Translations under genes and position numbers: made by a program
Notes under the pieces: generated by a model
Seen by the model: the letters and a program-made list of their open reading frames with translations, nothing else
What the model was told of the DNA's origin: nothing
Databases searched by the model: none
NCBI GenBank assembly: GCA_030432565.1
Contig: JAUIGV010000006.1
Span: 124,001 to 188,000 of the forward strand
Reading direction: 5' to 3'
Source: Verrucomicrobiia bacterium
GTDB lineage: Bacteria > Verrucomicrobiota > Verrucomicrobiia > Verrucomicrobiales > Akkermansiaceae
Length of the DNA: 64,000 nt
Part shown: positions 1 through 64,000 of the stretch, piece after piece
Position numbering within the stretch: the stretch's first letter is position 1
Layout of the letters: every line of letters begins with the position of its first letter

Positions 1-1
1 A

Positions 2-427
2 TCAAATACCACCGAGGCGCAGGTGGTGGAATTGAAAGATGGGTCATTGATGTTGAACTGCCGGGATAATCGTGGTGGCGCCCGGACGGTGGGAGTGACA
101 CGTGATTTGGGAAAAACGTGGGAGCTTCATCCGACTGATCGCAAGGGGCTTCGCGAACCGGTGTGCATGGCGGGGTTGATCCGGATCGGAGAGCGCTTGT
201 ATTTTTCCAATCCAGATACGACACGGGGGCGATACAATACCACGATCAAGGTTTCGGAGGATGATGGAATGACCTGGCCGGAGAAGTGGCATATCCTCTA
301 TGACGCACGCCTTGGTAATGGATATTCCACGCTGGCTCCGGTGGGCGAGGATAGGATCGGAGTGCTTTACGAAGGAGTGACGGAATTGTATTTCATCCGT
401 TTCCCACTGGATGAGTTATCGAGATAG
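2..427 (+). CDS. Sialidase (BNR/Asp-box exo-sialidase), C-terminal part
   Basis: The reading frame is open from the first base of the window, so the N-terminus lies outside. Two Asp-box motifs of the S/T-x-D-x-G-x-T-W type are visible (TRDLGKTW and SEDDGMTW), as in the six-bladed propeller of GH33 sialidases. The stretch RDNRGG resembles the part of these enzymes carrying one of the substrate-carboxylate arginines. The product would cleave terminal sialic acids from glycans, probably outside the cytoplasm, but the signal peptide cannot be checked. The gene ends about 85 bases before the glucosylglycerate operon and is probably separate from it. Confidence 0.8.
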   Translation, partial: SNTTEAQVVELKDGSLMLNCRDNRGGARTVGVTRDLGKTWELHPTDRKGLREPVCMAGLIRIGERLYFSNPDTTRGRYNTTIKVSEDDGMTWPEKWHILYDARLGNGYSTLAPVGEDRIGVLYEGVTELYFIRFPLDELSR

Positions 428-512
428 CCGGTGATTTCGGGCGAGGGCCGGAATATCGACTCGGGATTTGGCACGGGATCCGCTAGAAGGGATGCGCGTG
501 GCCGGGGAAACG

Positions 513-1271
513 ATGAAATTGATGGTGGTGAGCGACCTGGACGGGACGCTGCTTGACCATGATGATTATTCGTATGAGGCGGTTTTGCCGGTTCTTGACC
601 GGATGGACGAGGCCGGGATCCCGTTGGTCGTCAATACCAGTAAAACCAAGGCGGAGTGGCTGGCGATGCGGGGGGATTTTGGGAATCTGGACCCCTACAT
701 CGTAGAGAATGGTTCGGCGATTTACGATGGCGAGAAGGTTGAGGTCTTTGGAGTTCCGAGGGCTGACATTCTGGATGTTCTGAAGCCGCTTCGGGCGAAG
801 TTCAAATTCACCGGGTATTCCGATGTCGGGGTCCCTGAGATTATGAAATGGACCGGTCTGGGGCGTCAATCGGCGGAAAGGTCGGCGGATCGGCATTTTA
901 GCGAGCCTTTGGTCTGGCAGGATACGCCGGAGAAGGAGGAGGAGTTTTGTGAAACAGTAAAGGCGCGCGGTCTGATGACACTGTGCGGAGGGCGTTTTCT
1001 CCACGTGCTGGGCGAGACCGACAAAGGAAGGCCGCTGAAGTATTTTCGTGATGAGAAGGTCGCCATCATCGCGCTGGGTGACCGGCCCAATGATCTCGCC
1101 ATGCTGGAAGCGGCGGACATCGGGGTCGTGATCAAGGCCCCGGGTGATTTTGTTTTGGAAGCGGAGGGTATGCTTCGCAGCACCGAGACCGGTCCACGGG
1201 GATGGGCTGAAATGATGACTCAAATTCTCGACCAACTTCAAATCCCACAATCAACAACAAACAATGGCTGA
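513..1271 (+). CDS. gpgP: Mannosyl/glucosyl-3-phosphoglycerate phosphatase (HAD-IIB)
   Basis: A HAD-superfamily phosphatase of 252 residues. Motif I is SDLDGTLL with the nucleophile at Asp8 and the acid/base at Asp10. The late motif GDRPNDLAML supplies the Mg2+ aspartates. The stretch DRHFSEPLVW matches the conserved segment of the mannosyl-3-phosphoglycerate phosphatase subgroup. Expected reaction: removal of phosphate from glucosyl- (or mannosyl-) 3-phosphoglycerate to leave the compatible solute. The ATG at 513 is preferred because HAD proteins begin a few residues before motif I and GGGGAAA lies upstream; an ATG at 468 would add 15 unconserved residues. The last 8 bases overlap the synthase gene, so the two are translationally coupled. 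Choice of glucosyl over mannosyl substrate rests on the neighbouring GT81 gene. Confidence 0.8.
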   Translation: MKLMVVSDLDGTLLDHDDYSYEAVLPVLDRMDEAGIPLVVNTSKTKAEWLAMRGDFGNLDPYIVENGSAIYDGEKVEVFGVPRADILDVLKPLRAKFKFTGYSDVGVPEIMKWTGLGRQSAERSADRHFSEPLVWQDTPEKEEEFCETVKARGLMTLCGGRFLHVLGETDKGRPLKYFRDEKVAIIALGDRPNDLAMLEAADIGVVIKAPGDFVLEAEGMLRSTETGPRGWAEMMTQILDQLQIPQSTTNNG

Positions 1272-2490
1272 TTTCCATCAAGGCGGGCCAGTCGCCACCC
1301 TTCACAACCTGACCAACAGACCTCTTGAGGATCTTGAGGCCGAGCTCGTGGGCTTTTCAAAAAAGCGACCGATGGGCCTCTTGCTCCCATCGCTCTTTTC
1401 CGAACTCGAGACCGAGGCCATGCCAAAGATTCTTGAGGAGGTGAAGAAGGTTCCTTATTTGAGTCAAATCGTAATTGGTTTGGACCGGGCGACCGAGGCC
1501 CAGTATCGCGAGGCCCTGGAATTTTTTGGAGAGTTGCCACAGCATCATCGGGTGCTTTGGAACGATGGTCCGCGATTGCGGGCGCTGGATGCCGAACTCC
1601 AGGAGCAGGGGCTTGCACCGGAGGAGGAAGGGAAGGGGCGAAATGTTTGGTACTGTCTCGGCTACATGTTGGCCACCGACAAGACCGAGGCAATCGCACT
1701 GCATGATTGCGACATCGTGACTTACGATCGATCTCTTTTGGCACGGCTGATCTACCCGATGGCAAACCCGCAATTCAGTTATCAGTTTGCGAAGGGATAT
1801 TATCCGAGGATTGCCGATGGGAGCCTCAATGGTCGCGTCACCCGACTCCTGATTACTCCGCTCTTGCGATCTCTTGAGCAGGTTTGCGGTCCCAGTGATT
1901 ATTTGAGCTACCTGGATACTTTTCGGTATCCTTTGGCGGGCGAGTTTTCCTTCCGCAAGGGCGTGATCCCCGATATCCGGATGCCCAGCGATTGGGGGCT
2001 CGAGATGGGGACGCTTTCGGAAATGTTCCGAAACTATTCCAACAATAAGCTTTGTCAGGTCGATATTGCCGAGGTTTATGATCACAAGCACCAGGACATT
2101 TCAGTTGATGACCGGGAGAAGGGGTTGTCCAAGATGTCGATCGATATTTGCAAGCTGGTCTACCGCAAGATGGCGGTGATGGGGGTGGTTTTTAGCAAGG
2201 AGGTTTTCCGGACGCTTAAGGCGGCATACTTCCGAAATGCGCTCGATTTCGTGGAGCGCTACAAGAACGATGCGATCATCAACGGGCTCGATCTTGATGT
2301 GCACAAAGAGGAGGAGGCGGTTGAGCTCTTTGCCGAAAATATTATCGCGGCCGGGAAGAAGTTTTTGAGTTCGCCGCACGAGAAGCCCTTTATTCCAAGC
2401 TGGTCGCGGGTGCGAAGTGCGGTGCCGGACATTTATGAACGCTTAATCGAAGCGGTGGAAGCCGATCAAAAAGAATTCAGCAAAGAATGA
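1264..2490 (+). CDS. gpgS: Glucosyl-3-phosphoglycerate synthase (GT81)
   Basis: A 408-residue cytoplasmic GT-A fold glycosyltransferase. The metal-binding D-x-D is Asp148-Cys149-Asp150 in HDCDIVTYD. The following FAKGYYPR and the later MPSDWGLEMG and YDHKHQ stretches are typical of the GT81 GpgS family, which transfers glucose from an NDP-glucose to 3-phosphoglycerate. The gene overlaps the phosphatase before it by 8 bases and the GH13 gene after it by 4 (ATGA), which makes a three-gene operon. The product feeds the phosphatase, giving glucosylglycerate, a solute linked to osmotic stress and nitrogen limitation in other bacteria. The nucleotide donor cannot be read from sequence. Confidence 0.85.
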   Translation: MADFHQGGPVATLHNLTNRPLEDLEAELVGFSKKRPMGLLLPSLFSELETEAMPKILEEVKKVPYLSQIVIGLDRATEAQYREALEFFGELPQHHRVLWNDGPRLRALDAELQEQGLAPEEEGKGRNVWYCLGYMLATDKTEAIALHDCDIVTYDRSLLARLIYPMANPQFSYQFAKGYYPRIADGSLNGRVTRLLITPLLRSLEQVCGPSDYLSYLDTFRYPLAGEFSFRKGVIPDIRMPSDWGLEMGTLSEMFRNYSNNKLCQVDIAEVYDHKHQDISVDDREKGLSKMSIDICKLVYRKMAVMGVVFSKEVFRTLKAAYFRNALDFVERYKNDAIINGLDLDVHKEEEAVELFAENIIAAGKKFLSSPHEKPFIPSWSRVRSAVPDIYERLIEAVEADQKEFSKE

Positions 2491-4208
2491 GCCCTCTGGA
2501 TAATCTCAACCTGCGTATCGAGACCCACCTTGCCACAATCTACGGGGAGGGGGATCACTCGGTTCTTGTGGAGCGCTTGATCGATGCAATGCGCTTGCAC
2601 GAGCATTTTTTCGAACCTTTTCCATTCACCAATCATTGGTCCGAAAAGGATGTCGCGTTGATCACTTATGGGGATTCGATTCTGCCGAAGGAAGGCGCTC
2701 CGCTAAAAGAGTTGGCCACATTTGTCCGCGAAAGACTGGGTAATTCGGTTTCGATTGTCCACATCCTGCCCTACTTTCCATGGACCTCGGACGATGGTTT
2801 CGCCGTTTCAGACTACACCCAGGTGAAGCCTGATCTCGGGGACTGGTCTGATCTTGAGGATTTATCGCAGGACTACCGGATTATGTCCGATCTTGTGGTG
2901 AACCATTGTTCAACTTCGCACGAATGGTTTCAGCAATTTGAGAAGGATGAGGAACCGGGTCGCCGCTTTTTTTTGGAAGCGTCACCACTGGAGGATCTCA
3001 GCGAAGTGGTCCGGCCCCGGACCAGTCCTTTGTTGCGTCCAACTCCAACGCCTTCAGGAATGAAGCATGTCTGGTGCACCTTCGGGCACGACCAGGTTGA
3101 TCTCAATTTCCGCGACCACGACCTTCTGGTTGAGTTGGTGAAGATTATCAGAAGCCATCTCGATCACGGGATCGGAGTCTTTCGTTTGGATGCGGTGGCC
3201 TTTGTTTGGAAGGAGATTGGAACCAAGTGCATCAATCTCGCCCAGACCCACGAACTGGTTCGCTTGTTCCGAACTTTGATTGAGCATGTGAAACCAGATG
3301 CGGTGATCATCACCGAGACCAATATTCCAAATCAGGAAAATCTGTCTTATTTTGGAAACGGGAATGAGGCGCATGGAATCTATAACTTTTCGCTCCCTCC
3401 GCTTCTCTTGTATTCTCTGACTTTCGGGGATTGCCGCTGCTTGATCCAGTGGCTGATGAGAATGCCCCCGGCCCAGCCCGGGACAATGTATTTTAATTTT
3501 ATTGCGTCGCACGACGGGATCGGGCTCAGACCGGCCGAAGGCTTGTTGTCGCAAGATGAGATCCAGTCGATGGTGAACAAGATGCTGGATTACGGTGGTC
3601 TTGTTTCCGAGCGGGCCCTTCCGGATGGGAGCAAGCGCCCTTACGAAATTAATATCAGTCTGTTTGATGCCTTGCAGACCGAGGAAAAATTCCTCTGTGC
3701 CCACACCATTTTGCTTGGGCTGGAAGGAGTGCCCGCGTTTTATATTCACAGTCTGCTGGGAACGCGGAATGACCGGGATGGCGTCATCAATTCCGGGATC
3801 AACCGTCGCATCAATCGTCGTCAATGGAAGGCCGATGATCTGAATGACGAACTTGATAACGAGTCTTCACCCCACGCCAGGGTCTTGAGGAAGTTGCTGC
3901 ACCTGATCAGTTTGCGGAGAGAGCAGACTGCCTTCCATCCGAACGCGACCCAATTTACTCTGCATATGGGCGATCAGGTTTTTGCTTTTTGGCGTCAATC
4001 AATCGATCGGCGGAATAGCATATTTTGTTTGAACAACGTTTCGGGCGAAGAACAACGGATTCCGGTGGCCTCCATTAACCTAATCTCGACCGAGGAGTGG
4101 TTGGACTTGATTTCGGGAGACGTTCTGGAGGACGAGCAAGGTGACATAATTTTGGCGCCCTACCAATGTGTCTGGCTGGCCAACCGCCGGAAGCACCTCC
4201 CTTATTAG
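2487..4208 (+). CDS. GH13_18 sugar phosphorylase, probable glucosylglycerate phosphorylase
   Basis: A 573-residue alpha-amylase-fold protein of the sucrose-phosphorylase subfamily. Expected catalytic residues are in place: nucleophile Asp235 (FRLDAVAF), acid/base Glu277 (IITETN) and transition-state stabiliser Asp343 (ASHDGIG). There is no signal peptide, as in cytoplasmic phosphorylases. GH13_18 contains sucrose, sucrose-6-phosphate, glucosylglycerol and glucosylglycerate phosphorylases. Overlap by ATGA with the glucosylglycerate synthase gene makes glucosylglycerate the most likely substrate, releasing glucose 1-phosphate and glycerate. That specificity is inference from context; the fold and the subfamily are seen in the sequence. 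Confidence 0.8.
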   Translation: MSPLDNLNLRIETHLATIYGEGDHSVLVERLIDAMRLHEHFFEPFPFTNHWSEKDVALITYGDSILPKEGAPLKELATFVRERLGNSVSIVHILPYFPWTSDDGFAVSDYTQVKPDLGDWSDLEDLSQDYRIMSDLVVNHCSTSHEWFQQFEKDEEPGRRFFLEASPLEDLSEVVRPRTSPLLRPTPTPSGMKHVWCTFGHDQVDLNFRDHDLLVELVKIIRSHLDHGIGVFRLDAVAFVWKEIGTKCINLAQTHELVRLFRTLIEHVKPDAVIITETNIPNQENLSYFGNGNEAHGIYNFSLPPLLLYSLTFGDCRCLIQWLMRMPPAQPGTMYFNFIASHDGIGLRPAEGLLSQDEIQSMVNKMLDYGGLVSERALPDGSKRPYEINISLFDALQTEEKFLCAHTILLGLEGVPAFYIHSLLGTRNDRDGVINSGINRRINRRQWKADDLNDELDNESSPHARVLRKLLHLISLRREQTAFHPNATQFTLHMGDQVFAFWRQSIDRRNSIFCLNNVSGEEQRIPVASINLISTEEWLDLISGDVLEDEQGDIILAPYQCVWLANRRKHLPY

Positions 4209-4425
4209 AGGCCTTCTGAAAACTTCCCAACGAGTGTTTCAGATTTGATGTGATGAAGAATTGCGGCTGCGCCGATTGATTGGGAAAGCAACCCTGGCGG
4301 GCTGCGAGGCCTTTCAACTCCAGCCGCGTGCTCCTTGGTTCCCGTTTTCGCCCCCCTTCCTCGTCGCGCCTTGCGTGAGATGAAATTCCTCGGTAGCGCT
4401 CATTCGACATTTTTCAGACGGACTC

Positions 4426-4917
4426 TTAGGCTTCCGCTTGAAGTCCGGTGAGGAACGGGCCGGCTTCCGGGGAGTTTTCCCCGGGGGACCACGGGGCGAA
4501 CTCCTTGTCCGTCTCTGGGTCGTAGGGGCCTTGTTTGACTTCAAAAATCACGGTGTCCGGCGCATGGACAATCATTCCGTGCCATGTTCCCGGTTCGATG
4601 TCGATCAGCGGTGAGGAGGTGCGCAGATGGTGGCGGGCGCGAACCCCTCCTTCCGAATCGAAGATAAGGATCTCCAAATGACCGCTCAGGAGGCACACCG
4701 ATTCACTGGCGTGATCACGTGGATGACAGTGCGGGCGAATATAAGTGCCGGGCTGAAGGAAGTTCAAGAGGCGTTGCACCTTTGCGTTTTGGTTCCGTTG
4801 CACAGGGAGAATCATTCGAAGTCTGGGACTCTTTCGGGAGGCTGATTTCCCTTGAGAGAGAAGTGAATCGTTGAGGACGAAGACTTCTCCGGTGGGGTTG
4901 GGAAGGGCAGTTTTCAT
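4426..4917 (-). CDS. WbuC-family cupin metalloprotein
   Basis: A 163-residue single-domain cupin. The metal-binding first motif is PHCHPRDHASE (two histidines and a glutamate about residues 60-70) and the second motif contains PGTWHGM with the closing histidine. The order and the LxPGTYIxPHxH pattern match the WbuC family, often found with surface polysaccharide genes, whose biochemical role is not settled. The gene stands alone and diverges from the OmpA lipoprotein gene. The 217 bases between its end and the GH13 gene show nothing recognisable. Confidence 0.75.
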   Translation of the reverse strand: MKTALPNPTGEVFVLNDSLLSQGKSASRKSPRLRMILPVQRNQNAKVQRLLNFLQPGTYIRPHCHPRDHASESVCLLSGHLEILIFDSEGGVRARHHLRTSSPLIDIEPGTWHGMIVHAPDTVIFEVKQGPYDPETDKEFAPWSPGENSPEAGPFLTGLQAEA

Positions 4918-5003
4918 GGATTTGCAAGGTATTAGGCCTTCTTCTTTGTGGCGAACTGTTATTTTGGGTGGATTAAGTAATTTTTGAGGCTATTCTTTCC
5001 TCC

Positions 5004-5672
5004 ATGAAGATCTCCCAAAAACTCGTCGCTTATCTTTTGGCCGGAAGCCTGACGCTGACATCCTGTCAAACCGCCAACCCTTACACCGGTGAATCCCAGA
5101 AGGCCAAAGCCACTACCGGAGCGCTTATTGGCGGATTGCTTGGAGCTGGAATCGGAGCCTTGTCCGGAGGCGATAGCACCGAGAGGAAGCAACGGGCCTT
5201 GATCGGTGCCGGAGTTGGCGCTCTTGCCGGTGGGGGGATCGGAGCCTACATGGATAAGCAGGAAGCCGAGCTCCGCCGTGAGCTTGAAGGAACCGGCGTG
5301 GGCATCAGCCGAAATGGCAACCAGATCAGTCTGGTGATGCCGGGAGATATCACCTTCACGACCGGAAGCGCCGGGATTAGCGGGGAATTCTATCCAACCC
5401 TGACCTCCGTGGCCAAGGTTCTCAACAAGTTCGACAAGACCATGGTCGCGATTACCGGGCACACCGATAATGTTGGCGGGCGCGACTACAACTACCGGCT
5501 TTCACAGGCCCGGGCCAACAGTGTGGCGCAATTTTTGCGGACCCAGAAAGTGGCTCCACAGAGATTTCAAGTCAGTGGACGTGGCATGGATCAGCCGGTG
5601 GCCAGCAATAACTCGGCAGCGGGTCGTCAGGCCAACCGCCGGGTGACCATTCAACTGGCTCCAATGAACTAA
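5004..5672 (+). CDS. OmpA-family lipoprotein with glycine zipper (YiaD-like)
   Basis: A 222-residue outer-membrane lipoprotein. The signal peptide ends in the lipobox LTSC with the lipidated cysteine at residue 21. Residues about 38-80 form a glycine-zipper pair (GALIGGLLGAGIGAL and GAGVGALAGGGIGAY), followed by an OmpA C-terminal domain (about 110-220) with TGHTDNVG and the LSQARANSV helix that binds peptidoglycan. The arrangement is that of YiaD-type proteins anchoring the outer membrane to the wall. It is followed by a strong terminator, so it is probably a single-gene transcript. Confidence 0.9.
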   Translation: MKISQKLVAYLLAGSLTLTSCQTANPYTGESQKAKATTGALIGGLLGAGIGALSGGDSTERKQRALIGAGVGALAGGGIGAYMDKQEAELRRELEGTGVGISRNGNQISLVMPGDITFTTGSAGISGEFYPTLTSVAKVLNKFDKTMVAITGHTDNVGGRDYNYRLSQARANSVAQFLRTQKVAPQRFQVSGRGMDQPVASNNSAAGRQANRRVTIQLAPMN

Positions 5673-5694
5673 AGGTTCCGCCAGTCAATCTAAC

Positions 5695-5728
5695 GGCGAA
5701 GTGGAGGTTCCACTTCGCCATTTTTTTT
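5695..5728 (+). terminator. Rho-independent terminator after the OmpA lipoprotein gene
   Basis: A perfect 11-bp stem (5695-5705 with 5709-5719), a GGT loop and a run of eight T directly after it, 23 bases past the stop codon. Confidence 0.95.
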
Positions 5729-5792
5729 CGTGGGTGTTTTGATTGGAAAAGAGGGGTAATGAGGGGCATCCTTTTGTCTCTCTCCGTTTCTT

Positions 5793-6200
5793 ATGAAGTC
5801 TCTTCTATCGGTAACCTTCTGCTTTTGTGTCCTGCAATCCTGTGTCCAGCACGCGGATGGCGAACCTGATCCGCCCGACCCTTCGTACGTGCAATTCATC
5901 ACGCCCTGGCAGCCGGGTGTGGGGATGGGTCTGTATGTTCGTGTGGACAAGGGTGGCGAGCCTCATCCGGTGCAGGAAAATATTAGTAATTTTACAACGA
6001 TTGCGAGGGGGCAATTTGCGGAAAAAGGCATCCCGGCGAACGCGATTGCGGCGGCGAGCTTTCTGGAGATGGGTGACCCAAAGGCGGATCTTCAGGCGGT
6101 CTATGCGATCAGACAAGATGATGATATTCAGGTGTTTCGAGGATACTTCGTGCCGGGTTTTGGAGGGCCGGTGGAATGGGAAAGAGTGAAAATCCGATAG
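5793..6200 (+). CDS. Small predicted lipoprotein of unknown function
   Basis: A 135-residue product with a short signal peptide ending in LQSC (cysteine 17), so it is probably lipid-anchored. The mature part begins with a proline/aspartate-rich stretch (DGEPDPPDPSY) and has no motif I recognise. It lies between two terminators together with the glutathione peroxidase gene, 111 bases downstream, and may share a transcript with it. No function is proposed. Confidence 0.65.
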   Translation: MKSLLSVTFCFCVLQSCVQHADGEPDPPDPSYVQFITPWQPGVGMGLYVRVDKGGEPHPVQENISNFTTIARGQFAEKGIPANAIAAASFLEMGDPKADLQAVYAIRQDDDIQVFRGYFVPGFGGPVEWERVKIR

Positions 6201-6311
6201 GGATTGGGGAGGATTCTCAGCGTGGGCGCCAGCAGGATTAAATGCCGATCACGCGTGGCAGGGAATTAGTCTTCTTGACGCTACGGAAATCGGGTCCAAA
6301 TTCAAAATACT

Positions 6312-6857
6312 GTGAAAACCATTCGAAATATCATGTTGGCCTGCTTGATCGGCGGAAGTCTTGCAAACGCGTCGTCCATTTTGGAAACCAAAGTCGAGAC
6401 GATCAAAGGCAAGGAAACAACGCTGGCGGCTTTTAAGCCGAAGGCTGTGCTGATTGTAAACACGGCCTCGGAATGTGGTTTCACGAGGCAATACAAGGGA
6501 CTAGAGGATCTTTACAAAAAGTTCAGCAAACAAGGGCTGGTAGTCGCCGGTTTCCCATGCAACCAGTTTGGGGGACAAGAGCCGGGCACCAATGCAGAGA
6601 TCGCCAAGTTTTGCAAATCCAAGTACGATGTCACCTTTCCGATGTTTGGGAAGATCGATGTCAATGGCAAGAATCGCCATGCCCTCTACACTCAACTCGC
6701 TGGTGAGAAATCTCCGTTCAAAGGGGACATCGGTTGGAATTTTACCAAGTTTCTTGTCGACGCCGACGGGAAAGTCATCGCTCGCTTCGAATCCAGAGAC
6801 GCTCCCATGTCGGACGAGGTGGTGAAGGCCATCGAGACGGCTCTTAAAACAAAATAA
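6312..6857 (+). CDS. Exported glutathione peroxidase (Cys type)
   Basis: A 181-residue peroxidase of the thioredoxin fold with a signal peptide (about residues 1-21). The peroxidatic Cys55 is in NTASECGFT, the glutamine of the catalytic site is in FPCNQFGGQEP and the tryptophan in GWNFTKF. The second cysteine, in FPCNQF, suggests a thioredoxin-dependent cycle as in most bacterial GPx proteins. Export points to detoxification of peroxides in the periplasm. The start is GTG (GTG AAA ACC), chosen because it gives a complete signal peptide; there is no clear Shine-Dalgarno. A good terminator follows. Confidence 0.9.
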   Translation: MKTIRNIMLACLIGGSLANASSILETKVETIKGKETTLAAFKPKAVLIVNTASECGFTRQYKGLEDLYKKFSKQGLVVAGFPCNQFGGQEPGTNAEIAKFCKSKYDVTFPMFGKIDVNGKNRHALYTQLAGEKSPFKGDIGWNFTKFLVDADGKVIARFESRDAPMSDEVVKAIETALKTK

Positions 6858-6883
6858 GACTTCCGTAATCCTATCCCCACAGG

Positions 6884-6914
6884 CCCTGCCCGATCTAACG
6901 GGGCAGGGTTTTTT
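6884..6914 (+). terminator. Rho-independent terminator after glutathione peroxidase
   Basis: An 8-bp GC stem (CCCTGCCC, 6884-6891, with GGGCAGGG, 6901-6908), a 9-base loop and six T. Confidence 0.9.
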
Positions 6915-7148
6915 GTGGATTTGGACCCCGGAAGAAACGTTGTTTTAACCAAAATAAGACCGCCGGGTATACGGAGGATTTTTACAAGTCGCACTTGAGT
7001 TGCTGATCCACGATCGGTTGTTCCAAATACGTCAGAGCCTTCGAAAGTGGGCCTTCAAATGCCTGCCAAAACCTGCGACACTTCTGGAGGAGGTCGGAAG
7101 TCACTTTACTTCAAGAACCTACAGCCCAAAATCTTCGCCTCAAACCCA

Positions 7149-8072
7149 ATGAAACCAGTCGATGCACCTGAGAAGAAAAACCGGGGACGTTTTTCTCGCA
7201 AACATCGGGTGTTGGTTGTCGGGTTTCTCGTTGTGGCAGGACTCGTGGGAGTGGTGGTTTTCGCGTTGTCACTTTGGTTGACGGGTCGGCGGGATGCCTA
7301 TGATGCGGTTGACCTTGATCATGTCTTCAACTGTGTGACGCGTGCAAATTCGAGCTACCACGAGCCCCATATCATTAGGAACGAGTTTGGCTCCCACGTC
7401 GAAATTTGTGACTTTCCAGTCAGCGGAGTACGCGTCTTTATAGAAAGCAAGCCCGGTGAAGACAGCCAACAGTGGATCGTCCTGCGGGGCACTGAGAATC
7501 TGGCGAATGTCATTGCGGATCTGAAATTCGTTGAACGGGAGGACCACGAGCTCGGGGTCCGGATTCACCGCGGTTTCGACGATGCCACACGCGAGTGTCT
7601 TCCATGGGTGATTGAAAAAATCGATCGCAGCCGGCCAATCTGCCTGACCGGACATAGCCTTGGAGGGTCGATGGCGATAATTATGGCTGCAATCCTCGAC
7701 GGTCGTGGTTATGAGGAAGTCTCAGTCGTGACCTTTGGGCAACCCAAAATTACCGACTTCGAGGGAGCTGAATCGCTCAAGCACCTTGATATACTGCGGG
7801 TTGTCTTTGAAAGTGACCCGATCCCTCTGCTACCTCCTGTCTTGGTTCCAGATCAAAGCCTGGACACCTATCACCACTTTGGACCAGAAATTGTCCTCCA
7901 GGAAGACGGTCATTTCTTTTATCTCAATGAACACGACACCGAGCGTCTCAACGTCATGGATTTTTGGTCGAGGCTCACGCGAGCCCAGCCCAAGAACCAC
8001 ATTCTCGGAAACAGTTACATACCCTCCCTCCGGATGGCGATGGAGAGATTCGGTCAGACCCCGGCCGAGTGA
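7149..8072 (+). CDS. Membrane-anchored class 3 lipase family protein
   Basis: About 307 residues. A positively charged N-terminus is followed by one transmembrane segment (about residues 18-40), then an alpha/beta hydrolase domain of the fungal lipase class 3 type. The nucleophile elbow is TGHSLGGSMA, preceded by the oxyanion-region stretch VLRGTEN and followed by VTFGQPK and an Asp in ESDPIPLLP, as usual for the family; a late His occurs in YHHFGPE. The active site would face the periplasm. The ATG at 7149 is preferred over an upstream frame start at 7047, because it places the signal anchor near the N-terminus. Substrate unknown. Confidence 0.75.
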   Translation: MKPVDAPEKKNRGRFSRKHRVLVVGFLVVAGLVGVVVFALSLWLTGRRDAYDAVDLDHVFNCVTRANSSYHEPHIIRNEFGSHVEICDFPVSGVRVFIESKPGEDSQQWIVLRGTENLANVIADLKFVEREDHELGVRIHRGFDDATRECLPWVIEKIDRSRPICLTGHSLGGSMAIIMAAILDGRGYEEVSVVTFGQPKITDFEGAESLKHLDILRVVFESDPIPLLPPVLVPDQSLDTYHHFGPEIVLQEDGHFFYLNEHDTERLNVMDFWSRLTRAQPKNHILGNSYIPSLRMAMERFGQTPAE

Positions 8073-8149
8073 TGGGAAGAGTCCCGACATGATCGAGCCG
8101 AAGGTCATCCAGAATGAATGCGGCTATCGATGACTAAGGCCGGGGTGAC

Positions 8150-9445
8150 TCAGTCTGTCCCAGCGTCTTCGATCAAAACACCGGCGTGATCCATGCGTTC
8201 GCGTAGCGAATCCGCGAGGGGACTGTCGCTAAGGCTTTCTCCGGATTGAAACGAGAAGCGGATCAGTCCCAAGAAATAGTCGCTGATGATGATCTTGAAG
8301 ATGAGGATGCTTCCGCCGAGTTTGCAGAGGAAGTGCAGGACGCTGGCGGCATCGGCATCTGGATGATTGGAGAGAATCCATGCTGCGCCGGCGATGGCGA
8401 TCCCGTAGCAACTGAGCACCTTAAGTTTCATCGATTCGAGCAATTCCGAGGCCTCACTCAGTGAAGCCGGGCGAATCAGACTGGTCACCTTGGCAAGAAT
8501 CAGGAGAGGGGCGATGGTGAGGGCTCCGAACATGATTACGGACGGGGTGTTACCGATCTGCACCGCCAGGATCAGGGCAATCAGGAAGAAGAGTGCATTA
8601 AACGGGGCAATGATGAGAGCGATCCAACCCGAAAGCGAAGACTCGGGGATGATGGACTTCATGATGATGGCGGAGCGCAGGAAGGCCGGGAAGATCGAGA
8701 TCACCAAGGGGACCAGACTGATTGTATAATAGAGCCCGGCATAGCCGGCCCACCCGAGAGATTCCACTTGATAATGTGTCTGGACAAACCAGCGGCCTGG
8801 AACCAGCCCCATCGCGAAAGGAAGAAGGAAGGCGGGTATTAGCGTTAGTCGACCGAGCAATCGCGAGCGCTGATAGTTCTTCCAGGAAAGAAAGGACATG
8901 GTGACCAGGATGGCTGTTCCAATCGGGAGAATGATGCCGGCTGCATTGGTGAAGTGTATAAAAGCGGGAACATCCGGATCGGCTACCATCCGCATGGAAT
9001 GTGGAAACCCAAAAATCGAAGAGAGCACGATCAGAAAGGCTCCCGTCATTAAGACGGTCCGGCGCCATACGAGAAAGCCGCCCATTGTCGGATCGTCCCT
9101 AAGGGCCGCAAACTCGCTGAGTTGGAGCCGTTCGGAGTCGGTGATTTGCAAGCCTTGGAGATTACTTGAGAAGACACGCACCGTCAGGGCCGGCAAAGCG
9201 CGTCCGACGGAGCGCACCCGGCCGGGACGGGGTGAGCCGGAATGCCTGCCATTTCCATTGCCCGGGAGGTATTTCCGGAAGGGGCTGTCCTCCAGCGCCA
9301 TCCACTCTGAGGATTTCTCTAAGGCGACCCTGGTCGTCCTGCCGAGTTGGCCCTTCTCGATCAAAGCAACCAGTTCGCTGCTGGAGACCGGGTCGGACCG
9401 TTCACCAGGGGTGCTTTCGTAATGCCAGAATTGCTCGGGATTCAT
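8150..9445 (-). CDS. Polytopic membrane protein with N-terminal GYF_2 (DUF4339) domain
   Basis: A 431-residue protein. Residues about 1-60 (FWHYESTPGER, then a tryptophan near residue 48) look like the GYF_2/DUF4339 domain, a small peptide-binding-like module common in PVC bacteria. After a basic linker rich in Gly and Arg there are about eight hydrophobic segments between residues 135 and 405. No enzymatic motif is visible. It follows the aldo/keto reductase and SDR genes on the same strand with a gap of 64 bases. Function unknown. Confidence 0.65.
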   Translation of the reverse strand: MNPEQFWHYESTPGERSDPVSSSELVALIEKGQLGRTTRVALEKSSEWMALEDSPFRKYLPGNGNGRHSGSPRPGRVRSVGRALPALTVRVFSSNLQGLQITDSERLQLSEFAALRDDPTMGGFLVWRRTVLMTGAFLIVLSSIFGFPHSMRMVADPDVPAFIHFTNAAGIILPIGTAILVTMSFLSWKNYQRSRLLGRLTLIPAFLLPFAMGLVPGRWFVQTHYQVESLGWAGYAGLYYTISLVPLVISIFPAFLRSAIIMKSIIPESSLSGWIALIIAPFNALFFLIALILAVQIGNTPSVIMFGALTIAPLLILAKVTSLIRPASLSEASELLESMKLKVLSCYGIAIAGAAWILSNHPDADAASVLHFLCKLGGSILIFKIIISDYFLGLIRFSFQSGESLSDSPLADSLRERMDHAGVLIEDAGTD

Positions 9446-9509
9446 GCAAGAGGTCTTCTTTTTCCTATGGAGGTGATTGTGGCAACGGGCGCTGGCAAGT
9501 TCGCGGTTG

Positions 9510-10217
9510 CTAGATAAATTCCTGATAGGTGGGTTTAATCACCAGTTCGGGCACGACGACGTGTTTGGGAAGCTGGGCGATGGCGACGATGAGGGAGGCA
9601 ATGTCCTCGGGGTGGACCATGCGGGCCTTTTGTTCGTCGGGGACTTTGACGGGGCGTTCGTCGAGGATGGGGGTGTTGATCTCTCCGGGGAAAATGCTGG
9701 TGATGCGGATCCCGTTGTCAGCTTCCTCCGCATTGATGGCGGAGGCCATGCCGGAGACTCCAAACTTGGAGGTGGCGTAAGCCATGCCGGCGAGCGGGTA
9801 GGCGCGCTTTCCGGCGATGGAGGAAATGTTGAAAACGAGCCCGTCCTGTCGCTCGCGCATCGCTGGGAGGGCGGCGTGAATCAGGTTGAAGAAGCCGGTG
9901 CAATTGATGGCGAGGAGTTTGTCGAAGTCGGCGGGGTCGATCTCGCTGACTTTACGTTTTACGATGTTGACGCCAGCCGAGTTGACGAGGATGTCCGGAG
10001 TGCCGAAGTCCGCGATGAGAGCGTTGACTTCAGCGCGGTTTGAGATGTCGCACACACGGGCGGTGAGTTGGTCACCGGCGACGGCCTGAAGTTTTCCAAG
10101 GTTGCGTCCGCAAATGGTGACGGTGGCTCCGGCTTCGGCGAGTGCTTGGGCGGTGCCGAGTCCGACTCCGCTTCCTCCTCCGGTGACGAGGGCTGTTTTT
10201 CCTGTGAGAGGTTTCAT
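9510..10217 (-). CDS. Short-chain dehydrogenase/reductase
   Basis: A classical SDR of 235 residues. The cofactor motif is TGGGSGVG, the stabilising motif is NSAG (the usual NNAG), a serine lies in FNISSIAGK and the catalytic pair is Tyr-x3-Lys in YATSK. CGRN after beta-2 suggests NADP(H). The start codon directly abuts the stop of the aldo/keto reductase gene, so the two oxidoreductases are co-transcribed and perhaps act on the same carbonyl or sugar substrate, which is not identifiable. Confidence 0.85.
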   Translation of the reverse strand: MKPLTGKTALVTGGGSGVGLGTAQALAEAGATVTICGRNLGKLQAVAGDQLTARVCDISNRAEVNALIADFGTPDILVNSAGVNIVKRKVSEIDPADFDKLLAINCTGFFNLIHAALPAMRERQDGLVFNISSIAGKRAYPLAGMAYATSKFGVSGMASAINAEEADNGIRITSIFPGEINTPILDERPVKVPDEQKARMVHPEDIASLIVAIAQLPKHVVVPELVIKPTYQEFI

Positions 10218-11183
10218 TTAGTCAAAGATGGGAAAGAATGTGTTGAATGCCTTTTCGCCAAAAACGGCGGGATCGTTGAAACGTTTGTGTTGGTCAAGAT
10301 CCGAGATCGCGGTCAGTTCTTCGGGCGTAAGGACGAATTCGAAGATGTCGAAGTTTTCGCGAAGGTGGTCGGGTGATTGCGTTTTTGGGATGGGAATGGT
10401 GCCGCGTTGCATGGCCCAGCGAAGGGCGACCTGAGCGGTGGATTTGCCGTGGGCGGCTGCGATTCTTTCGAGAACAGGATGAGCGAGGATGCGTTCGGAT
10501 GCCTCGGCCATGCCGAGGGGGAGGTAGGAGTCGGCCCCGAAGGGGGAGAAGGCGGTGACGGCGACGTCTTGTTCCTGACAAAAGCGGAGGAGGTTTTCCT
10601 GGCAAAGATAGGGGTGCATTTCGACCTGCAGGACGGCGGGCTTGATGCGGGCATAGGAAAGGACTTCACGAAGCATGGCGGTGCCGATGTTGGAAACGCC
10701 AATTCGTTTGGTGAGACCTGCGTCGACGAGCTCTTCCATGGCGCGCCAGGTATCGGAGTAGGGCACCGGGATGGGGCTCATGGCCTCGCCTCCGGCGGTC
10801 CAGCCGGGAGGATACATTTTGTCGAAGGGGACGAATTCGAGCGCGATGGGGAAGTGGATGAGGTAGAGGTCGAGTTGCCCGATGCCGAGATCGGAGAGGG
10901 TCTTTTCGCAGGCCGCACGGACGTGTTGGGGCTCGTGGTAAGTGTTCCAGAGCTTGCTGGTCACCCAGAGATCTTCGCGAGCACACAGCCCGGCGTTAAG
11001 GGCGGAAGCGATTCCGTTCCCGACAAGACGTTCATTGCCGTAGTCTGCGGCGCAGTCGAGGTGGCGGTATCCCGTTTCGATGGCCTGGTGGACAATTTGT
11101 GGCGTGAGTTCTTCGGGGATCTTCCAGGTGCCGAGGCCTGGAGAAGGGAGGGCGGAACCGTCGGGAAAGAGGTGGGCTGACAT
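10218..11183 (-). CDS. Aldo/keto reductase
   Basis: A 321-residue TIM-barrel NADPH reductase. The catalytic tetrad can be followed: Asp and Tyr in DCAADYGNE, Lys in VTSKLWNT and His in YLIHFP. The C-terminal IPIPKTQSPDHLREN binds the cofactor phosphate. It is the first gene of the pair with the SDR and starts about 170 bases from the SRP RNA terminators, which lie upstream of it on the same strand. Substrate unknown. Confidence 0.9.
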   Translation of the reverse strand: MSAHLFPDGSALPSPGLGTWKIPEELTPQIVHQAIETGYRHLDCAADYGNERLVGNGIASALNAGLCAREDLWVTSKLWNTYHEPQHVRAACEKTLSDLGIGQLDLYLIHFPIALEFVPFDKMYPPGWTAGGEAMSPIPVPYSDTWRAMEELVDAGLTKRIGVSNIGTAMLREVLSYARIKPAVLQVEMHPYLCQENLLRFCQEQDVAVTAFSPFGADSYLPLGMAEASERILAHPVLERIAAAHGKSTAQVALRWAMQRGTIPIPKTQSPDHLRENFDIFEFVLTPEELTAISDLDQHKRFNDPAVFGEKAFNTFFPIFD

Positions 11184-11224
11184 TTCGGGAGGATCTTAGG
11201 AAAGGAGCACCGCATCCGGCCAAT

Positions 11225-11255
11225 AAAAAAGCCACCTGCGGTGAAGCGCGGCAGC
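11225..11255 (-). terminator. Second terminator on the minus strand behind the SRP RNA
   Basis: On the minus strand the arms GCTGCC and GGTGGC pair (two G-U pairs), extended inside by GCG with CGC across one bulged base, and are followed by six T, A, TT. It stands directly after the T-rich end of the SRP RNA and protects the aldo/keto reductase gene from read-through. Confidence 0.65.
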
Positions 11256-11265
11256 TAAAAATAAA

Positions 11266-11358
11266 AAGTGCCAGGAAGCCACGGCAATGAGGGACAAGCT
11301 GCGGCTGCTACTTTCGTCCTGACCGGGTCCACCAGCCCACACTCCGTGACTCCTGACG
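11266..11358 (-). ncRNA. ffs: Signal recognition particle RNA, small bacterial type (4.5S-like)
   Basis: The minus strand carries GGTCAGGAC-GAAA-GTAGCAGCC, which matches the conserved apical domain of SRP RNA that binds Ffh (CAGG opposite AGCA, capped by a GNRA tetraloop). The outer arms pair: GGAGTCACGG (plus 11344-11353) with CCGTGGCTTC (plus 11275-11284), extended by GTCAG with CTGGC across one bulged base, and an inner helix AGTG-GGG with CCC-CATT lies between. A T-rich run (plus 11257-11267) ends the RNA. The length of about 93 bases fits the short SRP class. A weak candidate promoter (TTGCCC, then TAACTC after 17 bases) lies just upstream. The distal helix is 2 bp instead of the usual 3. 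Ends are approximate. Confidence 0.85.
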
Positions 11359-11419
11359 GGGGAGAGTTAAGGGAGAGCCGCGGGAAGGGCAATGATTTTT
11401 ATTGAGGACCTCGAGAAAG

Positions 11420-11686
11420 CTACCAGCTCTGCATCCAGAGGAGGAAGGCAAAGAGCAGCGAAGCGAGGAGAAAGACGGCTGTAATAAAGCCAAGACCAAT
11501 GCGATGAGGCGACGGTGCGGGCTCGTTGAGTCCAAATTGCAGGGGCTTTTCGCCGGGCAGAAATTGCGGTCCCGCGCCTCCGGTTTTGCTGGAGTTTTGT
11601 TTACTTCGCTGTTTTCGGGAAGCGGCGAATTTCCCGACATAGTCTATCGAACGCTCGCGACCGGGAGTCGGGATTCCTGGGAGCAT
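11420..11686 (-). CDS. Small protein with C-terminal membrane segment (unknown)
   Basis: An 88-residue product counted from the ATG; an in-frame TTG at 11704 would add six residues and overlap the gene before it. The first 60 residues are polar, basic and low in complexity, and a single hydrophobic segment (about 20 residues, GLGFITAVFLLASLLFAFLL) ends four residues from the C-terminus. This is the layout of a tail-anchored protein. It follows a similar small gene by seven bases. Unknown function; it may be specific to the lineage. Confidence 0.5.
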   Translation of the reverse strand: MLPGIPTPGRERSIDYVGKFAASRKQRSKQNSSKTGGAGPQFLPGEKPLQFGLNEPAPSPHRIGLGFITAVFLLASLLFAFLLWMQSW

Positions 11687-11693
11687 GGTAAGT

Positions 11694-11954
11694 TCAGTTT
11701 CCAAAGATTACGTAGAAAATCACGAGTAGCATTGGGAGGGAAAGGATCAGAAAGAAGATCCCGGAAAACCCTTCGTCGGTTTTAAGCTTGGTTTTACGCA
11801 AACAGGCGTCGAGAGGTTTATCGGTGCCAAGGAATTTCACCCGAGATTTCGAAATGTCTTTTTCGCGGCTCGACCGGCCATTACGGCCATCGGCATAGCG
11901 GCTGGCATAAGAGCGGGAACCGAGGCCTTTGGGTGCTGGAAAATTTTTTCTCAT
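11694..11954 (-). CDS. Small protein with C-terminal membrane segment (unknown)
   Basis: An 86-residue product from an ATG. The N-terminal 60 residues are basic and rich in Arg, Ser, Gly and Lys, and the last 20 (FSGIFFLILSLPMLLVIFYV region) form one membrane segment with only four residues behind it. It has the same plan as the gene that follows it and lies 65 bases downstream of mazG on the same strand. No family is recognised. Confidence 0.5.
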   Translation of the reverse strand: MRKNFPAPKGLGSRSYASRYADGRNGRSSREKDISKSRVKFLGTDKPLDACLRKTKLKTDEGFSGIFFLILSLPMLLVIFYVIFGN

Positions 11955-12019
11955 GAAGGGACGATGGTTCGGAAGAGAAAGTCACGCCATGGTAATGGGC
12001 GAGACCTTTTGTAACCGCG

Positions 12020-12832
12020 CTACTTTGCGGCGTTCCAGTGGGCGTCCATTTGCTCCAGGGTGGCGTCCTCCAGGGAGATTTGGTCTTTCTTGAGGCCCTT
12101 TTCGATTTGGTCGAAGCGGTGAAGAAACTTTTGGTTGGTCCCTTCGAGGGCGACCTCGGGATCGACATCGAGTTTCCGAGCGAGGTTGGTGACGATGAAA
12201 AGAAGGTCGCCAATTTCGGCCTGAAGTTCCTTGGAAGCAGGCATCCCTTCCACGTGCTTGGCCAGTTCCTCGCGAACTTCGGCCAGTTCTTCGTCGATTT
12301 TCCCGGCGATGCCGGTGGTGTCCGGCCAGTCGAAGCCGACCTTGCTTGCTTTCTTCTGGAGCTTGGCGGCTTTGAGCAAGGCGGGCAACCCCTTGCCCAC
12401 TCCGTGAAGGTAGGGTTTTTCCTCGTGGCCTTTTTCAGCTCGCTTGATGTCCTCCCACTGGGCGAGAACGCCATCGGTGCCACCGACATTGGAGTCGCCG
12501 TAAACGTGGGGGTGGCGGCGGACCAGTTTGTTGCTGATTCCCCGCGCGATGTCGTCGAGGTCAAAGCGCTTTCCTTCCTGGGCCAGCTCGGCATGGAAGA
12601 CGACCTGCAGGAGGAGGTCGCCGAGTTCTTCTTTGAGGTTTTCCTCATCATTGGCGCGGATGGCGGCAACGGTTTCGTAAGTTTCCTCGATGAGATTGGA
12701 AACCAGCGACTCGTGGGTCTGCTCGGCATCCCAGGGGCATCCGCCGGGAGCACGAAGCCGGTGCATGATGGCACGAAGGCGCTCGATTTGGCGGCCGGGC
12801 TCGGCGCAGTTGATCATTTCGTCGTCGGTCAT
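12020..12832 (-). CDS. mazG: Nucleoside triphosphate pyrophosphohydrolase MazG
   Basis: A 270-residue all-alpha NTP pyrophosphatase. GGCPWDAEQTHESL near residue 30 opens the first MazG domain, whose Mg2+ ligands are the EETYE and EELGDLLLQ glutamates and aspartate. A second copy with EELAEVREEL and EIGDLLF follows in the C-terminal half, as in the two-domain E. coli type. RRHPHVYGD is also typical. The enzyme hydrolyses NTPs to NMP and pyrophosphate and clears aberrant nucleotides or lowers NTP pools in stress. Its ATG overlaps the stop of the rhomboid gene by one base (TAATG). Confidence 0.93.
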   Translation of the reverse strand: MTDDEMINCAEPGRQIERLRAIMHRLRAPGGCPWDAEQTHESLVSNLIEETYETVAAIRANDEENLKEELGDLLLQVVFHAELAQEGKRFDLDDIARGISNKLVRRHPHVYGDSNVGGTDGVLAQWEDIKRAEKGHEEKPYLHGVGKGLPALLKAAKLQKKASKVGFDWPDTTGIAGKIDEELAEVREELAKHVEGMPASKELQAEIGDLLFIVTNLARKLDVDPEVALEGTNQKFLHRFDQIEKGLKKDQISLEDATLEQMDAHWNAAK

Positions 12833-13731
12833 TATTTGCGTCGTGCTTTGTCGAGGATGTCCCTTTCCTTTTTGGTGAGAGACTGAATGCCCTGCTCGGA
12901 GATCTTATCGAGGATCCGATCCACTTCCCTGGTTAATTCGAGAGGGGAGCGCTTGCTTTCACGAACAACGGTGGCGTCACGGGTGCGCCGTGGACCCTTT
13001 TTCTGTGTTCCGGACCCAATTTGTGAAAGTTTAATGACGAACTCCTTGAGTGGAGGTAGTTTGAGGACGGCGAATCCAAAGATTGCTCCGCCGAGGTGGC
13101 CGGCGCTTCCTCCGGCATTGTGCCAGTTAAAGATTACGGCAAGTGATTCGATGATGAGGTAGCCGATCGCGAAGGTTCGCATCTTGAGAGGGATGACGAA
13201 AAAGAGGAGAATGCGGGCATCGGGTGCGACAAAGTAGAAGGCTGCCAGGATGCCGAACAAGCCAGCAGATGCTCCCACCATTTGAACCGCCGGAGTGTAG
13301 CCATCAAAGAATCCGGGGAGGAAGAAAAGCAGGGTGTAAAAGAGGGCTCCGGCCACTCCGCAGAGAAGGTAGAAGACCAGATACGCCCGGCTGGTCATCC
13401 AGCGCTCGATAAAGGGGCCGAAGAAAAACAGGCCGAGGCAGTTGGCAAGGAGGTGGCCGAATCCGGCATGCAGGAACTGGAAGGTGATCAGTCGCCAGAT
13501 CTGAAATCCGTAAATTCCCTCCTCAATGCTGAAGCTGCCGAGACGATAGAATGCTGATTCCTGCAGCCGTTGGCCCGGGCCGGTAAGGAGGATTTGGATA
13601 AAAAGGATCCCCACATTGATGATCAGAAGCCACTTGCTGACAGGGGCGCCCTCGAAGGGGCCGGGCATGCGGGGCGGGCCGGATTGATAGCCCGGCTGCA
13701 TGTAGTCACGATCGTTGTATCCCACACCCAA
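12832..13731 (-). CDS. Rhomboid family intramembrane serine protease
   Basis: About 299 residues with six hydrophobic segments between residues 30 and 235. The catalytic serine is in GASAG (GxSxG) and the histidine in GGSAGHLGG; the HAGFGHLLAN segment of the family is present after the first loop. It would cleave membrane-spanning substrates inside the inner membrane. The C-terminal 60 residues are a charged cytoplasmic tail ending in a helix-rich stretch. Start: TTG at 13731 or ATG at 13701, ten codons later; neither has a good Shine-Dalgarno, and the N-terminal residues are not conserved enough to decide. Confidence 0.88.
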   Translation of the reverse strand: MGVGYNDRDYMQPGYQSGPPRMPGPFEGAPVSKWLLIINVGILFIQILLTGPGQRLQESAFYRLGSFSIEEGIYGFQIWRLITFQFLHAGFGHLLANCLGLFFFGPFIERWMTSRAYLVFYLLCGVAGALFYTLLFFLPGFFDGYTPAVQMVGASAGLFGILAAFYFVAPDARILLFFVIPLKMRTFAIGYLIIESLAVIFNWHNAGGSAGHLGGAIFGFAVLKLPPLKEFVIKLSQIGSGTQKKGPRRTRDATVVRESKRSPLELTREVDRILDKISEQGIQSLTKKERDILDKARRK

Positions 13732-13804
13732 GAAATAGCAGTGATTGGCAGGACTGGAAAATGAAACTTTTTCTTAAGGCGAATCCGGTTTGTACTTCCC
13801 GGCG

Positions 13805-14911
13805 ATGACGCTACGCGATCTCGGATGGAATGATGACTTTGGAAAGGCCTTTGAGGAGGTTGCAAAGGATGGCTGGGTGCCTGGCCGGCTGATCCGGGAG
13901 ACGAAGATTAATTTCTCGGCTCTCTTGGATGATGCCGAGGAAGTCGATTGTGTGGTGGGGGGCAAAGTCTGGCACGATGCTTCCTGCGACGCCGAGCTTC
14001 CCGCGGTGGGGGACTGGGTGGCCATCGATTTGGGGGCCGGAGAGAATGACGAACACATCATCCGTGCGAGGCTTCCGAGGCAGACTTGTTTTTCGCGCAA
14101 GGCTCCCGGCAAAAGCAGCGAGGAGCAGGTGATGGCAGCGAATGTCGACATTGTGGTGGTCGTGACCGATGCGGGCCCGGACTTCAATCTTCGGCGCATG
14201 GAGCGCTATTTCACCATTATCCAAAAGAGCGGCGCGCGTTGCGTGGTGTTGGTGAATAAATCGGATCTGTTTGAACCCGGGGTCAACGAAAAGGCACGAG
14301 AAGAGATTCAGGAACTTTCTCCCGATGCCGAGGTTTACGTGACCAGCGCGACGAGGCACGAGGGGCTCGAGGTGCTGAAATCCTACCTCAAACCGGGGAT
14401 TACCCTGACCATGGTGGGTTCCAGCGGAGTTGGGAAATCGACGCTGGTGAATCAACTGCTGGGTGAGGAATGGTTGTGGACCGGCGAGGTGAATGAGGTC
14501 ACGGGCAAAGGGCGGCACACTACGGTGGCGAGGGAGTTGGTGGTTTTGGAGGATGGCGGGATGTTGGTCGACAATCCGGGAATTCGCGAAGTCCAGATGT
14601 GGACGGACGAGGATACCCTCCGTGATAGTTTTGCAGATGTGGAGGATTTGACGAACCAATGCAAGTTTCGCGACTGCAAGCATCAGGGCGACAAAGGATG
14701 TGCCATCGAGGCGGCGGTGAAAGCGGGTGAGCTGGACCCGGCGCGCTATGAAGGATACCTTAGGCTCGATGAGGAGATCGAGGAACTCAACTTCCGGCGC
14801 AAGAAGCGTCAGATGATTGTCGAGCGTTGGGGTAAGCGAAATAAGCGCGTCAAGGCGCGAAACCGCGAAGACCGGATCGAGTTGGAGAAAGAAGAGCGGG
14901 GCGAACTCTAG
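13805..14911 (+). CDS. rsgA: Ribosome small subunit GTPase RsgA
   Basis: A 368-residue circularly permuted GTPase. After an N-terminal OB fold the G motifs come in the order G4 (NKSD), G1 (GSSGVGKST) and G3 (DNPG), which is diagnostic of RsgA/YjeQ. A C-terminal zinc-binding group (Cys-x5-Cys-x-His-x5-Cys in CKFRDCKHQGDKGC) follows. It assists late maturation of the 30S subunit. The charged tail of about 40 residues suits rRNA contact. The ATG at 13805 is chosen over a TTG five codons upstream. Confidence 0.95.
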   Translation: MTLRDLGWNDDFGKAFEEVAKDGWVPGRLIRETKINFSALLDDAEEVDCVVGGKVWHDASCDAELPAVGDWVAIDLGAGENDEHIIRARLPRQTCFSRKAPGKSSEEQVMAANVDIVVVVTDAGPDFNLRRMERYFTIIQKSGARCVVLVNKSDLFEPGVNEKAREEIQELSPDAEVYVTSATRHEGLEVLKSYLKPGITLTMVGSSGVGKSTLVNQLLGEEWLWTGEVNEVTGKGRHTTVARELVVLEDGGMLVDNPGIREVQMWTDEDTLRDSFADVEDLTNQCKFRDCKHQGDKGCAIEAAVKAGELDPARYEGYLRLDEEIEELNFRRKKRQMIVERWGKRNKRVKARNREDRIELEKEERGEL

Positions 14912-14920
14912 GCGCCGGGC

Positions 14921-15409
14921 TTATTGCGGGCGTCCGCGCTGCCAACTTTCGACCCGGCCATTGGTAAATTTCACCCAGGAAGAAGCCTGGGGAATGTAGG
15001 CGACATCGGTGCCAACTCCGCCATTCCATCCCCACGGACCCCAACCGGGACCGGCGATGCCACCGCGGCGAATTCCCCAACCGGGGCCACCCCAGCCCCC
15101 CCAGCCTCCGCCCCAACCACCCCAGGCCGATTGCACGACGACGGGTGAGAGGCTGTTGTAAATCCACTGCTCGTAGCGTTTACCATTCTTTTCGCCCTCG
15201 GCCTGGCGGTCGGGGCTACCCCAAGCGAGGAAGACGGCAGGTTGAGTCATGCCGTTTTGAATTTTACCGACTTCGACAAGAGCTTGTTGCTCGGGTTTAA
15301 GCGCACGAAAGATTTTGGGGTTTTTCGAGATCCGGGCCGCAGGAGTGCGCGAACTGCTGCAACTCACCGCGAAGAATGCGAGAAAGGAAAGAAAGAAGAA
15401 AGTTTTCAT
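14921..15409 (-). CDS. BamE/SmpA-like lipoprotein with Gly/Trp-rich insert
   Basis: A 162-residue lipoprotein: signal peptide and lipobox AVSC (cysteine 17). Residues about 45-75 include KIQNGMTQPAVFLAWGSPDR, the G-M-T-x3-V-x3-W-G-x-P signature of the BamE/SmpA fold. The protein then has an unusual stretch of about 45 residues made of Gly, Trp and Pro (WGGWGGGWGGWGG and variants) before a final YIPQASSWVKFTNGRV, a typical end of the fold. The insert would sit in a loop of the domain. The start at 15409 (MKTFFF) is chosen because it begins the signal peptide. It may act in envelope assembly, but the family is broad. Confidence 0.7.
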   Translation of the reverse strand: MKTFFFLSFLAFFAVSCSSSRTPAARISKNPKIFRALKPEQQALVEVGKIQNGMTQPAVFLAWGSPDRQAEGEKNGKRYEQWIYNSLSPVVVQSAWGGWGGGWGGWGGPGWGIRRGGIAGPGWGPWGWNGGVGTDVAYIPQASSWVKFTNGRVESWQRGRPQ

Positions 15410-15762
15410 TCGGGCTAGTTTAGACGGAGCTATCGACGCGTGCAAATGATTCTTACAGGGAGGAGGCGCCGTTGCGGATGCTCTTTTGTTAGGAATGTTC
15501 CGTTTGTGATTGGGAGTTATTAGGGGTAGCTATTCTAATTGATAACAGTAGGTGTTGAAGACGATTTCGCGCTTGAGACTGGGACTACGTTATCAAATGC
15601 AGCGGTCCGCTGACTTGGAAACTTGGGTCAACGTGGATGCTCCCTTTCACTTGAGTCAATCGGTTGAGCTCAAAACAGCCGCTCACACCATCGAAGACGG
15701 CTAGTTTTATCGAGTCCGCGAAATTTCACCCACCAACAACTAAAAACGAGCTTTTCAAAATA
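15410..15762. other. Intergenic region of 353 bases
   Basis: The region separates the divergent BamE-like and PEP-CTERM genes and must hold both promoters. I see no hairpin with a T run, no tRNA and no clear repeat. An open frame begins at 15664 in the frame of the PEP-CTERM gene but precedes its signal peptide. Confidence 0.5.
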
Positions 15763-16401
15763 ATGAGAATACAGATTTTAGCTCTAATCAGTGTCACTTT
15801 TTCATCTCTGCAAGCTGCGGTGATTTATAACGCGGAGCCACAGACGATAGTCGGACTTACGGCTGACAATACCATTGCTTTTGATTTTGATCGGAATGGC
15901 GTGGAGGATTTGCGAGTAGAGGCTGTTTATTTGGGGTTTTCGACTCCGGTAGTTCAGTTTCTCTCACCGTCGACAACGCAACTTTTGTATGAATGGTCGG
16001 AACCTGCCATGTATGGAGTGGATTTCCTACCATATAGGTCGAACCAACTGATTGGCCCAGACTCTGAAACAACAGTAGTTCGCTTTGTTTCTCCTGACTC
16101 AGGCGACGGAACGAGACGACTTACCAAAGGATTTCCACTTCCTGATCCACGAGAAGCTGACCGCAATTTTCTCAATCAGACGGCCTATCTTGGATTTCGT
16201 TTTCAAGGTGAAGAAGGTCTTCATTATGGGTATGCGTTGTTCACGGACACGACCTCGCGGGGAACGACTCTTGTGGCGACGGCTTGGGAAAGTGAGCCGA
16301 ACACCGCAATTGTGGCAGGGGCGGTGCCGGAGCCTTCCACGACGCTCCTCTTGTCGCTGGCGGGTGGAAGCCTTCTCTTTTGGCGAAAACGGGCTAATTG
16401 A
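15763..16401 (+). CDS. PEP-CTERM sorting domain protein
   Basis: A 212-residue secreted protein with a signal peptide (about residues 1-18). The C-terminal end has the PEP-CTERM signal: VPEPST, a hydrophobic stretch (LLLSLAGGSLLF) and a basic tail (WRKRAN). Such proteins are processed by an exosortase and sent to the cell surface or extracellular matrix. The central part, with an FDFDRNGVEDL stretch that resembles a calcium-binding loop, is not a family I recognise. The ATG at 15763 starts directly on the signal peptide. No exosortase gene is seen in this window. Confidence 0.85.
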   Translation: MRIQILALISVTFSSLQAAVIYNAEPQTIVGLTADNTIAFDFDRNGVEDLRVEAVYLGFSTPVVQFLSPSTTQLLYEWSEPAMYGVDFLPYRSNQLIGPDSETTVVRFVSPDSGDGTRRLTKGFPLPDPREADRNFLNQTAYLGFRFQGEEGLHYGYALFTDTTSRGTTLVATAWESEPNTAIVAGAVPEPSTTLLLSLAGGSLLFWRKRAN

Positions 16402-16424
16402 TGACACAAGAAGCTGCTATCATT

Positions 16425-17381
16425 CTACTTCGTCAGCTGGTGGAGGATCTGGAGGGTGAGCTTGCCGGTGTTCTCAAGGGCGCCGGGAGTGATCTTGTCG
16501 AGGGTGTCACCCTTTTCGTGCCAGTAGTCGGCATCGCTGAAGTTGCCGATGAGGTGGAGGACCGCGAGATTGGCGCGATTCATCAGGGGGACGTGGTCGT
16601 CGAGGATGGTGCCGGCGTGAGGCTGGACCCAGTTTTGCAGGTTGAGTTTTGAGGCTGCAGACCGGGTGTGGGATTCGAGCTTTTGGTGGGTGTCTCCACC
16701 GATGAGGAGGGGGATTTTTGGATCTCCGACGATGTCGAGGACGATGCCAATCTGTGGTTTGATCAAGCGTTTGTCCAACTGGGCCGCGTAGTAGCGGCTT
16801 CCGTAAAGTCCGTCCTTCGACTGGATGTTTTTGAGGATGGCTTCCTCGCCGTCAAAGAAGACGAGCTCGACGTTTTTGGCCCCTTCGTTTTTGACAGAAA
16901 GGACACGCGCCATTTCGACGAGGACGCCGGTGGAGGAGCCGCTGTCGTTGACTCCCAGGAATTCGAACTCGGCAAAGAGCTTGGTGTCGAGGTGGGAGCA
17001 GAGCAGGAAGGGCGTGGAGGAATTCCAGTCGGGATCGGAATCAGGTGAGTAGCGGGCGAGGAGGTTGGTGAATTCCTGCGGGCCGATTGGGGTGATCCCG
17101 GTGAAGTTTTGGCGCTTGGTTTTCCAGCCCAGTTTTGCGAGTTCGGTTTCGAGGTACTGCAGGCTCTTTTGATAAGCTTCCGAGCCGATGGGCCTGGGAC
17201 CAAATGCGGTGAGGGCTTCGACGTGAGCGAAGGCATTTTTACCGGAGAACTCCGAGACGCTTTCCTCTGAAATGGTGCCCGCGATGGCGGCTCCGGTGAT
17301 GGGCTTGGGCTCTTCTTCTTTTTCGCCACAAGCGATGACGAGGATGAGGACAAGGATGCCGGCGAAGATGGTCTTGATCAC
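16425..17381 (-). CDS. Glutaminyl-peptide cyclotransferase-like lipoprotein (M28 family)
   Basis: A 318-residue protein with a lipobox (VIAC, cysteine 18). All key segments of animal-type glutaminyl cyclase are present in order: GVNDSGSS with zinc ligand Asp146, FFDGEEA with Glu179/Glu180, GLYGSRYYAA, VLDIVGDP with Asp216, LDDHVPL with Asp261/262 and YWHEKGDTLD with Trp287 and zinc ligand His288. These match the zinc and catalytic positions of human QPCT far better than those of dinuclear M28 aminopeptidases. It would turn N-terminal Gln into pyroglutamate on exported proteins. It starts 4 bases after the parB stop, so both lie on one transcript. Confidence 0.82.
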   Translation of the reverse strand: MIKTIFAGILVLILVIACGEKEEEPKPITGAAIAGTISEESVSEFSGKNAFAHVEALTAFGPRPIGSEAYQKSLQYLETELAKLGWKTKRQNFTGITPIGPQEFTNLLARYSPDSDPDWNSSTPFLLCSHLDTKLFAEFEFLGVNDSGSSTGVLVEMARVLSVKNEGAKNVELVFFDGEEAILKNIQSKDGLYGSRYYAAQLDKRLIKPQIGIVLDIVGDPKIPLLIGGDTHQKLESHTRSAASKLNLQNWVQPHAGTILDDHVPLMNRANLAVLHLIGNFSDADYWHEKGDTLDKITPGALENTGKLTLQILHQLTK

Positions 17382-17385
17382 GGGA

Positions 17386-18270
17386 TCAGTCTAGGTCGAG
17401 ACCGAGAAGGTTCAAGATTCTCCCGAGGTCATCGTTGCCGTAATACTCAATCTCAATTTTACCCTTCTTGTCGGTGTGATGAATCACGGTCTGGGTGGCG
17501 AAGTGATCGCGCAGGCGATTCTGGATGGCAGTGATATGGGGATCAACGACCTTTGATTTGCTCTTGGATTTCTTCTGTCCGGTCTTGTGGTAGTTCTGGA
17601 CGAATTTCTCGGCCGAGCGCACCGTCATGTTTTGTCGGAGGATTTGGTCTGCGACGGCGATTTGCTCGCCGGGAACTTTTACACCGAGGATGGCCTTGGC
17701 GTGGCCCACGGTGAGGTGGCCATCGGCAAGGTGCCGCTGGATGGAGGGCTGGAGGTCGAGGAGGCGCATCGAGTTGGCGACGCTGGCCCGGGATTTACCA
17801 ACGCGTTTGGCAATGACGTCTTGTTTGAGCCCGAAGTCTTTGGCGAGGCGCACGTAACCCTCGGCTTCTTCGATGGCATTGAGGTCCTGGCGTTGCAGGT
17901 TCTCAATGAGGGCCATTTCGAGGACCTCCCGGTCGCTCGATGGTCGCTCAATGACGGGGACGGTTTCCAGTCCCAGGAGTTTGGAGGCCCGCCAGCGTCG
18001 CTCGCCGGCGATGAGTTCCATCTGACCATCGACCTTCCGGATGATGAGCGGCTGGATAATGCCGAGTTGCTCGATGGATTGCTTCAGTTCGTCGAGTGAT
18101 CCCTCGGAAAAGTGCTTTCGCGGCTGGAGCGGGGATGGAACGAGGTCGTGGATGGGCACCTGGGTGACGCTCTCGCCGGGCCGTAATTCGACCTTGGCAT
18201 CAGGGACGGTATCAGAGGATGCGCCCTTGATCAGTGCTCCCAGTCCTTTTCCCAATGCCTTTTTCGCCAT
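17386..18270 (-). CDS. parB: Chromosome partitioning protein ParB
   Basis: A 294-residue ParB/Spo0J protein. The N-terminal MAKKALGKGLGALI is the usual ParA-contact peptide. It is followed by PLQPRKHF, GERRWRAS (the CTP-binding GERRxRA box), ALIENLQRQDLN, and the helix-turn-helix segment KQDVIAKRVGKSRASVANSMRLL that reads parS. The C-terminal dimer region ends in LGRILNLLG. The ATG at 18270 is chosen because it begins the conserved peptide; the frame runs open further upstream without similarity. No parA is adjacent: the gene before it lies on the other strand. Confidence 0.95.
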   Translation of the reverse strand: MAKKALGKGLGALIKGASSDTVPDAKVELRPGESVTQVPIHDLVPSPLQPRKHFSEGSLDELKQSIEQLGIIQPLIIRKVDGQMELIAGERRWRASKLLGLETVPVIERPSSDREVLEMALIENLQRQDLNAIEEAEGYVRLAKDFGLKQDVIAKRVGKSRASVANSMRLLDLQPSIQRHLADGHLTVGHAKAILGVKVPGEQIAVADQILRQNMTVRSAEKFVQNYHKTGQKKSKSKSKVVDPHITAIQNRLRDHFATQTVIHHTDKKGKIEIEYYGNDDLGRILNLLGLDLD

Positions 18271-18394
18271 ACGAAGCAGGAGATATCGAAGGACGTCGGG
18301 AAAGGAAAGACTGTAATGAATCCTTAATTCATCCGAAATGCCGGAGTGCTTCCGTAGCCTTGACGTGGCGCGGATCTCAGGGCATTCCAAAGGG

Positions 18395-19075
18395 GTGAAA
18401 ACACCACTCCTACTCCTATCGATCCTCACCCTCAACGCCTGCTGTCAGGATGATGACGTTCGGGCTTCAACCGTTCCCAAGCGAAACATCGTTCCCATGG
18501 AGGTGAAGGAACGGGCCCAGGCCGCCGTTCAGGAAGTGGTGAACAAAACGATCCGGGGGGATTTTCAGGCGGCGCTAAACTCGATGAATCCCGAATTTCT
18601 GCAGGTGATGGCCCGTCCTTTTGGTGGACCGCAAAGACTGAAAGCCCAGCTTTTAAGACAGATGCAGGACATGGGGAAAAACGGCGTGACTTTTCAGGCT
18701 GCCATCACCCGCAGGGCCGACATCGCTTTTGAGGTGGACTATGGGTTTGAAGATCTCATCGTCGACGGCAAAAAGGTGATGGGCGAGGATGGCAAGCCCA
18801 AGCAGGTGGCCCGCTATCGCAAGTGGATGGTATTTGTTCCGACCGTGAAGGATTTTCAATACCTCGACCGGTCGACCAAGCCCGCGAAACTCCGCAGCTT
18901 TCGCAAGTGGGATTTTGAAATTGCAATTTCTCCGAAGGACCAAGAGAAATGGACCTTTGTGAACGGGAATGGAATGAATGCGCTGCAGCTGAGGAAGGTC
19001 TTTAAGTTTCTTCCGAAGGAGGATAAGGAATTTCAGTTTCCGGAGATTAAGACCGAGGAACTGGAACTCAAATAA
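18395..19075 (+). CDS. Predicted lipoprotein of unknown function
   Basis: About 226 residues when started at GTG 18395, which opens directly on a signal peptide with lipobox LNAC (VKTPLLLLSILTLNAC). An ATG at 18338 would add 19 residues before it and seems less likely. The mature protein starts with helical stretches (ERAQAAVQEVVNKTIRGDFQ) and continues with mixed structure, including DFQYLDRS and WTFVNGNG. It looks like a NTF2-like or DUF4019-type solvent-exposed domain, but this is a weak impression. The gene is divergent from parB and lies 17 bases before the SET gene. Confidence 0.65.
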   Translation: MKTPLLLLSILTLNACCQDDDVRASTVPKRNIVPMEVKERAQAAVQEVVNKTIRGDFQAALNSMNPEFLQVMARPFGGPQRLKAQLLRQMQDMGKNGVTFQAAITRRADIAFEVDYGFEDLIVDGKKVMGEDGKPKQVARYRKWMVFVPTVKDFQYLDRSTKPAKLRSFRKWDFEIAISPKDQEKWTFVNGNGMNALQLRKVFKFLPKEDKEFQFPEIKTEELELK

Positions 19076-19092
19076 ATCCGTTTCAGATTAAA

Positions 19093-19674
19093 ATGGGCAA
19101 AAAGAAAAAGAAGGACCGCAAGCTCTCCAGGCATGAGGAGAAGCTCCGCATCGAAAAGCTCCGCAAGCGGGGTGAGAGTGATTTTGTGGAAGTCCGGGGA
19201 TCCGAGATTCACGGGCAAGGTGTTTATTGCATCGAGCCGATCAAGAAGGAGCAATACTTCATCGAATATGTTGGCAATCGCATCGACAAGGAGGAGAGCG
19301 AAAAGCGGGCGTGGAAGCAGTTCGAAGAGCACGAGAAGAACGGAGCGGCCGCGGTTTACATTTTCAATCTCACTAAGAAGTGGGACCTCGATGGCAACGT
19401 CGAGTGGAATCCGGCCCGCCTGATCAATCATTCATGTGACCCGAACAGCGAGGCGATTCAGGATGGCAAACGAATCTTTCTTCAGGCTCTGAGGGATATT
19501 GAAGTCGATGAAGAGATCACTTTTGACTATGGCTTCGATGTTGATTGTTACGAGGACCACCCCTGCCGGTGTGGTTCCGAAAAGTGCATCGGATACATTG
19601 TGGGTCGCGACTACCATGATGAGTTGGCCGAGCGCCTCGCGGCCAAGGAAAGCGAGTCGTCGAAGGCTTCCTGA
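19093..19674 (+). CDS. SET-domain protein lysine methyltransferase
   Basis: A 193-residue cytoplasmic protein with a highly basic N-terminus (KKKKKDRKLSRHEEKL). The SET core is complete: GSEIHGQGVYC (SAM-binding G-x-G), RLINHSCDPN (the NHSCxPN active-site knot), and EEITFDYGF with the catalytic tyrosine. A post-SET zinc-like group follows (CRCGSEKC, paired with the Cys of NHSC). The family transfers methyl groups from S-adenosylmethionine to lysines; in bacteria the targets are mostly unknown. A short gap of 17 bases links it to the lipoprotein gene before it. Confidence 0.9.
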   Translation: MGKKKKKDRKLSRHEEKLRIEKLRKRGESDFVEVRGSEIHGQGVYCIEPIKKEQYFIEYVGNRIDKEESEKRAWKQFEEHEKNGAAAVYIFNLTKKWDLDGNVEWNPARLINHSCDPNSEAIQDGKRIFLQALRDIEVDEEITFDYGFDVDCYEDHPCRCGSEKCIGYIVGRDYHDELAERLAAKESESSKAS

Positions 19675-19724
19675 TCTTTCCGGTTTTGCAAATTCCTTGA
19701 AACCGTGCAGTCTTTTGAGACACC

Positions 19725-20804
19725 ATGAAAACGATTCTATTTATCCTCACCGTAACTGCGGGCCTGGCCCTGGCCGGTTCCCCCGAGAGAGCGCGATTGA
19801 TCTCGCGTGCCTATGACCAAGCCTATCAACAGTGGATTCAGGACGTCCGCAATGCTCCCGACGATAACGCGCAAAACGCAGCGTGGCTTCGTCGCCCGGA
19901 TGAGGCCGAGGCAGGTCGTAAAGTGTGGGAGGAGATCCGGAATGATCTGGAAAAATCCTGGACCCTTGAACCTGCGGCCTGGTTGCTCGTGAATGCCTCC
20001 ACCTATGCGGTCAAGCAAGTGATCAGGGCACCGCGTCGCGGCGCTCCGACCCGTCCGGCGGGCCTTATCCGTGAGGCGGTCCGGAGCCATCATCTTCGGA
20101 GCCCCAAGCTGGGTTCCTATTGTATTGCGCTGACCCACATTCAGGATCCACGTTCGATGGCTCTTCTTGAGACGGTTGAGAAGGCGAATCCTTCCGAGGC
20201 GGTTCGGGGCGCTGCCGCGCTGGCGCAGGCGATCTTGCATCGACGCATAGGAGGCGGTAAACGCGGGATGGCAATTCGGCAGGAAAAACTCCGCAAGGCG
20301 ATCGTGGCCCCTGATTTGACGGTCGGTAGGACCACCACACAGGCCATTATCAAGGACGAGCTGTTTCGCATGAGCCGGCTGAACCTCGGTGCCGAAGCTC
20401 CGGATTTCACCGGGGTTGAAGTGACCTTGGAAAAGTCCTCGCTAAGTGATTATCGCGGGAAGGTCACTATCCTCTTTTTCTGGCACGCGCTTATGCCGGC
20501 TCATGATGAAAGTCTCGCGCTCATGAAGAAATATCAGCAGGACTTTGCCGGCAGGAATATCCAGATTTTGGGCGTGAACATGGACAATCCCCGGACCTTG
20601 CGAAAGCACATCGCGGAAGGAACGGTGAATTGGAAGAACTTTTCGGATTCCACTCAATCGATCACCAAGCTCTATCGTGTGGAACAATGGCCTTTTGTCT
20701 ACGTTCTCGATGGTGAGCACAAGATCCGCTACTCCGGAGAACCGGGGGCCTTTGTGAAAATCACCGCCGAGGATCTGGCGAGGCAGATTGCTGCGGGAAA
20801 GTAG
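19725..20804 (+). CDS. Exported thioredoxin-fold protein lacking the CxxC motif
   Basis: A 359-residue protein with a cleavable signal peptide (about residues 1-17). Residues 20-220 are helical and unrecognised. Residues about 228-355 look like a TlpA/AhpC-type thioredoxin domain: GAEAPDFTGVEVTLEKSSLSDYRGKVTILFFW, then QILGVNMDN, and the cis-proline loop VEQWPFVYVLD. Where W-C-x-x-C is expected the sequence reads WHALMPAHDE, so both redox cysteines are absent. It is probably a binding or scaffold protein and not an oxidoreductase. It stands 50 bases after the SET gene. Confidence 0.7.
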   Translation: MKTILFILTVTAGLALAGSPERARLISRAYDQAYQQWIQDVRNAPDDNAQNAAWLRRPDEAEAGRKVWEEIRNDLEKSWTLEPAAWLLVNASTYAVKQVIRAPRRGAPTRPAGLIREAVRSHHLRSPKLGSYCIALTHIQDPRSMALLETVEKANPSEAVRGAAALAQAILHRRIGGGKRGMAIRQEKLRKAIVAPDLTVGRTTTQAIIKDELFRMSRLNLGAEAPDFTGVEVTLEKSSLSDYRGKVTILFFWHALMPAHDESLALMKKYQQDFAGRNIQILGVNMDNPRTLRKHIAEGTVNWKNFSDSTQSITKLYRVEQWPFVYVLDGEHKIRYSGEPGAFVKITAEDLARQIAAGK

Positions 20805-20808
20805 GCCT

Positions 20809-21948
20809 CTAAGCCAGAGTCTTCAAGCTCCTCGGCTTGCGGGAGGCAAAACTGAGATCACGCTGCCCAAAGCGGTGTTGTTGAACATCGACAATGAGCA
20901 TCCGGCGGTTTGGCATAATGTGCTTCCAGGCTTCCAACGGCATGTCGGAAATAATGACCAGTGCATCCTCAGCGGGGGTCGATTCGATCTCTGCGAGCAC
21001 GTCGTGAGCCTCGGTATGATCCGCCCGCCTCGCTTGGGCAAGGAGCGTCAGGGTGTCACTCCAGGATTCGGTGTGAAAGGTTTTTTGGCTTTTCCAGGCC
21101 AGAAAATCGGCCCGCAGATTTGCCGGGACTCCAATGCCCCGCAGATGTCTCAGCGTTCCGCAGACCAACGAAAGCGCGCGCTCAAAGAGGTCGGTTCGGA
21201 TGAGTGTGTGATCGGTTCCAAAACTGTGGAAAATGACAACGGCCTGGCGCGGTCGCAGACCGGGCGGGTCGTATTCACGGACTCTGGGACTTCGACCTCT
21301 TGCCAGCGATCTTATCGTGGCGGGCCAATGGATTTGCTTGGCCCGATCGCCCGGTTGGTAGGGGCGAAGTCCACGGGGTTCGCCGGGAGCATCGCCGGCC
21401 TGATAGCCTTCGCCGTCCCAGGCGTCATCGAACTCGCCACTGGCAAAGAATTCCTTGGGAACGAGGGGCTTTGGAAAGACCAGCGTTTCATGTTTGAGAG
21501 TGAGCTTTTTCGAGAAGCGGAACAGGCCCAGCGGAAAGGTCGACCGCAGGGTGCAGGGGTGTTCCGAGACTGCTCCTCTTTTGGTAATGCTTCCCCGGAG
21601 TTTGCTTGTCGACGACGAACGCGCGGCAATCCAGGTGGCGTGGGTTTCGATCCGGGAGGTCTTTGAAAGGTTGAGCTCCAGGTCCGTGCTACAGGCATCG
21701 AAGAGGCTCCGCTTGTTCAGCTGTGTGAGCCGCAGATCGAACGAGGTGTCGGCAAAGACGCGGGAAGGGGCAAAGAGCTTCAGGTGAATGCCGCGGAGGT
21801 TCCATTTTCCGAGGATGAAGACCATGATGGCCAGCAAGAGTCCGGCGCTACCGAGCGCGATTAGGTTGCCATCGATTCGAAAAAATCCCGCGACGGTCAG
21901 GGTAAGTGCGACCAAAAGAAAAAGAATGCCGCGAGGAGTCAGGGTCAC
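20809..21948 (-). CDS. DUF58 domain protein
   Basis: A 379-residue protein. Two hydrophobic segments at the N-terminus are followed by a beta-rich part and then the DUF58 signature (GLRPYQPGDRAKQIHWPATIR, shortened here to its core RPYQPGDR and IHW). In other bacteria DUF58 proteins accompany MoxR ATPases and transglutaminase-like proteins; neither is next to this one. The start is GTG at 21948. The frame stays open upstream of it with protein-like sequence (DPANISFKLVPV) but without ATG, GTG or TTG, so a few residues may be missing. The gene diverges from the Lnt-like gene. Confidence 0.82.
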   Translation of the reverse strand: MTLTPRGILFLLVALTLTVAGFFRIDGNLIALGSAGLLLAIMVFILGKWNLRGIHLKLFAPSRVFADTSFDLRLTQLNKRSLFDACSTDLELNLSKTSRIETHATWIAARSSSTSKLRGSITKRGAVSEHPCTLRSTFPLGLFRFSKKLTLKHETLVFPKPLVPKEFFASGEFDDAWDGEGYQAGDAPGEPRGLRPYQPGDRAKQIHWPATIRSLARGRSPRVREYDPPGLRPRQAVVIFHSFGTDHTLIRTDLFERALSLVCGTLRHLRGIGVPANLRADFLAWKSQKTFHTESWSDTLTLLAQARRADHTEAHDVLAEIESTPAEDALVIISDMPLEAWKHIMPNRRMLIVDVQQHRFGQRDLSFASRKPRSLKTLA

Positions 21949-22040
21949 GGGGACGAGTTTGAATGAAATGTTGGCGGGGTCCAGCTTCCATCCAATCCGG
22001 TCCGGTTGATCTTTCTCCGAAATCGGGCTAGGCTTTCCAA

Positions 22041-23384
22041 GTGATAGAATTTCCAGATCAACTTGTGAAACGTCGGTTTGGAAAGATTGCCCTGACGGTG
22101 GTGAGCGCTGTTCTGGGGATTTTCGTTTTTGAACCTTTCGGATGGTGGCCGCTCGGGTTGGTGGCCTGGATTCCGCTTCTGGCTGTCTTGAGGTCAGCGA
22201 CCCCGCGCGAAGGATTTTATCTGGGACTGCTCCACGGATTCCTGCTCTTTGGTGGAACTCTGTCCTGGGTTTGGTCGATCTTCGGACGGGTCTCGCTTGG
22301 TTTGTGGGGGATTTTGGCTCTCTTTACCGCTTTTAGTTCTTTGATCGTGGTGCTGGTGCCCAAGCGCTCGCCGGTCGTTTCCGCTTTGCTGGTGGCGACG
22401 GTTTGGGCGGGAGTGGAGTATTTTCGGTCCGAGATCTTCAAACTGGCCTTCCCGTGGATCACGCCGGGAACCGGTTTGCCTCCGAATTGGCTCACTCCCA
22501 TTGTGGGTGTCTACGGCGTCAGTCTGTTGGTGTTTTTCGGGAACTCTCTCATGCCGGCCCGCTGGAAGAGTGGGGCGGGCGTGCTGGCTCTCCTTGGGCT
22601 TGCTGTGATGACCTTCCCGCGTTCGGATGAGCCGGAGAGGGTGGTGCGTGTTCTCTTGGTTCAAGATGAAACCGCGATAGTCAATAAGCTACGGGAAGCA
22701 TCCGAGCCGTTTGTAAACGAAGTGGATGCGGTGGTTTGGCCCGAGTATTCCTTATCGGACTTCGATGATGACGATGTTGCGGCAGCTCTGGCTTTGGCCG
22801 GCAACTGTCGTGTCTTTGTGGCCAGCGGAATGGAGACTCGTAACGGGAAGATGGGCAACACGGCCTTCACGATTTCCAAAGATGACATCCTGGGGCGTCA
22901 CATCAAAAACCATCCGGTGCACTTCTTTAGTGATGGGATCAAAGGGAAAACCGCCGATCCGGTGGAGACCAGGCATGGAAAGGTGGGGACTCCGGTTTGT
23001 TTCGATTGTGATCACCAGGATGTCATTCGCAAAATGACAGCGAACGGGGCCGAGTATTTTTTGATTCCAAGTATGGACGCCATGAGTTGGTCGGAGCGCC
23101 AGCATGAGCAACATGGCGCTCTTTTCAGGCATCGAGCCGCCGAGAACGGGCGATGGCTTGCCGTGGCCTCAACCTCGGGGGTGACGCAATTCATAGATCC
23201 CCGGGGGCAGGTCCGGTCACGACTTCCTCTTATGGATGAAGGCACTCTTGTCGGGGAAGTCGGGCGGCTCGAAAATCGCACTCTTTTCCAGTTGGGAGGA
23301 TGGTTGATGGGGCCGATTGCTCTCTCCGTCGCGGCTCTGGTCGTGCTTTGGCTTGGTTGGTTGCGCATTTCAAAATCGTCTTGA
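22041..23384 (+). CDS. lnt: Apolipoprotein N-acyltransferase-like protein
   Basis: A 447-residue inner membrane protein: about six transmembrane segments in the first 205 residues, a periplasmic nitrilase-fold domain (about 208-415), and a final segment (about 423-442). The nitrilase triad is present: Glu235 (WPEYS), Lys289 (HIKNHP) and Cys320 (VCFDCDH). The layout is that of Lnt, which adds the third acyl chain to lipoproteins, though the protein is shorter than the E. coli enzyme (512) and divergent. The window encodes many lipoproteins that could be its substrates. The start is GTG. Confidence 0.78.
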   Translation: MIEFPDQLVKRRFGKIALTVVSAVLGIFVFEPFGWWPLGLVAWIPLLAVLRSATPREGFYLGLLHGFLLFGGTLSWVWSIFGRVSLGLWGILALFTAFSSLIVVLVPKRSPVVSALLVATVWAGVEYFRSEIFKLAFPWITPGTGLPPNWLTPIVGVYGVSLLVFFGNSLMPARWKSGAGVLALLGLAVMTFPRSDEPERVVRVLLVQDETAIVNKLREASEPFVNEVDAVVWPEYSLSDFDDDDVAAALALAGNCRVFVASGMETRNGKMGNTAFTISKDDILGRHIKNHPVHFFSDGIKGKTADPVETRHGKVGTPVCFDCDHQDVIRKMTANGAEYFLIPSMDAMSWSERQHEQHGALFRHRAAENGRWLAVASTSGVTQFIDPRGQVRSRLPLMDEGTLVGEVGRLENRTLFQLGGWLMGPIALSVAALVVLWLGWLRISKSS

Positions 23385-23448
23385 AGTAGTTCCAGACTTG
23401 CCAAGATTGATTCGCTGTCGAAGACTGCGCGCGCTTTTGAAAGGAAAG

Positions 23449-23531
23449 GCCTCCGTGGCGGAATTGGTAGACGCTGTGGATTTAAAATCCATTGACCCCA
23501 GGTCGTGCCGGTTCGATCCCGGCCGGAGGTA
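23449..23531 (+). tRNA. tRNA-Leu (anticodon TAA)
   Basis: An 83-base class II tRNA. The acceptor arms GCCTCCG and CGGAGGT pair (last pair G-T), the D-loop contains TTGGTAGACGC, the anticodon stem GTGGA/TCCAT holds the loop TTTAAAA with anticodon TAA, and the long variable arm is followed by the T-arm GCCGG-TTCGATC-CCGGC. CCA is not encoded after the discriminator A. It reads UUA and, by wobble, UUG. Confidence 0.97.
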
Positions 23532-23618
23532 CTTCGCTCCCACAGACATCGCCTCAGATGATACGCGATTCGATTTTATCGATGAGCAGCTCCAGATGAT
23601 CCGGCTTTAATAGCCGCG

Positions 23619-24824
23619 ATGCGAGCTCTTCTTTATTTGTTGCCCTTCTTGATTTTGAATTCTGCTTGCACCCGAAGTTCGGGATACCGGCAGTCGCCGG
23701 GGCTGACTCTTGAAAAGCTCGCTCCGAAAATTTCACTGGGTCACGTCGAGATCGATGATCAGGGGGAGTTGATCAGCTTTGACCAGCTAAAGCGGGTCAC
23801 TGCCAAGATTAAGGCCGAGTCAACCGAGCCACTTCTTTTGATCGTCTATATCCATGGCTGGAATCACAATGCCTCGGGCAGGTGGATCACGGGCGATGGT
23901 GATCTCGATGATTTTCGTGACATGCTCAAGGACCTCGGCAAGGCCAGCGGGCGGAAGACGATGGGAGTATTTGTGAGCTGGCGGGGGAGGTCACTGGCAA
24001 CCTTTCCAGTCGGAGTGGATTATTTTCATCGGCATGCTGCTGCTCGAAGAGTCGGCGGGGTTGCAGGCACCGAGGTGCTGCACGAGTTGGGGGCGGCGGC
24101 GCGCGGAGCCAATCCGGAAAATCGCATCGTGATGGTCGGGCATTCCCTGGGTGGGGCTGTGCTGGAAAGCGCGATGGCGGAAGCGATTTCTGCCAGGGTG
24201 GCGATGGATTCGGCTCGTGGGCGAAAACTGAAGCGGAAGGATTTCCCGGCCGATTTGATGGTCTCGATCAACTCCGCGGAGTCTTCGATTTATGCCCGAC
24301 AGCTTCTCTCCACTTTTAAGAATCGTGGTATCAAGGACATTGAAGGAGGACCACTGATGGTGTCTCTGACCAGTCAGCGCGATTTCATCACGAGCGTCTT
24401 TTGGCCGATCGGAAACATCATGGGCAGATGGGTTCCCGGGATTAATTTTTTCAACACGGGAGTTGCCGGAATGTATCGTAAGGATCCGGAGAATGACAAG
24501 TTACGTGGCACCCAGGCTGCGGCTCACCGGTCAACGGTCGGCCATTTTAAACCCTTGTTTAGCCACCGGTTTGAAAAGGTCGCTGATCAGGAAAGGTCCC
24601 TTGAGCAACTTTACCATGACAATCGGAATGCCCGGGAGGGGAATGGCTTTGTTGTAAAGGGAGAGAAAGAGGTGTATCGCTTCACGAGGCCGGAGGAGGC
24701 TTGCTTCAATGACACGCCCTACTGGATTGTTCCTATTCCGGGGCCCTTTATCAGTCACCATCAGGATCAATGGAATCCAAACTTTGTCGGTTTGCTGACC
24801 GCGATGATGTCCCTGACCCGGTAG
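23619..24824 (+). CDS. Alpha/beta hydrolase lipoprotein
   Basis: A 401-residue protein with signal peptide and lipobox NSAC (cysteine 17). The hydrolase fold starts with LLIVYIHGWNHNASG (oxyanion HGW) and has the nucleophile elbow VMVGHSLGGAVLE; a histidine toward the C-terminus (FISHHQDQW or SHRFEK) may complete the triad. It resembles DUF900-type hydrolases. It is probably an outer-membrane-attached esterase or lipase. It follows tRNA-Leu and converges on the CvpA gene with a 12-base gap. Substrate unknown. Confidence 0.72.
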   Translation: MRALLYLLPFLILNSACTRSSGYRQSPGLTLEKLAPKISLGHVEIDDQGELISFDQLKRVTAKIKAESTEPLLLIVYIHGWNHNASGRWITGDGDLDDFRDMLKDLGKASGRKTMGVFVSWRGRSLATFPVGVDYFHRHAAARRVGGVAGTEVLHELGAAARGANPENRIVMVGHSLGGAVLESAMAEAISARVAMDSARGRKLKRKDFPADLMVSINSAESSIYARQLLSTFKNRGIKDIEGGPLMVSLTSQRDFITSVFWPIGNIMGRWVPGINFFNTGVAGMYRKDPENDKLRGTQAAAHRSTVGHFKPLFSHRFEKVADQERSLEQLYHDNRNAREGNGFVVKGEKEVYRFTRPEEACFNDTPYWIVPIPGPFISHHQDQWNPNFVGLLTAMMSLTR

Positions 24825-24835
24825 CGTTCCCGGCG

Positions 24836-25633
24836 CTATTTTCTGAGCCCCAGGGCTCTTTCAATGTCGAGTTCCTTGAGCTGCTCGTCGGTGAAGGTCT
24901 CCCGTAGTTTTTTCCGGATCGCGTCATTGCGAAGAAGGGCGCCAAAGTTTCGTCGATCATAGGCTTCCTGAATGGCCGGATCGACCGGGATGGCATTGGG
25001 AATAAATTCCTCACCTTGCTTTGAGGTGATCTGGGTGAATTTCTCGAGATTCTCCTCTTTAACGATTGCCAGTTTGGCGGCATTGGCCTCGACAGGGTCG
25101 TTCAAGAAGTCGATTTTTTGATGCCATTTCCCGATTTCGCTGCTGTCGATCCACTGCTTTAATTTCGCAAAAAAAGGCTCGGAGCTGGAGGCATCGACCG
25201 TGCCGCTGACATACTTTGTCAATCGATCGAGCTCGGACACCGTGCCCGCGTAACGGACTCCGGTGAGCATGAAGTAGGCGAATCCTCCTCCAAGGAGAAG
25301 GCCGAAAGCTCCCCCGGGCATCCCGAATCCTCCGGAGCGGGTTTGGCTGCCTTCTCCGCTCTTGCCGGCAAGGAAGGCGAGGATTTTCCGGATCACCACA
25401 ATGGTGAGAACGAAGGTTGCGATTCCGATGGCGGTCGACATCCAGGGTTGTGGTGTCGCAATGACTTTTTGTGCGATTTCAAAGCCATTGTTGTAGGCCC
25501 ACAATCCGGCAAGTGCCCCGAGGGCCAGTGCGATTAAGTTGAAAAAGAAGGAGGCAAAGCTCTTCAGAAATCCAAGGACGGTGAAGAGCACAAGAATACC
25601 GCCAATGAGAGTTGAGGGGGGGAGCTGGTCCAT
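24836..25633 (-). CDS. CvpA family membrane protein
   Basis: A 265-residue protein. The N-terminal 130 residues contain four hydrophobic segments with the CvpA-type pattern (LGFLKSFASFFFNLIALALGALAG at the beginning, GGAFGLLLGGGFAYFMLTG at the end). The other half is soluble and helical, with no known motif. CvpA proteins are linked to colicin V production and envelope integrity. The gene starts 9 bases after the isomerase gene, so they are co-transcribed. Confidence 0.75.
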   Translation of the reverse strand: MDQLPPSTLIGGILVLFTVLGFLKSFASFFFNLIALALGALAGLWAYNNGFEIAQKVIATPQPWMSTAIGIATFVLTIVVIRKILAFLAGKSGEGSQTRSGGFGMPGGAFGLLLGGGFAYFMLTGVRYAGTVSELDRLTKYVSGTVDASSSEPFFAKLKQWIDSSEIGKWHQKIDFLNDPVEANAAKLAIVKEENLEKFTQITSKQGEEFIPNAIPVDPAIQEAYDRRNFGALLRNDAIRKKLRETFTDEQLKELDIERALGLRK

Positions 25634-25642
25634 CGAATTGGT

Positions 25643-26515
25643 TTAGACGAGTTCTTCCATCAGCTTGTTCATGGCGTGACCGTATTCAACATAGGAATCA
25701 TAGCACTGTTGCCAATCGGGCTGCTCACCTTCGGTGGCGTGGAAGACGGTGGCAACGTGTGGTTCAATGGCCAGGCCGCCATCGTAGCCATCGTCCTTGA
25801 GCGCCTTGAGAATCTCGCGGACTTTTGCCTGTCCGTCGCCTGGAAGAGTGTACTCTGCGGGCTCGGTTTCGCCGGCGGGAGGATTGGTGCAGTCCTTGAT
25901 GTGAATGTGAACAACGTGGTCCTTGACCTTCTGGTAAAACTCCATGGGGTCCTGCCAGGGGAAGGGCTCGGGCTTGGAGCGGTCGAGCTGAAAAACGGGG
26001 TTGGCGGTGTCAAAAACCAGCTTGAGACCAGGGACCTCCTCCACTAGCCGCAGAGTGTGATCAGGAGAAAAACCACCCCAATTCATGCAATTTTCATGAA
26101 TGGCCTGAAGCCCGGCGTCGGAAAAACGGGCATGAATCTCGCGAAGGCGGCGAAAACGCTCTTCTTCCTGCTGGTCGCTGCCCCAGGGCTCTTGGGCAAA
26201 TGACATGATACGGATCAACTTGGTGCCGAGACGCTGCATCCGGGGGATGGCCCGCTCGATTTCGGCCAAGGTGATGTCGAAATCCGAGGTGATCTTCTTG
26301 CCCCAGTTTCCGATCAGGGAGCCAAATTCGGGGATGGTGATGCCCGCCTCGTCAAGCTGGTCGGCCACTTTGTCGAATTCATCTTGAGGGAGTTCGTGAA
26401 GATTTGCCCCGTTCACACCTCGCGCTGAAATGCGGGTCCAACCAATTTCCTTGGTCGCTTTGATCTGGGTGGCAAGGTCTTGTGCTGCTTCATCAGCGAA
26501 TCCGGTCAAATACAT
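25643..26515 (-). CDS. Sugar phosphate isomerase/epimerase (AP endonuclease 2-like TIM barrel)
   Basis: A 290-residue TIM-barrel enzyme of the xylose-isomerase-like family. The metal ligands are readable at the ends of strands: Glu in AIHENCMNWGG, Asp in LVFDTANPVF, His in VVHIHIKDC and Glu in LAIEPHVAT. There is no signal peptide. Such enzymes interconvert keto and aldo sugars or inositols. The substrate cannot be read. It leads a two-gene unit with the CvpA protein. Confidence 0.85.
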   Translation of the reverse strand: MYLTGFADEAAQDLATQIKATKEIGWTRISARGVNGANLHELPQDEFDKVADQLDEAGITIPEFGSLIGNWGKKITSDFDITLAEIERAIPRMQRLGTKLIRIMSFAQEPWGSDQQEEERFRRLREIHARFSDAGLQAIHENCMNWGGFSPDHTLRLVEEVPGLKLVFDTANPVFQLDRSKPEPFPWQDPMEFYQKVKDHVVHIHIKDCTNPPAGETEPAEYTLPGDGQAKVREILKALKDDGYDGGLAIEPHVATVFHATEGEQPDWQQCYDSYVEYGHAMNKLMEELV

Positions 26516-26616
26516 GGACCCTGCTTAACCTGAAAATGGGAAAAGGCCAAAGCGGATTATTTAAGAGGAGAGATCGGCTTTCCTCCCCTTGCCACAAAAC
26601 AAAAGGTTGCTATTGG

Positions 26617-26631
26617 TATTGAGTCTCAATA
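26617..26631. promoter_or_regulatory. Perfect 15-bp palindrome ahead of the AraC regulator gene
   Basis: TATTGAGTCTCAATA reads the same on both strands around a central T. It ends six bases before the GTG start of the AraC gene. Its half-site TTGAG is like that of Fur boxes of many Gram-negatives (TGAGAATCATTCTCA class), and the genes behind it look like iron or heme uptake. It may be a Fur-type operator or an autoregulatory site. Confidence 0.5.
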
Positions 26632-26637
26632 ACAACA

Positions 26638-27489
26638 GTGATTCAAAAAACGCTGATCCATCGTCAGTCCGGTAGTTTGGACTTTGATATTTGGCATCTC
26701 ACCGGGCAGCCCGGTGAAGCGGGAACGTGGGCGGAAGTCGTGAAGCGCTCGTCGCTTCACCTTGTCTTAAACCAGAAGGGAGAGGGGCTGATGATGGACG
26801 CGGGAACGCGGTTGACTCTGCTTCCCGCGACGGCGGCGCTATTTACCACGGGCAGTCAGGCTGGCTTGATGTCGGCGACTCGATTTGCCTCGGAGTCCGG
26901 GCATGAGTTTTTGGTTTTGGTGATTCCCAGTGAATCGGTGGAGCGGGTCTTCGGGCCGGTGGGACCGATTATGAGGAAAAATCTGGGAATTCTTCGGCGC
27001 TGGTCTGAGCGTGAGTCGGATTTGTTGGGTGACCTCATCCGTCCTCCCATCCAGCCCGCTGCGGAAAAGGCGTGGTATCTCGCCAAGACGCTGGAAGTCC
27101 TATCGCTGCATCTCTTTCGCCAGCCCAAGGAGGAGCCGAGGTTCTTTTGTTCCATGATCCGGTCCAATGCCCACCGTCACGTTCGCGAAGCACTGACTCT
27201 TTTGGAAGGTCGGCTGGATCAGTCTCTGGATCTCAAGAAGTTGGCTCGCGATGTGGGATGTGCACCTCCGTATTTAAGTCGTTTGGTGAAACAAGAAACG
27301 GGGAAGACACTGCTGCTGCATTTGCGTGCCCTTCGAATTGAGAAAGCTTCTGAAATGCTTTCGGAGAACCGCATGAACGTGACCGAGGTTGCCCTTGAGG
27401 TGGGGTATCAATCCCTGTCTCATTTCTCGAAAGCCTTCTCGCAAGAGAAAGGGATGACGCCATCCCAGTTTATGAAACGTCAAAGTTGA
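26638..27489 (+). CDS. AraC family transcriptional regulator
   Basis: A 283-residue regulator. Residues about 1-150 form a beta-rich sensor region of the PchR/cupin-like kind, and residues about 180-283 the AraC DNA-binding domain with two helix-turn-helix units (SLDLKKLARDVGCAPPYLSRL, shown here by its ends, and NVTEVALEVGYQSLSHFSKAF-like second helix ending MTPSQF). The start is GTG. Position in front of a DUF6607 protein and a TonB-dependent receptor suggests that it controls them, as PchR-type regulators do for siderophore receptors. The palindrome directly before it suggests its own control by iron or itself. Confidence 0.88.
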   Translation: MIQKTLIHRQSGSLDFDIWHLTGQPGEAGTWAEVVKRSSLHLVLNQKGEGLMMDAGTRLTLLPATAALFTTGSQAGLMSATRFASESGHEFLVLVIPSESVERVFGPVGPIMRKNLGILRRWSERESDLLGDLIRPPIQPAAEKAWYLAKTLEVLSLHLFRQPKEEPRFFCSMIRSNAHRHVREALTLLEGRLDQSLDLKKLARDVGCAPPYLSRLVKQETGKTLLLHLRALRIEKASEMLSENRMNVTEVALEVGYQSLSHFSKAFSQEKGMTPSQFMKRQS

Positions 27490-27619
27490 GCGAAGTCCGT
27501 ACTTTTTCGGGACGGAAGTGCTGCTCTCCGGGCGATTGTTAATCGAGCGCGCATATCAGATAAATGGGCGCAAGTTATTTGAGATTGCGGGGTGTAGTTT
27601 TCGTGCCGAAATCCAAATC

Positions 27620-28552
27620 ATGAAAGCCCTGCTTACTGCCTTCGCACTCGTCGTTACCGGTTCATCCGTCATTGCAAATTCCCAAAAATTCTCACGTGAC
27701 CGCGCTGCCATTTTGGCGATGGCGGGAGCGTTCGAGGTGGAGTTTGAATTTAGGGAGACGATCCCGCTGTCCGCAGGCTACGAGTTGAGAAAGCCCTACT
27801 CCTCGAAGGCAAAAGAACTGGTAAAGGTTGCCGAGGATCACGGAACCAGCATCACTCTGCAGCATTTACTCGTCATCGAGGACGAGAATGGTCCGGCCGT
27901 AATCAAGCATTGGGCGCAAATCTGGAAGTACGAAGACTGTCGGACCCTGAGCTACGAGGGTGGAAAGACCTGGCTTCCCGTGATTCACACCGATGAAGAG
28001 ACCAAAGGGACCTGGACTCAGTTTGTGACGCAGACTGATGACAGCCCGCGATACAAAGCCCAGGGGCGCTGGATTCACATGGGGAATACCTCGACCTGGA
28101 CATCGAGGCTTTCGACAAGACCTCTTCCGCGCCGCGAGTATAGCAAGCGGAGCGACTATGATCTTCTCGTGGTGACAAATCAGCACGTTATCACACCCAA
28201 TGGTTGGGTTCACCAACAGGACAACCGGAAGCTGGTTTCTCGCGAAGGGACGAGACAGTTTCTGTGCATGGAAGCCGGTCTCAACCGGTACACGCGTCTA
28301 TCCGCCGAATCCTCCCGGGAGGGCTTTGAGTTGGCCGAAAAGCAGTGGGACAAAACCCGCGAGTTCTGGGCGCATGTTCGTCGTGGCTGGGACGAAATCA
28401 TTGAAAATTCAGAGAAGCCGGTTCGCTATGCCACGATGGTGGACGGGCAGCGGCTTAGGGCCGAAATGAACGGTTTGGCCAGGAAAGCAGCGACCGGAGA
28501 ACCGGTGGGCCCAAAACAGGTCAATGCCGTGCTGGCGACGTTTCTGCGCTAG
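27620..28552 (+). CDS. Exported DUF6607 family protein
   Basis: A 310-residue protein with a signal peptide (about residues 1-20). The mature part has the pattern KHWAQIWKYEDCRTLSYEGG and WVHQQDNRKLV that I associate with DUF6607, a family that often sits next to TonB-dependent receptors for heme or iron. The ATG at 27620 starts the signal peptide; the open frame upstream is not protein-like. The next gene starts 23 bases later, so it is in one operon with the receptor. Its role in uptake is unknown. Confidence 0.65.
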   Translation: MKALLTAFALVVTGSSVIANSQKFSRDRAAILAMAGAFEVEFEFRETIPLSAGYELRKPYSSKAKELVKVAEDHGTSITLQHLLVIEDENGPAVIKHWAQIWKYEDCRTLSYEGGKTWLPVIHTDEETKGTWTQFVTQTDDSPRYKAQGRWIHMGNTSTWTSRLSTRPLPRREYSKRSDYDLLVVTNQHVITPNGWVHQQDNRKLVSREGTRQFLCMEAGLNRYTRLSAESSREGFELAEKQWDKTREFWAHVRRGWDEIIENSEKPVRYATMVDGQRLRAEMNGLARKAATGEPVGPKQVNAVLATFLR

Positions 28553-28575
28553 TCTCCTTACAGTCCTTGTTTCCC

Positions 28576-30747
28576 ATGAACCGTTCTTCGCGTGTTCTCC
28601 TCGCAAGTCTTGCGATGACTCCGCTTTCGGCAAGCGGGCAGGTTGAGGCACTGGAGGAGGTCCAGGTTAGGGCCAAGGTGATCGACGAGGATGAACCCAG
28701 GGGGAGTGCTTCAAGGATGACAGCTGCAGATCTTGTCAAGAGCGGTGCGGTCACCTTGCCGGATCTTCTTCAAAGGGAGCCCGGAGTATCGGTGCCTCTT
28801 GATATCGCCGGCGGAGATGCCCTCGTTCCCTATCTTGAGGGAGGGAGTAATTCCATCAACATTCGTGGCCTTCAAGGCAACCGCGTGCAGGTGTTGGTTG
28901 ATGGGATCCCGCAGCCTGATGACTTTGTGGCCCGATCATTTGAAGGGGCGGGTGGGCCCGGAAGAATTTATTTTGATCCTGCGGTGTTTTCATCGCTGGA
29001 CCTGTTGAAGGCAGCTTCTCCCGGCAGTGGAGCCCTGGCTGGGTCACTTGCGGGTCAGACCGAAAGCCCTTTGACACTCCTCGGGGACTCACTCCTGGGG
29101 ACGGCTCTGATTTCAACGACCACCTATTCCTCGAACAACCGGAGCTGGAACCAAAGGCTGGCCGGTGCGTGGGGCGACGGGGATCTTGCCAGTAGTGTGG
29201 TCTATAGCTACCGGCTTGGTCATGAGCTTGAAAACAACAGCGAGATCCCGGCAAATCCCACGGATGCGGAGAGCCATGCCTTGGTCTGGAAATTGGTTCA
29301 GCGAAACGCGGGGCTGACCTTGGTTCCCACTGTGGAGTATTTCAAATCGAAGGCATTCGCCGATCTGAACAGCATCGAGATTGATTCGCTGATCGGTCGC
29401 ACCGTTGATGCGACAAGTGATTCGGATCGCCGCCGATTGCGTGCGAGCCTGGATTTTGAGTTTGAACCGCTTGGGGGAAGCTGGTTTGCCGATCGCTACA
29501 CCGGTCAGGTCTATTACCAGTCATCAGAGTCGAACAATCTCAACAGGCAGGGTGTGATTACTCCGGTTGGCGATGTGAGGAACCGAGTCAACGATCTCTC
29601 GTACTTGACCGACCGGGCCGGAATCAATCTGGCCGCTTTCAAAGAGACTGGAGATCACTCGATCAGCTATCGCTATCAGGGAGCCCGTAGTGACATATCT
29701 GGTTCATTGAATCGTCAGGATGGTCTCGCTTCTCCGGTGGATCTTCCAAATCTTGCTCCTTCGATTGTGTGGGATCATTCCCTCTCGCTCGCTGATGAGA
29801 TCAGCTTTGGCGATCGTTGGACCGTCACACCCTCACTGCGGTTGCAATACTATCTCGTTAATCCAACCAACACGGACGACTTTTTAGCTCAAACCGCTTT
29901 GCCGGTCTTCGATGAATTTGGTCGTCTCACCGGGCAGCGTGCGATTGAGGCTGTTGATTACGAAAACACCTTTGTCTCGCCAAGTCTTCTGCTCGAGTAT
30001 GAGGCTAATGACGAGGTCTCGTTTTTTGGAAGTTACACGCGCGGGTTTCGAAATCCGACCGCCGAGGAGTTGGCGGGTGTCTTCGTGCATCCTGACAATG
30101 TTTCCATCTCACTTCCGAATCCCGGCCTTGAGGCGGAGGATTCCCATTCCTTTGAGTTGGGCTTTCGTCACGATACCGGATCGTGGAGGTCCCTGGTGAC
30201 GGCCTACTACAATCGCTATGGAAATTTTTTGGAAAGTAATGTTCCGACAGGTGAGGTGATCGATGGCTTGAACGTTCTGCGGACCCAAAATACCGAGAAT
30301 GCCGAGATTTACGGAATCGAACTTAAGACAGAATGGGACGATGACATGTTTCGGTTCGGTGGAACGTTTGCCTGGTCGGAAGGATCGAGCAATGCTGGTC
30401 CGCTTAACACCGTGGAGCCCTGGAAAGCGGTGGCTTGGTTGGGGTATGATGCTCCGGGGAAAAAGTGGGGCGTGGAATTGGCGGGAACATACGTCGCCGC
30501 GAAATCCGAGTCGGAGATCACAGGAGATCTCCCTGCGACGGATGATTTCTTCCTGCTCGATATAACTGGTCACTATCGCTTCTCGGAGAATGTCGTTGTG
30601 AGAGGTGGTTTGCGAAACCTCCTCGACCAGGAATATGTTTTGTGGGCACGGGCAAATCGCGGCGGGGGGCATGCGGGTGGAGTGACGACGGGGATCGATA
30701 CCCAGCCGGGAGTCAATGGCTTCCTCTCTCTTGAAATCACCTTCTAA
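28576..30747 (+). CDS. TonB-dependent outer membrane receptor (heme or siderophore type)
   Basis: A 723-residue receptor with a signal peptide (about residues 1-21). The plug domain follows: EALEEVQVRAKV (TonB-box-like), LPDLLQREPGVSV, NIRGLQGNRVQVLVDGIPQPD. A 22-strand beta barrel then ends in LSLEITF with the terminal phenylalanine for BAM assembly. YTRGFRNPTAEEL and NLLDQEYVLW are typical barrel landmarks. The plug wording resembles the hemoglobin/heme receptor group, so heme or an iron chelate is the likely ligand. It is in operon with the DUF6607 protein, and the AraC gene lies upstream. Confidence 0.9.
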   Translation: MNRSSRVLLASLAMTPLSASGQVEALEEVQVRAKVIDEDEPRGSASRMTAADLVKSGAVTLPDLLQREPGVSVPLDIAGGDALVPYLEGGSNSINIRGLQGNRVQVLVDGIPQPDDFVARSFEGAGGPGRIYFDPAVFSSLDLLKAASPGSGALAGSLAGQTESPLTLLGDSLLGTALISTTTYSSNNRSWNQRLAGAWGDGDLASSVVYSYRLGHELENNSEIPANPTDAESHALVWKLVQRNAGLTLVPTVEYFKSKAFADLNSIEIDSLIGRTVDATSDSDRRRLRASLDFEFEPLGGSWFADRYTGQVYYQSSESNNLNRQGVITPVGDVRNRVNDLSYLTDRAGINLAAFKETGDHSISYRYQGARSDISGSLNRQDGLASPVDLPNLAPSIVWDHSLSLADEISFGDRWTVTPSLRLQYYLVNPTNTDDFLAQTALPVFDEFGRLTGQRAIEAVDYENTFVSPSLLLEYEANDEVSFFGSYTRGFRNPTAEELAGVFVHPDNVSISLPNPGLEAEDSHSFELGFRHDTGSWRSLVTAYYNRYGNFLESNVPTGEVIDGLNVLRTQNTENAEIYGIELKTEWDDDMFRFGGTFAWSEGSSNAGPLNTVEPWKAVAWLGYDAPGKKWGVELAGTYVAAKSESEITGDLPATDDFFLLDITGHYRFSENVVVRGGLRNLLDQEYVLWARANRGGGHAGGVTTGIDTQPGVNGFLSLEITF

Positions 30748-30821
30748 CACGCAAGGCATCGTCACGGAAAGATAACCCGGCGGCAGCAAAACTTTTCTCC
30801 TCGCGACACCATTCCAATGTC

Positions 30822-31595
30822 ATGAAAAACATGTTGTGTTATCTCACGTTAATTAGCCCCCTGTTCGGACAACTCGTCACTCCCTCATGGAGGGATGGAG
30901 GAGCGGACTCTCATGCTGAATGGGATCTTTTTACCGAAGCGAAATTCGCGCCGAATTTTCCTGATGTCGCGCCGGATGGTGATGCCACGTTGACTTGTCG
31001 GACGAGCTCGGCCTTCCTGACAAGTAGTCGGAATATCTATAGTTTTCAGGCACCCATCTCGATGCAGCTGGATGACACCACCGGGCTCCTCGTTCGAAAT
31101 ATCTTTCTCCAGATTGGCGCACTTGGATCTGGCCTCGATGCTGCCGGAGCGCGATTGATCACGGAAGATCAACAAGGGGAAGTGAGGGTCATCTTTCCCA
31201 CCCAAAGCTTTATCGCCAGGGAGGAAGAGTTGACCGGTGACAGGGGAGGGATTGGAACCACCTACGGGATCCAGTGGGATCTGCAGGAAACCCCGATCAC
31301 GGGAAAATATACCATTCTTTTCGATGCGGTTTCGACTTCGCTGAGTATTGACCGGGTGTCGCTGGATCTCTCGGAAGATTATCGGGCGGTCAACAAACCC
31401 AAGCCTCTCAGCGTTCAAGTCCGCGGTGGAGATGTGATGGTCTCCTGGTTTGGAAATCGTCGACTGCAATCGAGCCACTCGCTGAATTCCGGTTGGACCG
31501 ATGTCCCGGAGACGGAAGGTGTTAATCAAATCGTCCTGCCACTACAGAAGCAGGCGACCTTTTTCCGGCTCAGGTCGGCCGGGGCGGTTGAATAG
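30822..31595 (+). CDS. Secreted protein of unknown function, same strand as the receptor
   Basis: A 257-residue protein with a signal peptide (about residues 1-16). The body is beta-rich without known motifs. The last 50 residues (VMVSWFGNRRLQSSHSLNSGW, cut here, to FFRLRSA) correspond to a small C-terminal module frequent in Verrucomicrobia secreted proteins, built around S-W...L-Q-S-S...W...V-P...F-F-R-L. It begins 74 bases after the receptor gene and may belong to the same uptake locus. No enzyme function is proposed. Confidence 0.6.
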   Translation: MKNMLCYLTLISPLFGQLVTPSWRDGGADSHAEWDLFTEAKFAPNFPDVAPDGDATLTCRTSSAFLTSSRNIYSFQAPISMQLDDTTGLLVRNIFLQIGALGSGLDAAGARLITEDQQGEVRVIFPTQSFIAREEELTGDRGGIGTTYGIQWDLQETPITGKYTILFDAVSTSLSIDRVSLDLSEDYRAVNKPKPLSVQVRGGDVMVSWFGNRRLQSSHSLNSGWTDVPETEGVNQIVLPLQKQATFFRLRSAGAVE

Positions 31596-31659
31596 CCCGG
31601 GATTTCGAATTCGGCCCGGTTAAGTCTTGCGGATTGAGATCACTGGAGTTCAGTGAGAC

Positions 31660-32616
31660 ATGAGGAAGATGATTGTGACGGGGGCCAATGGATTTCTTGG
31701 GAAATATCTCTGCCATTGGTTCGACAATCTGGGGTGGGAGGTTGTGGGCCTTTCGCGGAACGGCGGGGGGACCGGGGTCGCTAAAGATGTGCGCTGGAAT
31801 GGGCGAACGCTCGGCGATTGGGCAGGGGAATTTGATGGGGCTGAAGTAGTTGTGAACCTGGCGGGCAAGAGTGTGAATTGTCGCTATGGCAGGAAGAACA
31901 AGGCGATGATCTTCCAGAGCCGTCTGGAGAGCACGGCTGTCATTGGCGAGGCAATCCGACAGTGCCAAATCCCGCCGCGCCTCTGGCTGAACTCAAGCAC
32001 GGCAACCATCTATAGGCACGCCCTGGATCGTCCTCAAGATGAAGAGATCGGGGAATTGGGCGAGGGCTTCTCGGTGGAGGTTGCCAAGGCCTGGGAGAAG
32101 GCTCTTCGTGAAAGTGATGTCCCGGAAAGCGTGAAGAAAGTGGCCTTGCGAACCGCCATCGTTCTGGGCAATGAGCCGGGCTCGGTTTTTGAGTATCTTC
32201 GGAAATTTGCAGCCCTTGGTTTAGGCGGAAAGATGGGAGACGGACGGCAGAAGATGAGCTGGATCCATGTGGATGATTTTTGCCGTGCGATCGAGTGGAT
32301 GATTGGGCGGGACGAACTCCAGGATTTCTACAACCTCTGTGCCCCAAACCCGACGGATAATGCCGGCTGCATGGCCGGCTTTCGGAAGATCGCGGGGAGG
32401 GGGTTCGGGCTTCCTGCGACGAAGTGGATGCTTGAGATCGGAACCTTTTTGATGAGGTCGGAAACTGAGCTTGTTTTGAAGAGCCGCTGGGTTCTGCCGA
32501 AGCGACTTGAGGATGAAGGGTTTGAGTTCAAGTGGCGTGACTTCGAAAAAGCTTTGGAGCATTTGCAGGGGAGGCCCGGTCCAGCTTCATCCAAATCCGG
32601 GATCGTGTCGCGATGA
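31660..32616 (+). CDS. TIGR01777 family NAD(P)-dependent epimerase-like protein (YfcH-like)
   Basis: A 318-residue extended SDR. The nucleotide motif TGANGFLGKYL is at the N-terminus, VVNLAGKSVNCRY and WLNSSTATIYRHA are typical of the TIGR01777/SDR39U group, MSWIHVDDF follows, and the C-terminal DUF1731 part includes PKRLEDEGFEFKW. The reaction of this family is not known. GGAG about 12 bases upstream supports the ATG at 31660. The gene is not evidently linked to its neighbours. Confidence 0.9.
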   Translation: MRKMIVTGANGFLGKYLCHWFDNLGWEVVGLSRNGGGTGVAKDVRWNGRTLGDWAGEFDGAEVVVNLAGKSVNCRYGRKNKAMIFQSRLESTAVIGEAIRQCQIPPRLWLNSSTATIYRHALDRPQDEEIGELGEGFSVEVAKAWEKALRESDVPESVKKVALRTAIVLGNEPGSVFEYLRKFAALGLGGKMGDGRQKMSWIHVDDFCRAIEWMIGRDELQDFYNLCAPNPTDNAGCMAGFRKIAGRGFGLPATKWMLEIGTFLMRSETELVLKSRWVLPKRLEDEGFEFKWRDFEKALEHLQGRPGPASSKSGIVSR

Positions 32617-32687
32617 TGTAACTGATAGGCTGTCCCTCATCAAAAGAAGGGGAGGCGGAAGCTTTCCCGGGCAGCTGTTTAAGCAAA

Positions 32688-33410
32688 ATGAAACCCTTTA
32701 TTATCCCAACTCTTGTGGTCCTTGGAGGCTTCGCGGTTTTCGTGGGACCAAGCTTCACCTGGGATGTGAAGCTTGGGAAGCCGGGGCGCGGTCACCCGGA
32801 CCCGGCGATTCGCGAACTTTTCGAAATACCCAAAGAATCGAAAGCGGCATGGGAGCGAGGCGAAGCGGACTTTAAGGCTTATTTCGAAGCACTTCCCAAA
32901 GATCGTCAGAAAAGCAGTGCGCTGGCGGCTGTGCAAAAGGGCTTTTCTGACTCTCCTGCAGTGTTTGCAGGGCTCATTGAAGAGGTGAGGAATGATGGGG
33001 CACGCAATTCTTTGTGGGAGAAACTTCTTTCCGAGCTCGCCAGGCACCGCTCGCCCGAAGAGGCCGTCGATTTCGTGATCAATGAAGTCAAATTCGGGCC
33101 GCGCAGGGAAAAGTGCCTACGAATCGTTTATCGAAAATGGTTCGTGAATTCTCCGGAGGATGCGATTCGAGATGCAGGGCGTCTGGTGTTCGGGCAGGAT
33201 CTTGATGCGTTTGAGCGGGTTCTTGTTAACAGAGCGAACCGGGTGACGCGCCACGAGTGCGATCTTGCAGTCGAGGCCAGGTTGGCCGATCGTCTGCAGC
33301 GGAAATTTGTTGGGATTTATGTAGATAAAATTCGACAGCAGCACGGAAGGGAGATTGCAAAAGAAATGCTCGATTCGGATCCGCTATTGGAGTCGCTGGT
33401 CAGCCAGTAG
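32688..33410 (+). CDS. Hypothetical exported or membrane-anchored helical protein
   Basis: A 240-residue product. It starts with one hydrophobic segment (residues about 3-21) that may be a signal anchor. The rest is helical and highly charged, with a repeat-like rhythm (FKAYFEALPKDRQKSSALAAV, cut here at 20, then VFAGLIEEVRNDGARNSLWEKL), like HEAT-type helices. I recognise no family. It lies between the epimerase and porin genes with gaps of about 70 bases on both sides. Confidence 0.55.
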   Translation: MKPFIIPTLVVLGGFAVFVGPSFTWDVKLGKPGRGHPDPAIRELFEIPKESKAAWERGEADFKAYFEALPKDRQKSSALAAVQKGFSDSPAVFAGLIEEVRNDGARNSLWEKLLSELARHRSPEEAVDFVINEVKFGPRREKCLRIVYRKWFVNSPEDAIRDAGRLVFGQDLDAFERVLVNRANRVTRHECDLAVEARLADRLQRKFVGIYVDKIRQQHGREIAKEMLDSDPLLESLVSQ

Positions 33411-33459
33411 GAGCGGCGGCTGTGACTTTATTCTTTATTTTTCTTTGAAGGGGGATTCG

Positions 33460-33480
33460 TTCTGCTAAGCAAAGCAGGAG
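33460..33480 (+). promoter_or_regulatory. Hairpin covering the Shine-Dalgarno of the porin gene
   Basis: The arms 33460-33466 (TTCTGCT) and 33473-33479 (AGCAGGA) can form a 7-bp stem with one G-T pair and a 6-base loop. The right arm contains most of the AGGAG (33476-33480) that precedes the ATG at 33484, so folding would hide the ribosome site. The stem is modest and may be chance. Confidence 0.35.
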
Positions 33481-33483
33481 TCT

Positions 33484-34809
33484 ATGAAGATACAACGAGA
33501 ACGGAATTGTGAGGGTGGGTCCACCTTCAGAGACAACAGTATGACACGCCGTCTGACCGGAGCAGTAACGCTTGGTACGACGGCTTTTTTGTGGGCAGGT
33601 GTCAGCATCAGCGACCCGCTGACTGACAATACTCCTCCAGATGAAAAAACGAGATCCTTTTGCGATGCCTACCGGAATTTGGGCAAACTCTACAAGGATC
33701 CTGACAACCCTTACATTCAGAGCTTTTCGCTCTTTGGTCGGATGCACTGGCAGTATGGCCACGTTGACGGCACCGATGCCTTTGGGAGAGACATCGACTA
33801 CGATACTGCGGACTTTCGTCGATTCCGTCTCGGAGCCAAAGCGACAGTTTTTAATCATTTTGGTCTGAAAGCCCAGGCTGAACTTTCCAATGACGATATC
33901 CCGCGAGGAGGGACAACCCGTGATGTGCGATTCCAGCAAATGTGGGACATGTATGTTACTTTTGATGCGCAGGCGGCATTTGGGATCCAGTCCCTGGAGA
34001 CGCTCACTTTCGGATATGGCGCTCGTGAAACCCACACCTCGTATGAGTGGCACACGTCATCAAACAAATTGAAGACGGTGGAGCGCTCCGCCCTTTCGAA
34101 CAAGATTTGGCCATCCAATGGCGAGTTTGCAAACGCGACCGGGGCCTGGATGAAGTTCGGGCAAAAGGATTGGTATGCCGAGGTTGGAGTTTTCTCCACA
34201 ACACAAGACGACTTTTGGGCACCGTGGTCCGATGGGCAGATGTATTGGATGAATTATCAGCATGATTTGACCTCGGTCACCGGAGCTGATGTTTCGACTC
34301 TGTTCCTCACGGCGTACTACCAAAACTCTGATTCGACGGATTCGTTCGAACGTCTGGCAGGAGGGACAGAGTGGTCCACCTCGGCGGCCTTTGTATATGG
34401 ACGTGATCGCTGGCAGTTTTTGGCCGAGGGCGTTTACGGCCAAAATTCCGAAGAAGTGTCCGAATCACGTCAGGGCAACTACTGGGGCTTTGTTTTTCTG
34501 CCGAGTATGTGGCTGATTGAGGATAAGCTCGAAGGGGTCTTCCGATACCAATATCAGGGATCGGAAAATCCAGAAGGAGTCCGGATAAACAGCCGGTATG
34601 CCCGCCGTGCGGATTCCAAGTTCGACGATGTCAATTTGCTGGGAGGAAGAGGAGATGAACATCACGCTTATTATCTCGGCCTCAAATATCACTTTTGTAA
34701 GGACAATATTCACTCCCTGATCGGAGTGGAATATGACGACATCAATCGTGAAGGTCGGGACATTTACGATGGTTGGTCTGTCTTGGCGACATTCCGGATG
34801 TTCCTTTAA
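33484..34809 (+). CDS. OprO/OprP-like porin
   Basis: About 441 residues. A signal peptide is followed by alternating beta-strand sequence to the very end (SVLATFRMFL). Segments such as RRFRLGAKATVFNHFGLKAQAE (cut: RRFRLGAKA) and GQKDWYAEVGVFSTT resemble the phosphate-selective porin O/P family. Start: ATG 33484 follows AGGAG but only three bases away and gives a long polar stretch before the signal; ATG 33541 gives a compact signal peptide without Shine-Dalgarno. Its position directly before phnDCE-type genes suggests that it passes a phosphorus oxyanion or phosphonate across the outer membrane. Confidence 0.8.
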   Translation: MKIQRERNCEGGSTFRDNSMTRRLTGAVTLGTTAFLWAGVSISDPLTDNTPPDEKTRSFCDAYRNLGKLYKDPDNPYIQSFSLFGRMHWQYGHVDGTDAFGRDIDYDTADFRRFRLGAKATVFNHFGLKAQAELSNDDIPRGGTTRDVRFQQMWDMYVTFDAQAAFGIQSLETLTFGYGARETHTSYEWHTSSNKLKTVERSALSNKIWPSNGEFANATGAWMKFGQKDWYAEVGVFSTTQDDFWAPWSDGQMYWMNYQHDLTSVTGADVSTLFLTAYYQNSDSTDSFERLAGGTEWSTSAAFVYGRDRWQFLAEGVYGQNSEEVSESRQGNYWGFVFLPSMWLIEDKLEGVFRYQYQGSENPEGVRINSRYARRADSKFDDVNLLGGRGDEHHAYYLGLKYHFCKDNIHSLIGVEYDDINREGRDIYDGWSVLATFRMFL

Positions 34810-34920
34810 CAAGATAGAAAACTAAAATCGGTCTTTTTCTGGAGTCCCGGCAGCAAGGGCGTAGACTCTGGCTGCGCTGGGGCTCAGGATATTGGCCACA
34901 CCGAAAAGATAAAAACTAGA

Positions 34921-35859
34921 ATGAAACAGTTCAAAAAGGAGGGCCGGTCGGCCATCCAGAAATTAACAAGCTGCTTCGGGAGCATTGCTATTGCCGCAAC
35001 AGCGCTCACGCTTTCGAGCTGTGGGGATAAGGAAAGGAAAGGTGAAGCTTCGGACGAAACTGCCGTGCTTCGTTTTTCTGCGATCCCCGATGAAAATACC
35101 ACAGGGCAGGCCGCGCGCTTTAAGCCAGTGGCGGATTACCTCGCGAAGGCTCTCGATGTGAAAGTCGAGTTTGTTCCTTCGGCAACATACGGGGCTTCGG
35201 TGGAGAAGTTTGAAAATGGTGACATTCACTTGGCCTGGTTCGGCGGGGTTTCCGGTGAGCAGGCCCGGCAGGCTGTCGAAGGTGCTGAAGCACTTGCCGC
35301 CGGGAAAAAGGATTTGGCTTTTAAATCTTATTTCGTGGCAAATGTCGCGACCGGTTTGACCAGGTCTGAGGAGTTCCCAACGGCCATTGCCAACATGACT
35401 TTCACCTATGGAAGTTCGGGTTCGACGTCTGGCTGTGTCATGCCGTCTCACTTCATCATGGAGAAGACCGGAAAGACTCCGATGGAGTTTTTCCAGAAGA
35501 AGCCAATCGGGTTCTCCGGTGCGCATGACAAAACTGCCCTGCAAGTTCAGGATGGAACCTTCCAGGCAGGAGTTCTCAGCTACGGGAAATATGAAAGCAT
35601 GGTGAAGGAAGGTACGATTGATCCCGCGAAGTGCGTGGTCGTTTGGGAAACCCCACCCTTTGCCGACTATAACTTCACGGCACACCCCGCTCTTGAGAAG
35701 TCCTTTGGAGAGGGTTTTGTGGCGAAACTTCAAAAGGCGCTTTTGGACTGTAAGGATCCCGCTGCGCTCAAAGCACTGGGTCGTGATGAATTGGTCAAGG
35801 TGACCAATGAGACTTTCATCCCTGTTGCGAAGGTAATGGAGAAAGTCAAATTCGACTAA
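34921..35859 (+). CDS. phnD: PhnD-like substrate-binding lipoprotein
   Basis: A 312-residue binding protein with lipobox LSSC (near residue 34). The mature protein shows the PhnD/SsuA2 pattern: LRFSAIPDENT, FKPVADYLAKAL, VEFVPSATYGASVEKFENGDIHLAWFGG (cut here: HLAWFGG), TYGSSGSTSGCVMPSHF, and WETPPFADYNFTAH. This family binds phosphonates, phosphite or phosphate in the periplasm. It is followed closely by an ATPase and a double permease gene. The exact ligand cannot be read. Confidence 0.88.
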   Translation: MKQFKKEGRSAIQKLTSCFGSIAIAATALTLSSCGDKERKGEASDETAVLRFSAIPDENTTGQAARFKPVADYLAKALDVKVEFVPSATYGASVEKFENGDIHLAWFGGVSGEQARQAVEGAEALAAGKKDLAFKSYFVANVATGLTRSEEFPTAIANMTFTYGSSGSTSGCVMPSHFIMEKTGKTPMEFFQKKPIGFSGAHDKTALQVQDGTFQAGVLSYGKYESMVKEGTIDPAKCVVVWETPPFADYNFTAHPALEKSFGEGFVAKLQKALLDCKDPAALKALGRDELVKVTNETFIPVAKVMEKVKFD

Positions 35860-35868
35860 TAATTATTG

Positions 35869-36603
35869 ATGAGCATTCTCTCAGTCAGAGATGTCTCTCA
35901 GAATTTCGGCGCGACGTCGGCTCTGTCCGACGTCGCGCTTGATATTTCTGCAGGTGAACAAGTGGCTGTGATCGGGGCTTCGGGATGTGGCAAGACCACT
36001 TTGCTTCGATTGCTTGGCCTGCAGACTTTACCAAGTTCCGGTCAACTTGCTGCCCTTGGATTTGATCTCTCCAGCCCATCGCGTAAGGGGCTCCGCGAGG
36101 TGAGGTCGCGCATTGGCATGCTTCCTCAGGATCTGGGCCTTGTTCCGAATCTTCGGGTTGTCCAAAATGTTGTTTTGGGACGGTCCGGAAAACGCAATGT
36201 CCTTGGGACGGTTCGTGACCTGCTCTGGCCATCCCGGGTCGAGCGGGAGAAAATTTTCAAAATTCTGGACCGCATGGGAGTGGCCGGGAAAATGTATGAC
36301 CGTACTGATTCTCTCTCGGGTGGCCAGCAACAACGGGTCGCCCTGGCCCGGACGCTCTATCAAGGAGCGGAAGTTCTTTTGGCGGACGAACCCTTGAGCT
36401 CGGTTGATCCGGCCCGTGCCCGGGATGTTCTGGAATTGATGACCGGTCTCTCTGCCGAGCAGGGGATCACGCTCGTGGTTTCGCTGCACCAGGTTGCTTT
36501 GGCTCGCGAATTTTTTCCGCGTATCATCGGATTGAAAAAGGGGAAGGTCCTCTTCGATGGCAAGCCAACGGACGAAGAAATTTCCACCCTTTACGATCTG
36601 TGA
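35869..36603 (+). CDS. phnC: PhnC-like ABC transporter ATPase
   Basis: A 244-residue ATPase. Walker A is GASGCGKTT, the signature is LSGGQQQRVALARTL, Walker B is VLLADEPLSSVDP, and the H-loop is VVSLHQV. The wording around the signature and the LKKGKVLFDG strand fits the PhnC family. The ATG at 35869 is preferred over the TTG just before it. It starts 9 bases after phnD ends and overlaps the possible GTG start of the permease gene by four bases. Confidence 0.92.
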   Translation: MSILSVRDVSQNFGATSALSDVALDISAGEQVAVIGASGCGKTTLLRLLGLQTLPSSGQLAALGFDLSSPSRKGLREVRSRIGMLPQDLGLVPNLRVVQNVVLGRSGKRNVLGTVRDLLWPSRVEREKIFKILDRMGVAGKMYDRTDSLSGGQQQRVALARTLYQGAEVLLADEPLSSVDPARARDVLELMTGLSAEQGITLVVSLHQVALAREFFPRIIGLKKGKVLFDGKPTDEEISTLYDL

Positions 36604-36617
36604 AAGGTGGCGCGCGT

Positions 36618-38393
36618 ATGTGGCTCGGTCGGCGATGGTTGGTCGTGGCTCTTGGCGTGGTTTTCTTCCTTTGTGTGGCGAGGTTGGGGGCGGACTTTGT
36701 CACACACACACCCGGGTCCGATCCGTGGGCGTCGACAATCCGATTTTTTAGCGGGGCGATTTCGCCTTCATTGGTCGACCAGAATTCCAGTCTGCCCGCC
36801 GATGCGGATCCGTTTCTTTCGAGGCTTGGGGATGATCTTCTGCGAACAATCCGTTATGCTCTGATTGCGACCTCCCTCGCTATTCCCGGCGGTCTCTTGC
36901 TCGGTTTTTTTGCTTCGGAGCAATGGTGGCCTCGAAATGGAGCCCAGGTTCTTTTTCAATTGATCCGCTGGCCGGTTCGCATCTCATTGTCGTTGATGCG
37001 CTCGGTCCATGAATTGATCTGGGCAATCTTTTTCCTCTCGGCATTTGGTGATGCACCCTTCAGCGCCTGTCTGGCTCTGGCCCTGCCATTTACGGGCACC
37101 TTGGCAAAGGTGTTCTCGGAATTGATGGACGAGCAGAATCGTTCACCTCGTGATGTTATCACCGCAGCGGGGGGAAGCGGGGCCCAGGGATTTGTGGCCA
37201 CGATTTTCCCAATGGCTCTTCCGGATATGGTGAGTTACTCCCTTTATCGCTTTGAGTGTGCTTTGCGATCGTCTGCGGTACTCGGCTTCATTGGTGTGGA
37301 AACGATTGGGCTTTCCATTAATCGATCTTTCGAAAACGGATTTTACGGAGAGGTTTGGACAGCGCTTTATGTGTTAATTGCCACTGTGATTTTGATCGAG
37401 GGTCTGGGTCACATGACCCGTCAGCGGATGATGGCGGGCAAGGCGAGGACGCGTTCGTCCGGACTATCTGAAAGCGAGCTTCGCAAAGCCGCACCCCGCG
37501 ACTTATTTCTCCGGGTCAATGGAGTCACCTGGATGGTGGTCATTTTCATGGCGTTTTCAATCGGTGAACCTCTGGTGACGCCGATGGTGGAGGGGCAGCG
37601 TTCAGAACGGCTTTCGCGCTTCCTGACGAAGCTCACTCCCGATCCAATCGCTCCGGAGAAATCTCTCGCGAACTGGGATGAGAGGAAGGAGGCCTGGAGT
37701 GAAGGTTCTGACCAATTTGTGCCGTGGCTTGCAGACCTGTGGGAGCATCCCGGGCAGGAGGCCTTGATCAATACGCTCGCGATGTCGGTGGCCGCCATTA
37801 TTGTGGCGGCTTGTCTGGCGATATTGCTCATTCCATGGGGGATCCGCACGTTGGCGAATCGCAACCCACTGGGTCTTGCCATGTCGCGGAGCTTTCTTCC
37901 GGGGGTGATGGGGAGTCTGATCCGGGGTTTCTTCGTTCTGACCCGCGCTGTGCCGGAGTACCTTTATGCTTTCCTGCTGGTCGGATTGATGGGGCCGAGC
38001 GCGTGGCCGCTGGTTCTGGCGCTGGCTCTTCACAACGTCGGAATTTTGGGGCGGCTCTGGACGGAGGTGGTTGAAAACCAAAGACGAATTATTCCGAGTA
38101 CTATTTTGGAGGTGGGTGGGGGACGTCTTCAAAGCTATGTTGCAGCCTTGTTGCCCATGTCGCTCAATCGCTTCATTCTCTTCTTCTTTTACCGGTGGGA
38201 ATCTTGCGTCCGCGAGGCCACTGTTTTGGGGATGCTTGGAGTGAGCTCCCTGGGCTATTACATTTCGATTCAGCAGAACTTCCGGGAGTATGACGATATA
38301 CTTTTCTACACCCTGCTCGGAGCCGGGTTGGTGGTGGCGGGCGACCTTCTGTCTGACTTTCTGCGACATCGGCTGCGTGGGGAAAATTCATAG
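36618..38393 (+). CDS. phnE: Fused double PhnE-type permease
   Basis: About 591 residues containing two permease domains in one chain. Each has about six membrane segments and an EAA-type loop that meets the ATPase: AAGGSGAQGFVATIFPMALP (first half) and EVGGGRLQSYVAALLPMSLN (second half). The halves are joined by a linker with a conserved charged part (residues about 275-345). PhnE is usually one domain that dimerises, or two genes. The ATG at 36618 has AAAGGTGG eight bases upstream and is preferred over a GTG at 36600 that overlaps phnC. Confidence 0.87.
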   Translation: MWLGRRWLVVALGVVFFLCVARLGADFVTHTPGSDPWASTIRFFSGAISPSLVDQNSSLPADADPFLSRLGDDLLRTIRYALIATSLAIPGGLLLGFFASEQWWPRNGAQVLFQLIRWPVRISLSLMRSVHELIWAIFFLSAFGDAPFSACLALALPFTGTLAKVFSELMDEQNRSPRDVITAAGGSGAQGFVATIFPMALPDMVSYSLYRFECALRSSAVLGFIGVETIGLSINRSFENGFYGEVWTALYVLIATVILIEGLGHMTRQRMMAGKARTRSSGLSESELRKAAPRDLFLRVNGVTWMVVIFMAFSIGEPLVTPMVEGQRSERLSRFLTKLTPDPIAPEKSLANWDERKEAWSEGSDQFVPWLADLWEHPGQEALINTLAMSVAAIIVAACLAILLIPWGIRTLANRNPLGLAMSRSFLPGVMGSLIRGFFVLTRAVPEYLYAFLLVGLMGPSAWPLVLALALHNVGILGRLWTEVVENQRRIIPSTILEVGGGRLQSYVAALLPMSLNRFILFFFYRWESCVREATVLGMLGVSSLGYYISIQQNFREYDDILFYTLLGAGLVVAGDLLSDFLRHRLRGENS

Positions 38394-38479
38394 AGGGATT
38401 TTTTTCGAGAAATTTGGTGACCCCTTGCGGAAACCCGGAATGAGTAGGTGAAGACCAAATCTTCTTCCCACTTCAAGAC

Positions 38480-39043
38480 ATGCCCTCACCCCTCGATCAA
38501 CAAAACAACAGCGGAAGGAATCTTCACGATGAAGAGGTGGTTCGGCTGCTGACGGAGCATCAAAACCTCCTTTTGTCCTTCATCAGGGGATCGGTGGCGG
38601 ATCTCTCCACGGCCAAGGATCTGCTTCAGGAGGTGAATACCACCATATGGCGGAAGTCAGCCGAGTTTGAGAGTGGTTCAAATTTCAAGGCCTGGGCCTG
38701 CCGCATTGCCAGGTTCCGCGTCCTGTCGTCATTTCGCGACCGCCAGCGCGACATTCTTGTTTATGACGATGACTACCTCGAAACTTGTTCGGACGAAGCC
38801 GTGGAGTTGAGTGATCAATGGGTCCGGGAGGACCGGCTGGAAGCATTGGAAGGTTGCCTTGAAAAACTGCCTGAGGCGCAAAGAGAGATGATTTCTAAAC
38901 GATACAAATCGCAGGAAAGCATCGGAGCACTCGCCGGCTCCCTGCAGCGCTCGAAGAGTGCGATTAAAATGACCCTCCTCCGGGCAAGACGCGCCTTGCT
39001 CGAGTGCATTGAAGAAAAAACCAAAAGCCCGCCCCAATCATGA
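38480..39043 (+). CDS. ECF-type RNA polymerase sigma factor
   Basis: A 187-residue sigma-70 factor of the group seen in Rhodopirellula and Verrucomicrobium. Region 2 includes LLLSFIRGSVADLSTAKDLLQEV (cut: AKDLLQEVNTTIW) and FKAWACRIARFRVLSSFRD; region 4 includes LEKLPEAQREMISKRY and SIGALAGSLQRSKSAIKMTLL with the helix-turn-helix. Its stop overlaps the next ATG (ATGA), so it is made together with the anti-sigma-like protein that should control it. Probable targets are the envelope or its own operon, but no promoter repeat was found. Confidence 0.92.
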   Translation: MPSPLDQQNNSGRNLHDEEVVRLLTEHQNLLLSFIRGSVADLSTAKDLLQEVNTTIWRKSAEFESGSNFKAWACRIARFRVLSSFRDRQRDILVYDDDYLETCSDEAVELSDQWVREDRLEALEGCLEKLPEAQREMISKRYKSQESIGALAGSLQRSKSAIKMTLLRARRALLECIEEKTKSPPQS

Positions 39044-41226
39044 AGAAACGAGATGATCTGAACTCCCCCGGGGGAGATGAATTTTTTCGATTGGCCAATG
39101 ATTGGCTGGAAAACGATCTCTCCGGAGAGGATCGGGACAAACTCCGCGATCTGCTGAAATCCGATGAGCATTTCCGCAGGGCTTTTCAGGAAATCATTCA
39201 TCTGGATACGGCTTCGCGCGCTCTCCTCGCGGATCACGAAGGTCTCGGGATCGGTTTGCGTGGCCTTGAAGAAAAGAAGGATCCGGAGGTGAATGTTGTT
39301 CAGTGGAAACGAAGGGGGTGGATCGGCGCTGCGGCCGCTTCAATCGCAGCTGTTGGAGGAATCGCCCTTTGGAAACAATCGCGTATCGGAGCAACGGGGG
39401 GAGAAAGCATGGCGTTGCTTGATCCTCGATGGTCAATGCAGGCTGCCAGCGGGGCCGTCTATGAAATCCTTTCGCCGGGGCACGTCAAATTGATCAGTGG
39501 AGAGCTCACTTTTGATTCTTCCGAAGCCGCCGAGCTCCTGGTGGAAACACCCTTCGCCAAGGCTGTGGCCCGGGGTAGCAAATTTCTCATTGGTCATCAT
39601 GGGCCGGTCAAATCTCAAAACAAAAACACAGAAGAAAACGAAAAAATGAAACGACATACCTTTACCAGAATGCTGGTCCTTGCCGGAGCGGTGACCTTGA
39701 CCAACAGTCGGGGAAAAGCAGAAGCGGTGAAAAATGAAGCGGTGATCGCCGAGGCGGACAAAGCTCCCGTAAAACTCGCGGTGGAAGCGAATTCAACTTT
39801 TGCCTTTGAGTGCTATGCCCGCCTGGCGGAAGAGAATGCGGGGAAAAACATCTTCTTCTCCCCCTATTCTATTAGCAATGCACTCCTGATGGCGGCGGAA
39901 GGAGCCCGGGGTGAAACGGCAGTGGAAATGGGTGATGTTCTGGGTCTTCCTTCCGGCTTGCGAAGGGTCGGGGAAGCCGGTCAGCAGATCCCCTGGGAGA
40001 TGGGGGTGATTCACACCGGCCATGCCCGGCTTGGGGGGCTCTTCAATGCCTCGACTCCCGAGCAGGTGGAATTACGGAAAAAAGAAATCGAATTGAGCCG
40101 CAAACTGGACCTGGTGAAGTCCAAGACGAGGAAGGCCGAGGAAGAGGCGCGGGGTTCGGGCAAGCGATTCATCTCTCCGTTTTTGCGGGAAGAATTTGAG
40201 CTGGTCCGTGATTTGAATGCGATTCGTAAGAAGATCGATGGCGTGACACTCAAGGTCGCCAACGCCTTGTGGGGCGAGCAGAGCAAGTCCTTTAAGGAAG
40301 CCTGGCAAAAGACGGTGAAAGAGTCCTACGGGGCGGGCGCGATCCAGCAGGCTGATTTCATCAGGAATTCTGAAATCGAACGGCAACGAATCAATGCCTG
40401 GGTGTCAGAGCAGACCGAGGGGCGTATTGCGGGTCTCATTCCTGAAGGAGGAGTGCATGAGCTCACCCGCCTGGTCATTACCAATGCGATCTACTTCAAA
40501 GGAGAATGGGCCGCCCCCTTCAATCTTGATGACACGAGCCCGAAGGAATTCAACCTTGCTAACGGAGCGCAGGTTGAAGTTCCACTCATGAAAAAGGTGC
40601 ATAACAAGGGGGCAAGGTATGCCGCCTTCAACGGCGACGGAACTCTCTTTGAAACCCCACTCAAGGTTCCCCGGCAAGGCGAACAACCTCAAACCTATCC
40701 GGGGGAGGACGGCTTCGCTCTCGTGGAGCTTCCGTACCAGGGTGGGGAGACCTCGATGGTGATTATCGCTCCTAACGACGCGGCGAACCTCGCTGGGCTT
40801 GAAGCCAGCCTGTCTCCCGGTAACCTCACAAAGTGGCTCTCGGCCTTGCAGAAACGCAAGACCCGGATCGAGATCCCAAAGTTTCAGTTCAAAGCAGCCT
40901 ACAACCTCAATGACACGCTTGCCGCGATAGGCATGCCGACGGCGTTTGACCAGGGAAAGGCCGACTTCTCCGGAATCGCCGAAAAAGACGGTGCCGGTCT
41001 GTTCATCGGCGAGGTGATCCACCAGGCCTTTATCGAAGTGAACGAGGCGGGAACCGAGGCTGCGGCCGCGACTTCACTCGGCATTGATTCCAGATCGCTC
41101 CCGCAAAAGATGGTGACCTTCATTCCCACCTTCAGAGCAGACCGGCCCTTCATTTACTTGATTCGTGATCAGAAGAGCGGAGCAATCCTTTTCCTCGGCC
41201 GGGTTTGCAATCCGAATGCCATCTAG
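39040..41226 (+). CDS. Anti-sigma/FecR-like membrane protein fused to an inhibitory serpin
   Basis: 728 residues in one uninterrupted frame. Residues 1-60: cytoplasmic part with DWLENDLSGEDRDKLRDLL typical of anti-sigma partners of this ECF group; 93-111: one membrane segment; about 120-190: a shortened FecR-like beta domain. From Met203 the sequence looks like the start of an ordinary exported serpin (209-221 hydrophobic). Residues 240-728 are a complete serpin: IFFSPYSISNALLM, VITNAIYFKGEW, hinge NEAGTEAAAAT and the end RPFIYLIRDQKSGAILFLGRV. Counting from hinge Glu669 (P17) puts P1 at Arg685 and P1' at Ser686, the specificity expected for trypsin-like proteases. A coiled-coil-like insert spans about 335-400. 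An independent start at 39646 is possible. Confidence 0.85.
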   Translation: MKKRDDLNSPGGDEFFRLANDWLENDLSGEDRDKLRDLLKSDEHFRRAFQEIIHLDTASRALLADHEGLGIGLRGLEEKKDPEVNVVQWKRRGWIGAAAASIAAVGGIALWKQSRIGATGGESMALLDPRWSMQAASGAVYEILSPGHVKLISGELTFDSSEAAELLVETPFAKAVARGSKFLIGHHGPVKSQNKNTEENEKMKRHTFTRMLVLAGAVTLTNSRGKAEAVKNEAVIAEADKAPVKLAVEANSTFAFECYARLAEENAGKNIFFSPYSISNALLMAAEGARGETAVEMGDVLGLPSGLRRVGEAGQQIPWEMGVIHTGHARLGGLFNASTPEQVELRKKEIELSRKLDLVKSKTRKAEEEARGSGKRFISPFLREEFELVRDLNAIRKKIDGVTLKVANALWGEQSKSFKEAWQKTVKESYGAGAIQQADFIRNSEIERQRINAWVSEQTEGRIAGLIPEGGVHELTRLVITNAIYFKGEWAAPFNLDDTSPKEFNLANGAQVEVPLMKKVHNKGARYAAFNGDGTLFETPLKVPRQGEQPQTYPGEDGFALVELPYQGGETSMVIIAPNDAANLAGLEASLSPGNLTKWLSALQKRKTRIEIPKFQFKAAYNLNDTLAAIGMPTAFDQGKADFSGIAEKDGAGLFIGEVIHQAFIEVNEAGTEAAAATSLGIDSRSLPQKMVTFIPTFRADRPFIYLIRDQKSGAILFLGRVCNPNAI

Positions 41227-41248
41227 AAAAATCAACTCCGTGCGATTC

Positions 41249-41286
41249 AATCCGGGCCCCCTGATCCGGGGTTCCGGATTTTTTTC
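41249..41286 (+). terminator. Terminator after the sigma/serpin operon
   Basis: Outer arms AATCCGG (41249-41255) and CCGGATT (41274-41280) pair perfectly, inner CCCC pairs with GGGG, and a run of T follows the right arm. It lies 22 bases after the stop codon. Confidence 0.85.
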
Positions 41287-41354
41287 CAAGAATTTTGGCA
41301 AAATGAATGGACAATGGCCTTTCCAAACGAGGAGGGAACATTAGCTTCCCTCCA

Positions 41355-42698
41355 ATGAATCGGTTCCTGTCTCTTCTGTTCTTCCTCTTTTGCCTCCCGG
41401 CCTTTTCGAATGAGCGCCCCAATGTGGTGTTGATTTTATCAGACGACCAGTCGTGGACGGATTATTCTTTTATGGGTCACAAGGTGATCGAGACTCCGGC
41501 CCTCGACAAGTTTGCCAAGGAATCGCTGACTTACACCCGGGGTTATGTGACCTCGCCGCTTTGTCGTCCTTCGCTGGCTTCAATCTTTTCCGGTCTCCAC
41601 ACTCCTGTTCATGGCATCACCGGGAACGATGTGAGGAAGAAGAACGGGAAAGGAAAGTTTAGCCGGAACCATCCCGCGGAAGGGAAAATCCACGAGCAGA
41701 TCTATGCGGATTTCGAGAAACGGGATGGCTTGGCCCGTCTTCTGGGAAAAGAGGGCTACCTTAGCTTGCAAACGGGAAAATGGTGGGAGGGCAAGCCCCA
41801 GCGCCACGGCTTTACCCACGCCATGACCCATGCCGATCCTGCCAAAGGCGGGCGTCACGGAGATGTGGGACTTAAGATTTCCCGCGAAGGGATCGCTCCG
41901 ATCAAGAGCTTTTTGGACGAGGCCAAGGCTGAAAAGAAACCTTTCTTCATTTGGCATGCTCCTTTCCTTCCCCATACTCCACACAACCCGCCACAGGAGC
42001 TTTACGACAAGTACCTTAAGAAGGGGGAGAGCAAGTTTGTGGCCCGCTACTACGCGATGGTCGAGTGGTTCGACCAAACCTGTGGCGAGCTTTTCAAAGA
42101 ACTTGATCAGCGGGGCTTGTCCAAGAATACCATCGTCATTTATGTCACCGACAACGGTTGGATTCAGTCGGAGGACTCGGGTCGTTATGCTCCCCTTTCC
42201 AAGCAAGCTCCTTACGAAATGGGGATCCGGACCCCAATCATGATCAGGTTGCCGGGACACATTGAGCCAAAGATGGACAAGGAGACTCTGGTCTCATCGA
42301 TCGATATCGCTCCGACCATTTTGAAGATGGTTGGGGTTAAAGTGCCAAAGGCAATGACGGGAGTTGACCTTCGTGATACCGCTTCCCTAAAGAAGCGTAA
42401 TGTTGTCTTCGGATACGATGGCAACCACGATATGTTTGATGTCAATGACCGGACCGCGAACATGGAGTCCCGTTACATCGTGCAGGGCGACTGGAAGTTG
42501 CTTCTGCATGATCCCGAAAATTACGGTTTGCCTTATGCCGGAAAATCGGCGGCGCATCCCGACAATCCGGAAGGAAAACCGGAACTCTATCACGTGATGG
42601 AAGATCCTCACGAGAAAAAGAACCTCGCCGCAGAGAAGCCTGCGAAGGTGGCGGAAATGACCAAGGTACTTGATGCCTGGTGGAAGCCTGCAAAGTAG
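41355..42698 (+). CDS. Secreted sulfatase (S1 family)
   Basis: 447 residues with a signal peptide (about residues 1-18). RPNVVLILSDDQSW carries metal-binding aspartates, and the formylglycine site is Cys70 in SPLCRPSLAS. The usual arginine of CxPSR is replaced by Leu74, a variant I know from other PVC sulfatases. ETGKWW-like QTGKWWEGKPQRHGF and the late YVTDNGW supply the remaining active-site residues. It desulfates sugars or other sulfate esters outside the cytoplasm. The ATG at 41355 starts the signal peptide. It is separated from the serpin operon by a terminator. Confidence 0.92.
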   Translation: MNRFLSLLFFLFCLPAFSNERPNVVLILSDDQSWTDYSFMGHKVIETPALDKFAKESLTYTRGYVTSPLCRPSLASIFSGLHTPVHGITGNDVRKKNGKGKFSRNHPAEGKIHEQIYADFEKRDGLARLLGKEGYLSLQTGKWWEGKPQRHGFTHAMTHADPAKGGRHGDVGLKISREGIAPIKSFLDEAKAEKKPFFIWHAPFLPHTPHNPPQELYDKYLKKGESKFVARYYAMVEWFDQTCGELFKELDQRGLSKNTIVIYVTDNGWIQSEDSGRYAPLSKQAPYEMGIRTPIMIRLPGHIEPKMDKETLVSSIDIAPTILKMVGVKVPKAMTGVDLRDTASLKKRNVVFGYDGNHDMFDVNDRTANMESRYIVQGDWKLLLHDPENYGLPYAGKSAAHPDNPEGKPELYHVMEDPHEKKNLAAEKPAKVAEMTKVLDAWWKPAK

Positions 42699-42757
42699 TT
42701 GGGCTTGGTTGAGGAGTAGTCGGGCAAAAGTGCAAACTCGTAATTTGATTGGCCGGC

Positions 42758-43432
42758 CTAACGGATCAGTTGGCAACCCAGGGCGACCAAGCCTGTCGCA
42801 AGGGCGACAAGTTGACCGGTGATCTTCCAGGATAGTCCGGTGACCAAATCCGTGACACGCTGATCGATGACTTCACCAAGGCGGTCTCGAATCTCTGCAA
42901 AGCGGACGGTTTCGCCATCTGCGGAACAGGACCGAACAACAACCCGGACGGTAGCCCAAACCGCGACCCTCTGCATTTTTCGGGCGAACCAAAACATGGC
43001 GCCGGTGATATCTGCGACTTCATCATCACTTGCCAGGATCTGTTCTGCCGCGGCATTCATCGCTCTTTCCACTTCGGAGACCGCGAGCAGTTGATCGGGA
43101 TCATCAATGAGCCCGGAGATTCCGGTGGCTTTCTCGATGAGCATTTCAAAGATCCGGCTGCCAAGGCGGGATTCTTTGACGGCCTGTTTGACGGAAGCAA
43201 AGATGGAGAACTGAATGGATGCGGTCACTCCCAGAGAGCCCATCACGATGATGGTCCAGATCACGGCCATCACTCCACGCCAAATCGAGTCTTCAGAGGC
43301 CCACCAAAATGCCACCGCGGCAAGGAAACCACCCCAAAGGAGATCAATGACAATGAAGGCGATTGCGAAGCACTTCACCGCCGAGCCCAAGAAGCCGGCG
43401 ATGACTTGAAGCGATTTGGCAACCGGTGGCAT
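42758..43432 (-). CDS. Membrane protein of unknown function
   Basis: A 224-residue protein with three to four hydrophobic segments: two or three in the first 75 residues and one at the C-terminus (GQLVALATGLVALGCQL). The middle part is soluble and helical (EVERAMNAAAEQILASDDEV, cut). It starts 13 bases after the end of the DUF1501 gene on the same strand, so it may be co-transcribed with it. I recognise no family. Confidence 0.6.
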   Translation of the reverse strand: MPPVAKSLQVIAGFLGSAVKCFAIAFIVIDLLWGGFLAAVAFWWASEDSIWRGVMAVIWTIIVMGSLGVTASIQFSIFASVKQAVKESRLGSRIFEMLIEKATGISGLIDDPDQLLAVSEVERAMNAAAEQILASDDEVADITGAMFWFARKMQRVAVWATVRVVVRSCSADGETVRFAEIRDRLGEVIDQRVTDLVTGLSWKITGQLVALATGLVALGCQLIR

Positions 43433-43445
43433 TATTTACCGGGAA

Positions 43446-44831
43446 TTAGCCAATGAGTTCCCTGATCACTTCTCCGCCGAATTGCGACAGCTGCTTGTGG
43501 CGGCCGGCGTGGTAGTAGGTGAGCTTGTTGTCGTCGAGCCCGAGAAGGTGAAGAATGGTACAGTGGACGTCGCGGATGTGGTGGACGCAGTCGACAGCTT
43601 CGGCACCGATGTCGTCGGTGGCTCCGATGGTGTGCCCGGCCTTGGTGCCGCCCCCGGCAAACCACATCGCCATGGCGTTGGCGTTGTGGTCGCGGCCGTA
43701 GCTTAAGCCGCCGCGCATGCCGTTGTCGGGCGTGCGGCCAAACTCGCCACACCAGATGACAAGAGTGTCGTCGAGCATGCCACGTTGTTTGAGGTCCTTG
43801 AGGAGGGCGGCAATGGGTTTATCCACCGAGCGGATGAGGGATCCGTGGGCGCGCGCAATGTAGTCATGACTGTCCCAATTCCCTGCGTAGGCTTGCACGA
43901 AGCGGACTCCTTTTTCGACGAGGCGGCGGGCGAGAAGGCATTTGCGTCCGAAGGCGTCGGTGTCTTTTTGGCCAATTCCATAGTCTTCGAGGGTTGATTC
44001 TTTTTCGCCCTTGAGGTCGAGAATTTCAGGGACCTCCATCTGCATGCGGTAAGCGAGTTCGTAGGAGGCCATGCGGGCGCTCAGTTCGCTGCGGTCTGGA
44101 CGAGTGGAAAGGTGCCCTTGATTGAGCTTTGCGAGGAGGTCGAGGTTTTGGCGCTGGCGTTGCCGGTTCATCCCGACGGGCGGATTGAGGTCGAGGATGG
44201 GGCTTCCTTCCGGTCGGAGCGGGGTGCCTTGGTAGTCGGCAGGGAGGAAGCCATTCGACCAATTGCCGGCTCCGCCTTGCGGGTATGAAGTTCGCGGAAG
44301 AACGACGAAGCCGGGGAGGTTTTGGTTTTCGCTACCGAGGCCATAGGTGACCCACGCACCAATCCCGGGATCGCCACCGAAGCGATTTCCGGTATTGAGT
44401 TGATAGCAGGCGGTGGGATGGTTGACTGATTCGACCTTCGCTCCACGATAAAAGCAGATGTCGTCGACCCGCTGCTTGAGGTGGACCCATTCCGAGGAAA
44501 TATCGGCGCCGCTTTGACCGGCCTTTTCAAAATTGAAGGGGCTTTTTACGAAGTAGCGCTGCCCGGAGGACATCGCACTTTGCCGCTCTCCGCTCCGTTT
44601 GAATTTTTGGAGGTGTCGTTTGGTCAGCTCGGGTTTGGGATCGAAGGTGTCGATGTGGGATGGGCCACCTTCCATCATGAGGAAGATGCAGCGCTTGGCT
44701 TTGGCCGGGTGGTGAACTGTCCGGGTGTTCGAGGCTTGCAGGAGTGACGAGAGGGCGACCGAGCCCAGTCCGGCTCCGAGTCCGAAGAGGGCTTCGCGGC
44801 GGTTGGGGGTGGCGTGGAAATGATGGGCCAT
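43446..44831 (-). CDS. DUF1501 family exported protein
   Basis: A 461-residue protein. The N-terminus RREALFGLGAGLGSVALSSLL (cut) is a Tat-like signal. The DUF1501 body begins with CIFLMMEGGPSHIDTFDPKP and includes VIWCGEFGRTPDN and GRDHN, related to the alkaline-phosphatase/sulfatase fold. Members are paired in PVC genomes with DUF1549/DUF1553 cytochromes. The pair here is 4 bases apart. The chosen ATG at 44831 is the one that opens the signal; the same frame is open far upstream only because it runs antisense-free within the neighbouring gene in another frame. Confidence 0.9.
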   Translation of the reverse strand: MAHHFHATPNRREALFGLGAGLGSVALSSLLQASNTRTVHHPAKAKRCIFLMMEGGPSHIDTFDPKPELTKRHLQKFKRSGERQSAMSSGQRYFVKSPFNFEKAGQSGADISSEWVHLKQRVDDICFYRGAKVESVNHPTACYQLNTGNRFGGDPGIGAWVTYGLGSENQNLPGFVVLPRTSYPQGGAGNWSNGFLPADYQGTPLRPEGSPILDLNPPVGMNRQRQRQNLDLLAKLNQGHLSTRPDRSELSARMASYELAYRMQMEVPEILDLKGEKESTLEDYGIGQKDTDAFGRKCLLARRLVEKGVRFVQAYAGNWDSHDYIARAHGSLIRSVDKPIAALLKDLKQRGMLDDTLVIWCGEFGRTPDNGMRGGLSYGRDHNANAMAMWFAGGGTKAGHTIGATDDIGAEAVDCVHHIRDVHCTILHLLGLDDNKLTYYHAGRHKQLSQFGGEVIRELIG

Positions 44832-44835
44832 GGCT

Positions 44836-47499
44836 TTAGTCCAAATAGACGAATTCGTTTGAGTTAAAAATGACGAGGCAGAGGTGGGAGAGGCCGCGGG
44901 TGCGTGCGTCGGTTTGACTGCGTTGGAGGTCGGGTTGGTAAATCTTTGAGCCGGGAAGGAATTCCTCAAAGGTATAGAGTTCGCCGGTTTTTTCGGCACG
45001 AACGGTGCGTGCGATGGAGGTGGGCGGGGTGTAGGACTCCGGTTTAAGGGTGGCTTCTTCCGCATTTGCCTTTTCCCAAGCGGAGAGAAAGATTTCCCGT
45101 TCTTTCGAGGTGGGGAGTCGGCCGAGAGCGAGTTGAAACGCCCGGTCGATCGCCTGCCCGTTGGTTTTTGTTTCCTTGAGAAGGCGGTGGGCAAAGGCGA
45201 GGGCGCGGTCTTGAATTTCTTGTGAATTGATGAGGGTGAGGGCTTGCGGGGCGACCGTTGAGGTTTCGCGGAGTTCGCAGGAATCACTGGTGCCGGGTTG
45301 GTTAAAGGTTTCAAAAAAGGGATCACGAAGCCCGCGAAGTTTTTCGGCATAGAGACTGCGGCGATTTCGCTGAGCCGGGGTGGGGTCGGGTTCGTAAACC
45401 GAGGCGATGCCTCCCATGATGAGAAGAGGTTGGCGGGCGACCTCGGGATTAATGTCGGGGCGGGAAGCGATGCCTCCGACTTCGCGATTGAGTTCGCCGC
45501 TGGCAACAAGCATGGCGTCTCGTAGCTCCTCGGCCGTGAGGCGGCGGGGCTTGAAGATTGAGTAAAGGTTTTGTGCGGGATCGGCTTTCGCAAGGAGGTC
45601 GGGAGAAGGGTGTCGAGAACTGCGTTGGTAGGTTTCGGACGTGATAATAAAATGGTTGAGCTTCTTAACGGACCATCCGTTGTCGATGAACCATCGGGCA
45701 AGGAAATCGAGGAGTTCGGGGTGGGTGGGACTCGCGCCGGTGCCGCCGAAGTTGTTGGGGTTGCCGGCGATGGCTTTTCCGAAGTGCCATGACCAGATGC
45801 GATTGACGATGACGCGGGCGGTGAGGGGGTTGGCCGGGTCGACAATCCAATTGGCGAGAGCGAGGCGTCGCTTCCCTTTGTCTCCCGGAAAGCGTGCGGG
45901 ATTCATCTCACCCAGCGACTCGGCGGCGCTTAGAGCTCCGGGGGAGACCGGGTCACCGGGAGTGTAGACATCGCCTCCGGTGAGGATGGTATCTTTTTCG
46001 ATCTCGCCGGGGCCTCTCCAGGGGTTTGCCACGGGTTTGAGGTAACCTCTGATGTTGTTTTTTTGAACGGTTTTCCCGGTGTAAACGCCGTGGGCGCGGG
46101 GCTTGGTGCGGTCGCTCTCAATTTCGTGGCGGGAGATGTTTTTGAGCATGCGGGCATTGGAGGCTTCATCGCCGGGATCGAGCCCATTGTCCCCGACTTT
46201 GGCTTCGCCGGTTTCGTTTTTCCGCGTGTCCTTCATCTTTTGCTCAAGGGCGGCGCGTTGCTTTTTGTAGCCATCGATTTTGGCCCTGACGAGTTCGTGG
46301 GAAGACTTGAAGTAGTTGAGGTTTTCCTCCGGAAGAAATGGCACGTCATGGTCCCCGAACTGGGTTGTCGAGAAGACGGCCATCATGCGGTAGTAGTCGC
46401 GCGTGGGGACGGGGTCAAATTTGTGGTCGTGGCACTTGGCGCACTGCATGGGGTGCGCCAGGAAGGTTTGGCCGACGGAATCAGTGACGTCATCGAGCCA
46501 GAATTGGCGGGTCTCTTTGAAGACCGACATCCCGGTTTGCTCCCACGGTCCCATGCGGAGGAAGCCGGTGGCGATGAGGGATTCGGGAGAGCGGGAGGGG
46601 ATTTCGTCGCCAGCGAGTTGCTCGCGAACGAAGTCGGGATAGGGCTTGTCACGATTGAAAGCTCGCACGACGTAGTCGCGGTAGCGCCAGGCGTGGGGGC
46701 GGTAATAGTCGTTGGCGAAGCCGGCGGAGTCGGCATAACGGGTGACGTCGAGCCAGTGTTGTGCAAAGTGCTCGCCGTAGTGAGGTGACGCCATGAGGCG
46801 TTCGGCGTAATCGGAGGTGCTTTTGAAACCAGCCAGGTCTTCCGGCGAGGGCGGGAGTCCGGTGAGGCCGAAGGAGAGTCGGCGGACCAGTTCGCGTGGG
46901 TTTGCGCGGGGAGCGGGCGGAAGCTTTGCTTCCTTGAGGCGTTTGGAGATGAAGTGATCGATGGGATGGACTCCCCGGGGGATGGCGATCTTTTTGATCG
47001 GTCGGTAGGACCAGAGTTTTTCGGATTCGTATCGGCGGTTTTGCCAGTCTTCGTTGAGGGCCTTGGATGTGGCGACGCGTTCTCCTTCGGCGTATTCCTT
47101 TTGGATCTCGGCGACCCGTTCGTCATCGGGCCAGGGGGCTCCCGCTTTGATCCAGTCGCGGATGATCCACGTTTCTTCCTCGGTAAGTTTGTCGGCTTCC
47201 TTCGGCGGCATTTCGTAGTCCTCCACGGTGCGGGTGGTGACGAGGTAAAGCTGGCTTTTTGAGGGGTCGCCGGGGACGAGGACCTGGTCTTCAAATTCAT
47301 CTCCTCCCTTGAGGATGGCTTCGCGGGTTCGCATGTCGAAGCCACCTTTGATTTTCTTTCCCTCCTCACCGTGGCAAGCCATGCAGCGGGACGAGAAGAG
47401 CGGTTTGACTTTGAGGGCAAAGAGCTTCTCGCCATCAGTGGGTGTGGCGGCGTTGGCGATGGTTGTGAAGGCGAGGAGAACTGAAAGGAAATTTTTCAA
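44836..47499 (-). CDS. PVC cytochrome-like protein (PSCyt1, DUF1549, DUF1553)
   Basis: An 887-residue exported protein. After a signal peptide, a cytochrome-like motif CMACH is in the Planctomycete cytochrome C domain (about residues 20-130); DUF1549 follows with GLTGLPPSPEDL, HWLDVTRYADS and a second CxxCH (CAKCHDHKFDP); DUF1553 is in the C-terminal half with ANWIVDPANPLTARV and RLTAEELRDAML. These secretome proteins go with DUF1501 and are thought to act in polysaccharide breakdown. The start is taken at TTG 47499, which opens directly on the signal peptide; an ATG at 47601 would overlap the divergent gene. Confidence 0.88.
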   Translation of the reverse strand: MKNFLSVLLAFTTIANAATPTDGEKLFALKVKPLFSSRCMACHGEEGKKIKGGFDMRTREAILKGGDEFEDQVLVPGDPSKSQLYLVTTRTVEDYEMPPKEADKLTEEETWIIRDWIKAGAPWPDDERVAEIQKEYAEGERVATSKALNEDWQNRRYESEKLWSYRPIKKIAIPRGVHPIDHFISKRLKEAKLPPAPRANPRELVRRLSFGLTGLPPSPEDLAGFKSTSDYAERLMASPHYGEHFAQHWLDVTRYADSAGFANDYYRPHAWRYRDYVVRAFNRDKPYPDFVREQLAGDEIPSRSPESLIATGFLRMGPWEQTGMSVFKETRQFWLDDVTDSVGQTFLAHPMQCAKCHDHKFDPVPTRDYYRMMAVFSTTQFGDHDVPFLPEENLNYFKSSHELVRAKIDGYKKQRAALEQKMKDTRKNETGEAKVGDNGLDPGDEASNARMLKNISRHEIESDRTKPRAHGVYTGKTVQKNNIRGYLKPVANPWRGPGEIEKDTILTGGDVYTPGDPVSPGALSAAESLGEMNPARFPGDKGKRRLALANWIVDPANPLTARVIVNRIWSWHFGKAIAGNPNNFGGTGASPTHPELLDFLARWFIDNGWSVKKLNHFIITSETYQRSSRHPSPDLLAKADPAQNLYSIFKPRRLTAEELRDAMLVASGELNREVGGIASRPDINPEVARQPLLIMGGIASVYEPDPTPAQRNRRSLYAEKLRGLRDPFFETFNQPGTSDSCELRETSTVAPQALTLINSQEIQDRALAFAHRLLKETKTNGQAIDRAFQLALGRLPTSKEREIFLSAWEKANAEEATLKPESYTPPTSIARTVRAEKTGELYTFEEFLPGSKIYQPDLQRSQTDARTRGLSHLCLVIFNSNEFVYLD

Positions 47500-47581
47500 A
47501 ACGAAAGTAGAGGAGGGATACGATTGGAGATGGGATAAGTTATCTTCTTTTCCTTGTGAGAAGGGAACGAAATACTCGGGC

Positions 47582-48736
47582 ATGCCATATCGCATTGCCA
47601 TTGTGGGATCCGGGACTGCGGGGCCGGCGGCGGGGATCTTTTTGGCACGGGCGGGGCATGAAGTGACCTTGTTCGAGCGAGCTCCAAGAGAGGAGGCTGT
47701 GGGAGCCGGGTTTTTGCTTCAGCCGACGGGTTTGGCAGTCTTGAAGGAGTTGGGGCTCGCTGAGAAAGTTCTCGGGGTGACTCAGAAAATCGGCGGCTTG
47801 TACTGCGAAACGGCCTCGGGGAGAGTGCTTCTTGATCTAAAATACAAGGAGTTGGGGACAGATCTGTTTGGTTTGGGGACGCATCGTTCATCATTGTTGT
47901 CAGTGCTGTTAAAGGCGTTCACTGATTCGGGTGGGGAGATGCGTTGGGGTTCCATGATTGAGGAAATGTCCCTGGAAGGAGGGGTGCGTTTTTTGAATGG
48001 GGAGGGGCCTTTTGATTTGGTGTTACTGTGTGACGGGGCCCGTTCAAAGCTTAGGGATCAGAGTGGGATTGAAGTTCGGGTGGACCGATATCCCTGGGGA
48101 GCTTTGTGGTTTATTGGCAGGCGAACCCCCGGATTTGCTGCAGATGTGCTTTGGCAGCGGGTGGGGTCGACCCGGGAACTTTGCGGATTTCTTCCGACCG
48201 GGACGAAGCAGGACTACTTGAGTCTTTTCTGGAGTGTGCGTCTGGATGAACCGTTCCCGGGTTTGGCTGAGTGGAAACGGGCCTTGTTGAACTTGGTTCC
48301 GGAAGCCGAGGAATTTCTAGAGCAGGTGAAGTCGGTGGATCAACTTCAGCGCGCTTCATACCACGATGTGCGGATGGGAAAGTGGCACGGCGAGCGTGTG
48401 GCAATCCTGGGTGACGCAGCTCATGCCTTGAGTCCTCAGTTGGGGCAGGGGATTAATCTGGCCTTGTGCGATGCTTCGGTTTTGGCTGGATGCCTTGCTG
48501 AATTTGAGCTGGAGGAGGCATTGGCGGAATATACCCGTCGCCGGAGGAAACATGTGGGGTTTTATCAATTTGCAACCCGATGGACGACACCCTTTTTCCA
48601 GTCGGATTATCTTAAGCTGGGGAAGCTTCGTGATTTGTCTTTCCCGCTGGCTATGAAGATTCCCTACGTTCGCCGGCAGATGATTGCGACGATGTCCGGA
48701 CTAAAAACGGGGCCTTTCGGGCAGCTTACTCTTTAA
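47582..48736 (+). CDS. FAD-dependent monooxygenase (PHBH fold)
   Basis: 384 residues. The N-terminal dinucleotide motif is IVGSGTAGPAAGIFLARAG, and the second FAD motif is AILGDAAHALSPQLGQGINL (aspartate binding ribityl). The DG-type motif reads LLCDGARSKLR. The layout is that of class A flavin monooxygenases which hydroxylate aromatic compounds. The substrate is unknown. The ATG at 47582 gives the normal short beta strand before GxGxxG. It diverges from the DUF1549 gene and overlaps the end of the caspase gene by 11 bases. Confidence 0.88.
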   Translation: MPYRIAIVGSGTAGPAAGIFLARAGHEVTLFERAPREEAVGAGFLLQPTGLAVLKELGLAEKVLGVTQKIGGLYCETASGRVLLDLKYKELGTDLFGLGTHRSSLLSVLLKAFTDSGGEMRWGSMIEEMSLEGGVRFLNGEGPFDLVLLCDGARSKLRDQSGIEVRVDRYPWGALWFIGRRTPGFAADVLWQRVGSTRELCGFLPTGTKQDYLSLFWSVRLDEPFPGLAEWKRALLNLVPEAEEFLEQVKSVDQLQRASYHDVRMGKWHGERVAILGDAAHALSPQLGQGINLALCDASVLAGCLAEFELEEALAEYTRRRRKHVGFYQFATRWTTPFFQSDYLKLGKLRDLSFPLAMKIPYVRRQMIATMSGLKTGPFGQLTL

Positions 48737-50231
48737 AGATCGCGACCGGGTTGATGCGGCCGTCGGGATTGAAAATCTTGCCTGCCCAAACAAGCTTTCC
48801 CTTGTGATAGGTCTTCTCGAGGAGGATGCGGGCGGAGATGTTTCCATCGTTGAATTCGTCGAGGTAGATGAAGCCATCGACGGTATTATCGCCACGCAGC
48901 AGGTAGGTTTTGCCACTGGTCAGGCTCTTGTAGAAACCCCTGACGAAGCGATCCTTTCCCCAATCGAGAGTAACGCGCACATCCGAGGTTCCGATTTTCC
49001 CACGATATTGTGATTTCACCTCGGGGGCCGGTTTTCGCTGGAGGGTGCGGGAGATGCTGATGTTTTCGCCACGGCTTGTTTTTCCAATCCAGGACAGGAC
49101 ATCTCCGCTCCGGTGTTTCCTGAGAGATCCGTTGGCGATGAGTTTGGATCCGTCATAAATGTGGATGTCGATCTCTCCTTGAACGTAGTTGGTGCCCAGG
49201 AATTGCCATTGGCGGTCGATGCCCTTGGTGTCCCTGGAGATTGGGAAAATCGATCCCCGGACGGCATCCATGTCATCGAGCCACTGCAGGCTGACGGCGG
49301 CCTGGACTCCGCCAAAGTCGCCAAAATAAACTTGCGACGGCTCGGTTGAGCGGGCGTTCCGGATCCGGTTTCGAGTGAGTTTACCCACGTTGGTGAAGGT
49401 GGCATGCGCGGGAGCCGGTTGGGCCTGGGGTTGGGTTGGAGCAGGCGGAGGAGGTTGGGTTGCTTCCGCAACGGGTGGGGGAGTGCCGTGTTTGCCGGCG
49501 AGATAGATTGGCTCAAGCAGGTTTCCGTAACTCCACGGGCGCTGTCGCTTGCCGCTTTTGTAGAAAACTCCCCGGGCGACCCGGCGCAAGACCTCTTCGA
49601 CAACAATCCCGGGCCGTTGGATTTCTTGAGAAAGGGTCGCTGTATAGAGGCTGTTGGTGCCCACCGAATTATCGTAAGCGACCATGCCGTGTTTGGTTGC
49701 GTATGAGACAAGCGTGCTCTCGCTTTCGCTTTGGTAGGGTGCCAGTCCCTGGGTACCGGTGCGGGCTTTTGTCATGAGGTTGGGAACGCTGCGACAGCAG
49801 TCGAGAAAGACCAGGTTGAGGCTGGTTTTGGCGTTCTCCATGACACTGAGAATATCCTTGAGGCTGGGGCTGTTTTTTTTGAGTTCGTATTTGAACTGAG
49901 CCTTGAGATCGGTCGGTAGGATATAATTCCGGTCATCGACCTGGGCTCCGTGGCCGGAAAAGAAGACGGCTCCGATGCAGCCGGGAGTCAGGTCGGCGTG
50001 GAATCGGCGAACCGCTTCCAGAAGTTGGTTGCTGTTGGCATCGAGATAAAAGTGAACCTTGAATCCCAGCTTTTCGAAGGTGGACTTCATCAGGCGGGCA
50101 TCGTTGCCCGGGTTCTTGAGGTCGTTTTGAGTGATGTAATTTGAATTGCCTATGACCAGGGCGACCCGCCTTTGTGCGTGGCAAAGGGTGATGGAGAGAG
50201 CTGCAAGGAGGGAGAAGAGAACGACCTTCAT
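48726..50231 (-). CDS. Secreted caspase-like (peptidase C14) protein with duplicated C-terminal module
   Basis: 501 residues with a signal peptide (about residues 1-19). Residues 21-245 are a caspase/metacaspase-type fold: RRVALVIGNSNY opens it, His94 is in FFSGHGAQ and Cys146 in FLDCCRS. A Pro-rich linker (250-276) leads to two similar modules of about 80 residues (301-384 and 409-485), each with Y-x-G-x-x-G, V-x-L-x-W, V-R-G-x, L-x-G-x-N and a final W-x-G-K. The modules are unknown to me. The ATG at 50231 starts the signal peptide. Export means that it acts outside the cytoplasm. Confidence 0.82.
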   Translation of the reverse strand: MKVVLFSLLAALSITLCHAQRRVALVIGNSNYITQNDLKNPGNDARLMKSTFEKLGFKVHFYLDANSNQLLEAVRRFHADLTPGCIGAVFFSGHGAQVDDRNYILPTDLKAQFKYELKKNSPSLKDILSVMENAKTSLNLVFLDCCRSVPNLMTKARTGTQGLAPYQSESESTLVSYATKHGMVAYDNSVGTNSLYTATLSQEIQRPGIVVEEVLRRVARGVFYKSGKRQRPWSYGNLLEPIYLAGKHGTPPPVAEATQPPPPAPTQPQAQPAPAHATFTNVGKLTRNRIRNARSTEPSQVYFGDFGGVQAAVSLQWLDDMDAVRGSIFPISRDTKGIDRQWQFLGTNYVQGEIDIHIYDGSKLIANGSLRKHRSGDVLSWIGKTSRGENISISRTLQRKPAPEVKSQYRGKIGTSDVRVTLDWGKDRFVRGFYKSLTSGKTYLLRGDNTVDGFIYLDEFNDGNISARILLEKTYHKGKLVWAGKIFNPDGRINPVAIFKE

Positions 50232-50298
50232 TTCGGGAGGCATCCTATCCAAGTGCTGTTTTCTTAGCAAGGATGAGTTTTGATAGGAGTGTTCCGGA

Positions 50299-50766
50299 TC
50301 AGAGGTTAAAGTGAGAGACAATTCGATCAACGAGTCTCTCGGGTGACTCGATGACATCGAGCGTGAGAGCGTTCAAAGGGATTTCCAGAGTCTCAAGCTG
50401 GGATTGTAAAAGTCCGGGGGGCATGTAGTGCCCGCTCCTCTGATTGATGCGCTCTGCCAGGAGGTCGGGTGAGCCATTGAGAAAAACGAATTCGGCACCC
50501 TTGAGGATTTCACGATAGCTTGCCTTGAGGGCCGAGCAGGCAATGATGGTAAGCTCTTCGGCCTCGCGAATGAGGGTGGCGAGGGTTGTCAGCCACCCTT
50601 GACGGTCATCATCGGTTAGGGGGATTCCCGATGACATTTTAGCAACGTTTTCAGGGGGGTGGAAATCATCGCCGTCGAGGAATTCGCCTCCGGTCTTTTG
50701 AGCGAGGAGTTGCCCGACGGTCGTTTTGCCGGAGCCGCTCACTCCCATGATGACGAGGGCCTTCAT
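50299..50766 (-). CDS. gntK: Gluconokinase
   Basis: 155 residues, the usual size of the family. Walker A is MGVSGSGKTT; DGDDFHPPENVAKM and GIPLTDDDRQGWL are the sugar-site motifs, and SALKASYREIL and RSGHYMPPGLLQSQLETLE complete the pattern (the last shown only partly in the count). It makes 6-phosphogluconate from gluconate and ATP. Its ATG overlaps the stop of the gluconate permease gene by 4 bases, so uptake and phosphorylation are coupled. Confidence 0.95.
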   Translation of the reverse strand: MKALVIMGVSGSGKTTVGQLLAQKTGGEFLDGDDFHPPENVAKMSSGIPLTDDDRQGWLTTLATLIREAEELTIIACSALKASYREILKGAEFVFLNGSPDLLAERINQRSGHYMPPGLLQSQLETLEIPLNALTLDVIESPERLVDRIVSHFNL

Positions 50767-52196
50767 GAAACCACGAACCAGACGATTGAGGCGAGAGCAA
50801 TCCCGATGAAGGCCACAGCGGTGGAAACGACACTCCAGGTTTTGAGAGTCTCTTTTTCGGTCATACGGAGGTAGCGGCTGACCATCCAGAAGCCGCTGTC
50901 GTTGACATGGGAAAATCCGGCCGCGCCGCAGGCAATGGCGACGACGACGAGGGAGAGCCTGGCATCCGAGAGGTCAAGCTTATCCAGGATTGGAACCATC
51001 AGGGAGGCCGACATGACCATGGCCATGGTGGCGGAACCTTGGGCGATTCTTGAGATGGAAGAAAAGAGAAAGGCAAGAAGGAGGACGGAGATCCCAAGGC
51101 CATCGAGAGCGTTGGCGAGAGCGTCGCCGACTCCGGAGGCACCCAGCATACCTTTAAAAACACCACCTGCTCCGGTGATGAGAATGATGATGCCGGCGGG
51201 TCCGAGAGCGCGGGTGGAGACGTCCATGAGGACATCGCGTGAAGCTCCCCGTTTGGTTCCGAGGAGCCAGAGACTGAGGCATGTGGTGAGCAGGAGCGCG
51301 ATGACCGGATGGCCGAGGAAGGAAAGTGTTTGCTGCCAGTATGGCGCTTGTCCGAGGAGGTCGCGCAGCATTGCGCTGCGATCGGCTTTGCTAAGTCCAC
51401 CGGGAATGGAGGCTCCAACCGCTTGTTCGACAAGGGAACCACTTACGATCAGAAGAATGGGGAGGAGCAGGATGGTGGCGATCATGCCAAAGGAGGGTGG
51501 GTTTTCCTCCTCGGCATCGACGAGTTCGGGGGGCGCGATGTGGATGGTATTGGCGATACGTCCCCCAAAGACGATACCGGAAAGAATAGCGGTGGGGATG
51601 CCAACCAGCAGGCTGTAAATAATGACAGTTCCAATGGGGATCTCGAAAGCATAGGCGACCCAGGTGGGGCCGGGAGTTGGTGGGACGAAGGAGTGGGTCA
51701 CCATCATGCCTGCGAGGAGGGGCATGCCATAAACGGTGACCGACTTACCGCTGCGCCGGGCGAGGGCGTAGATGATTGGAGCCAGGATCACGAGGGCGAC
51801 ATCGAGGAAGACCGGAATGGAAATGAGAAATCCCGAGAACAGCATGGCCCAGGTCGCGCGCTTTTCACCGGTGATGCGGAGCATGCCATTGGCGAGACTT
51901 TGGGCTCCGCCGCAATGTTCGATCATGGCTCCAAAAATTGCCCCCACCCCAATAATGGTGGCGATGAACCCGAGGCTTGATCCCATGCTATCGACCACAA
52001 TAGCGCCGATGTCGGTCATATACATGGTCCCGGAGGCGAGTCCGACAAAGATGCTGGCAAGAAGAAGCGAGATGAAGGCCTGAACCCGAAACTTTAGAAT
52101 GAGAAGCAGGATCAGGGCTATCGCGGCGACCAAGGTGCCGATCAATCTTCCGGTGCTTGCCTCGGCGAGAACCAGGTAGTTCAGAGCATTCATCAT
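50763..52196 (-). CDS. gntP: GntP family gluconate:proton symporter
   Basis: 477 residues with twelve or more hydrophobic segments. GxIFGAMIEHCGGAQ, PPTPGPTWVAYAF and the end region AAGFSHVNDSGFW are landmarks of the GntP family. Overlap with the gluconokinase gene makes D-gluconate the likely substrate. The specific paralogue (GntP, GntT, GntU) cannot be decided by eye. No GntR-type regulator is adjacent. Confidence 0.92.
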   Translation of the reverse strand: MMNALNYLVLAEASTGRLIGTLVAAIALILLLILKFRVQAFISLLLASIFVGLASGTMYMTDIGAIVVDSMGSSLGFIATIIGVGAIFGAMIEHCGGAQSLANGMLRITGEKRATWAMLFSGFLISIPVFLDVALVILAPIIYALARRSGKSVTVYGMPLLAGMMVTHSFVPPTPGPTWVAYAFEIPIGTVIIYSLLVGIPTAILSGIVFGGRIANTIHIAPPELVDAEEENPPSFGMIATILLLPILLIVSGSLVEQAVGASIPGGLSKADRSAMLRDLLGQAPYWQQTLSFLGHPVIALLLTTCLSLWLLGTKRGASRDVLMDVSTRALGPAGIIILITGAGGVFKGMLGASGVGDALANALDGLGISVLLLAFLFSSISRIAQGSATMAMVMSASLMVPILDKLDLSDARLSLVVVAIACGAAGFSHVNDSGFWMVSRYLRMTEKETLKTWSVVSTAVAFIGIALASIVWFVVS

Positions 52197-52720
52197 GAGG
52201 CGACTAGCTCACCTCAATTCGGAAAGGGCGGGAAGGCAAATCTGCGTTTGGTTTGAGAATGCCCCGGCGCATGCGATGTTTTTGGTTCCTGGGCCGGGTT
52301 CATTATTTTGTCCAGGAAAGACCAACGCCGCTGACTGTAGGGGGTGTAGTGTCTCTGAATATCCGATTGTTGGAGCGGAAATGACAGCGGGTCCAACAGT
52401 TGGTTTATTTTTTTCGTGAAAATTTGCAGAATAGCGAAGAAGGGAAAGACATTGGGAGATCAAGGGGGAAGGCATCGGGGAGCTTGCCGTGGTTTTGTCT
52501 AACTCTTTGGTTTAAAGTTGGTTTCAATTCACTTCGTCGATTTCTATGGTCTTGTTTTGGAACTAACAGATGTAAAAAAAGGCGGGGAAGAAAGAGCCGA
52601 TTTTCAAACCCGCAAGCTAAAATTTTTAAGGGTCATTTTTTTTGAGAAATCTTCAAAAGCGGTGCTTCTGTAGGCCGTCGAAAGAACCCGACAATCAAAC
52701 TGAAACTGAAAATCAAAACA
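52197..52720. other. Intergenic region of 524 bases
   Basis: The space between the divergent gluconate permease and fasciclin genes. It is more AT-rich by eye than its surroundings. A weak 4-bp inverted repeat with a T run occurs at about 52393-52416 (CCAA-CAG-TTGG, TTTATTTTTTT), which may be a terminator or chance. The open frame at 52400-52645 has no protein-like features. No RNA gene was recognised. Confidence 0.45.
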
Positions 52721-53209
52721 ATGAAAATTACTACTGCCCTCTTCGCCGCTGCGGCCCTTCTCCTTCCTGTCTCCGTGCAGGCCGAGCCAAAGCCAACCAA
52801 GACTGTTGTCGAAATCGCTGTGGGCGCCGATGACTTCTCGACCCTCGTAGCAGCCGTCAAGGCTGGTGGTCTCGTTGAAGCTCTTTCCGGTGAAGGTCCA
52901 TTCACAATCTTTGCCCCAACCAACGAGGCTTTCGCCAAGCTTCCAAAGGGCACCGTCGAGACCCTCCTCAAGCCGGAAAACAAGGAGAAGCTTGCATCAA
53001 TCCTCAAGTATCACGTTGTTGCTGGCAAGGTGATGGCTGCTGACGTCAAGGCTGGTAAGGTCAAGACTCTCAACGGAGCCGAAGCAACGATCGCAATTGC
53101 CGACGGCAAGGTAACGATCGACAAAGCGAGCATCGTCAAGACCGACATCGTCGGAACCAACGGAGTGATCCACGTCATCGACTCGGTCATCCTTCCTGCT
53201 GCTAAGTAA
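52721..53209 (+). CDS. Exported fasciclin (FAS1) domain protein
   Basis: 162 residues: a signal peptide (about residues 1-21) and one FAS1 domain. The H1 box is [20 protein letters not shown], and the H2 part is [12 protein letters not shown] at the end; [14 protein letters not shown] lies between. Such domains act in cell adhesion or matrix contacts. The codon use looks more biased (many AAG, GCC, CTC) than in neighbouring genes, which may mean high expression. A strong hairpin follows. Confidence 0.93.
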
Positions 53210-53235
53210 ATTTCCTTACTTGTTCATAAAGTGCA

Positions 53236-53276
53236 TTGGCCCGTTCCCTCGAAAGAGGGGCGGGCTAACTTTTTGA
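53236..53276. terminator. Terminator between fasciclin and pseudouridine synthase genes
   Basis: The arms TTGGCCCG-TCCCTC and GAGGGG-CGGGCTAA pair over about 14 bp with one bulge around a GAAA tetraloop, followed by CTTTTTG on the plus strand. On the minus strand the A-rich left side is weaker, so it mainly serves the fasciclin gene, although the converging gene ends within it. Confidence 0.75.
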
Positions 53277-53918
53277 AAGCCTGCTGATATGAGAGTCGAT
53301 GGGCGCCTCAATTAGCATCTGATCCTTTGAGATCGGGTGGAGGAATTCCAGCGACTTTGCTTGCAAAAGCATCCGGGTTCCGATCCCCAGTCTCTCTCCG
53401 GTTGAGAAACAAAGGTCGTTGTCCAGATAGCGGAAGTCGCCGACTATGGGATGACCCGCTTCGACAAGGTGTCGTCGGATCTGATGAAATCGTCCCGAGT
53501 GAGGGGAGGCCTCAACGAGCGCGAGTTGATGACTGTTTTTTTTGAGAACCCGGAACGATGTTTCTGCCGGCTTGTCGGGAGCGTCCGGTGATTTCCTGAG
53601 AGGAATCCGACAAGTCCATGTGCTCCGGCGGGGATGTCCGTGAACCAGGGCGAGGTATTTTTTATGGACCCGTCTCTTTTCGAAATCCTGTCGGAGTTTT
53701 CGGGCTGCGAAACGATCTTTGGTGAAGACAAGTACTCCTGATGTAGGCTGATCGAGGCGGTGGATGACGTGAACTTTTTCTTCGATCTGATCCCGGAGAA
53801 TTTTCATGGCGACAAGGTCGTCGACTTTTGGGTGATCGGAAGGGTGGACCAGAACACCGGGCGGCTTGTTAACCGCGACAAGCCATTTGTCCTGGTATAG
53901 GATGGTGAGCGAATTCAC
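53265..53918 (-). CDS. RluA-family pseudouridine synthase (TruC-like)
   Basis: 217 residues. The catalytic aspartate is in HRLDQPTSGVLVF. ILYQDKWLVAVNKPPGVLVH at the start and VEASPHSGRFHQIRRHL are typical of the family. The opening and the size are close to TruC, which modifies U65 of tRNAs, but other RluA members cannot be excluded. Its ATG overlaps the stop of the Rrf2 regulator gene by 4 bases, an unusual operon for a tRNA/rRNA-modifying enzyme. Confidence 0.85.
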   Translation of the reverse strand: MNSLTILYQDKWLVAVNKPPGVLVHPSDHPKVDDLVAMKILRDQIEEKVHVIHRLDQPTSGVLVFTKDRFAARKLRQDFEKRRVHKKYLALVHGHPRRSTWTCRIPLRKSPDAPDKPAETSFRVLKKNSHQLALVEASPHSGRFHQIRRHLVEAGHPIVGDFRYLDNDLCFSTGERLGIGTRMLLQAKSLEFLHPISKDQMLIEAPIDSHISRLSKS

Positions 53919-54355
53919 TTTGATGCCGGTGGATCGAAAAGTGGGGCAAGCTTGGGCTGTGAGATCACTTCGTCGAGGGTGTGGGAATTCATGACCTCAA
54001 GAAACGCGCGTTGGGCCTGTGCGAAGAAGCCCTGGAGTCGACAGGCTGGCGCGATACGGCAGGCTCCCCCGATCCCGTTTTCGCAATCGACAACCTTGGG
54101 TTTCGTTTCGCCTAGATAGAGGAGTTCGCCAAGGCGAATCTCCTCCGGTTTGCGCGCCAGTTGAACCCCGCCGCCCCGCCCGCGTTGTGCGGTGAGGAAG
54201 CCGTGCCTGATCAATTCCTGGCAGACTTTGGAAATATGATTGTGTGAAAGCCCATAGGCTTCGGCAATTTCACGAGCGGTGACCAATCGTTCCCGATGGA
54301 GCGCCACGTAGATCAGCGCGCGGTAAAGAAAGTCGGTGTTCGCGTTCAGCTTCAT
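53915..54355 (-). CDS. nsrR: Rrf2-family regulator, NsrR type
   Basis: 146 residues. The winged helix is at the N-terminus (TDFLYRALIYVAL, then REIAEAYGLSHNHISKV). Three cysteines for an Fe-S cluster are spaced as in NsrR (CENGIGGACRIAPACRL: Cys-x7-Cys-x5-Cys), with the following helix FFAQAQRAFLEVMNSHTLDEV also in that style. NsrR senses nitric oxide and represses NO detoxification genes. No such genes lie in this window; the overlap is with a pseudouridine synthase gene. Confidence 0.85.
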   Translation of the reverse strand: MKLNANTDFLYRALIYVALHRERLVTAREIAEAYGLSHNHISKVCQELIRHGFLTAQRGRGGGVQLARKPEEIRLGELLYLGETKPKVVDCENGIGGACRIAPACRLQGFFAQAQRAFLEVMNSHTLDEVISQPKLAPLFDPPASK

Positions 54356-54479
54356 AAAGAGGTTTAATTTTTACCGTTTTTCGTTTGCGGGTAAATCCCG
54401 GAGTTGAGGAATCGCAAAGAGGGCGCAACAGTCTTTTGGAGTGTCAGTTCTTTTTTAATCTGCTTTTCTCAAACGACCG

Positions 54480-57446
54480 ATGAAAATTCCATCCGCTCTC
54501 TTCTTCGTGATTCCAGCACTTTGTGCTGATGAATTTCCAAAGGTTTACAATAGTGAAAAGAATCAAACGGGGGAGCCGATGTCACCGGGAGCAGCAGCGG
54601 AGGCGTTTCAGGTGCCGGAGGGATTTGAGGTAACGGTTTTCGCGGCTGAACCGCAGGTGCGAAATCCCATCGCGATGGCCTGGGATGTGAAAGCACGGAT
54701 GTGGGTGGCGGAGAACTATACCTATGCCGAAAAGGGGAAGCGTTTTGATCTTAATCTCCGTGATCGGATTGTGATTTTTGAGGACGAGGATCGTGACGGA
54801 AAGGCAGAGAAGCGAAAGGTGTTTTCGGACAAGTTGCAGATGCTCACCAGCGTGGAAGTTCAACCGGGTGGGGTTTGGGCGATGTGTCCGCCACAGCTCT
54901 TGTTCATTCCGGACAAGGATGGCGATGATATTCCGGACGGGGAGCCCGAAGTCGTTCTGGATGGATTTACGGTGGCGCAAAGTAACTATCACAACTTTGC
55001 CAACGGACTGCGGTGGGGGCCGGACGGATGGCTTTATGGGCGATGCGGTGGATCATGTCCCGGAATGGTGGGAGCGCCGGGCACGCCGGAAGGGGAACGG
55101 GTTCCCTTGCGGGGAGGGATTTGGCGCTATCATCCCAAGCGGAAGTTCTTTGAGGTTATCGTGCATGGAACGACGAATCCGTGGGGGCATGATTGGGACC
55201 AGCACGGCGAAGGCTTTTTTATCAACACCGTGAATGGCCATCTCTGGCACATGATCCCCGGGGGGCACTTTGACCGGCCGTTTGGGAGGTCGGTGAATCC
55301 GCGGGTTTATGAAGCAATTCAAATGCATGCCGACCACTGGCACTTTGATAAAACCGGGAGCTGGACCAAGTCGCGGAATGGGGCGGCGAATGAATTCGGT
55401 GGAGGCCATGCCCATATCGGGATGTGCATTTATCAAGGTGATCATTTGCCGAAGGAATGGCAGGGCAAGTTGCTCACCTGGAACCAACACGGCCGCCGAA
55501 TCAACCGGGAGCGTCTTGAAAGACATGGCAGTGGATATGTCGCACGACATGAGCCTGATCAGTTTATCGCGGGTGATGAATGGTTTCGGGGATTGGATAT
55601 CCGGGAAGGACCGGACGGAGCGCTTTATGGCCTGGATTGGAGTGATACGGGGGAGTGCCATGATCACACCGGGGTGCACCGGACGAGCGGGCGGATTTAT
55701 CGGTTTTTACATGGGGAAGCGGACAAATACGGACCTCATTCCAAAGGTACGGTTGACTTTATGTTTAGAGCCAATCCTTGGGAGTATTTCCAGTGGAGGA
55801 AGTCTTGTTCCGGGCCCAAAGTACAACGGGAGAAAATTCCATTACAGTTTTCTTCGAACAAAAACTTGCGGCTCAGACTCCGGGAGCTGTGGCTCATGAA
55901 TTCGATGGAGGCTGTCGATAGAAATGAACTTTTAAAGCTACTTGACGATGGGGAAGAACACCTGCGGGTTTGGGCGATCAGATTGCTGACGGATGAGTGG
56001 GCCATTGATTCGGTTTATGGGCCGATGGCGCATCGAAAGGTGGCTTCTGATCTGCAGTTGCGCGATCTCTTTGTAAAGATGGCAAAGGAAGATCAATCGG
56101 GCCTGGTGCGGCTGGCATTGGCTTCGACCTTGCAACGGATCGCGATTGAGGACCGGGTTGTTTTGGCGTCAGCGTTAGCCGGACGAACCGAGGATGCCGG
56201 GGATCATAATCTGCCTAAACTGGTGTGGTTCGGTTTGATGCATTTGGGAGCGGAGAGGCTGGAGGTAGCGAAGGCAAGCGAGTGGCCGGAGCTGCTGCGC
56301 TATTTGGCCCGATCTGCAGCAGGGGAGCCTGCGATGGTGGAATCGGTGGTGGCTCTGGCGGCGGCGAATGGAAAGAAAAGCGAGGCGTTACTCAAGGGCT
56401 TGATGGAAGGTTTCAAGGGGGTGCGAAATGCTCCGATGCCGCGAAGCTGGGAGGAGTCGACCTTGGTTTTGGCGAAGCGCAATCCAAAGCTGACGCGCGA
56501 ACTGAGTGCTCTTTTTGGAGATGGCCGGGCCATGGAATCGTTAAAGGCGACTGTGCTGGATGAAAAGGAGACGGTTGCAGTGAGGAAGCGTGCGTTGGAG
56601 GCGCTCATCGATGGCAAGGTGGATGGGCTGCGTCCGTTGTGCGAGAAGCTCTTTTGGACGAAGGGGCTTTGTGAGACTGCGGTGAAGGGCTTGGCGCAAT
56701 TTGGTGATGACGAGGTTGGGAAAAATCTGGTTAAAAATCTTAGCAAACTGCGCCGGCCCGAGGACAAGGCGGCGGTCGTTGATGCTTTGGTGACGAGGCC
56801 AAAATGGGCAGGCTTTCTTTTGAAGCAATTGGAGAGCGGAAAACTAGCAAGGAGTGTAATGACTCCGTTTCATGCCCGACAAATCCTCGCAATGAAGGAT
56901 GAGGCATTGTTAGAGCTCCTTCGTGATGTGTGGGGTGAAGTCAGAAGGTCGGACGAAGCCCTGAAGAAGAAGATTGCCGCTCTCGAGAAAGTTTTAATCC
57001 CGGAGGTGAGGGCTCAAGGGGACAAGGCGCAGGGACGGGTTCTCTTTCAAACGCTTTGTGCCAGTTGCCACCAACTTTATGGTGAGGGAGCAAAGCTGGG
57101 ACCGGATCTCACGGGCTCGGGGCGGGCGGACCTGGGTTATCTTCTGGAGAATATCGTCGCTCCAAACTCGGTGGTGCCGGTGGAGTATCAAATGTCGATC
57201 GTGACGTTGAATGATCAGAGGATTCTGAGTGGAGTGGTCTCGTCTTCCGATGCCAAAACGACGACACTTCGGACCCTGGCTGGTGAGGTCACAATCGAGA
57301 AATCTTCAATTGTCAAAGTCACACGTGTCGCGGATTCAATGATGCCTCCGGGATTACTGGATCCCCTTTCCGAAGAGCAAATCCGTGATCTCATTTCTTA
57401 TCTCATGCATCCGCAACAAGTTGCCCTGCCTGACGAGAAAAAGTGA
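54480..57446 (+). CDS. PVC-type heme-binding CxxCH protein (propeller plus HEAT-like repeats)
   Basis: 988 residues with a short signal peptide. Residues about 45-410 form the sugar-dehydrogenase-like propeller of 'membrane-bound dehydrogenase' PVC proteins (FQVPEGFEVTVFAAEPQVRNP, cut: VPEGFEVTVFAAEP; GLDWSDTGECHDHTGVHRTSGR, cut: DWSDTGECHDHTG). The middle part to about 835 is helical repeats. The C-terminal cytochrome c domain has CASCHQLYGEG and the later SMMPPGLLDPLSEEQ with the axial methionine. It probably oxidises a sugar or transfers electrons outside the cytoplasm. Divergent from nsrR. Confidence 0.88.
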   Translation: MKIPSALFFVIPALCADEFPKVYNSEKNQTGEPMSPGAAAEAFQVPEGFEVTVFAAEPQVRNPIAMAWDVKARMWVAENYTYAEKGKRFDLNLRDRIVIFEDEDRDGKAEKRKVFSDKLQMLTSVEVQPGGVWAMCPPQLLFIPDKDGDDIPDGEPEVVLDGFTVAQSNYHNFANGLRWGPDGWLYGRCGGSCPGMVGAPGTPEGERVPLRGGIWRYHPKRKFFEVIVHGTTNPWGHDWDQHGEGFFINTVNGHLWHMIPGGHFDRPFGRSVNPRVYEAIQMHADHWHFDKTGSWTKSRNGAANEFGGGHAHIGMCIYQGDHLPKEWQGKLLTWNQHGRRINRERLERHGSGYVARHEPDQFIAGDEWFRGLDIREGPDGALYGLDWSDTGECHDHTGVHRTSGRIYRFLHGEADKYGPHSKGTVDFMFRANPWEYFQWRKSCSGPKVQREKIPLQFSSNKNLRLRLRELWLMNSMEAVDRNELLKLLDDGEEHLRVWAIRLLTDEWAIDSVYGPMAHRKVASDLQLRDLFVKMAKEDQSGLVRLALASTLQRIAIEDRVVLASALAGRTEDAGDHNLPKLVWFGLMHLGAERLEVAKASEWPELLRYLARSAAGEPAMVESVVALAAANGKKSEALLKGLMEGFKGVRNAPMPRSWEESTLVLAKRNPKLTRELSALFGDGRAMESLKATVLDEKETVAVRKRALEALIDGKVDGLRPLCEKLFWTKGLCETAVKGLAQFGDDEVGKNLVKNLSKLRRPEDKAAVVDALVTRPKWAGFLLKQLESGKLARSVMTPFHARQILAMKDEALLELLRDVWGEVRRSDEALKKKIAALEKVLIPEVRAQGDKAQGRVLFQTLCASCHQLYGEGAKLGPDLTGSGRADLGYLLENIVAPNSVVPVEYQMSIVTLNDQRILSGVVSSSDAKTTTLRTLAGEVTIEKSSIVKVTRVADSMMPPGLLDPLSEEQIRDLISYLMHPQQVALPDEKK

Positions 57447-57522
57447 TATTCGTAGTCAGTCACCAAAACCCTGGAAATCGGCCACAGGAAGGTGCGCAAA
57501 CCGGAAAGTGACATGCCTTCTC

Positions 57523-57633
57523 TGGCGCGACCTCATCCTCAAGGTTTGGGGTGGCTGCCCGCGCCAGTGCCCCTGCTGCAAGGGCACCGTGAAGCCCGTT
57601 CGCGCCGTCATCCGCCGCGAGGAGATTGAATAA
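57523..57633 (+). pseudogene. Transposase C-terminal scrap (zinc-ribbon end)
   Basis: The frame ending at 57633 carries WRDLILKVWGGCPRQCPCC and then KGTVKPVRAVIRREEIE before the stop. The C-x-x-C and C-C pairs and the wording fit the C-terminal end of a family of PVC/proteobacterial transposases with a zinc ribbon. Everything upstream of the W is unrelated, so only about 36 residues remain. The rest of the interval to 57768 shows nothing more. Confidence 0.55.
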
Positions 57634-57768
57634 CGCCGGGGAATCGGAGGTGTTTCAAAACGTAGGAGCAGCCTCTATCCGCGACCAAAAAACAGCTTGG
57701 CAACGCAGGATGGGAATTTACGATCTCAACTCATAAGATTCATACTTAAATCTCCCGGGATCATTGAA

Positions 57769-60700
57769 ATGCGGCGCAGATCGGGAGACCCCGCAGAAAT
57801 CCCGCCAAACGTTAAACCAAACCACCCTCCCGGCCGCTCTTTCCCTCGCATCCCCCTTTTTTCCCCTTTTGCTCCGAGCCAAAGGCGACGTCAAAGCACT
57901 CCCGCCAAAAGTAAATTCCGGGCAGCCAGGACTCTGCTGGCACTTTGTGGCACTCTCTGTTTCTCCTTACCTGCCAATGCCGAAGACTCTCTCTTCACGC
58001 CGTTGATGATCGAGCGAGCGTATCTCAAGGCCTCCAACCTCGGGCAGGACGATGAATTTGGTCGGTCCGTGGCGATCTCCGGTGACACCCTGGTCATTGG
58101 CGTTGCCAAGGAGGACGGTGGCAATCCCGCCGATGGGAACGACAACTCAGCAACCGATTCAGGAGCAGTCTACATCTACCGTCAGCAAGGCGACGGCACT
58201 TGGCTGGAAGAGGCTTATCTCAAGGCGGCCAATCCCGGAGACGAGGACTTTTTTGGCACTTCCATAGCGATTACCGGCGATACCCTGGTCGTCGGCGCTC
58301 CCGGGGAAGACAGTGGCGATGCAGCCGATGGGAGCGATAACACCGTCCGAAATGCAGGAGCCGCTTATGTGTTTCATCGGCAGGAGAACGGAACCTGGGT
58401 GGAGGCCGCGTACCTCAAAGCATCCAACATCGGGGAAGCGGACGATTTCGGAAGGTCGGTGGGAATTTCCGGCGACACCATCGTCGTCGGCGCAGGCTAT
58501 GAAGACAGCGGAGTTCGCTCCGATGGCAGTGATAATTCAGCATCTGCTTCAGGTGCGGCTTACGTTTTCCGCCGGCAAAGGGATGGGACCTGGCCGGAGG
58601 AAGCCTACCTCAAGGCCTCCAACATTGGAGTGGTGGACTTCTTTGGCGAATCGGTGGCGATCTCTGGAGATGTCGTGGTGGTGGGAGCCCGGTGGGAAGA
58701 CAGCGGCAATGCCTCCGATGGGAATGACAATTCATCGAGCAATTCGGGAGCCGCTTATATCTTCCGCCGACAAGGCAACGGCACCTGGTTGGAGGAAGCT
58801 TACCTTAAGCCCTCCAACCTTTGGCGTTACGATGAGTTTGGTTCCTCCGTAGCTGTTTCAGGCGACATCGTAGCCGTGGGCGTCTCTAGAAAAGAAGTCC
58901 TATCGGGGAGGGTGTATCTCTTTCGTCAGCAAGGCGACGGCAACTGGCTGGAAGAGGCTTACCTCGAGGCTTCAAACTCGGAGATGACCGATTACTTCGG
59001 GTTCTCTGTGGCACTTTCCGGCGACCGCCTGATCGTTGGTGCTCCCGGGGAAGACAGCAGCAATCCTGCGGATCGGGATGACGATTCTGAAAAATCTTCC
59101 GGAGCAGCTTACGTCTTTCGTCGCCAGAGCGACAACACCTGGTTGGAGGAGGCCTACCTCAAGGCCTCTAATCCGGGGGCTGATGACCAATTTGGCACCT
59201 CCGTGGCGATTTCAGGAGACGGTGTGGTAGTCGGCGCATTTGGTGAAGACAGCAGCAATCCCGCCGATGGGCGTGGCAATCTGGCCAGCAATTCAGGAGC
59301 TGCCTACCTTTACGATCCCAGGCGATCCGGCCCGGATCTTGATGTCACCAATAGGGACGGGACTCCGCTGGCTCTCGGCATCGACTTTGGCTCCATTTTG
59401 TTAGGCACGACCAGTCCTCCCAAGAAGATCCTCCTGCGAAATCAGGGGGGAGCCCCACTGACCGGACTTTCCGCAAGCATTTCAGGGACCGATCCCTCTA
59501 ATTTCACCTTTGCGTCCGTGTTACCGGACTCGCTGGCGCCGGGTGAGTGCGTCGTCCTTGATCTCCAGTTCACGCCATCTGAGGAAAGAAGCTTTCGCGT
59601 CAATCTGGAGATCACGAGTAATGATCCCCAACAAGGCCTCGTCGAAATCAGCCTAAACGGAGCCGGTCGTTTTCCTTTTAGATTGCCGGAGAGCATCTAC
59701 CTCAAAGCTTCGAACCCAAGGAATCTCTCCTACTTTGGCCATTCCGTGGCCGTCTCCGGCGACACCCTGGTGGTGGGCGCTCGCCGGGAAAGCAGCGGCA
59801 AACCCGATGATCAAAGCGACATCTCGGCAGACGCCTCAGGAGCGGCCTATGTCTTCCGTAAACAAAGCAATGGAACCTGGCTCCAAGAAGCCTACCTCAA
59901 AGCCTCGAACCTCGGGAGGTCCGATCACTTTGGAGGCTCCGTGGCCATTTCAGGCGACACTCTGGTCGTGGGCGCCTGGAGCGAAGGGAGTGGCAATGCC
60001 AACGACGGGAGCGATAATTCGGCACCCGCTTCAGGCGCAGCCTATGTCTTCCGCCGGCAAAGCAACGGGGCCTGGCTTGAGGAGGCCTACCTCAAGGCCT
60101 CGAACCTCGGGGAGAGCGACTTCTTTGGCCAATCCGTGGCCATATCAGGCGACACGGTAGTCGTGGGTGCTCCCGGGGAAGACAGTGGCGGTGCCAACGA
60201 CGGGAGCGACAATTCGGCAAGTGCTTCAGGAGCGGGCTACGTCTTCCGCCGGCAAAGCAATGGAGCCTGGCTTGAGGAAGCCTACCTCAAAGCCTCCAAC
60301 CTCGGGGATGACGACACCTTTGGTTTCTCGATTGCGGTCTCCGGCGACACTCTGGTCGTGGGCGCCAGAGCAGAAGATGGCGGTAACTCCACCGATGGCA
60401 GCGACGATTCAGCAAGATTCTCAGGGGCGGCCTATGTCTTTGGGCGGCAAGACGATGGCACGTGGATTGAAGAAGCCTACCTTAAGGCCTCGAACCTGGA
60501 GGATTTTGACGACTTTGGCCATTCACTAGCGATTTCAGGAGACACAGTAGTCGTGGGAGCTCCCGGGGAAGACAGCGGCGATGCCAACGACGGGAGCGAC
60601 AATTCGGAGACCGAATCAGGAGCGGCCTATGTTTTCCGGCGACAGAGCAATGGGACTTGGCTTGAGGAGGCCTACCTCAAGGCATCAAACCTGGGTGATG

Positions 60701-61476
60701 ACGACCTATTTGGCAATTCCGTGGCCGTCTCCGGTGACACTTTGGTCGTGGGCGCTCAAGAGGAAGAAAGCAATAGTCCTGCCGACGGAAGTGACAATTC
60801 ATTGCCAGAATCAGGTGCGGCCTACGTCTTCCGGCGAGGAGGCGACGGCACGTGGATTGAGGGAGCCTACCTCAAGGCTCCCAACGCCGGTAGAAATGAC
60901 TTATTTGGCAATTCCGTGGCGATCTCCGGTGACACCGTGGTGGTAGGCGCTCGTCGGGAATCGAGCGGTAAATCCAACGATGCAAGTGACAATTCCTCAC
61001 TCTATTCAGGAGCCGCTTATGTCTACCCTGCTCCCTTGAGCTTGTCATCCCTCCCGCCTTATTTTGAGACCGTGATGGAAGAAGCACCCAATCTGGTTGG
61101 AGCGGGACGCCTTCCTGGCTCGGCTCCCTTCAACGATGGCGTGAGCAACCTCCTCAAATATGCCTTCAACATGAATCTGAATGGACCGGACGTCGCGTCG
61201 ATGACTCCCGGCGGCGGCGCTGGCTTGCCACGGGTGCTCCTCACTGCAGAAGCAGGGGAGCGTTTCTTACAATTTGAATTCGTTCGCCTTCGTGAAAATA
61301 GTCCACGGTACATTCCAGAGAAGTCCTCAAGCCTGGAGCCCGATTCTTTCGTCCCGATAAAAGGCACCTGGACCGTCGAGCCCATCGATGCAAAATGGGA
61401 ACGTGTCCGGGTCACCGAACCGGTCGGTCCTTTTGATTCGAGACACTTTGGCAGGGTGCGTGTTTTGTTGGAATAA
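57769..61476 (+). CDS. Large exported FG-GAP propeller protein
   Basis: About 1235 residues. A hydrophobic export-like segment (ARTLLALCGTLCFSLPANA, about residues 55-75) precedes the mature part. Seven FG-GAP repeats (bases 58018-59322) come first, then a choice-of-anchor-D/Ig-like domain (LDFGSILLGT-like IDFGSILLGTTSPPKKILLR, cut, and LDLQFTPSEERSF), then seven more repeats (59695-61029), and a C-terminal module with NDGVSNLLKYAFNMN known from Verrucomicrobia. Each repeat includes YLKASN, FG-S-A-SGDT-VVGA and a D-G-S-D-N-S loop. The start is uncertain: ATG 57769 or a TTG at 57697, both leaving a long n-region. Probable surface protein. Confidence 0.82.
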   Translation: MRRRSGDPAEIPPNVKPNHPPGRSFPRIPLFSPFAPSQRRRQSTPAKSKFRAARTLLALCGTLCFSLPANAEDSLFTPLMIERAYLKASNLGQDDEFGRSVAISGDTLVIGVAKEDGGNPADGNDNSATDSGAVYIYRQQGDGTWLEEAYLKAANPGDEDFFGTSIAITGDTLVVGAPGEDSGDAADGSDNTVRNAGAAYVFHRQENGTWVEAAYLKASNIGEADDFGRSVGISGDTIVVGAGYEDSGVRSDGSDNSASASGAAYVFRRQRDGTWPEEAYLKASNIGVVDFFGESVAISGDVVVVGARWEDSGNASDGNDNSSSNSGAAYIFRRQGNGTWLEEAYLKPSNLWRYDEFGSSVAVSGDIVAVGVSRKEVLSGRVYLFRQQGDGNWLEEAYLEASNSEMTDYFGFSVALSGDRLIVGAPGEDSSNPADRDDDSEKSSGAAYVFRRQSDNTWLEEAYLKASNPGADDQFGTSVAISGDGVVVGAFGEDSSNPADGRGNLASNSGAAYLYDPRRSGPDLDVTNRDGTPLALGIDFGSILLGTTSPPKKILLRNQGGAPLTGLSASISGTDPSNFTFASVLPDSLAPGECVVLDLQFTPSEERSFRVNLEITSNDPQQGLVEISLNGAGRFPFRLPESIYLKASNPRNLSYFGHSVAVSGDTLVVGARRESSGKPDDQSDISADASGAAYVFRKQSNGTWLQEAYLKASNLGRSDHFGGSVAISGDTLVVGAWSEGSGNANDGSDNSAPASGAAYVFRRQSNGAWLEEAYLKASNLGESDFFGQSVAISGDTVVVGAPGEDSGGANDGSDNSASASGAGYVFRRQSNGAWLEEAYLKASNLGDDDTFGFSIAVSGDTLVVGARAEDGGNSTDGSDDSARFSGAAYVFGRQDDGTWIEEAYLKASNLEDFDDFGHSLAISGDTVVVGAPGEDSGDANDGSDNSETESGAAYVFRRQSNGTWLEEAYLKASNLGDDDLFGNSVAVSGDTLVVGAQEEESNSPADGSDNSLPESGAAYVFRRGGDGTWIEGAYLKAPNAGRNDLFGNSVAISGDTVVVGARRESSGKSNDASDNSSLYSGAAYVYPAPLSLSSLPPYFETVMEEAPNLVGAGRLPGSAPFNDGVSNLLKYAFNMNLNGPDVASMTPGGGAGLPRVLLTAEAGERFLQFEFVRLRENSPRYIPEKSSSLEPDSFVPIKGTWTVEPIDAKWERVRVTEPVGPFDSRHFGRVRVLLE
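58018..59322 (+). repeat. First array of seven FG-GAP repeats
   Basis: Seven coding repeats of about 65 residues (about 195 bases) with the core A-Y-L-K-A-S-N...F-G-x-S-V-A-I-S-G-D-T-x-V-V-G-A. Repeat 5 lacks the D-G-S-D-N-S loop (a shortening of about 12 residues). Copies 1-7 differ from each other more than those of the second array. Confidence 0.88.
59695..61029 (+). repeat. Second array of seven FG-GAP repeats
   Basis: Seven repeats of the same type after the Ig-like domain. Copies 9 and 10 (about 59880-60290) are nearly the same at DNA level over long stretches, as are parts of 10 and 12, which points to recent duplication or gene conversion. Confidence 0.88.
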
Positions 61477-61877
61477 GGAGAAGGCTTTCAGCTCAAAATA
61501 TCCTTAATGACATGTGCTTCCTCCACCCCCGTGGGCGTTGCTCAATACCGACGCCACTCGCTTCTAATATTGTTGTTGCCGGCAGATGGCCGTGCAACTC
61601 GATTGGCAATTTGAACTACGAGGATGGCGATGACAGTTTCTGCTTTATGGACGTCGAGTCCGAGGTAGGTTGCCGGCAGTTGGTTTGATTCGCGTTGCCC
61701 ACTACTTGCGGGGCCACCTTCCGGGAGTTGTTGGATGGCATCTGATGTTGGATAGGTCCCGCCTCGTGTGGGATAGCCTACGAATTGAACCAGACGCACC
61801 ACATTCCAATCAAATAATGAATGACCTGAAACGCGACGCCGGGCTCAACCGGCAGCCATAGGGTCTCTGCTAAGAAA
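61477..61877. other. Interval of about 400 bases with a transposase scrap
   Basis: Between the FG-GAP gene and the next small gene. Apart from the IS110-like scrap (61620-61682) I see no gene, hairpin or repeat in it. Open frames on both strands are short and without protein-like features. Confidence 0.5.
61620..61682 (-). pseudogene. IS110-family transposase scrap (N-terminal motif)
   Basis: The minus strand encodes QLPATYLGLDVHKAETVIAI. Y-x-G-L-D-V-H-K is the start of the DEDD catalytic domain of IS110-family transposases (first catalytic Asp in GLDVHK). The similarity stops abruptly after IAI, so only about 20 residues survive. No ends of the element are seen. Confidence 0.6.
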
Positions 61878-62438
61878 ATGGCCAAGCTGATCTGGATCAC
61901 CCGTGACGAATGGTTGGCGCTTCCTAGGCCTGCGTGTCCCGATCAGGAACCGAAAGACATTTCATTCACACTTCCGCTTGATGAGATTCGCGGACGGATC
62001 GTTTCCCACGATCCACGATTCACGCCAAAAGATGACGAGGATTTTTCCGGGCCAGTTGAACGATGGTATGGATCATTTAACGGGAGGGGATTCACGCTTA
62101 CTTACCATTACCACTCGTCGGTAGCCGACCAGGTCATTGCGAGCCATTGGGAAACCGATGAGTTTGCTTCACAGTTGGATAACACACTGAAAGCTTGGCG
62201 AGACACCTCACCATACTGGAGAAAAAAATGCAGAAGGCGCAGATGGCGACGCCGTCTGATTAGTTTGGGAGTCGACCCCGGCGCGCCATTCCTACGACGT
62301 TGCGTGAATCTAGCTTCCACTGTATCGGAATCAGCAGCTTCCGGCTGCCAGAGTGGAGTTCTAGGCCTATCTCCTCGAATGCGCCTTGAAGAGGGTCGAA
62401 GCCAGGCTCAATCAATGAACTTGCAGAAAGCAGGTTGA
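61878..62438 (+). CDS. Hypothetical protein, possibly frame-disrupted at the end
   Basis: 186 residues from an ATG. The first 115 look like a normal soluble protein (DEWLALPRPACPDQEPKD, SFNGRGFTLTYHYHSS). Around residue 115-130 it becomes very rich in Arg and Lys (RKKCRRRRWRRR), and the remaining 55 residues have no protein-like pattern. The true protein may end near residue 130 or may be interrupted by a frameshift. No family is recognised; it lies behind a transposase scrap. Confidence 0.45.
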   Translation: MAKLIWITRDEWLALPRPACPDQEPKDISFTLPLDEIRGRIVSHDPRFTPKDDEDFSGPVERWYGSFNGRGFTLTYHYHSSVADQVIASHWETDEFASQLDNTLKAWRDTSPYWRKKCRRRRWRRRLISLGVDPGAPFLRRCVNLASTVSESAASGCQSGVLGLSPRMRLEEGRSQAQSMNLQKAG

Positions 62439-62473
62439 AAAAAGCCCCCCTCCGGTTGGGTATTCCCTAGTCG

Positions 62474-64000
62474 ATGTTCACTCGGTTTTGTGAAACTGGA
62501 ATCTTAAGCCGGAAACTCCTTCTTGTTTCCTTGATCCTGCCGATGCGTTGCCTCGGTTTGAATGATCTTGCCGCTGACTTGCAGGTTTTCCTTGAGAACC
62601 ATTGCTACGACTGTCACGGAGATGGGATGGCGAAGGGTGGGTTGGATTTTGATGAACTCGAAACAGACCTCTCCGATCCGGCGAACTTTGCCAGGTGGGA
62701 GCTGATTTATGATCGGGTCGAGAAGGGGGAGATGCCACCGAAGAAGGTCAAGGAACGGCCGGACGACGATGAGGTTTCTCATTTTGGGGAGCGGCTTTTC
62801 CGGCCACTTTACGAGGCCCACCGGAAGGAGCGGGGCACGGTTTTGCGTCGCCTGAACCGGCAGGAGTACGAGAACACGATGAATGATCTCTTCGGCACGA
62901 ATCTAAAATTGGCAAGGATGCTGCCGGAGGATGGGCGCTCGCATGAATTTGACAACGTGGGCGAGGCTTTGGGGCTTTCGATGATGCATCTGGAGCGGTA
63001 TCTGGAGGCGGCAAGATTGGTTTTTGACTCCGCGATTCAGAGCGAGATCAAGAAACCGGAAGTGACGGTGATTCCGGCGAACTTTCGCGAGAGTGAGATA
63101 GAAAAGTCGCTGGGCAAGCAGTGGAAGAAGCTTCCGGACGGCGCCATTGTGCGCTTTCAGGGGGGCGGATATCCAAGTGGCTTGCTCCGGAACTCAGGGG
63201 TGCCGGTTTCGGGTTGGTATGAGATCGAAGTGACGGGCTATGCTCATCAGTCCGACAAGGCGGTGATTTGTTCCATTAGTGGCGAAAGCTATCAGCGTGG
63301 AAGCGGGAAACCGGTTTATCGTTATGCGTCTTTCGCGCCGGACAAGCCGACCACGGTGAAGTTTCGCCAATGGATTGAGAAGAACTACATGTTGGTGGTG
63401 GAACCGCGTGGATTGATCTTTCCCCATCCCCGTCCGGATAAAATAGACGAATATCGAGGGCCGGGTTTTGCCTTTGTCTCGGCCTCTGTCACGGGACCCT
63501 TGGTGGATGAGTTTCCGACGCGGGGACACAAGCTCATCTTTGGTGAGCTTGAGAGAAAAGAGATCATGCCTGGGAATCCCGCGGATCGTGAGAAATCGTG
63601 GTATCGTCCCAAGTTTGAAATCGTGACCGGGAATGAAGAGTTGGCTGCTTTGAGTTCGCTCAGGAGGGTTGCTGCGAGAGCGTGGCGTCGTCCCGTCGAA
63701 GGTGAAGAACTGGATTCCTACCTTAAACTCTTTAAGGCGGAGCGGGCTAAAGGTGGATCGTTCGAGGAAGCTCTTCGCACGGCGGTGACCGCCTTGTTTG
63801 TCTCACCGAATTTTCTCTTTCTTCGGGAGGAGAAGGGGCAGCTGGATGACCATGCCCTGGCAAATCGTCTTTCCTATTTTTTACACAGAATCGCGCCGGA
63901 TGCCGCTTTGCGTAGCCTCGCTGCAAATCGTGGGGTGGTGGAAAACCTGAATGAGACGACCCGGCGTTTGATGCAGGACGAGCGCTTTGACCGGTTCATC
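62474..64000 (+). CDS. DUF1592-type PVC cytochrome-like protein, N-terminal part
   Basis: The frame is open from an ATG at 62474 to the end of the window (509 codons), so the C-terminus is missing. A hydrophobic export signal (LLLVSLILP region) is followed by a heme motif CYDCHGDGMAKGG, then DUF1587 (VLRRLNRQEYENTMNDLFG), a DUF1595-like part (AARAWRRPVEGEELDSYLKL) and the start of DUF1592 (VTALFVSPNFLFLREE, LANRLSYFLHRIAPD). These PVC proteins usually pair with a DUF1552 protein further on. Role: probably a periplasmic electron-transfer protein. Confidence 0.88.
   Translation, partial: MFTRFCETGILSRKLLLVSLILPMRCLGLNDLAADLQVFLENHCYDCHGDGMAKGGLDFDELETDLSDPANFARWELIYDRVEKGEMPPKKVKERPDDDEVSHFGERLFRPLYEAHRKERGTVLRRLNRQEYENTMNDLFGTNLKLARMLPEDGRSHEFDNVGEALGLSMMHLERYLEAARLVFDSAIQSEIKKPEVTVIPANFRESEIEKSLGKQWKKLPDGAIVRFQGGGYPSGLLRNSGVPVSGWYEIEVTGYAHQSDKAVICSISGESYQRGSGKPVYRYASFAPDKPTTVKFRQWIEKNYMLVVEPRGLIFPHPRPDKIDEYRGPGFAFVSASVTGPLVDEFPTRGHKLIFGELERKEIMPGNPADREKSWYRPKFEIVTGNEELAALSSLRRVAARAWRRPVEGEELDSYLKLFKAERAKGGSFEEALRTAVTALFVSPNFLFLREEKGQLDDHALANRLSYFLHRIAPDAALRSLAANRGVVENLNETTRRLMQDERFDRFI

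What the first reader, a model, noticed from the sequence alone, without database searches (positions are those of the whole stretch)
39040..41226. Serpin fused to an anti-sigma/FecR membrane protein under an overlapping ECF sigma gene: a candidate protease-sensing switch
Seen: a sigma gene overlaps by ATGA a single frame coding for anti-sigma-like helix, membrane segment, short FecR-like part and a complete serpin. The hinge NEAGTEAAAAT is that of inhibitory serpins, and counting 17 residues places the reactive bond at Arg685-Ser686, as in inhibitors of trypsin-like proteases. Known: serpins trap proteases by a large irreversible change of shape after cleavage; FecR-type anti-sigma proteins release sigma when their outer part changes. 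Inference: attack by a foreign trypsin-like protease on the serpin could be passed through the membrane to free the ECF sigma factor. I know of no described system of this kind.
Basis: partly seen in the sequence, partly recalled or inferred. Interest (0 to 1): 0.88.

Follow-up and report, generated by a model that had tools for sequence, protein, structure and literature searches.

The report
Anti-sigma–serpin gene with hidden start
A bacterial gene joins a membrane-bound stress-switch protein to a protease trap, and carries a second, hidden start signal that would let the same gene also make the trap as a free, exported protein, so alarm and weapon seem to come from one gene.

Summary
One frame (39040-41226, 728 aa) overlaps an ECF sigma gene by ATGA and encodes anti-sigma helices, a membrane helix, a FecR-type domain and a complete serpin. 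I found 23 such loci in Verrucomicrobiota and Planctomycetota (21 show the serpin, two end at contig ends), so it is no sequencing join.

The FecR domain is interrupted by a disordered loop holding an in-frame start codon (ATG 39646), present in 22 of 23 loci. Planctomycete copies, with four DUF3160 relatives, mostly have a Shine-Dalgarno before it (15 of 17). In Verrucomicrobiota the site is A-rich and unstructured. What follows reads both as the last FecR strands and as a signal peptide; none of 36 ordinary FecR-like frames shows this. So one frame probably gives two proteins: a membrane-bound anti-sigma/serpin and a secreted serpin.

In five relatives an exact promoter-like element occurs once per assembly, just before this sigma gene, suggesting self-control; the window's genome lacks it. 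Protease sensing remains inference. The Arg-Ser reactive bond is not conserved, so "trypsin-like" should not be generalised. All evidence is from sequence and predicted structure.

The parts
38480..39043 (+). ECF sigma factor gene (187 aa), TIGR02989 (Rhodopirellula/Verrucomicrobium family)
   Evidence: G003 keeps it only as a pseudogene with two in-frame stops
39040..41226 (+). Long frame: anti-sigma / membrane helix / FecR / serpin, 728 aa, overlapping the sigma stop by ATGA
   Evidence: 23 homologous loci
39040..39243 (+). Cytoplasmic anti-sigma part, residues 1-68, helices 10-23, 29-41, 43-68
   Evidence: AlphaFold2 model; assignment as anti-sigma by position and resemblance
39316..39378 (+). 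Single membrane helix, about residues 93-113 (model helix 100-113, low confidence)
   Evidence: sequence
39433..39600 (+). FecR domain, first strands, residues 132-187
   Evidence: FecR cutoff passed by five homologues
39601..39660 (+). Loop inside FecR, residues 188-207 (191-204 under pLDDT 50); loop is A-rich at DNA level
   Evidence: dN/dS of the loop 1.16 in the G051/G078 pair
39646..39648 (+). In-frame internal start codon (Met203), proposed start of a second, secreted product
39646..39726 (+). Signal-peptide-like segment MKRHTFTRMLVLAGAVTLTNSRGKAEA; in the long product its residues 208 onward are FecR strands
39661..39774 (+). FecR domain, last strands, residues 208-245, running straight into serpin helix A
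39784..41214 (+). Serpin domain, residues 249-725
   Evidence: Pfam 342 bits; solved serpins in Foldseek
39967..40239 (+). Insertion in the serpin, about residues 310-400, mostly helical; also in the fused relatives shown except L143 and L072
   Evidence: alignment, model
41044..41109 (+). Reactive loop, P17 E669 to residue 690; P1-P1' R685-S686 at 41092-41097
   Evidence: disordered 675-691 in the model

Best explanation
A two-gene, probably self-controlled stress module in which one frame makes both sensor and effector. The long product is a single-pass membrane anti-sigma factor: its cytoplasmic helices hold the ECF sigma, and its outer part is a FecR domain that carries a serpin. A second start inside a FecR loop (ATG 39646) makes a shorter product whose first residues, used as FecR strands in the long form, act as a signal peptide, so that free serpin is exported. 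Shown by sequence: the fusion, its conservation, the sigma overlap, the conserved in-frame start and its signals. Strongly inferred: the second product and its export. Inferred in relatives: self-control. Inferred only: sensing of protease through the serpin.
For: Fusion: 23 loci. Sigma gene overlaps or lies within 4 bases of the fusion in 15 of 16 loci and within 8 bases in six of the seven later ones. Start: in-frame ATG or GTG in 22 of 23. Shine-Dalgarno of 5 or more bases in 6 of 6 planctomycete loci against 2 of 99 other in-frame ATGs of the same frames; over all 17 planctomycete loci incl. four DUF3160 ones, 15 have 4 or more and 13 have 5 or more. RNA at the start is less structured than 82-99% of codon positions in all 16. 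With the amino acids kept, synonymous codons there favour A (Fisher 4e-9) and low structure (1.5e-5), unlike 232 other internal ATGs. In the window frame the ATG at 39646 is the only one of 11 tested reaching the 95th percentile on both measures. Signal-peptide rule passed by 16 of 16 starts against 2 of 226 other internal Met and by none of 36 ordinary FecR-like frames. Natural re-use: in G518 a HEAT-repeat gene just downstream begins with a copy of the same ribosome site, start and signal peptide. Both halves under purifying selection: dN/dS 0.25 front, 0.11 serpin. Promoter-like TGTCAAC-N15-GCAAACT exact once per assembly at this operon in G024, G101, G137, G191, G306. In G003 the sigma is a pseudogene and the fusion is deleted: lost together.
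Against: No RNA, ribosome or protein data. In Verrucomicrobiota the internal start has no Shine-Dalgarno (0 of 10), though crude counts suggest these genomes rarely use one. Singly, only 4 of 16 loci reach p<0.05 for structure and 7 of 16 for A count, and the rows are related. G854a has no start there. The signal-peptide rule was made after looking at the sequences and is not SignalP. The promoter element is not found exactly in the window's genome, and in G024 only one of two fusion operons has it. The model's membrane part has low confidence. Nothing tests protease sensing.
Confidence: 0.6

Rival explanations
1. Only the long product exists. The internal ATG is a left-over start codon from the fusion of an exported serpin gene to a FecR gene, and the protein is a membrane-tethered inhibitor/anti-sigma.
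For: Embedded start has no Shine-Dalgarno in Verrucomicrobiota; the tree of serpin domains needs at least 6 changes of the fused state, so joins or losses happened repeatedly; G854a lacks the start yet keeps the fusion.
Against: A relic should fade: loop amino acids drift (dN/dS 1.16) but the start stays in 22 of 23 loci in two phyla, with ribosome signals selected at the synonymous level. In G854a the signal-like character is gone together with the start.
Confidence: 0.22
2. Only the short serpin is of use to the cell; the front part is a fading anti-sigma gene read through by accident.
For: Open frame alone does not prove that the long protein is used.
Against: No stop divides the two parts in any of the 21 loci with a serpin in view; front part under purifying selection; sigma overlap kept; promoter-like element in five relatives.
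Confidence: 0.05
3. Both products exist, but the signal is not a protease caught by the serpin: the FecR part senses something else (partner protein, envelope stress), and the serpins are only output.
For: FecR-type anti-sigma factors elsewhere answer to partner proteins and are cut by membrane proteases (recalled). The same embedded start occurs with DUF3160 in place of the serpin, so the front end is not tied to serpins.
Against: Serpin helix A follows the last FecR strand with no linker in the model, and the serpin recurs as the joined domain.
Confidence: 0.35

Closest known systems
ECF sigma / FecR-type anti-sigma pairs (E. coli FecI-FecR and relatives; recalled, passages of PMC7406223 seen)
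   Same: Adjacent sigma gene, cytoplasmic helices, one membrane helix, FecR domain outside
   Different: Outer part goes on into a serpin; FecR is split by a loop with an embedded start; 36 other FecR-like frames lack that
Bacterial serpins such as chloropin (8gxv; paper PMC10090351 seen in a listing only)
   Same: Serpin fold (8gxv TM 0.89 by target length) and inhibitory hinge
   Different: Not a separate exported protein: joined to a membrane anti-sigma factor, with a helical insertion
Genes with in-frame internal starts found by Ribo-RET/N-terminomics (PMC11005335, PMC13245402: listing and start of abstract only)
   Same: One frame, two start sites, N-terminally shortened second form
   Different: Here the second start would change the destination (membrane-held versus exported), and the segment serves two structural purposes
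RsgI-type anti-sigma factors with outer carbohydrate-binding domains (recalled; a cellulosome review PMC12484212 was seen only in the listing)
   Same: Anti-sigma factor whose outer domain is related to the regulated product
   Different: Outer domain is a suicide inhibitor, and the same gene would also make the soluble effector

Membership tests
ECF sigma, TIGR02989 | NCBIfam score at or above 124.55 | tested here: met
   145 bits
Serpin (PF00079) | Pfam gathering score and full-length profile | tested here: met
   342.1 bits against 27, profile 1-370 of 370; fold match to solved serpins
Inhibitory serpin | Hinge P17-P9 with small residues (E-x-G-T-E-A-A-A-A) | tested here: met
   EAGTEAAAA at 669-677; kept in most homologues shown, weaker in G191, G024a, G101 and G854a
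Inhibitory serpin | Stable complex with a target protease | not testable with these tools
   needs purified protein
FecR (PF04773) | Pfam gathering score 24 | tested here: inconclusive
   Window protein 15.9-18.3, not met. Fusions G024a 29.2, G051 26.6, G137 25.2, G101 24.4, G191 24.2 with neighbours meet it, G306 21.3 and KOff 23 do not; G101 scores 21.8 as a whole protein. In the DUF3160 relative L227 the match (29.6 bits) covers residues 139-214, across the internal start at 199
Anti-sigma factor | Binds and holds the neighbouring sigma | not testable with these tools
   inferred from gene order and helices; DUF3160 relatives L227 and L228 pass zf-HC2, the window protein has no named anti-sigma domain in Pfam
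Gene with internal in-frame start | Start codon with initiation signals, kept in relatives | tested here: met
Gene with internal in-frame start | Second product detected | not testable with these tools
   needs ribosome profiling or N-terminomics

The most novel reading that the evidence does not exclude
A transmembrane receptor whose sensor is a serpin: the irreversible trap is used as a signalling switch, and the same frame, started at a second site inside the receptor's own FecR domain, makes the secreted inhibitor. A stretch of about 25 residues is beta strands of the receptor in one product and a signal peptide in the other. The DUF3160 relatives would make this a general plan for joining an anti-sigma sensor and an exported effector in one frame.
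Probability: 0.35. Interest if true: 0.92.

Novelty: new variant of a known kind. Interest (0 to 1): 0.78.

Why it matters
If right, bacteria have a protease alarm in which the bait and the weapon are the same domain, made in two forms from one frame. It would be a serpin used as a receptor, a case of a peptide that is a folded core strand in one product and a signal peptide in another, and an explanation of how free-living Planctomycetota and Verrucomicrobiota regulate inhibitors against foreign proteases. Automatic gene finding gives one protein here and would hide the second. The claim is directly testable by mapping start sites or by a reporter on one 40-base stretch.

Tried and rejected
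Considered and set aside. (1) Sequencing error or lost stop: rejected, 23 loci. (2) Internal signal peptide only, not FecR: rejected, strands in two models and FecR profile across the start in L227. (3) Arg-Ser as a family trait: rejected. (4) G395:C78 (L208) as a natural short form: rejected, it begins at a contig end. (5) The second copy in G306 as proof of a short gene: kept only as a hint, because it is identical over 1596 bases from the internal start plus 48 before it, so it may be recent or an assembly artefact. (6) Looking for a regulon with the promoter-like element: matches with one mismatch are no commoner than in the reversed control. (7) One origin of the fusion: not supported, 20 fused rows need 7 changes, at least 6 forced by well-supported branches. 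(8) A fold match to FecR: not seen, the 50 rows listed are serpins or serpin-like; not tested further. (9) A BLAST of the window against L030 printed nothing and is not used.

Rows dropped before counting: broken or contig-cut pieces L039/L146 (G327, broken frames), L022/L029, L213, the first frame of L214, and L208. G767b and G395b are counted as loci but are cut before the serpin. The comparison of charged residues had 13 comparators of which one was the G306 fusion itself and one (L156) a spurious frame; I rely instead. Sigma frames look broken or split in Planct49, UBA4655 and G395b.

Full report
What is there. The window's genome is a 5.9-Mb assembly; G024 of the same genus is the Akkermansiaceae MAG-47 (contig of the same length). 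At 38480-39043 lies an ECF sigma gene (TIGR02989). Its stop overlaps, as ATGA, the start of a 728-residue frame, 39040-41226. Pfam finds a complete serpin at residues 249-725 and a weak FecR match at 148-186. An AlphaFold2 model from 17 sequences (mean pLDDT 77, pTM 0.65) shows helices in residues 5-68, a low-confidence helix 100-113, strands 132-187, a loop under pLDDT 50 at 191-204, strands 208-245, then serpin helix A from 246. The reactive loop 675-691 is disordered. Foldseek's 50 listed matches are serpins or serpin-like, including bacterial chloropin (8gxv).

Not an artefact. A search of 58 related genomes with the protein gave fused relatives in other genomes. With an alignment, 9 of 386 genomes of the order hold the fusion: G000, G021, G024 (two), G051, G078, G101, G137, G191, G306. 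A scan of named genomes added planctomycetes: L062 (Blastopirellula sp. NAT61), L063, L064, L069, L072, and L074. Later searches with the front part gave 5 of 396 genomes of the order of L064 with strong matches and, in 392 genomes of its phylum, G854 (two) and G829 besides L064's own; a sample of 387 Verrucomicrobiota found only the window's genome at E 1e-9. So the fusion is rare. In all I count 23 loci, 21 with the serpin in view. The sigma gene lies 8 bases overlapping to 4 bases apart in 15 of 16 loci; six of the seven later loci fit the same range.

A start codon inside the frame. In all 16 loci of the first set an in-frame start (15 ATG, one GTG) stands 4 to 9 codons before the motif [TS]R-x-x-(V/I)-L-(A/S/T)-G. 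With the later loci it is 22 of 23; G854a lacks it. In the six planctomycete loci of the first set the start follows a Shine-Dalgarno match of 5 or 6 bases, against 2 of 99 other in-frame ATGs in the same frames. Over 17 planctomycete loci (13 serpin, 4 DUF3160) 15 have 4 or more bases and 13 have 5 or more; the two without are those of G854. The ten verrucomicrobial loci have none of 4 or more, but in crude counts first ATGs there are no richer in such matches than internal ones (22% against 23% in the window; 13% against 24% in other loci), unlike planctomycete loci (45% against 20%).

What marks starts in the window instead is weak RNA structure and A-rich leaders: first ATGs lie at the 68th percentile for low structure, internal ATGs at the 42nd. 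The internal start is at the 82nd to 99th percentile in all 16 fusions. Of 11 ATGs tested in the window's frame it alone reaches the 95th percentile on both measures; among 190 internal ATGs of the window about one does (0.5%), and that set includes this ATG. Re-drawing synonymous codons with the amino acids fixed shows that the codons themselves are chosen for A (combined p 4e-9) and low structure (1.5e-5), while 232 other internal ATGs show nothing of the kind. Singly, 7 and 4 of the 16 reach p<0.05, and some rows are near relatives, so the combined values are too small as they stand.

One stretch, two readings. After the start the sequence is MK..TR-LVLAG-V..: net positive, then 10 or more uncharged, hydrophobic residues. 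A simple signal-peptide rule, made after seeing the sequences, is passed by 16 of 16 internal starts, 2 of 226 other internal Met, and 79 of 95 separate serpins; of nine later evaluable loci eight pass (four of five serpin, four of four DUF3160), G854a failing. Among 41 FecR-like frames the five fused to serpin have such a start and the other 36 do not. Yet in the long product the same residues are strands of the FecR domain, in the window model and in that of planctomycete L064, and in the DUF3160 relative L227 the FecR profile passes its cutoff across the internal start at residue 199. Between G051 and G078 dN/dS is 0.25 before the loop, 1.16 in it, 0.33 after the start and 0.11 in the serpin: the loop's residues are free, both ends are not.

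Natural re-use. In G518 (one contig of 7.1 Mb) a HEAT-repeat gene just downstream begins with a copy of the end of FecR, the ribosome site and MLRSLARMFVLSGLVTLTMGLVAPLHA-APP, an obvious signal peptide. In G306 a second serpin frame starts in the copied loop and can only use the embedded start, and a third unit joins the same segment to a fervidolysin-prodomain-like protein; the second copy is identical to the first, so an assembly artefact is possible. In G905, G1020, G1031 and G836 the same front end and embedded start are joined to DUF3160; the three scanned (L225, L227, L228) match it at 524-612 bits and pass FecR, L226 is assigned by likeness.

Control of the operon. Upstream of the sigma gene in G024 (C117), G101, G137, G191 and G306 stands TGTCAAC-N15-GCAAACT exactly; in 13 genomes searched it occurs exactly once in each of these five assemblies, here, once elsewhere in G518, and not in the other seven, the window's genome included. 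G078, the other G024 operon and L064 have partial versions. One-mismatch hits are at control level. I infer self-control in that subgroup, whose sigma and anti-sigma front differ from the window's. In G003, a near relative, the sigma remnant is 90% identical but has two in-frame stops and about 2.07 kb of the fusion is gone: the pair was lost together.

Serpin. The hinge fits inhibitory serpins. P1-P1' counted from P17 is Arg-Ser here but not in the relatives shown, so targets differ. G191, G024a, G101 and G854a have less canonical hinges. The serpin-domain tree places fused and separate serpins among one another.

How it most likely works. Long form: anti-sigma held in the membrane with FecR and serpin outside. 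Short form: exported serpin. Protease first meets free serpin; when that is spent, the held copy is hit and sigma is let go. The last step rests on recalled knowledge of serpins and FecR systems, not on a test.

Literature. Searches for serpin with anti-sigma (13 papers, 12 titles seen), serpin with Planctomycetes and sigma factor (none), bacterial serpins (10 listed), internal translation initiation with anti-sigma and isoform (one, unrelated) and serpin with Verrucomicrobia (95, 12 titles seen) showed no such system. The serpin phylogeny PMC8233489 has no mention of sigma, fusion or these phyla by word search. Only open-licence papers are held, so absence is not proof.

Noticed in passing
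L225 1647-4715, L226 2363-5491, L227 2020-5052, L228 950-4171: ECF sigma plus zf-HC2/FecR-like anti-sigma joined to DUF3160 instead of a serpin, with the same embedded in-frame start and signal-peptide-like segment; suggests a wider class.
   Followed up: partly
L210 6555-9257: HEAT-repeat gene in G518 that begins with a duplicated copy of the FecR end, ribosome site, start and signal peptide of the neighbouring anti-sigma/serpin gene.
   Followed up: partly
L140 6644-9434: Two further units behind the G306 fusion: an identical short serpin copy, and the same leader segment joined to a fervidolysin-prodomain-like protein (possible second protease inhibitor).
   Followed up: partly
L011 (G003) 930-1640; window 39126-41198: Near relative with the sigma gene as a pseudogene (two in-frame stops) and about 2.07 kb of the fusion deleted, between the same permease and sulfatase genes.
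   Followed up: yes
upstream of sigma in L026 9810, L140 3971, L141 6518 (-), L142 2631 (-), L143 4422: Promoter-like element TGTCAAC-N15-GCAAACT, exact and once per assembly in five genomes.
   Followed up: partly
L063 about 7950-9126: In this planctomycete the frame runs on past the serpin for several hundred residues that read like leucine-rich repeats, up to the end of the fetched stretch.
   Followed up: no
L002 (G000:C34) and L015 (G021:C4): Separate serpins, that of L015 with an ordinary-looking signal peptide, which fall among the fused ones in the tree.
   Followed up: partly
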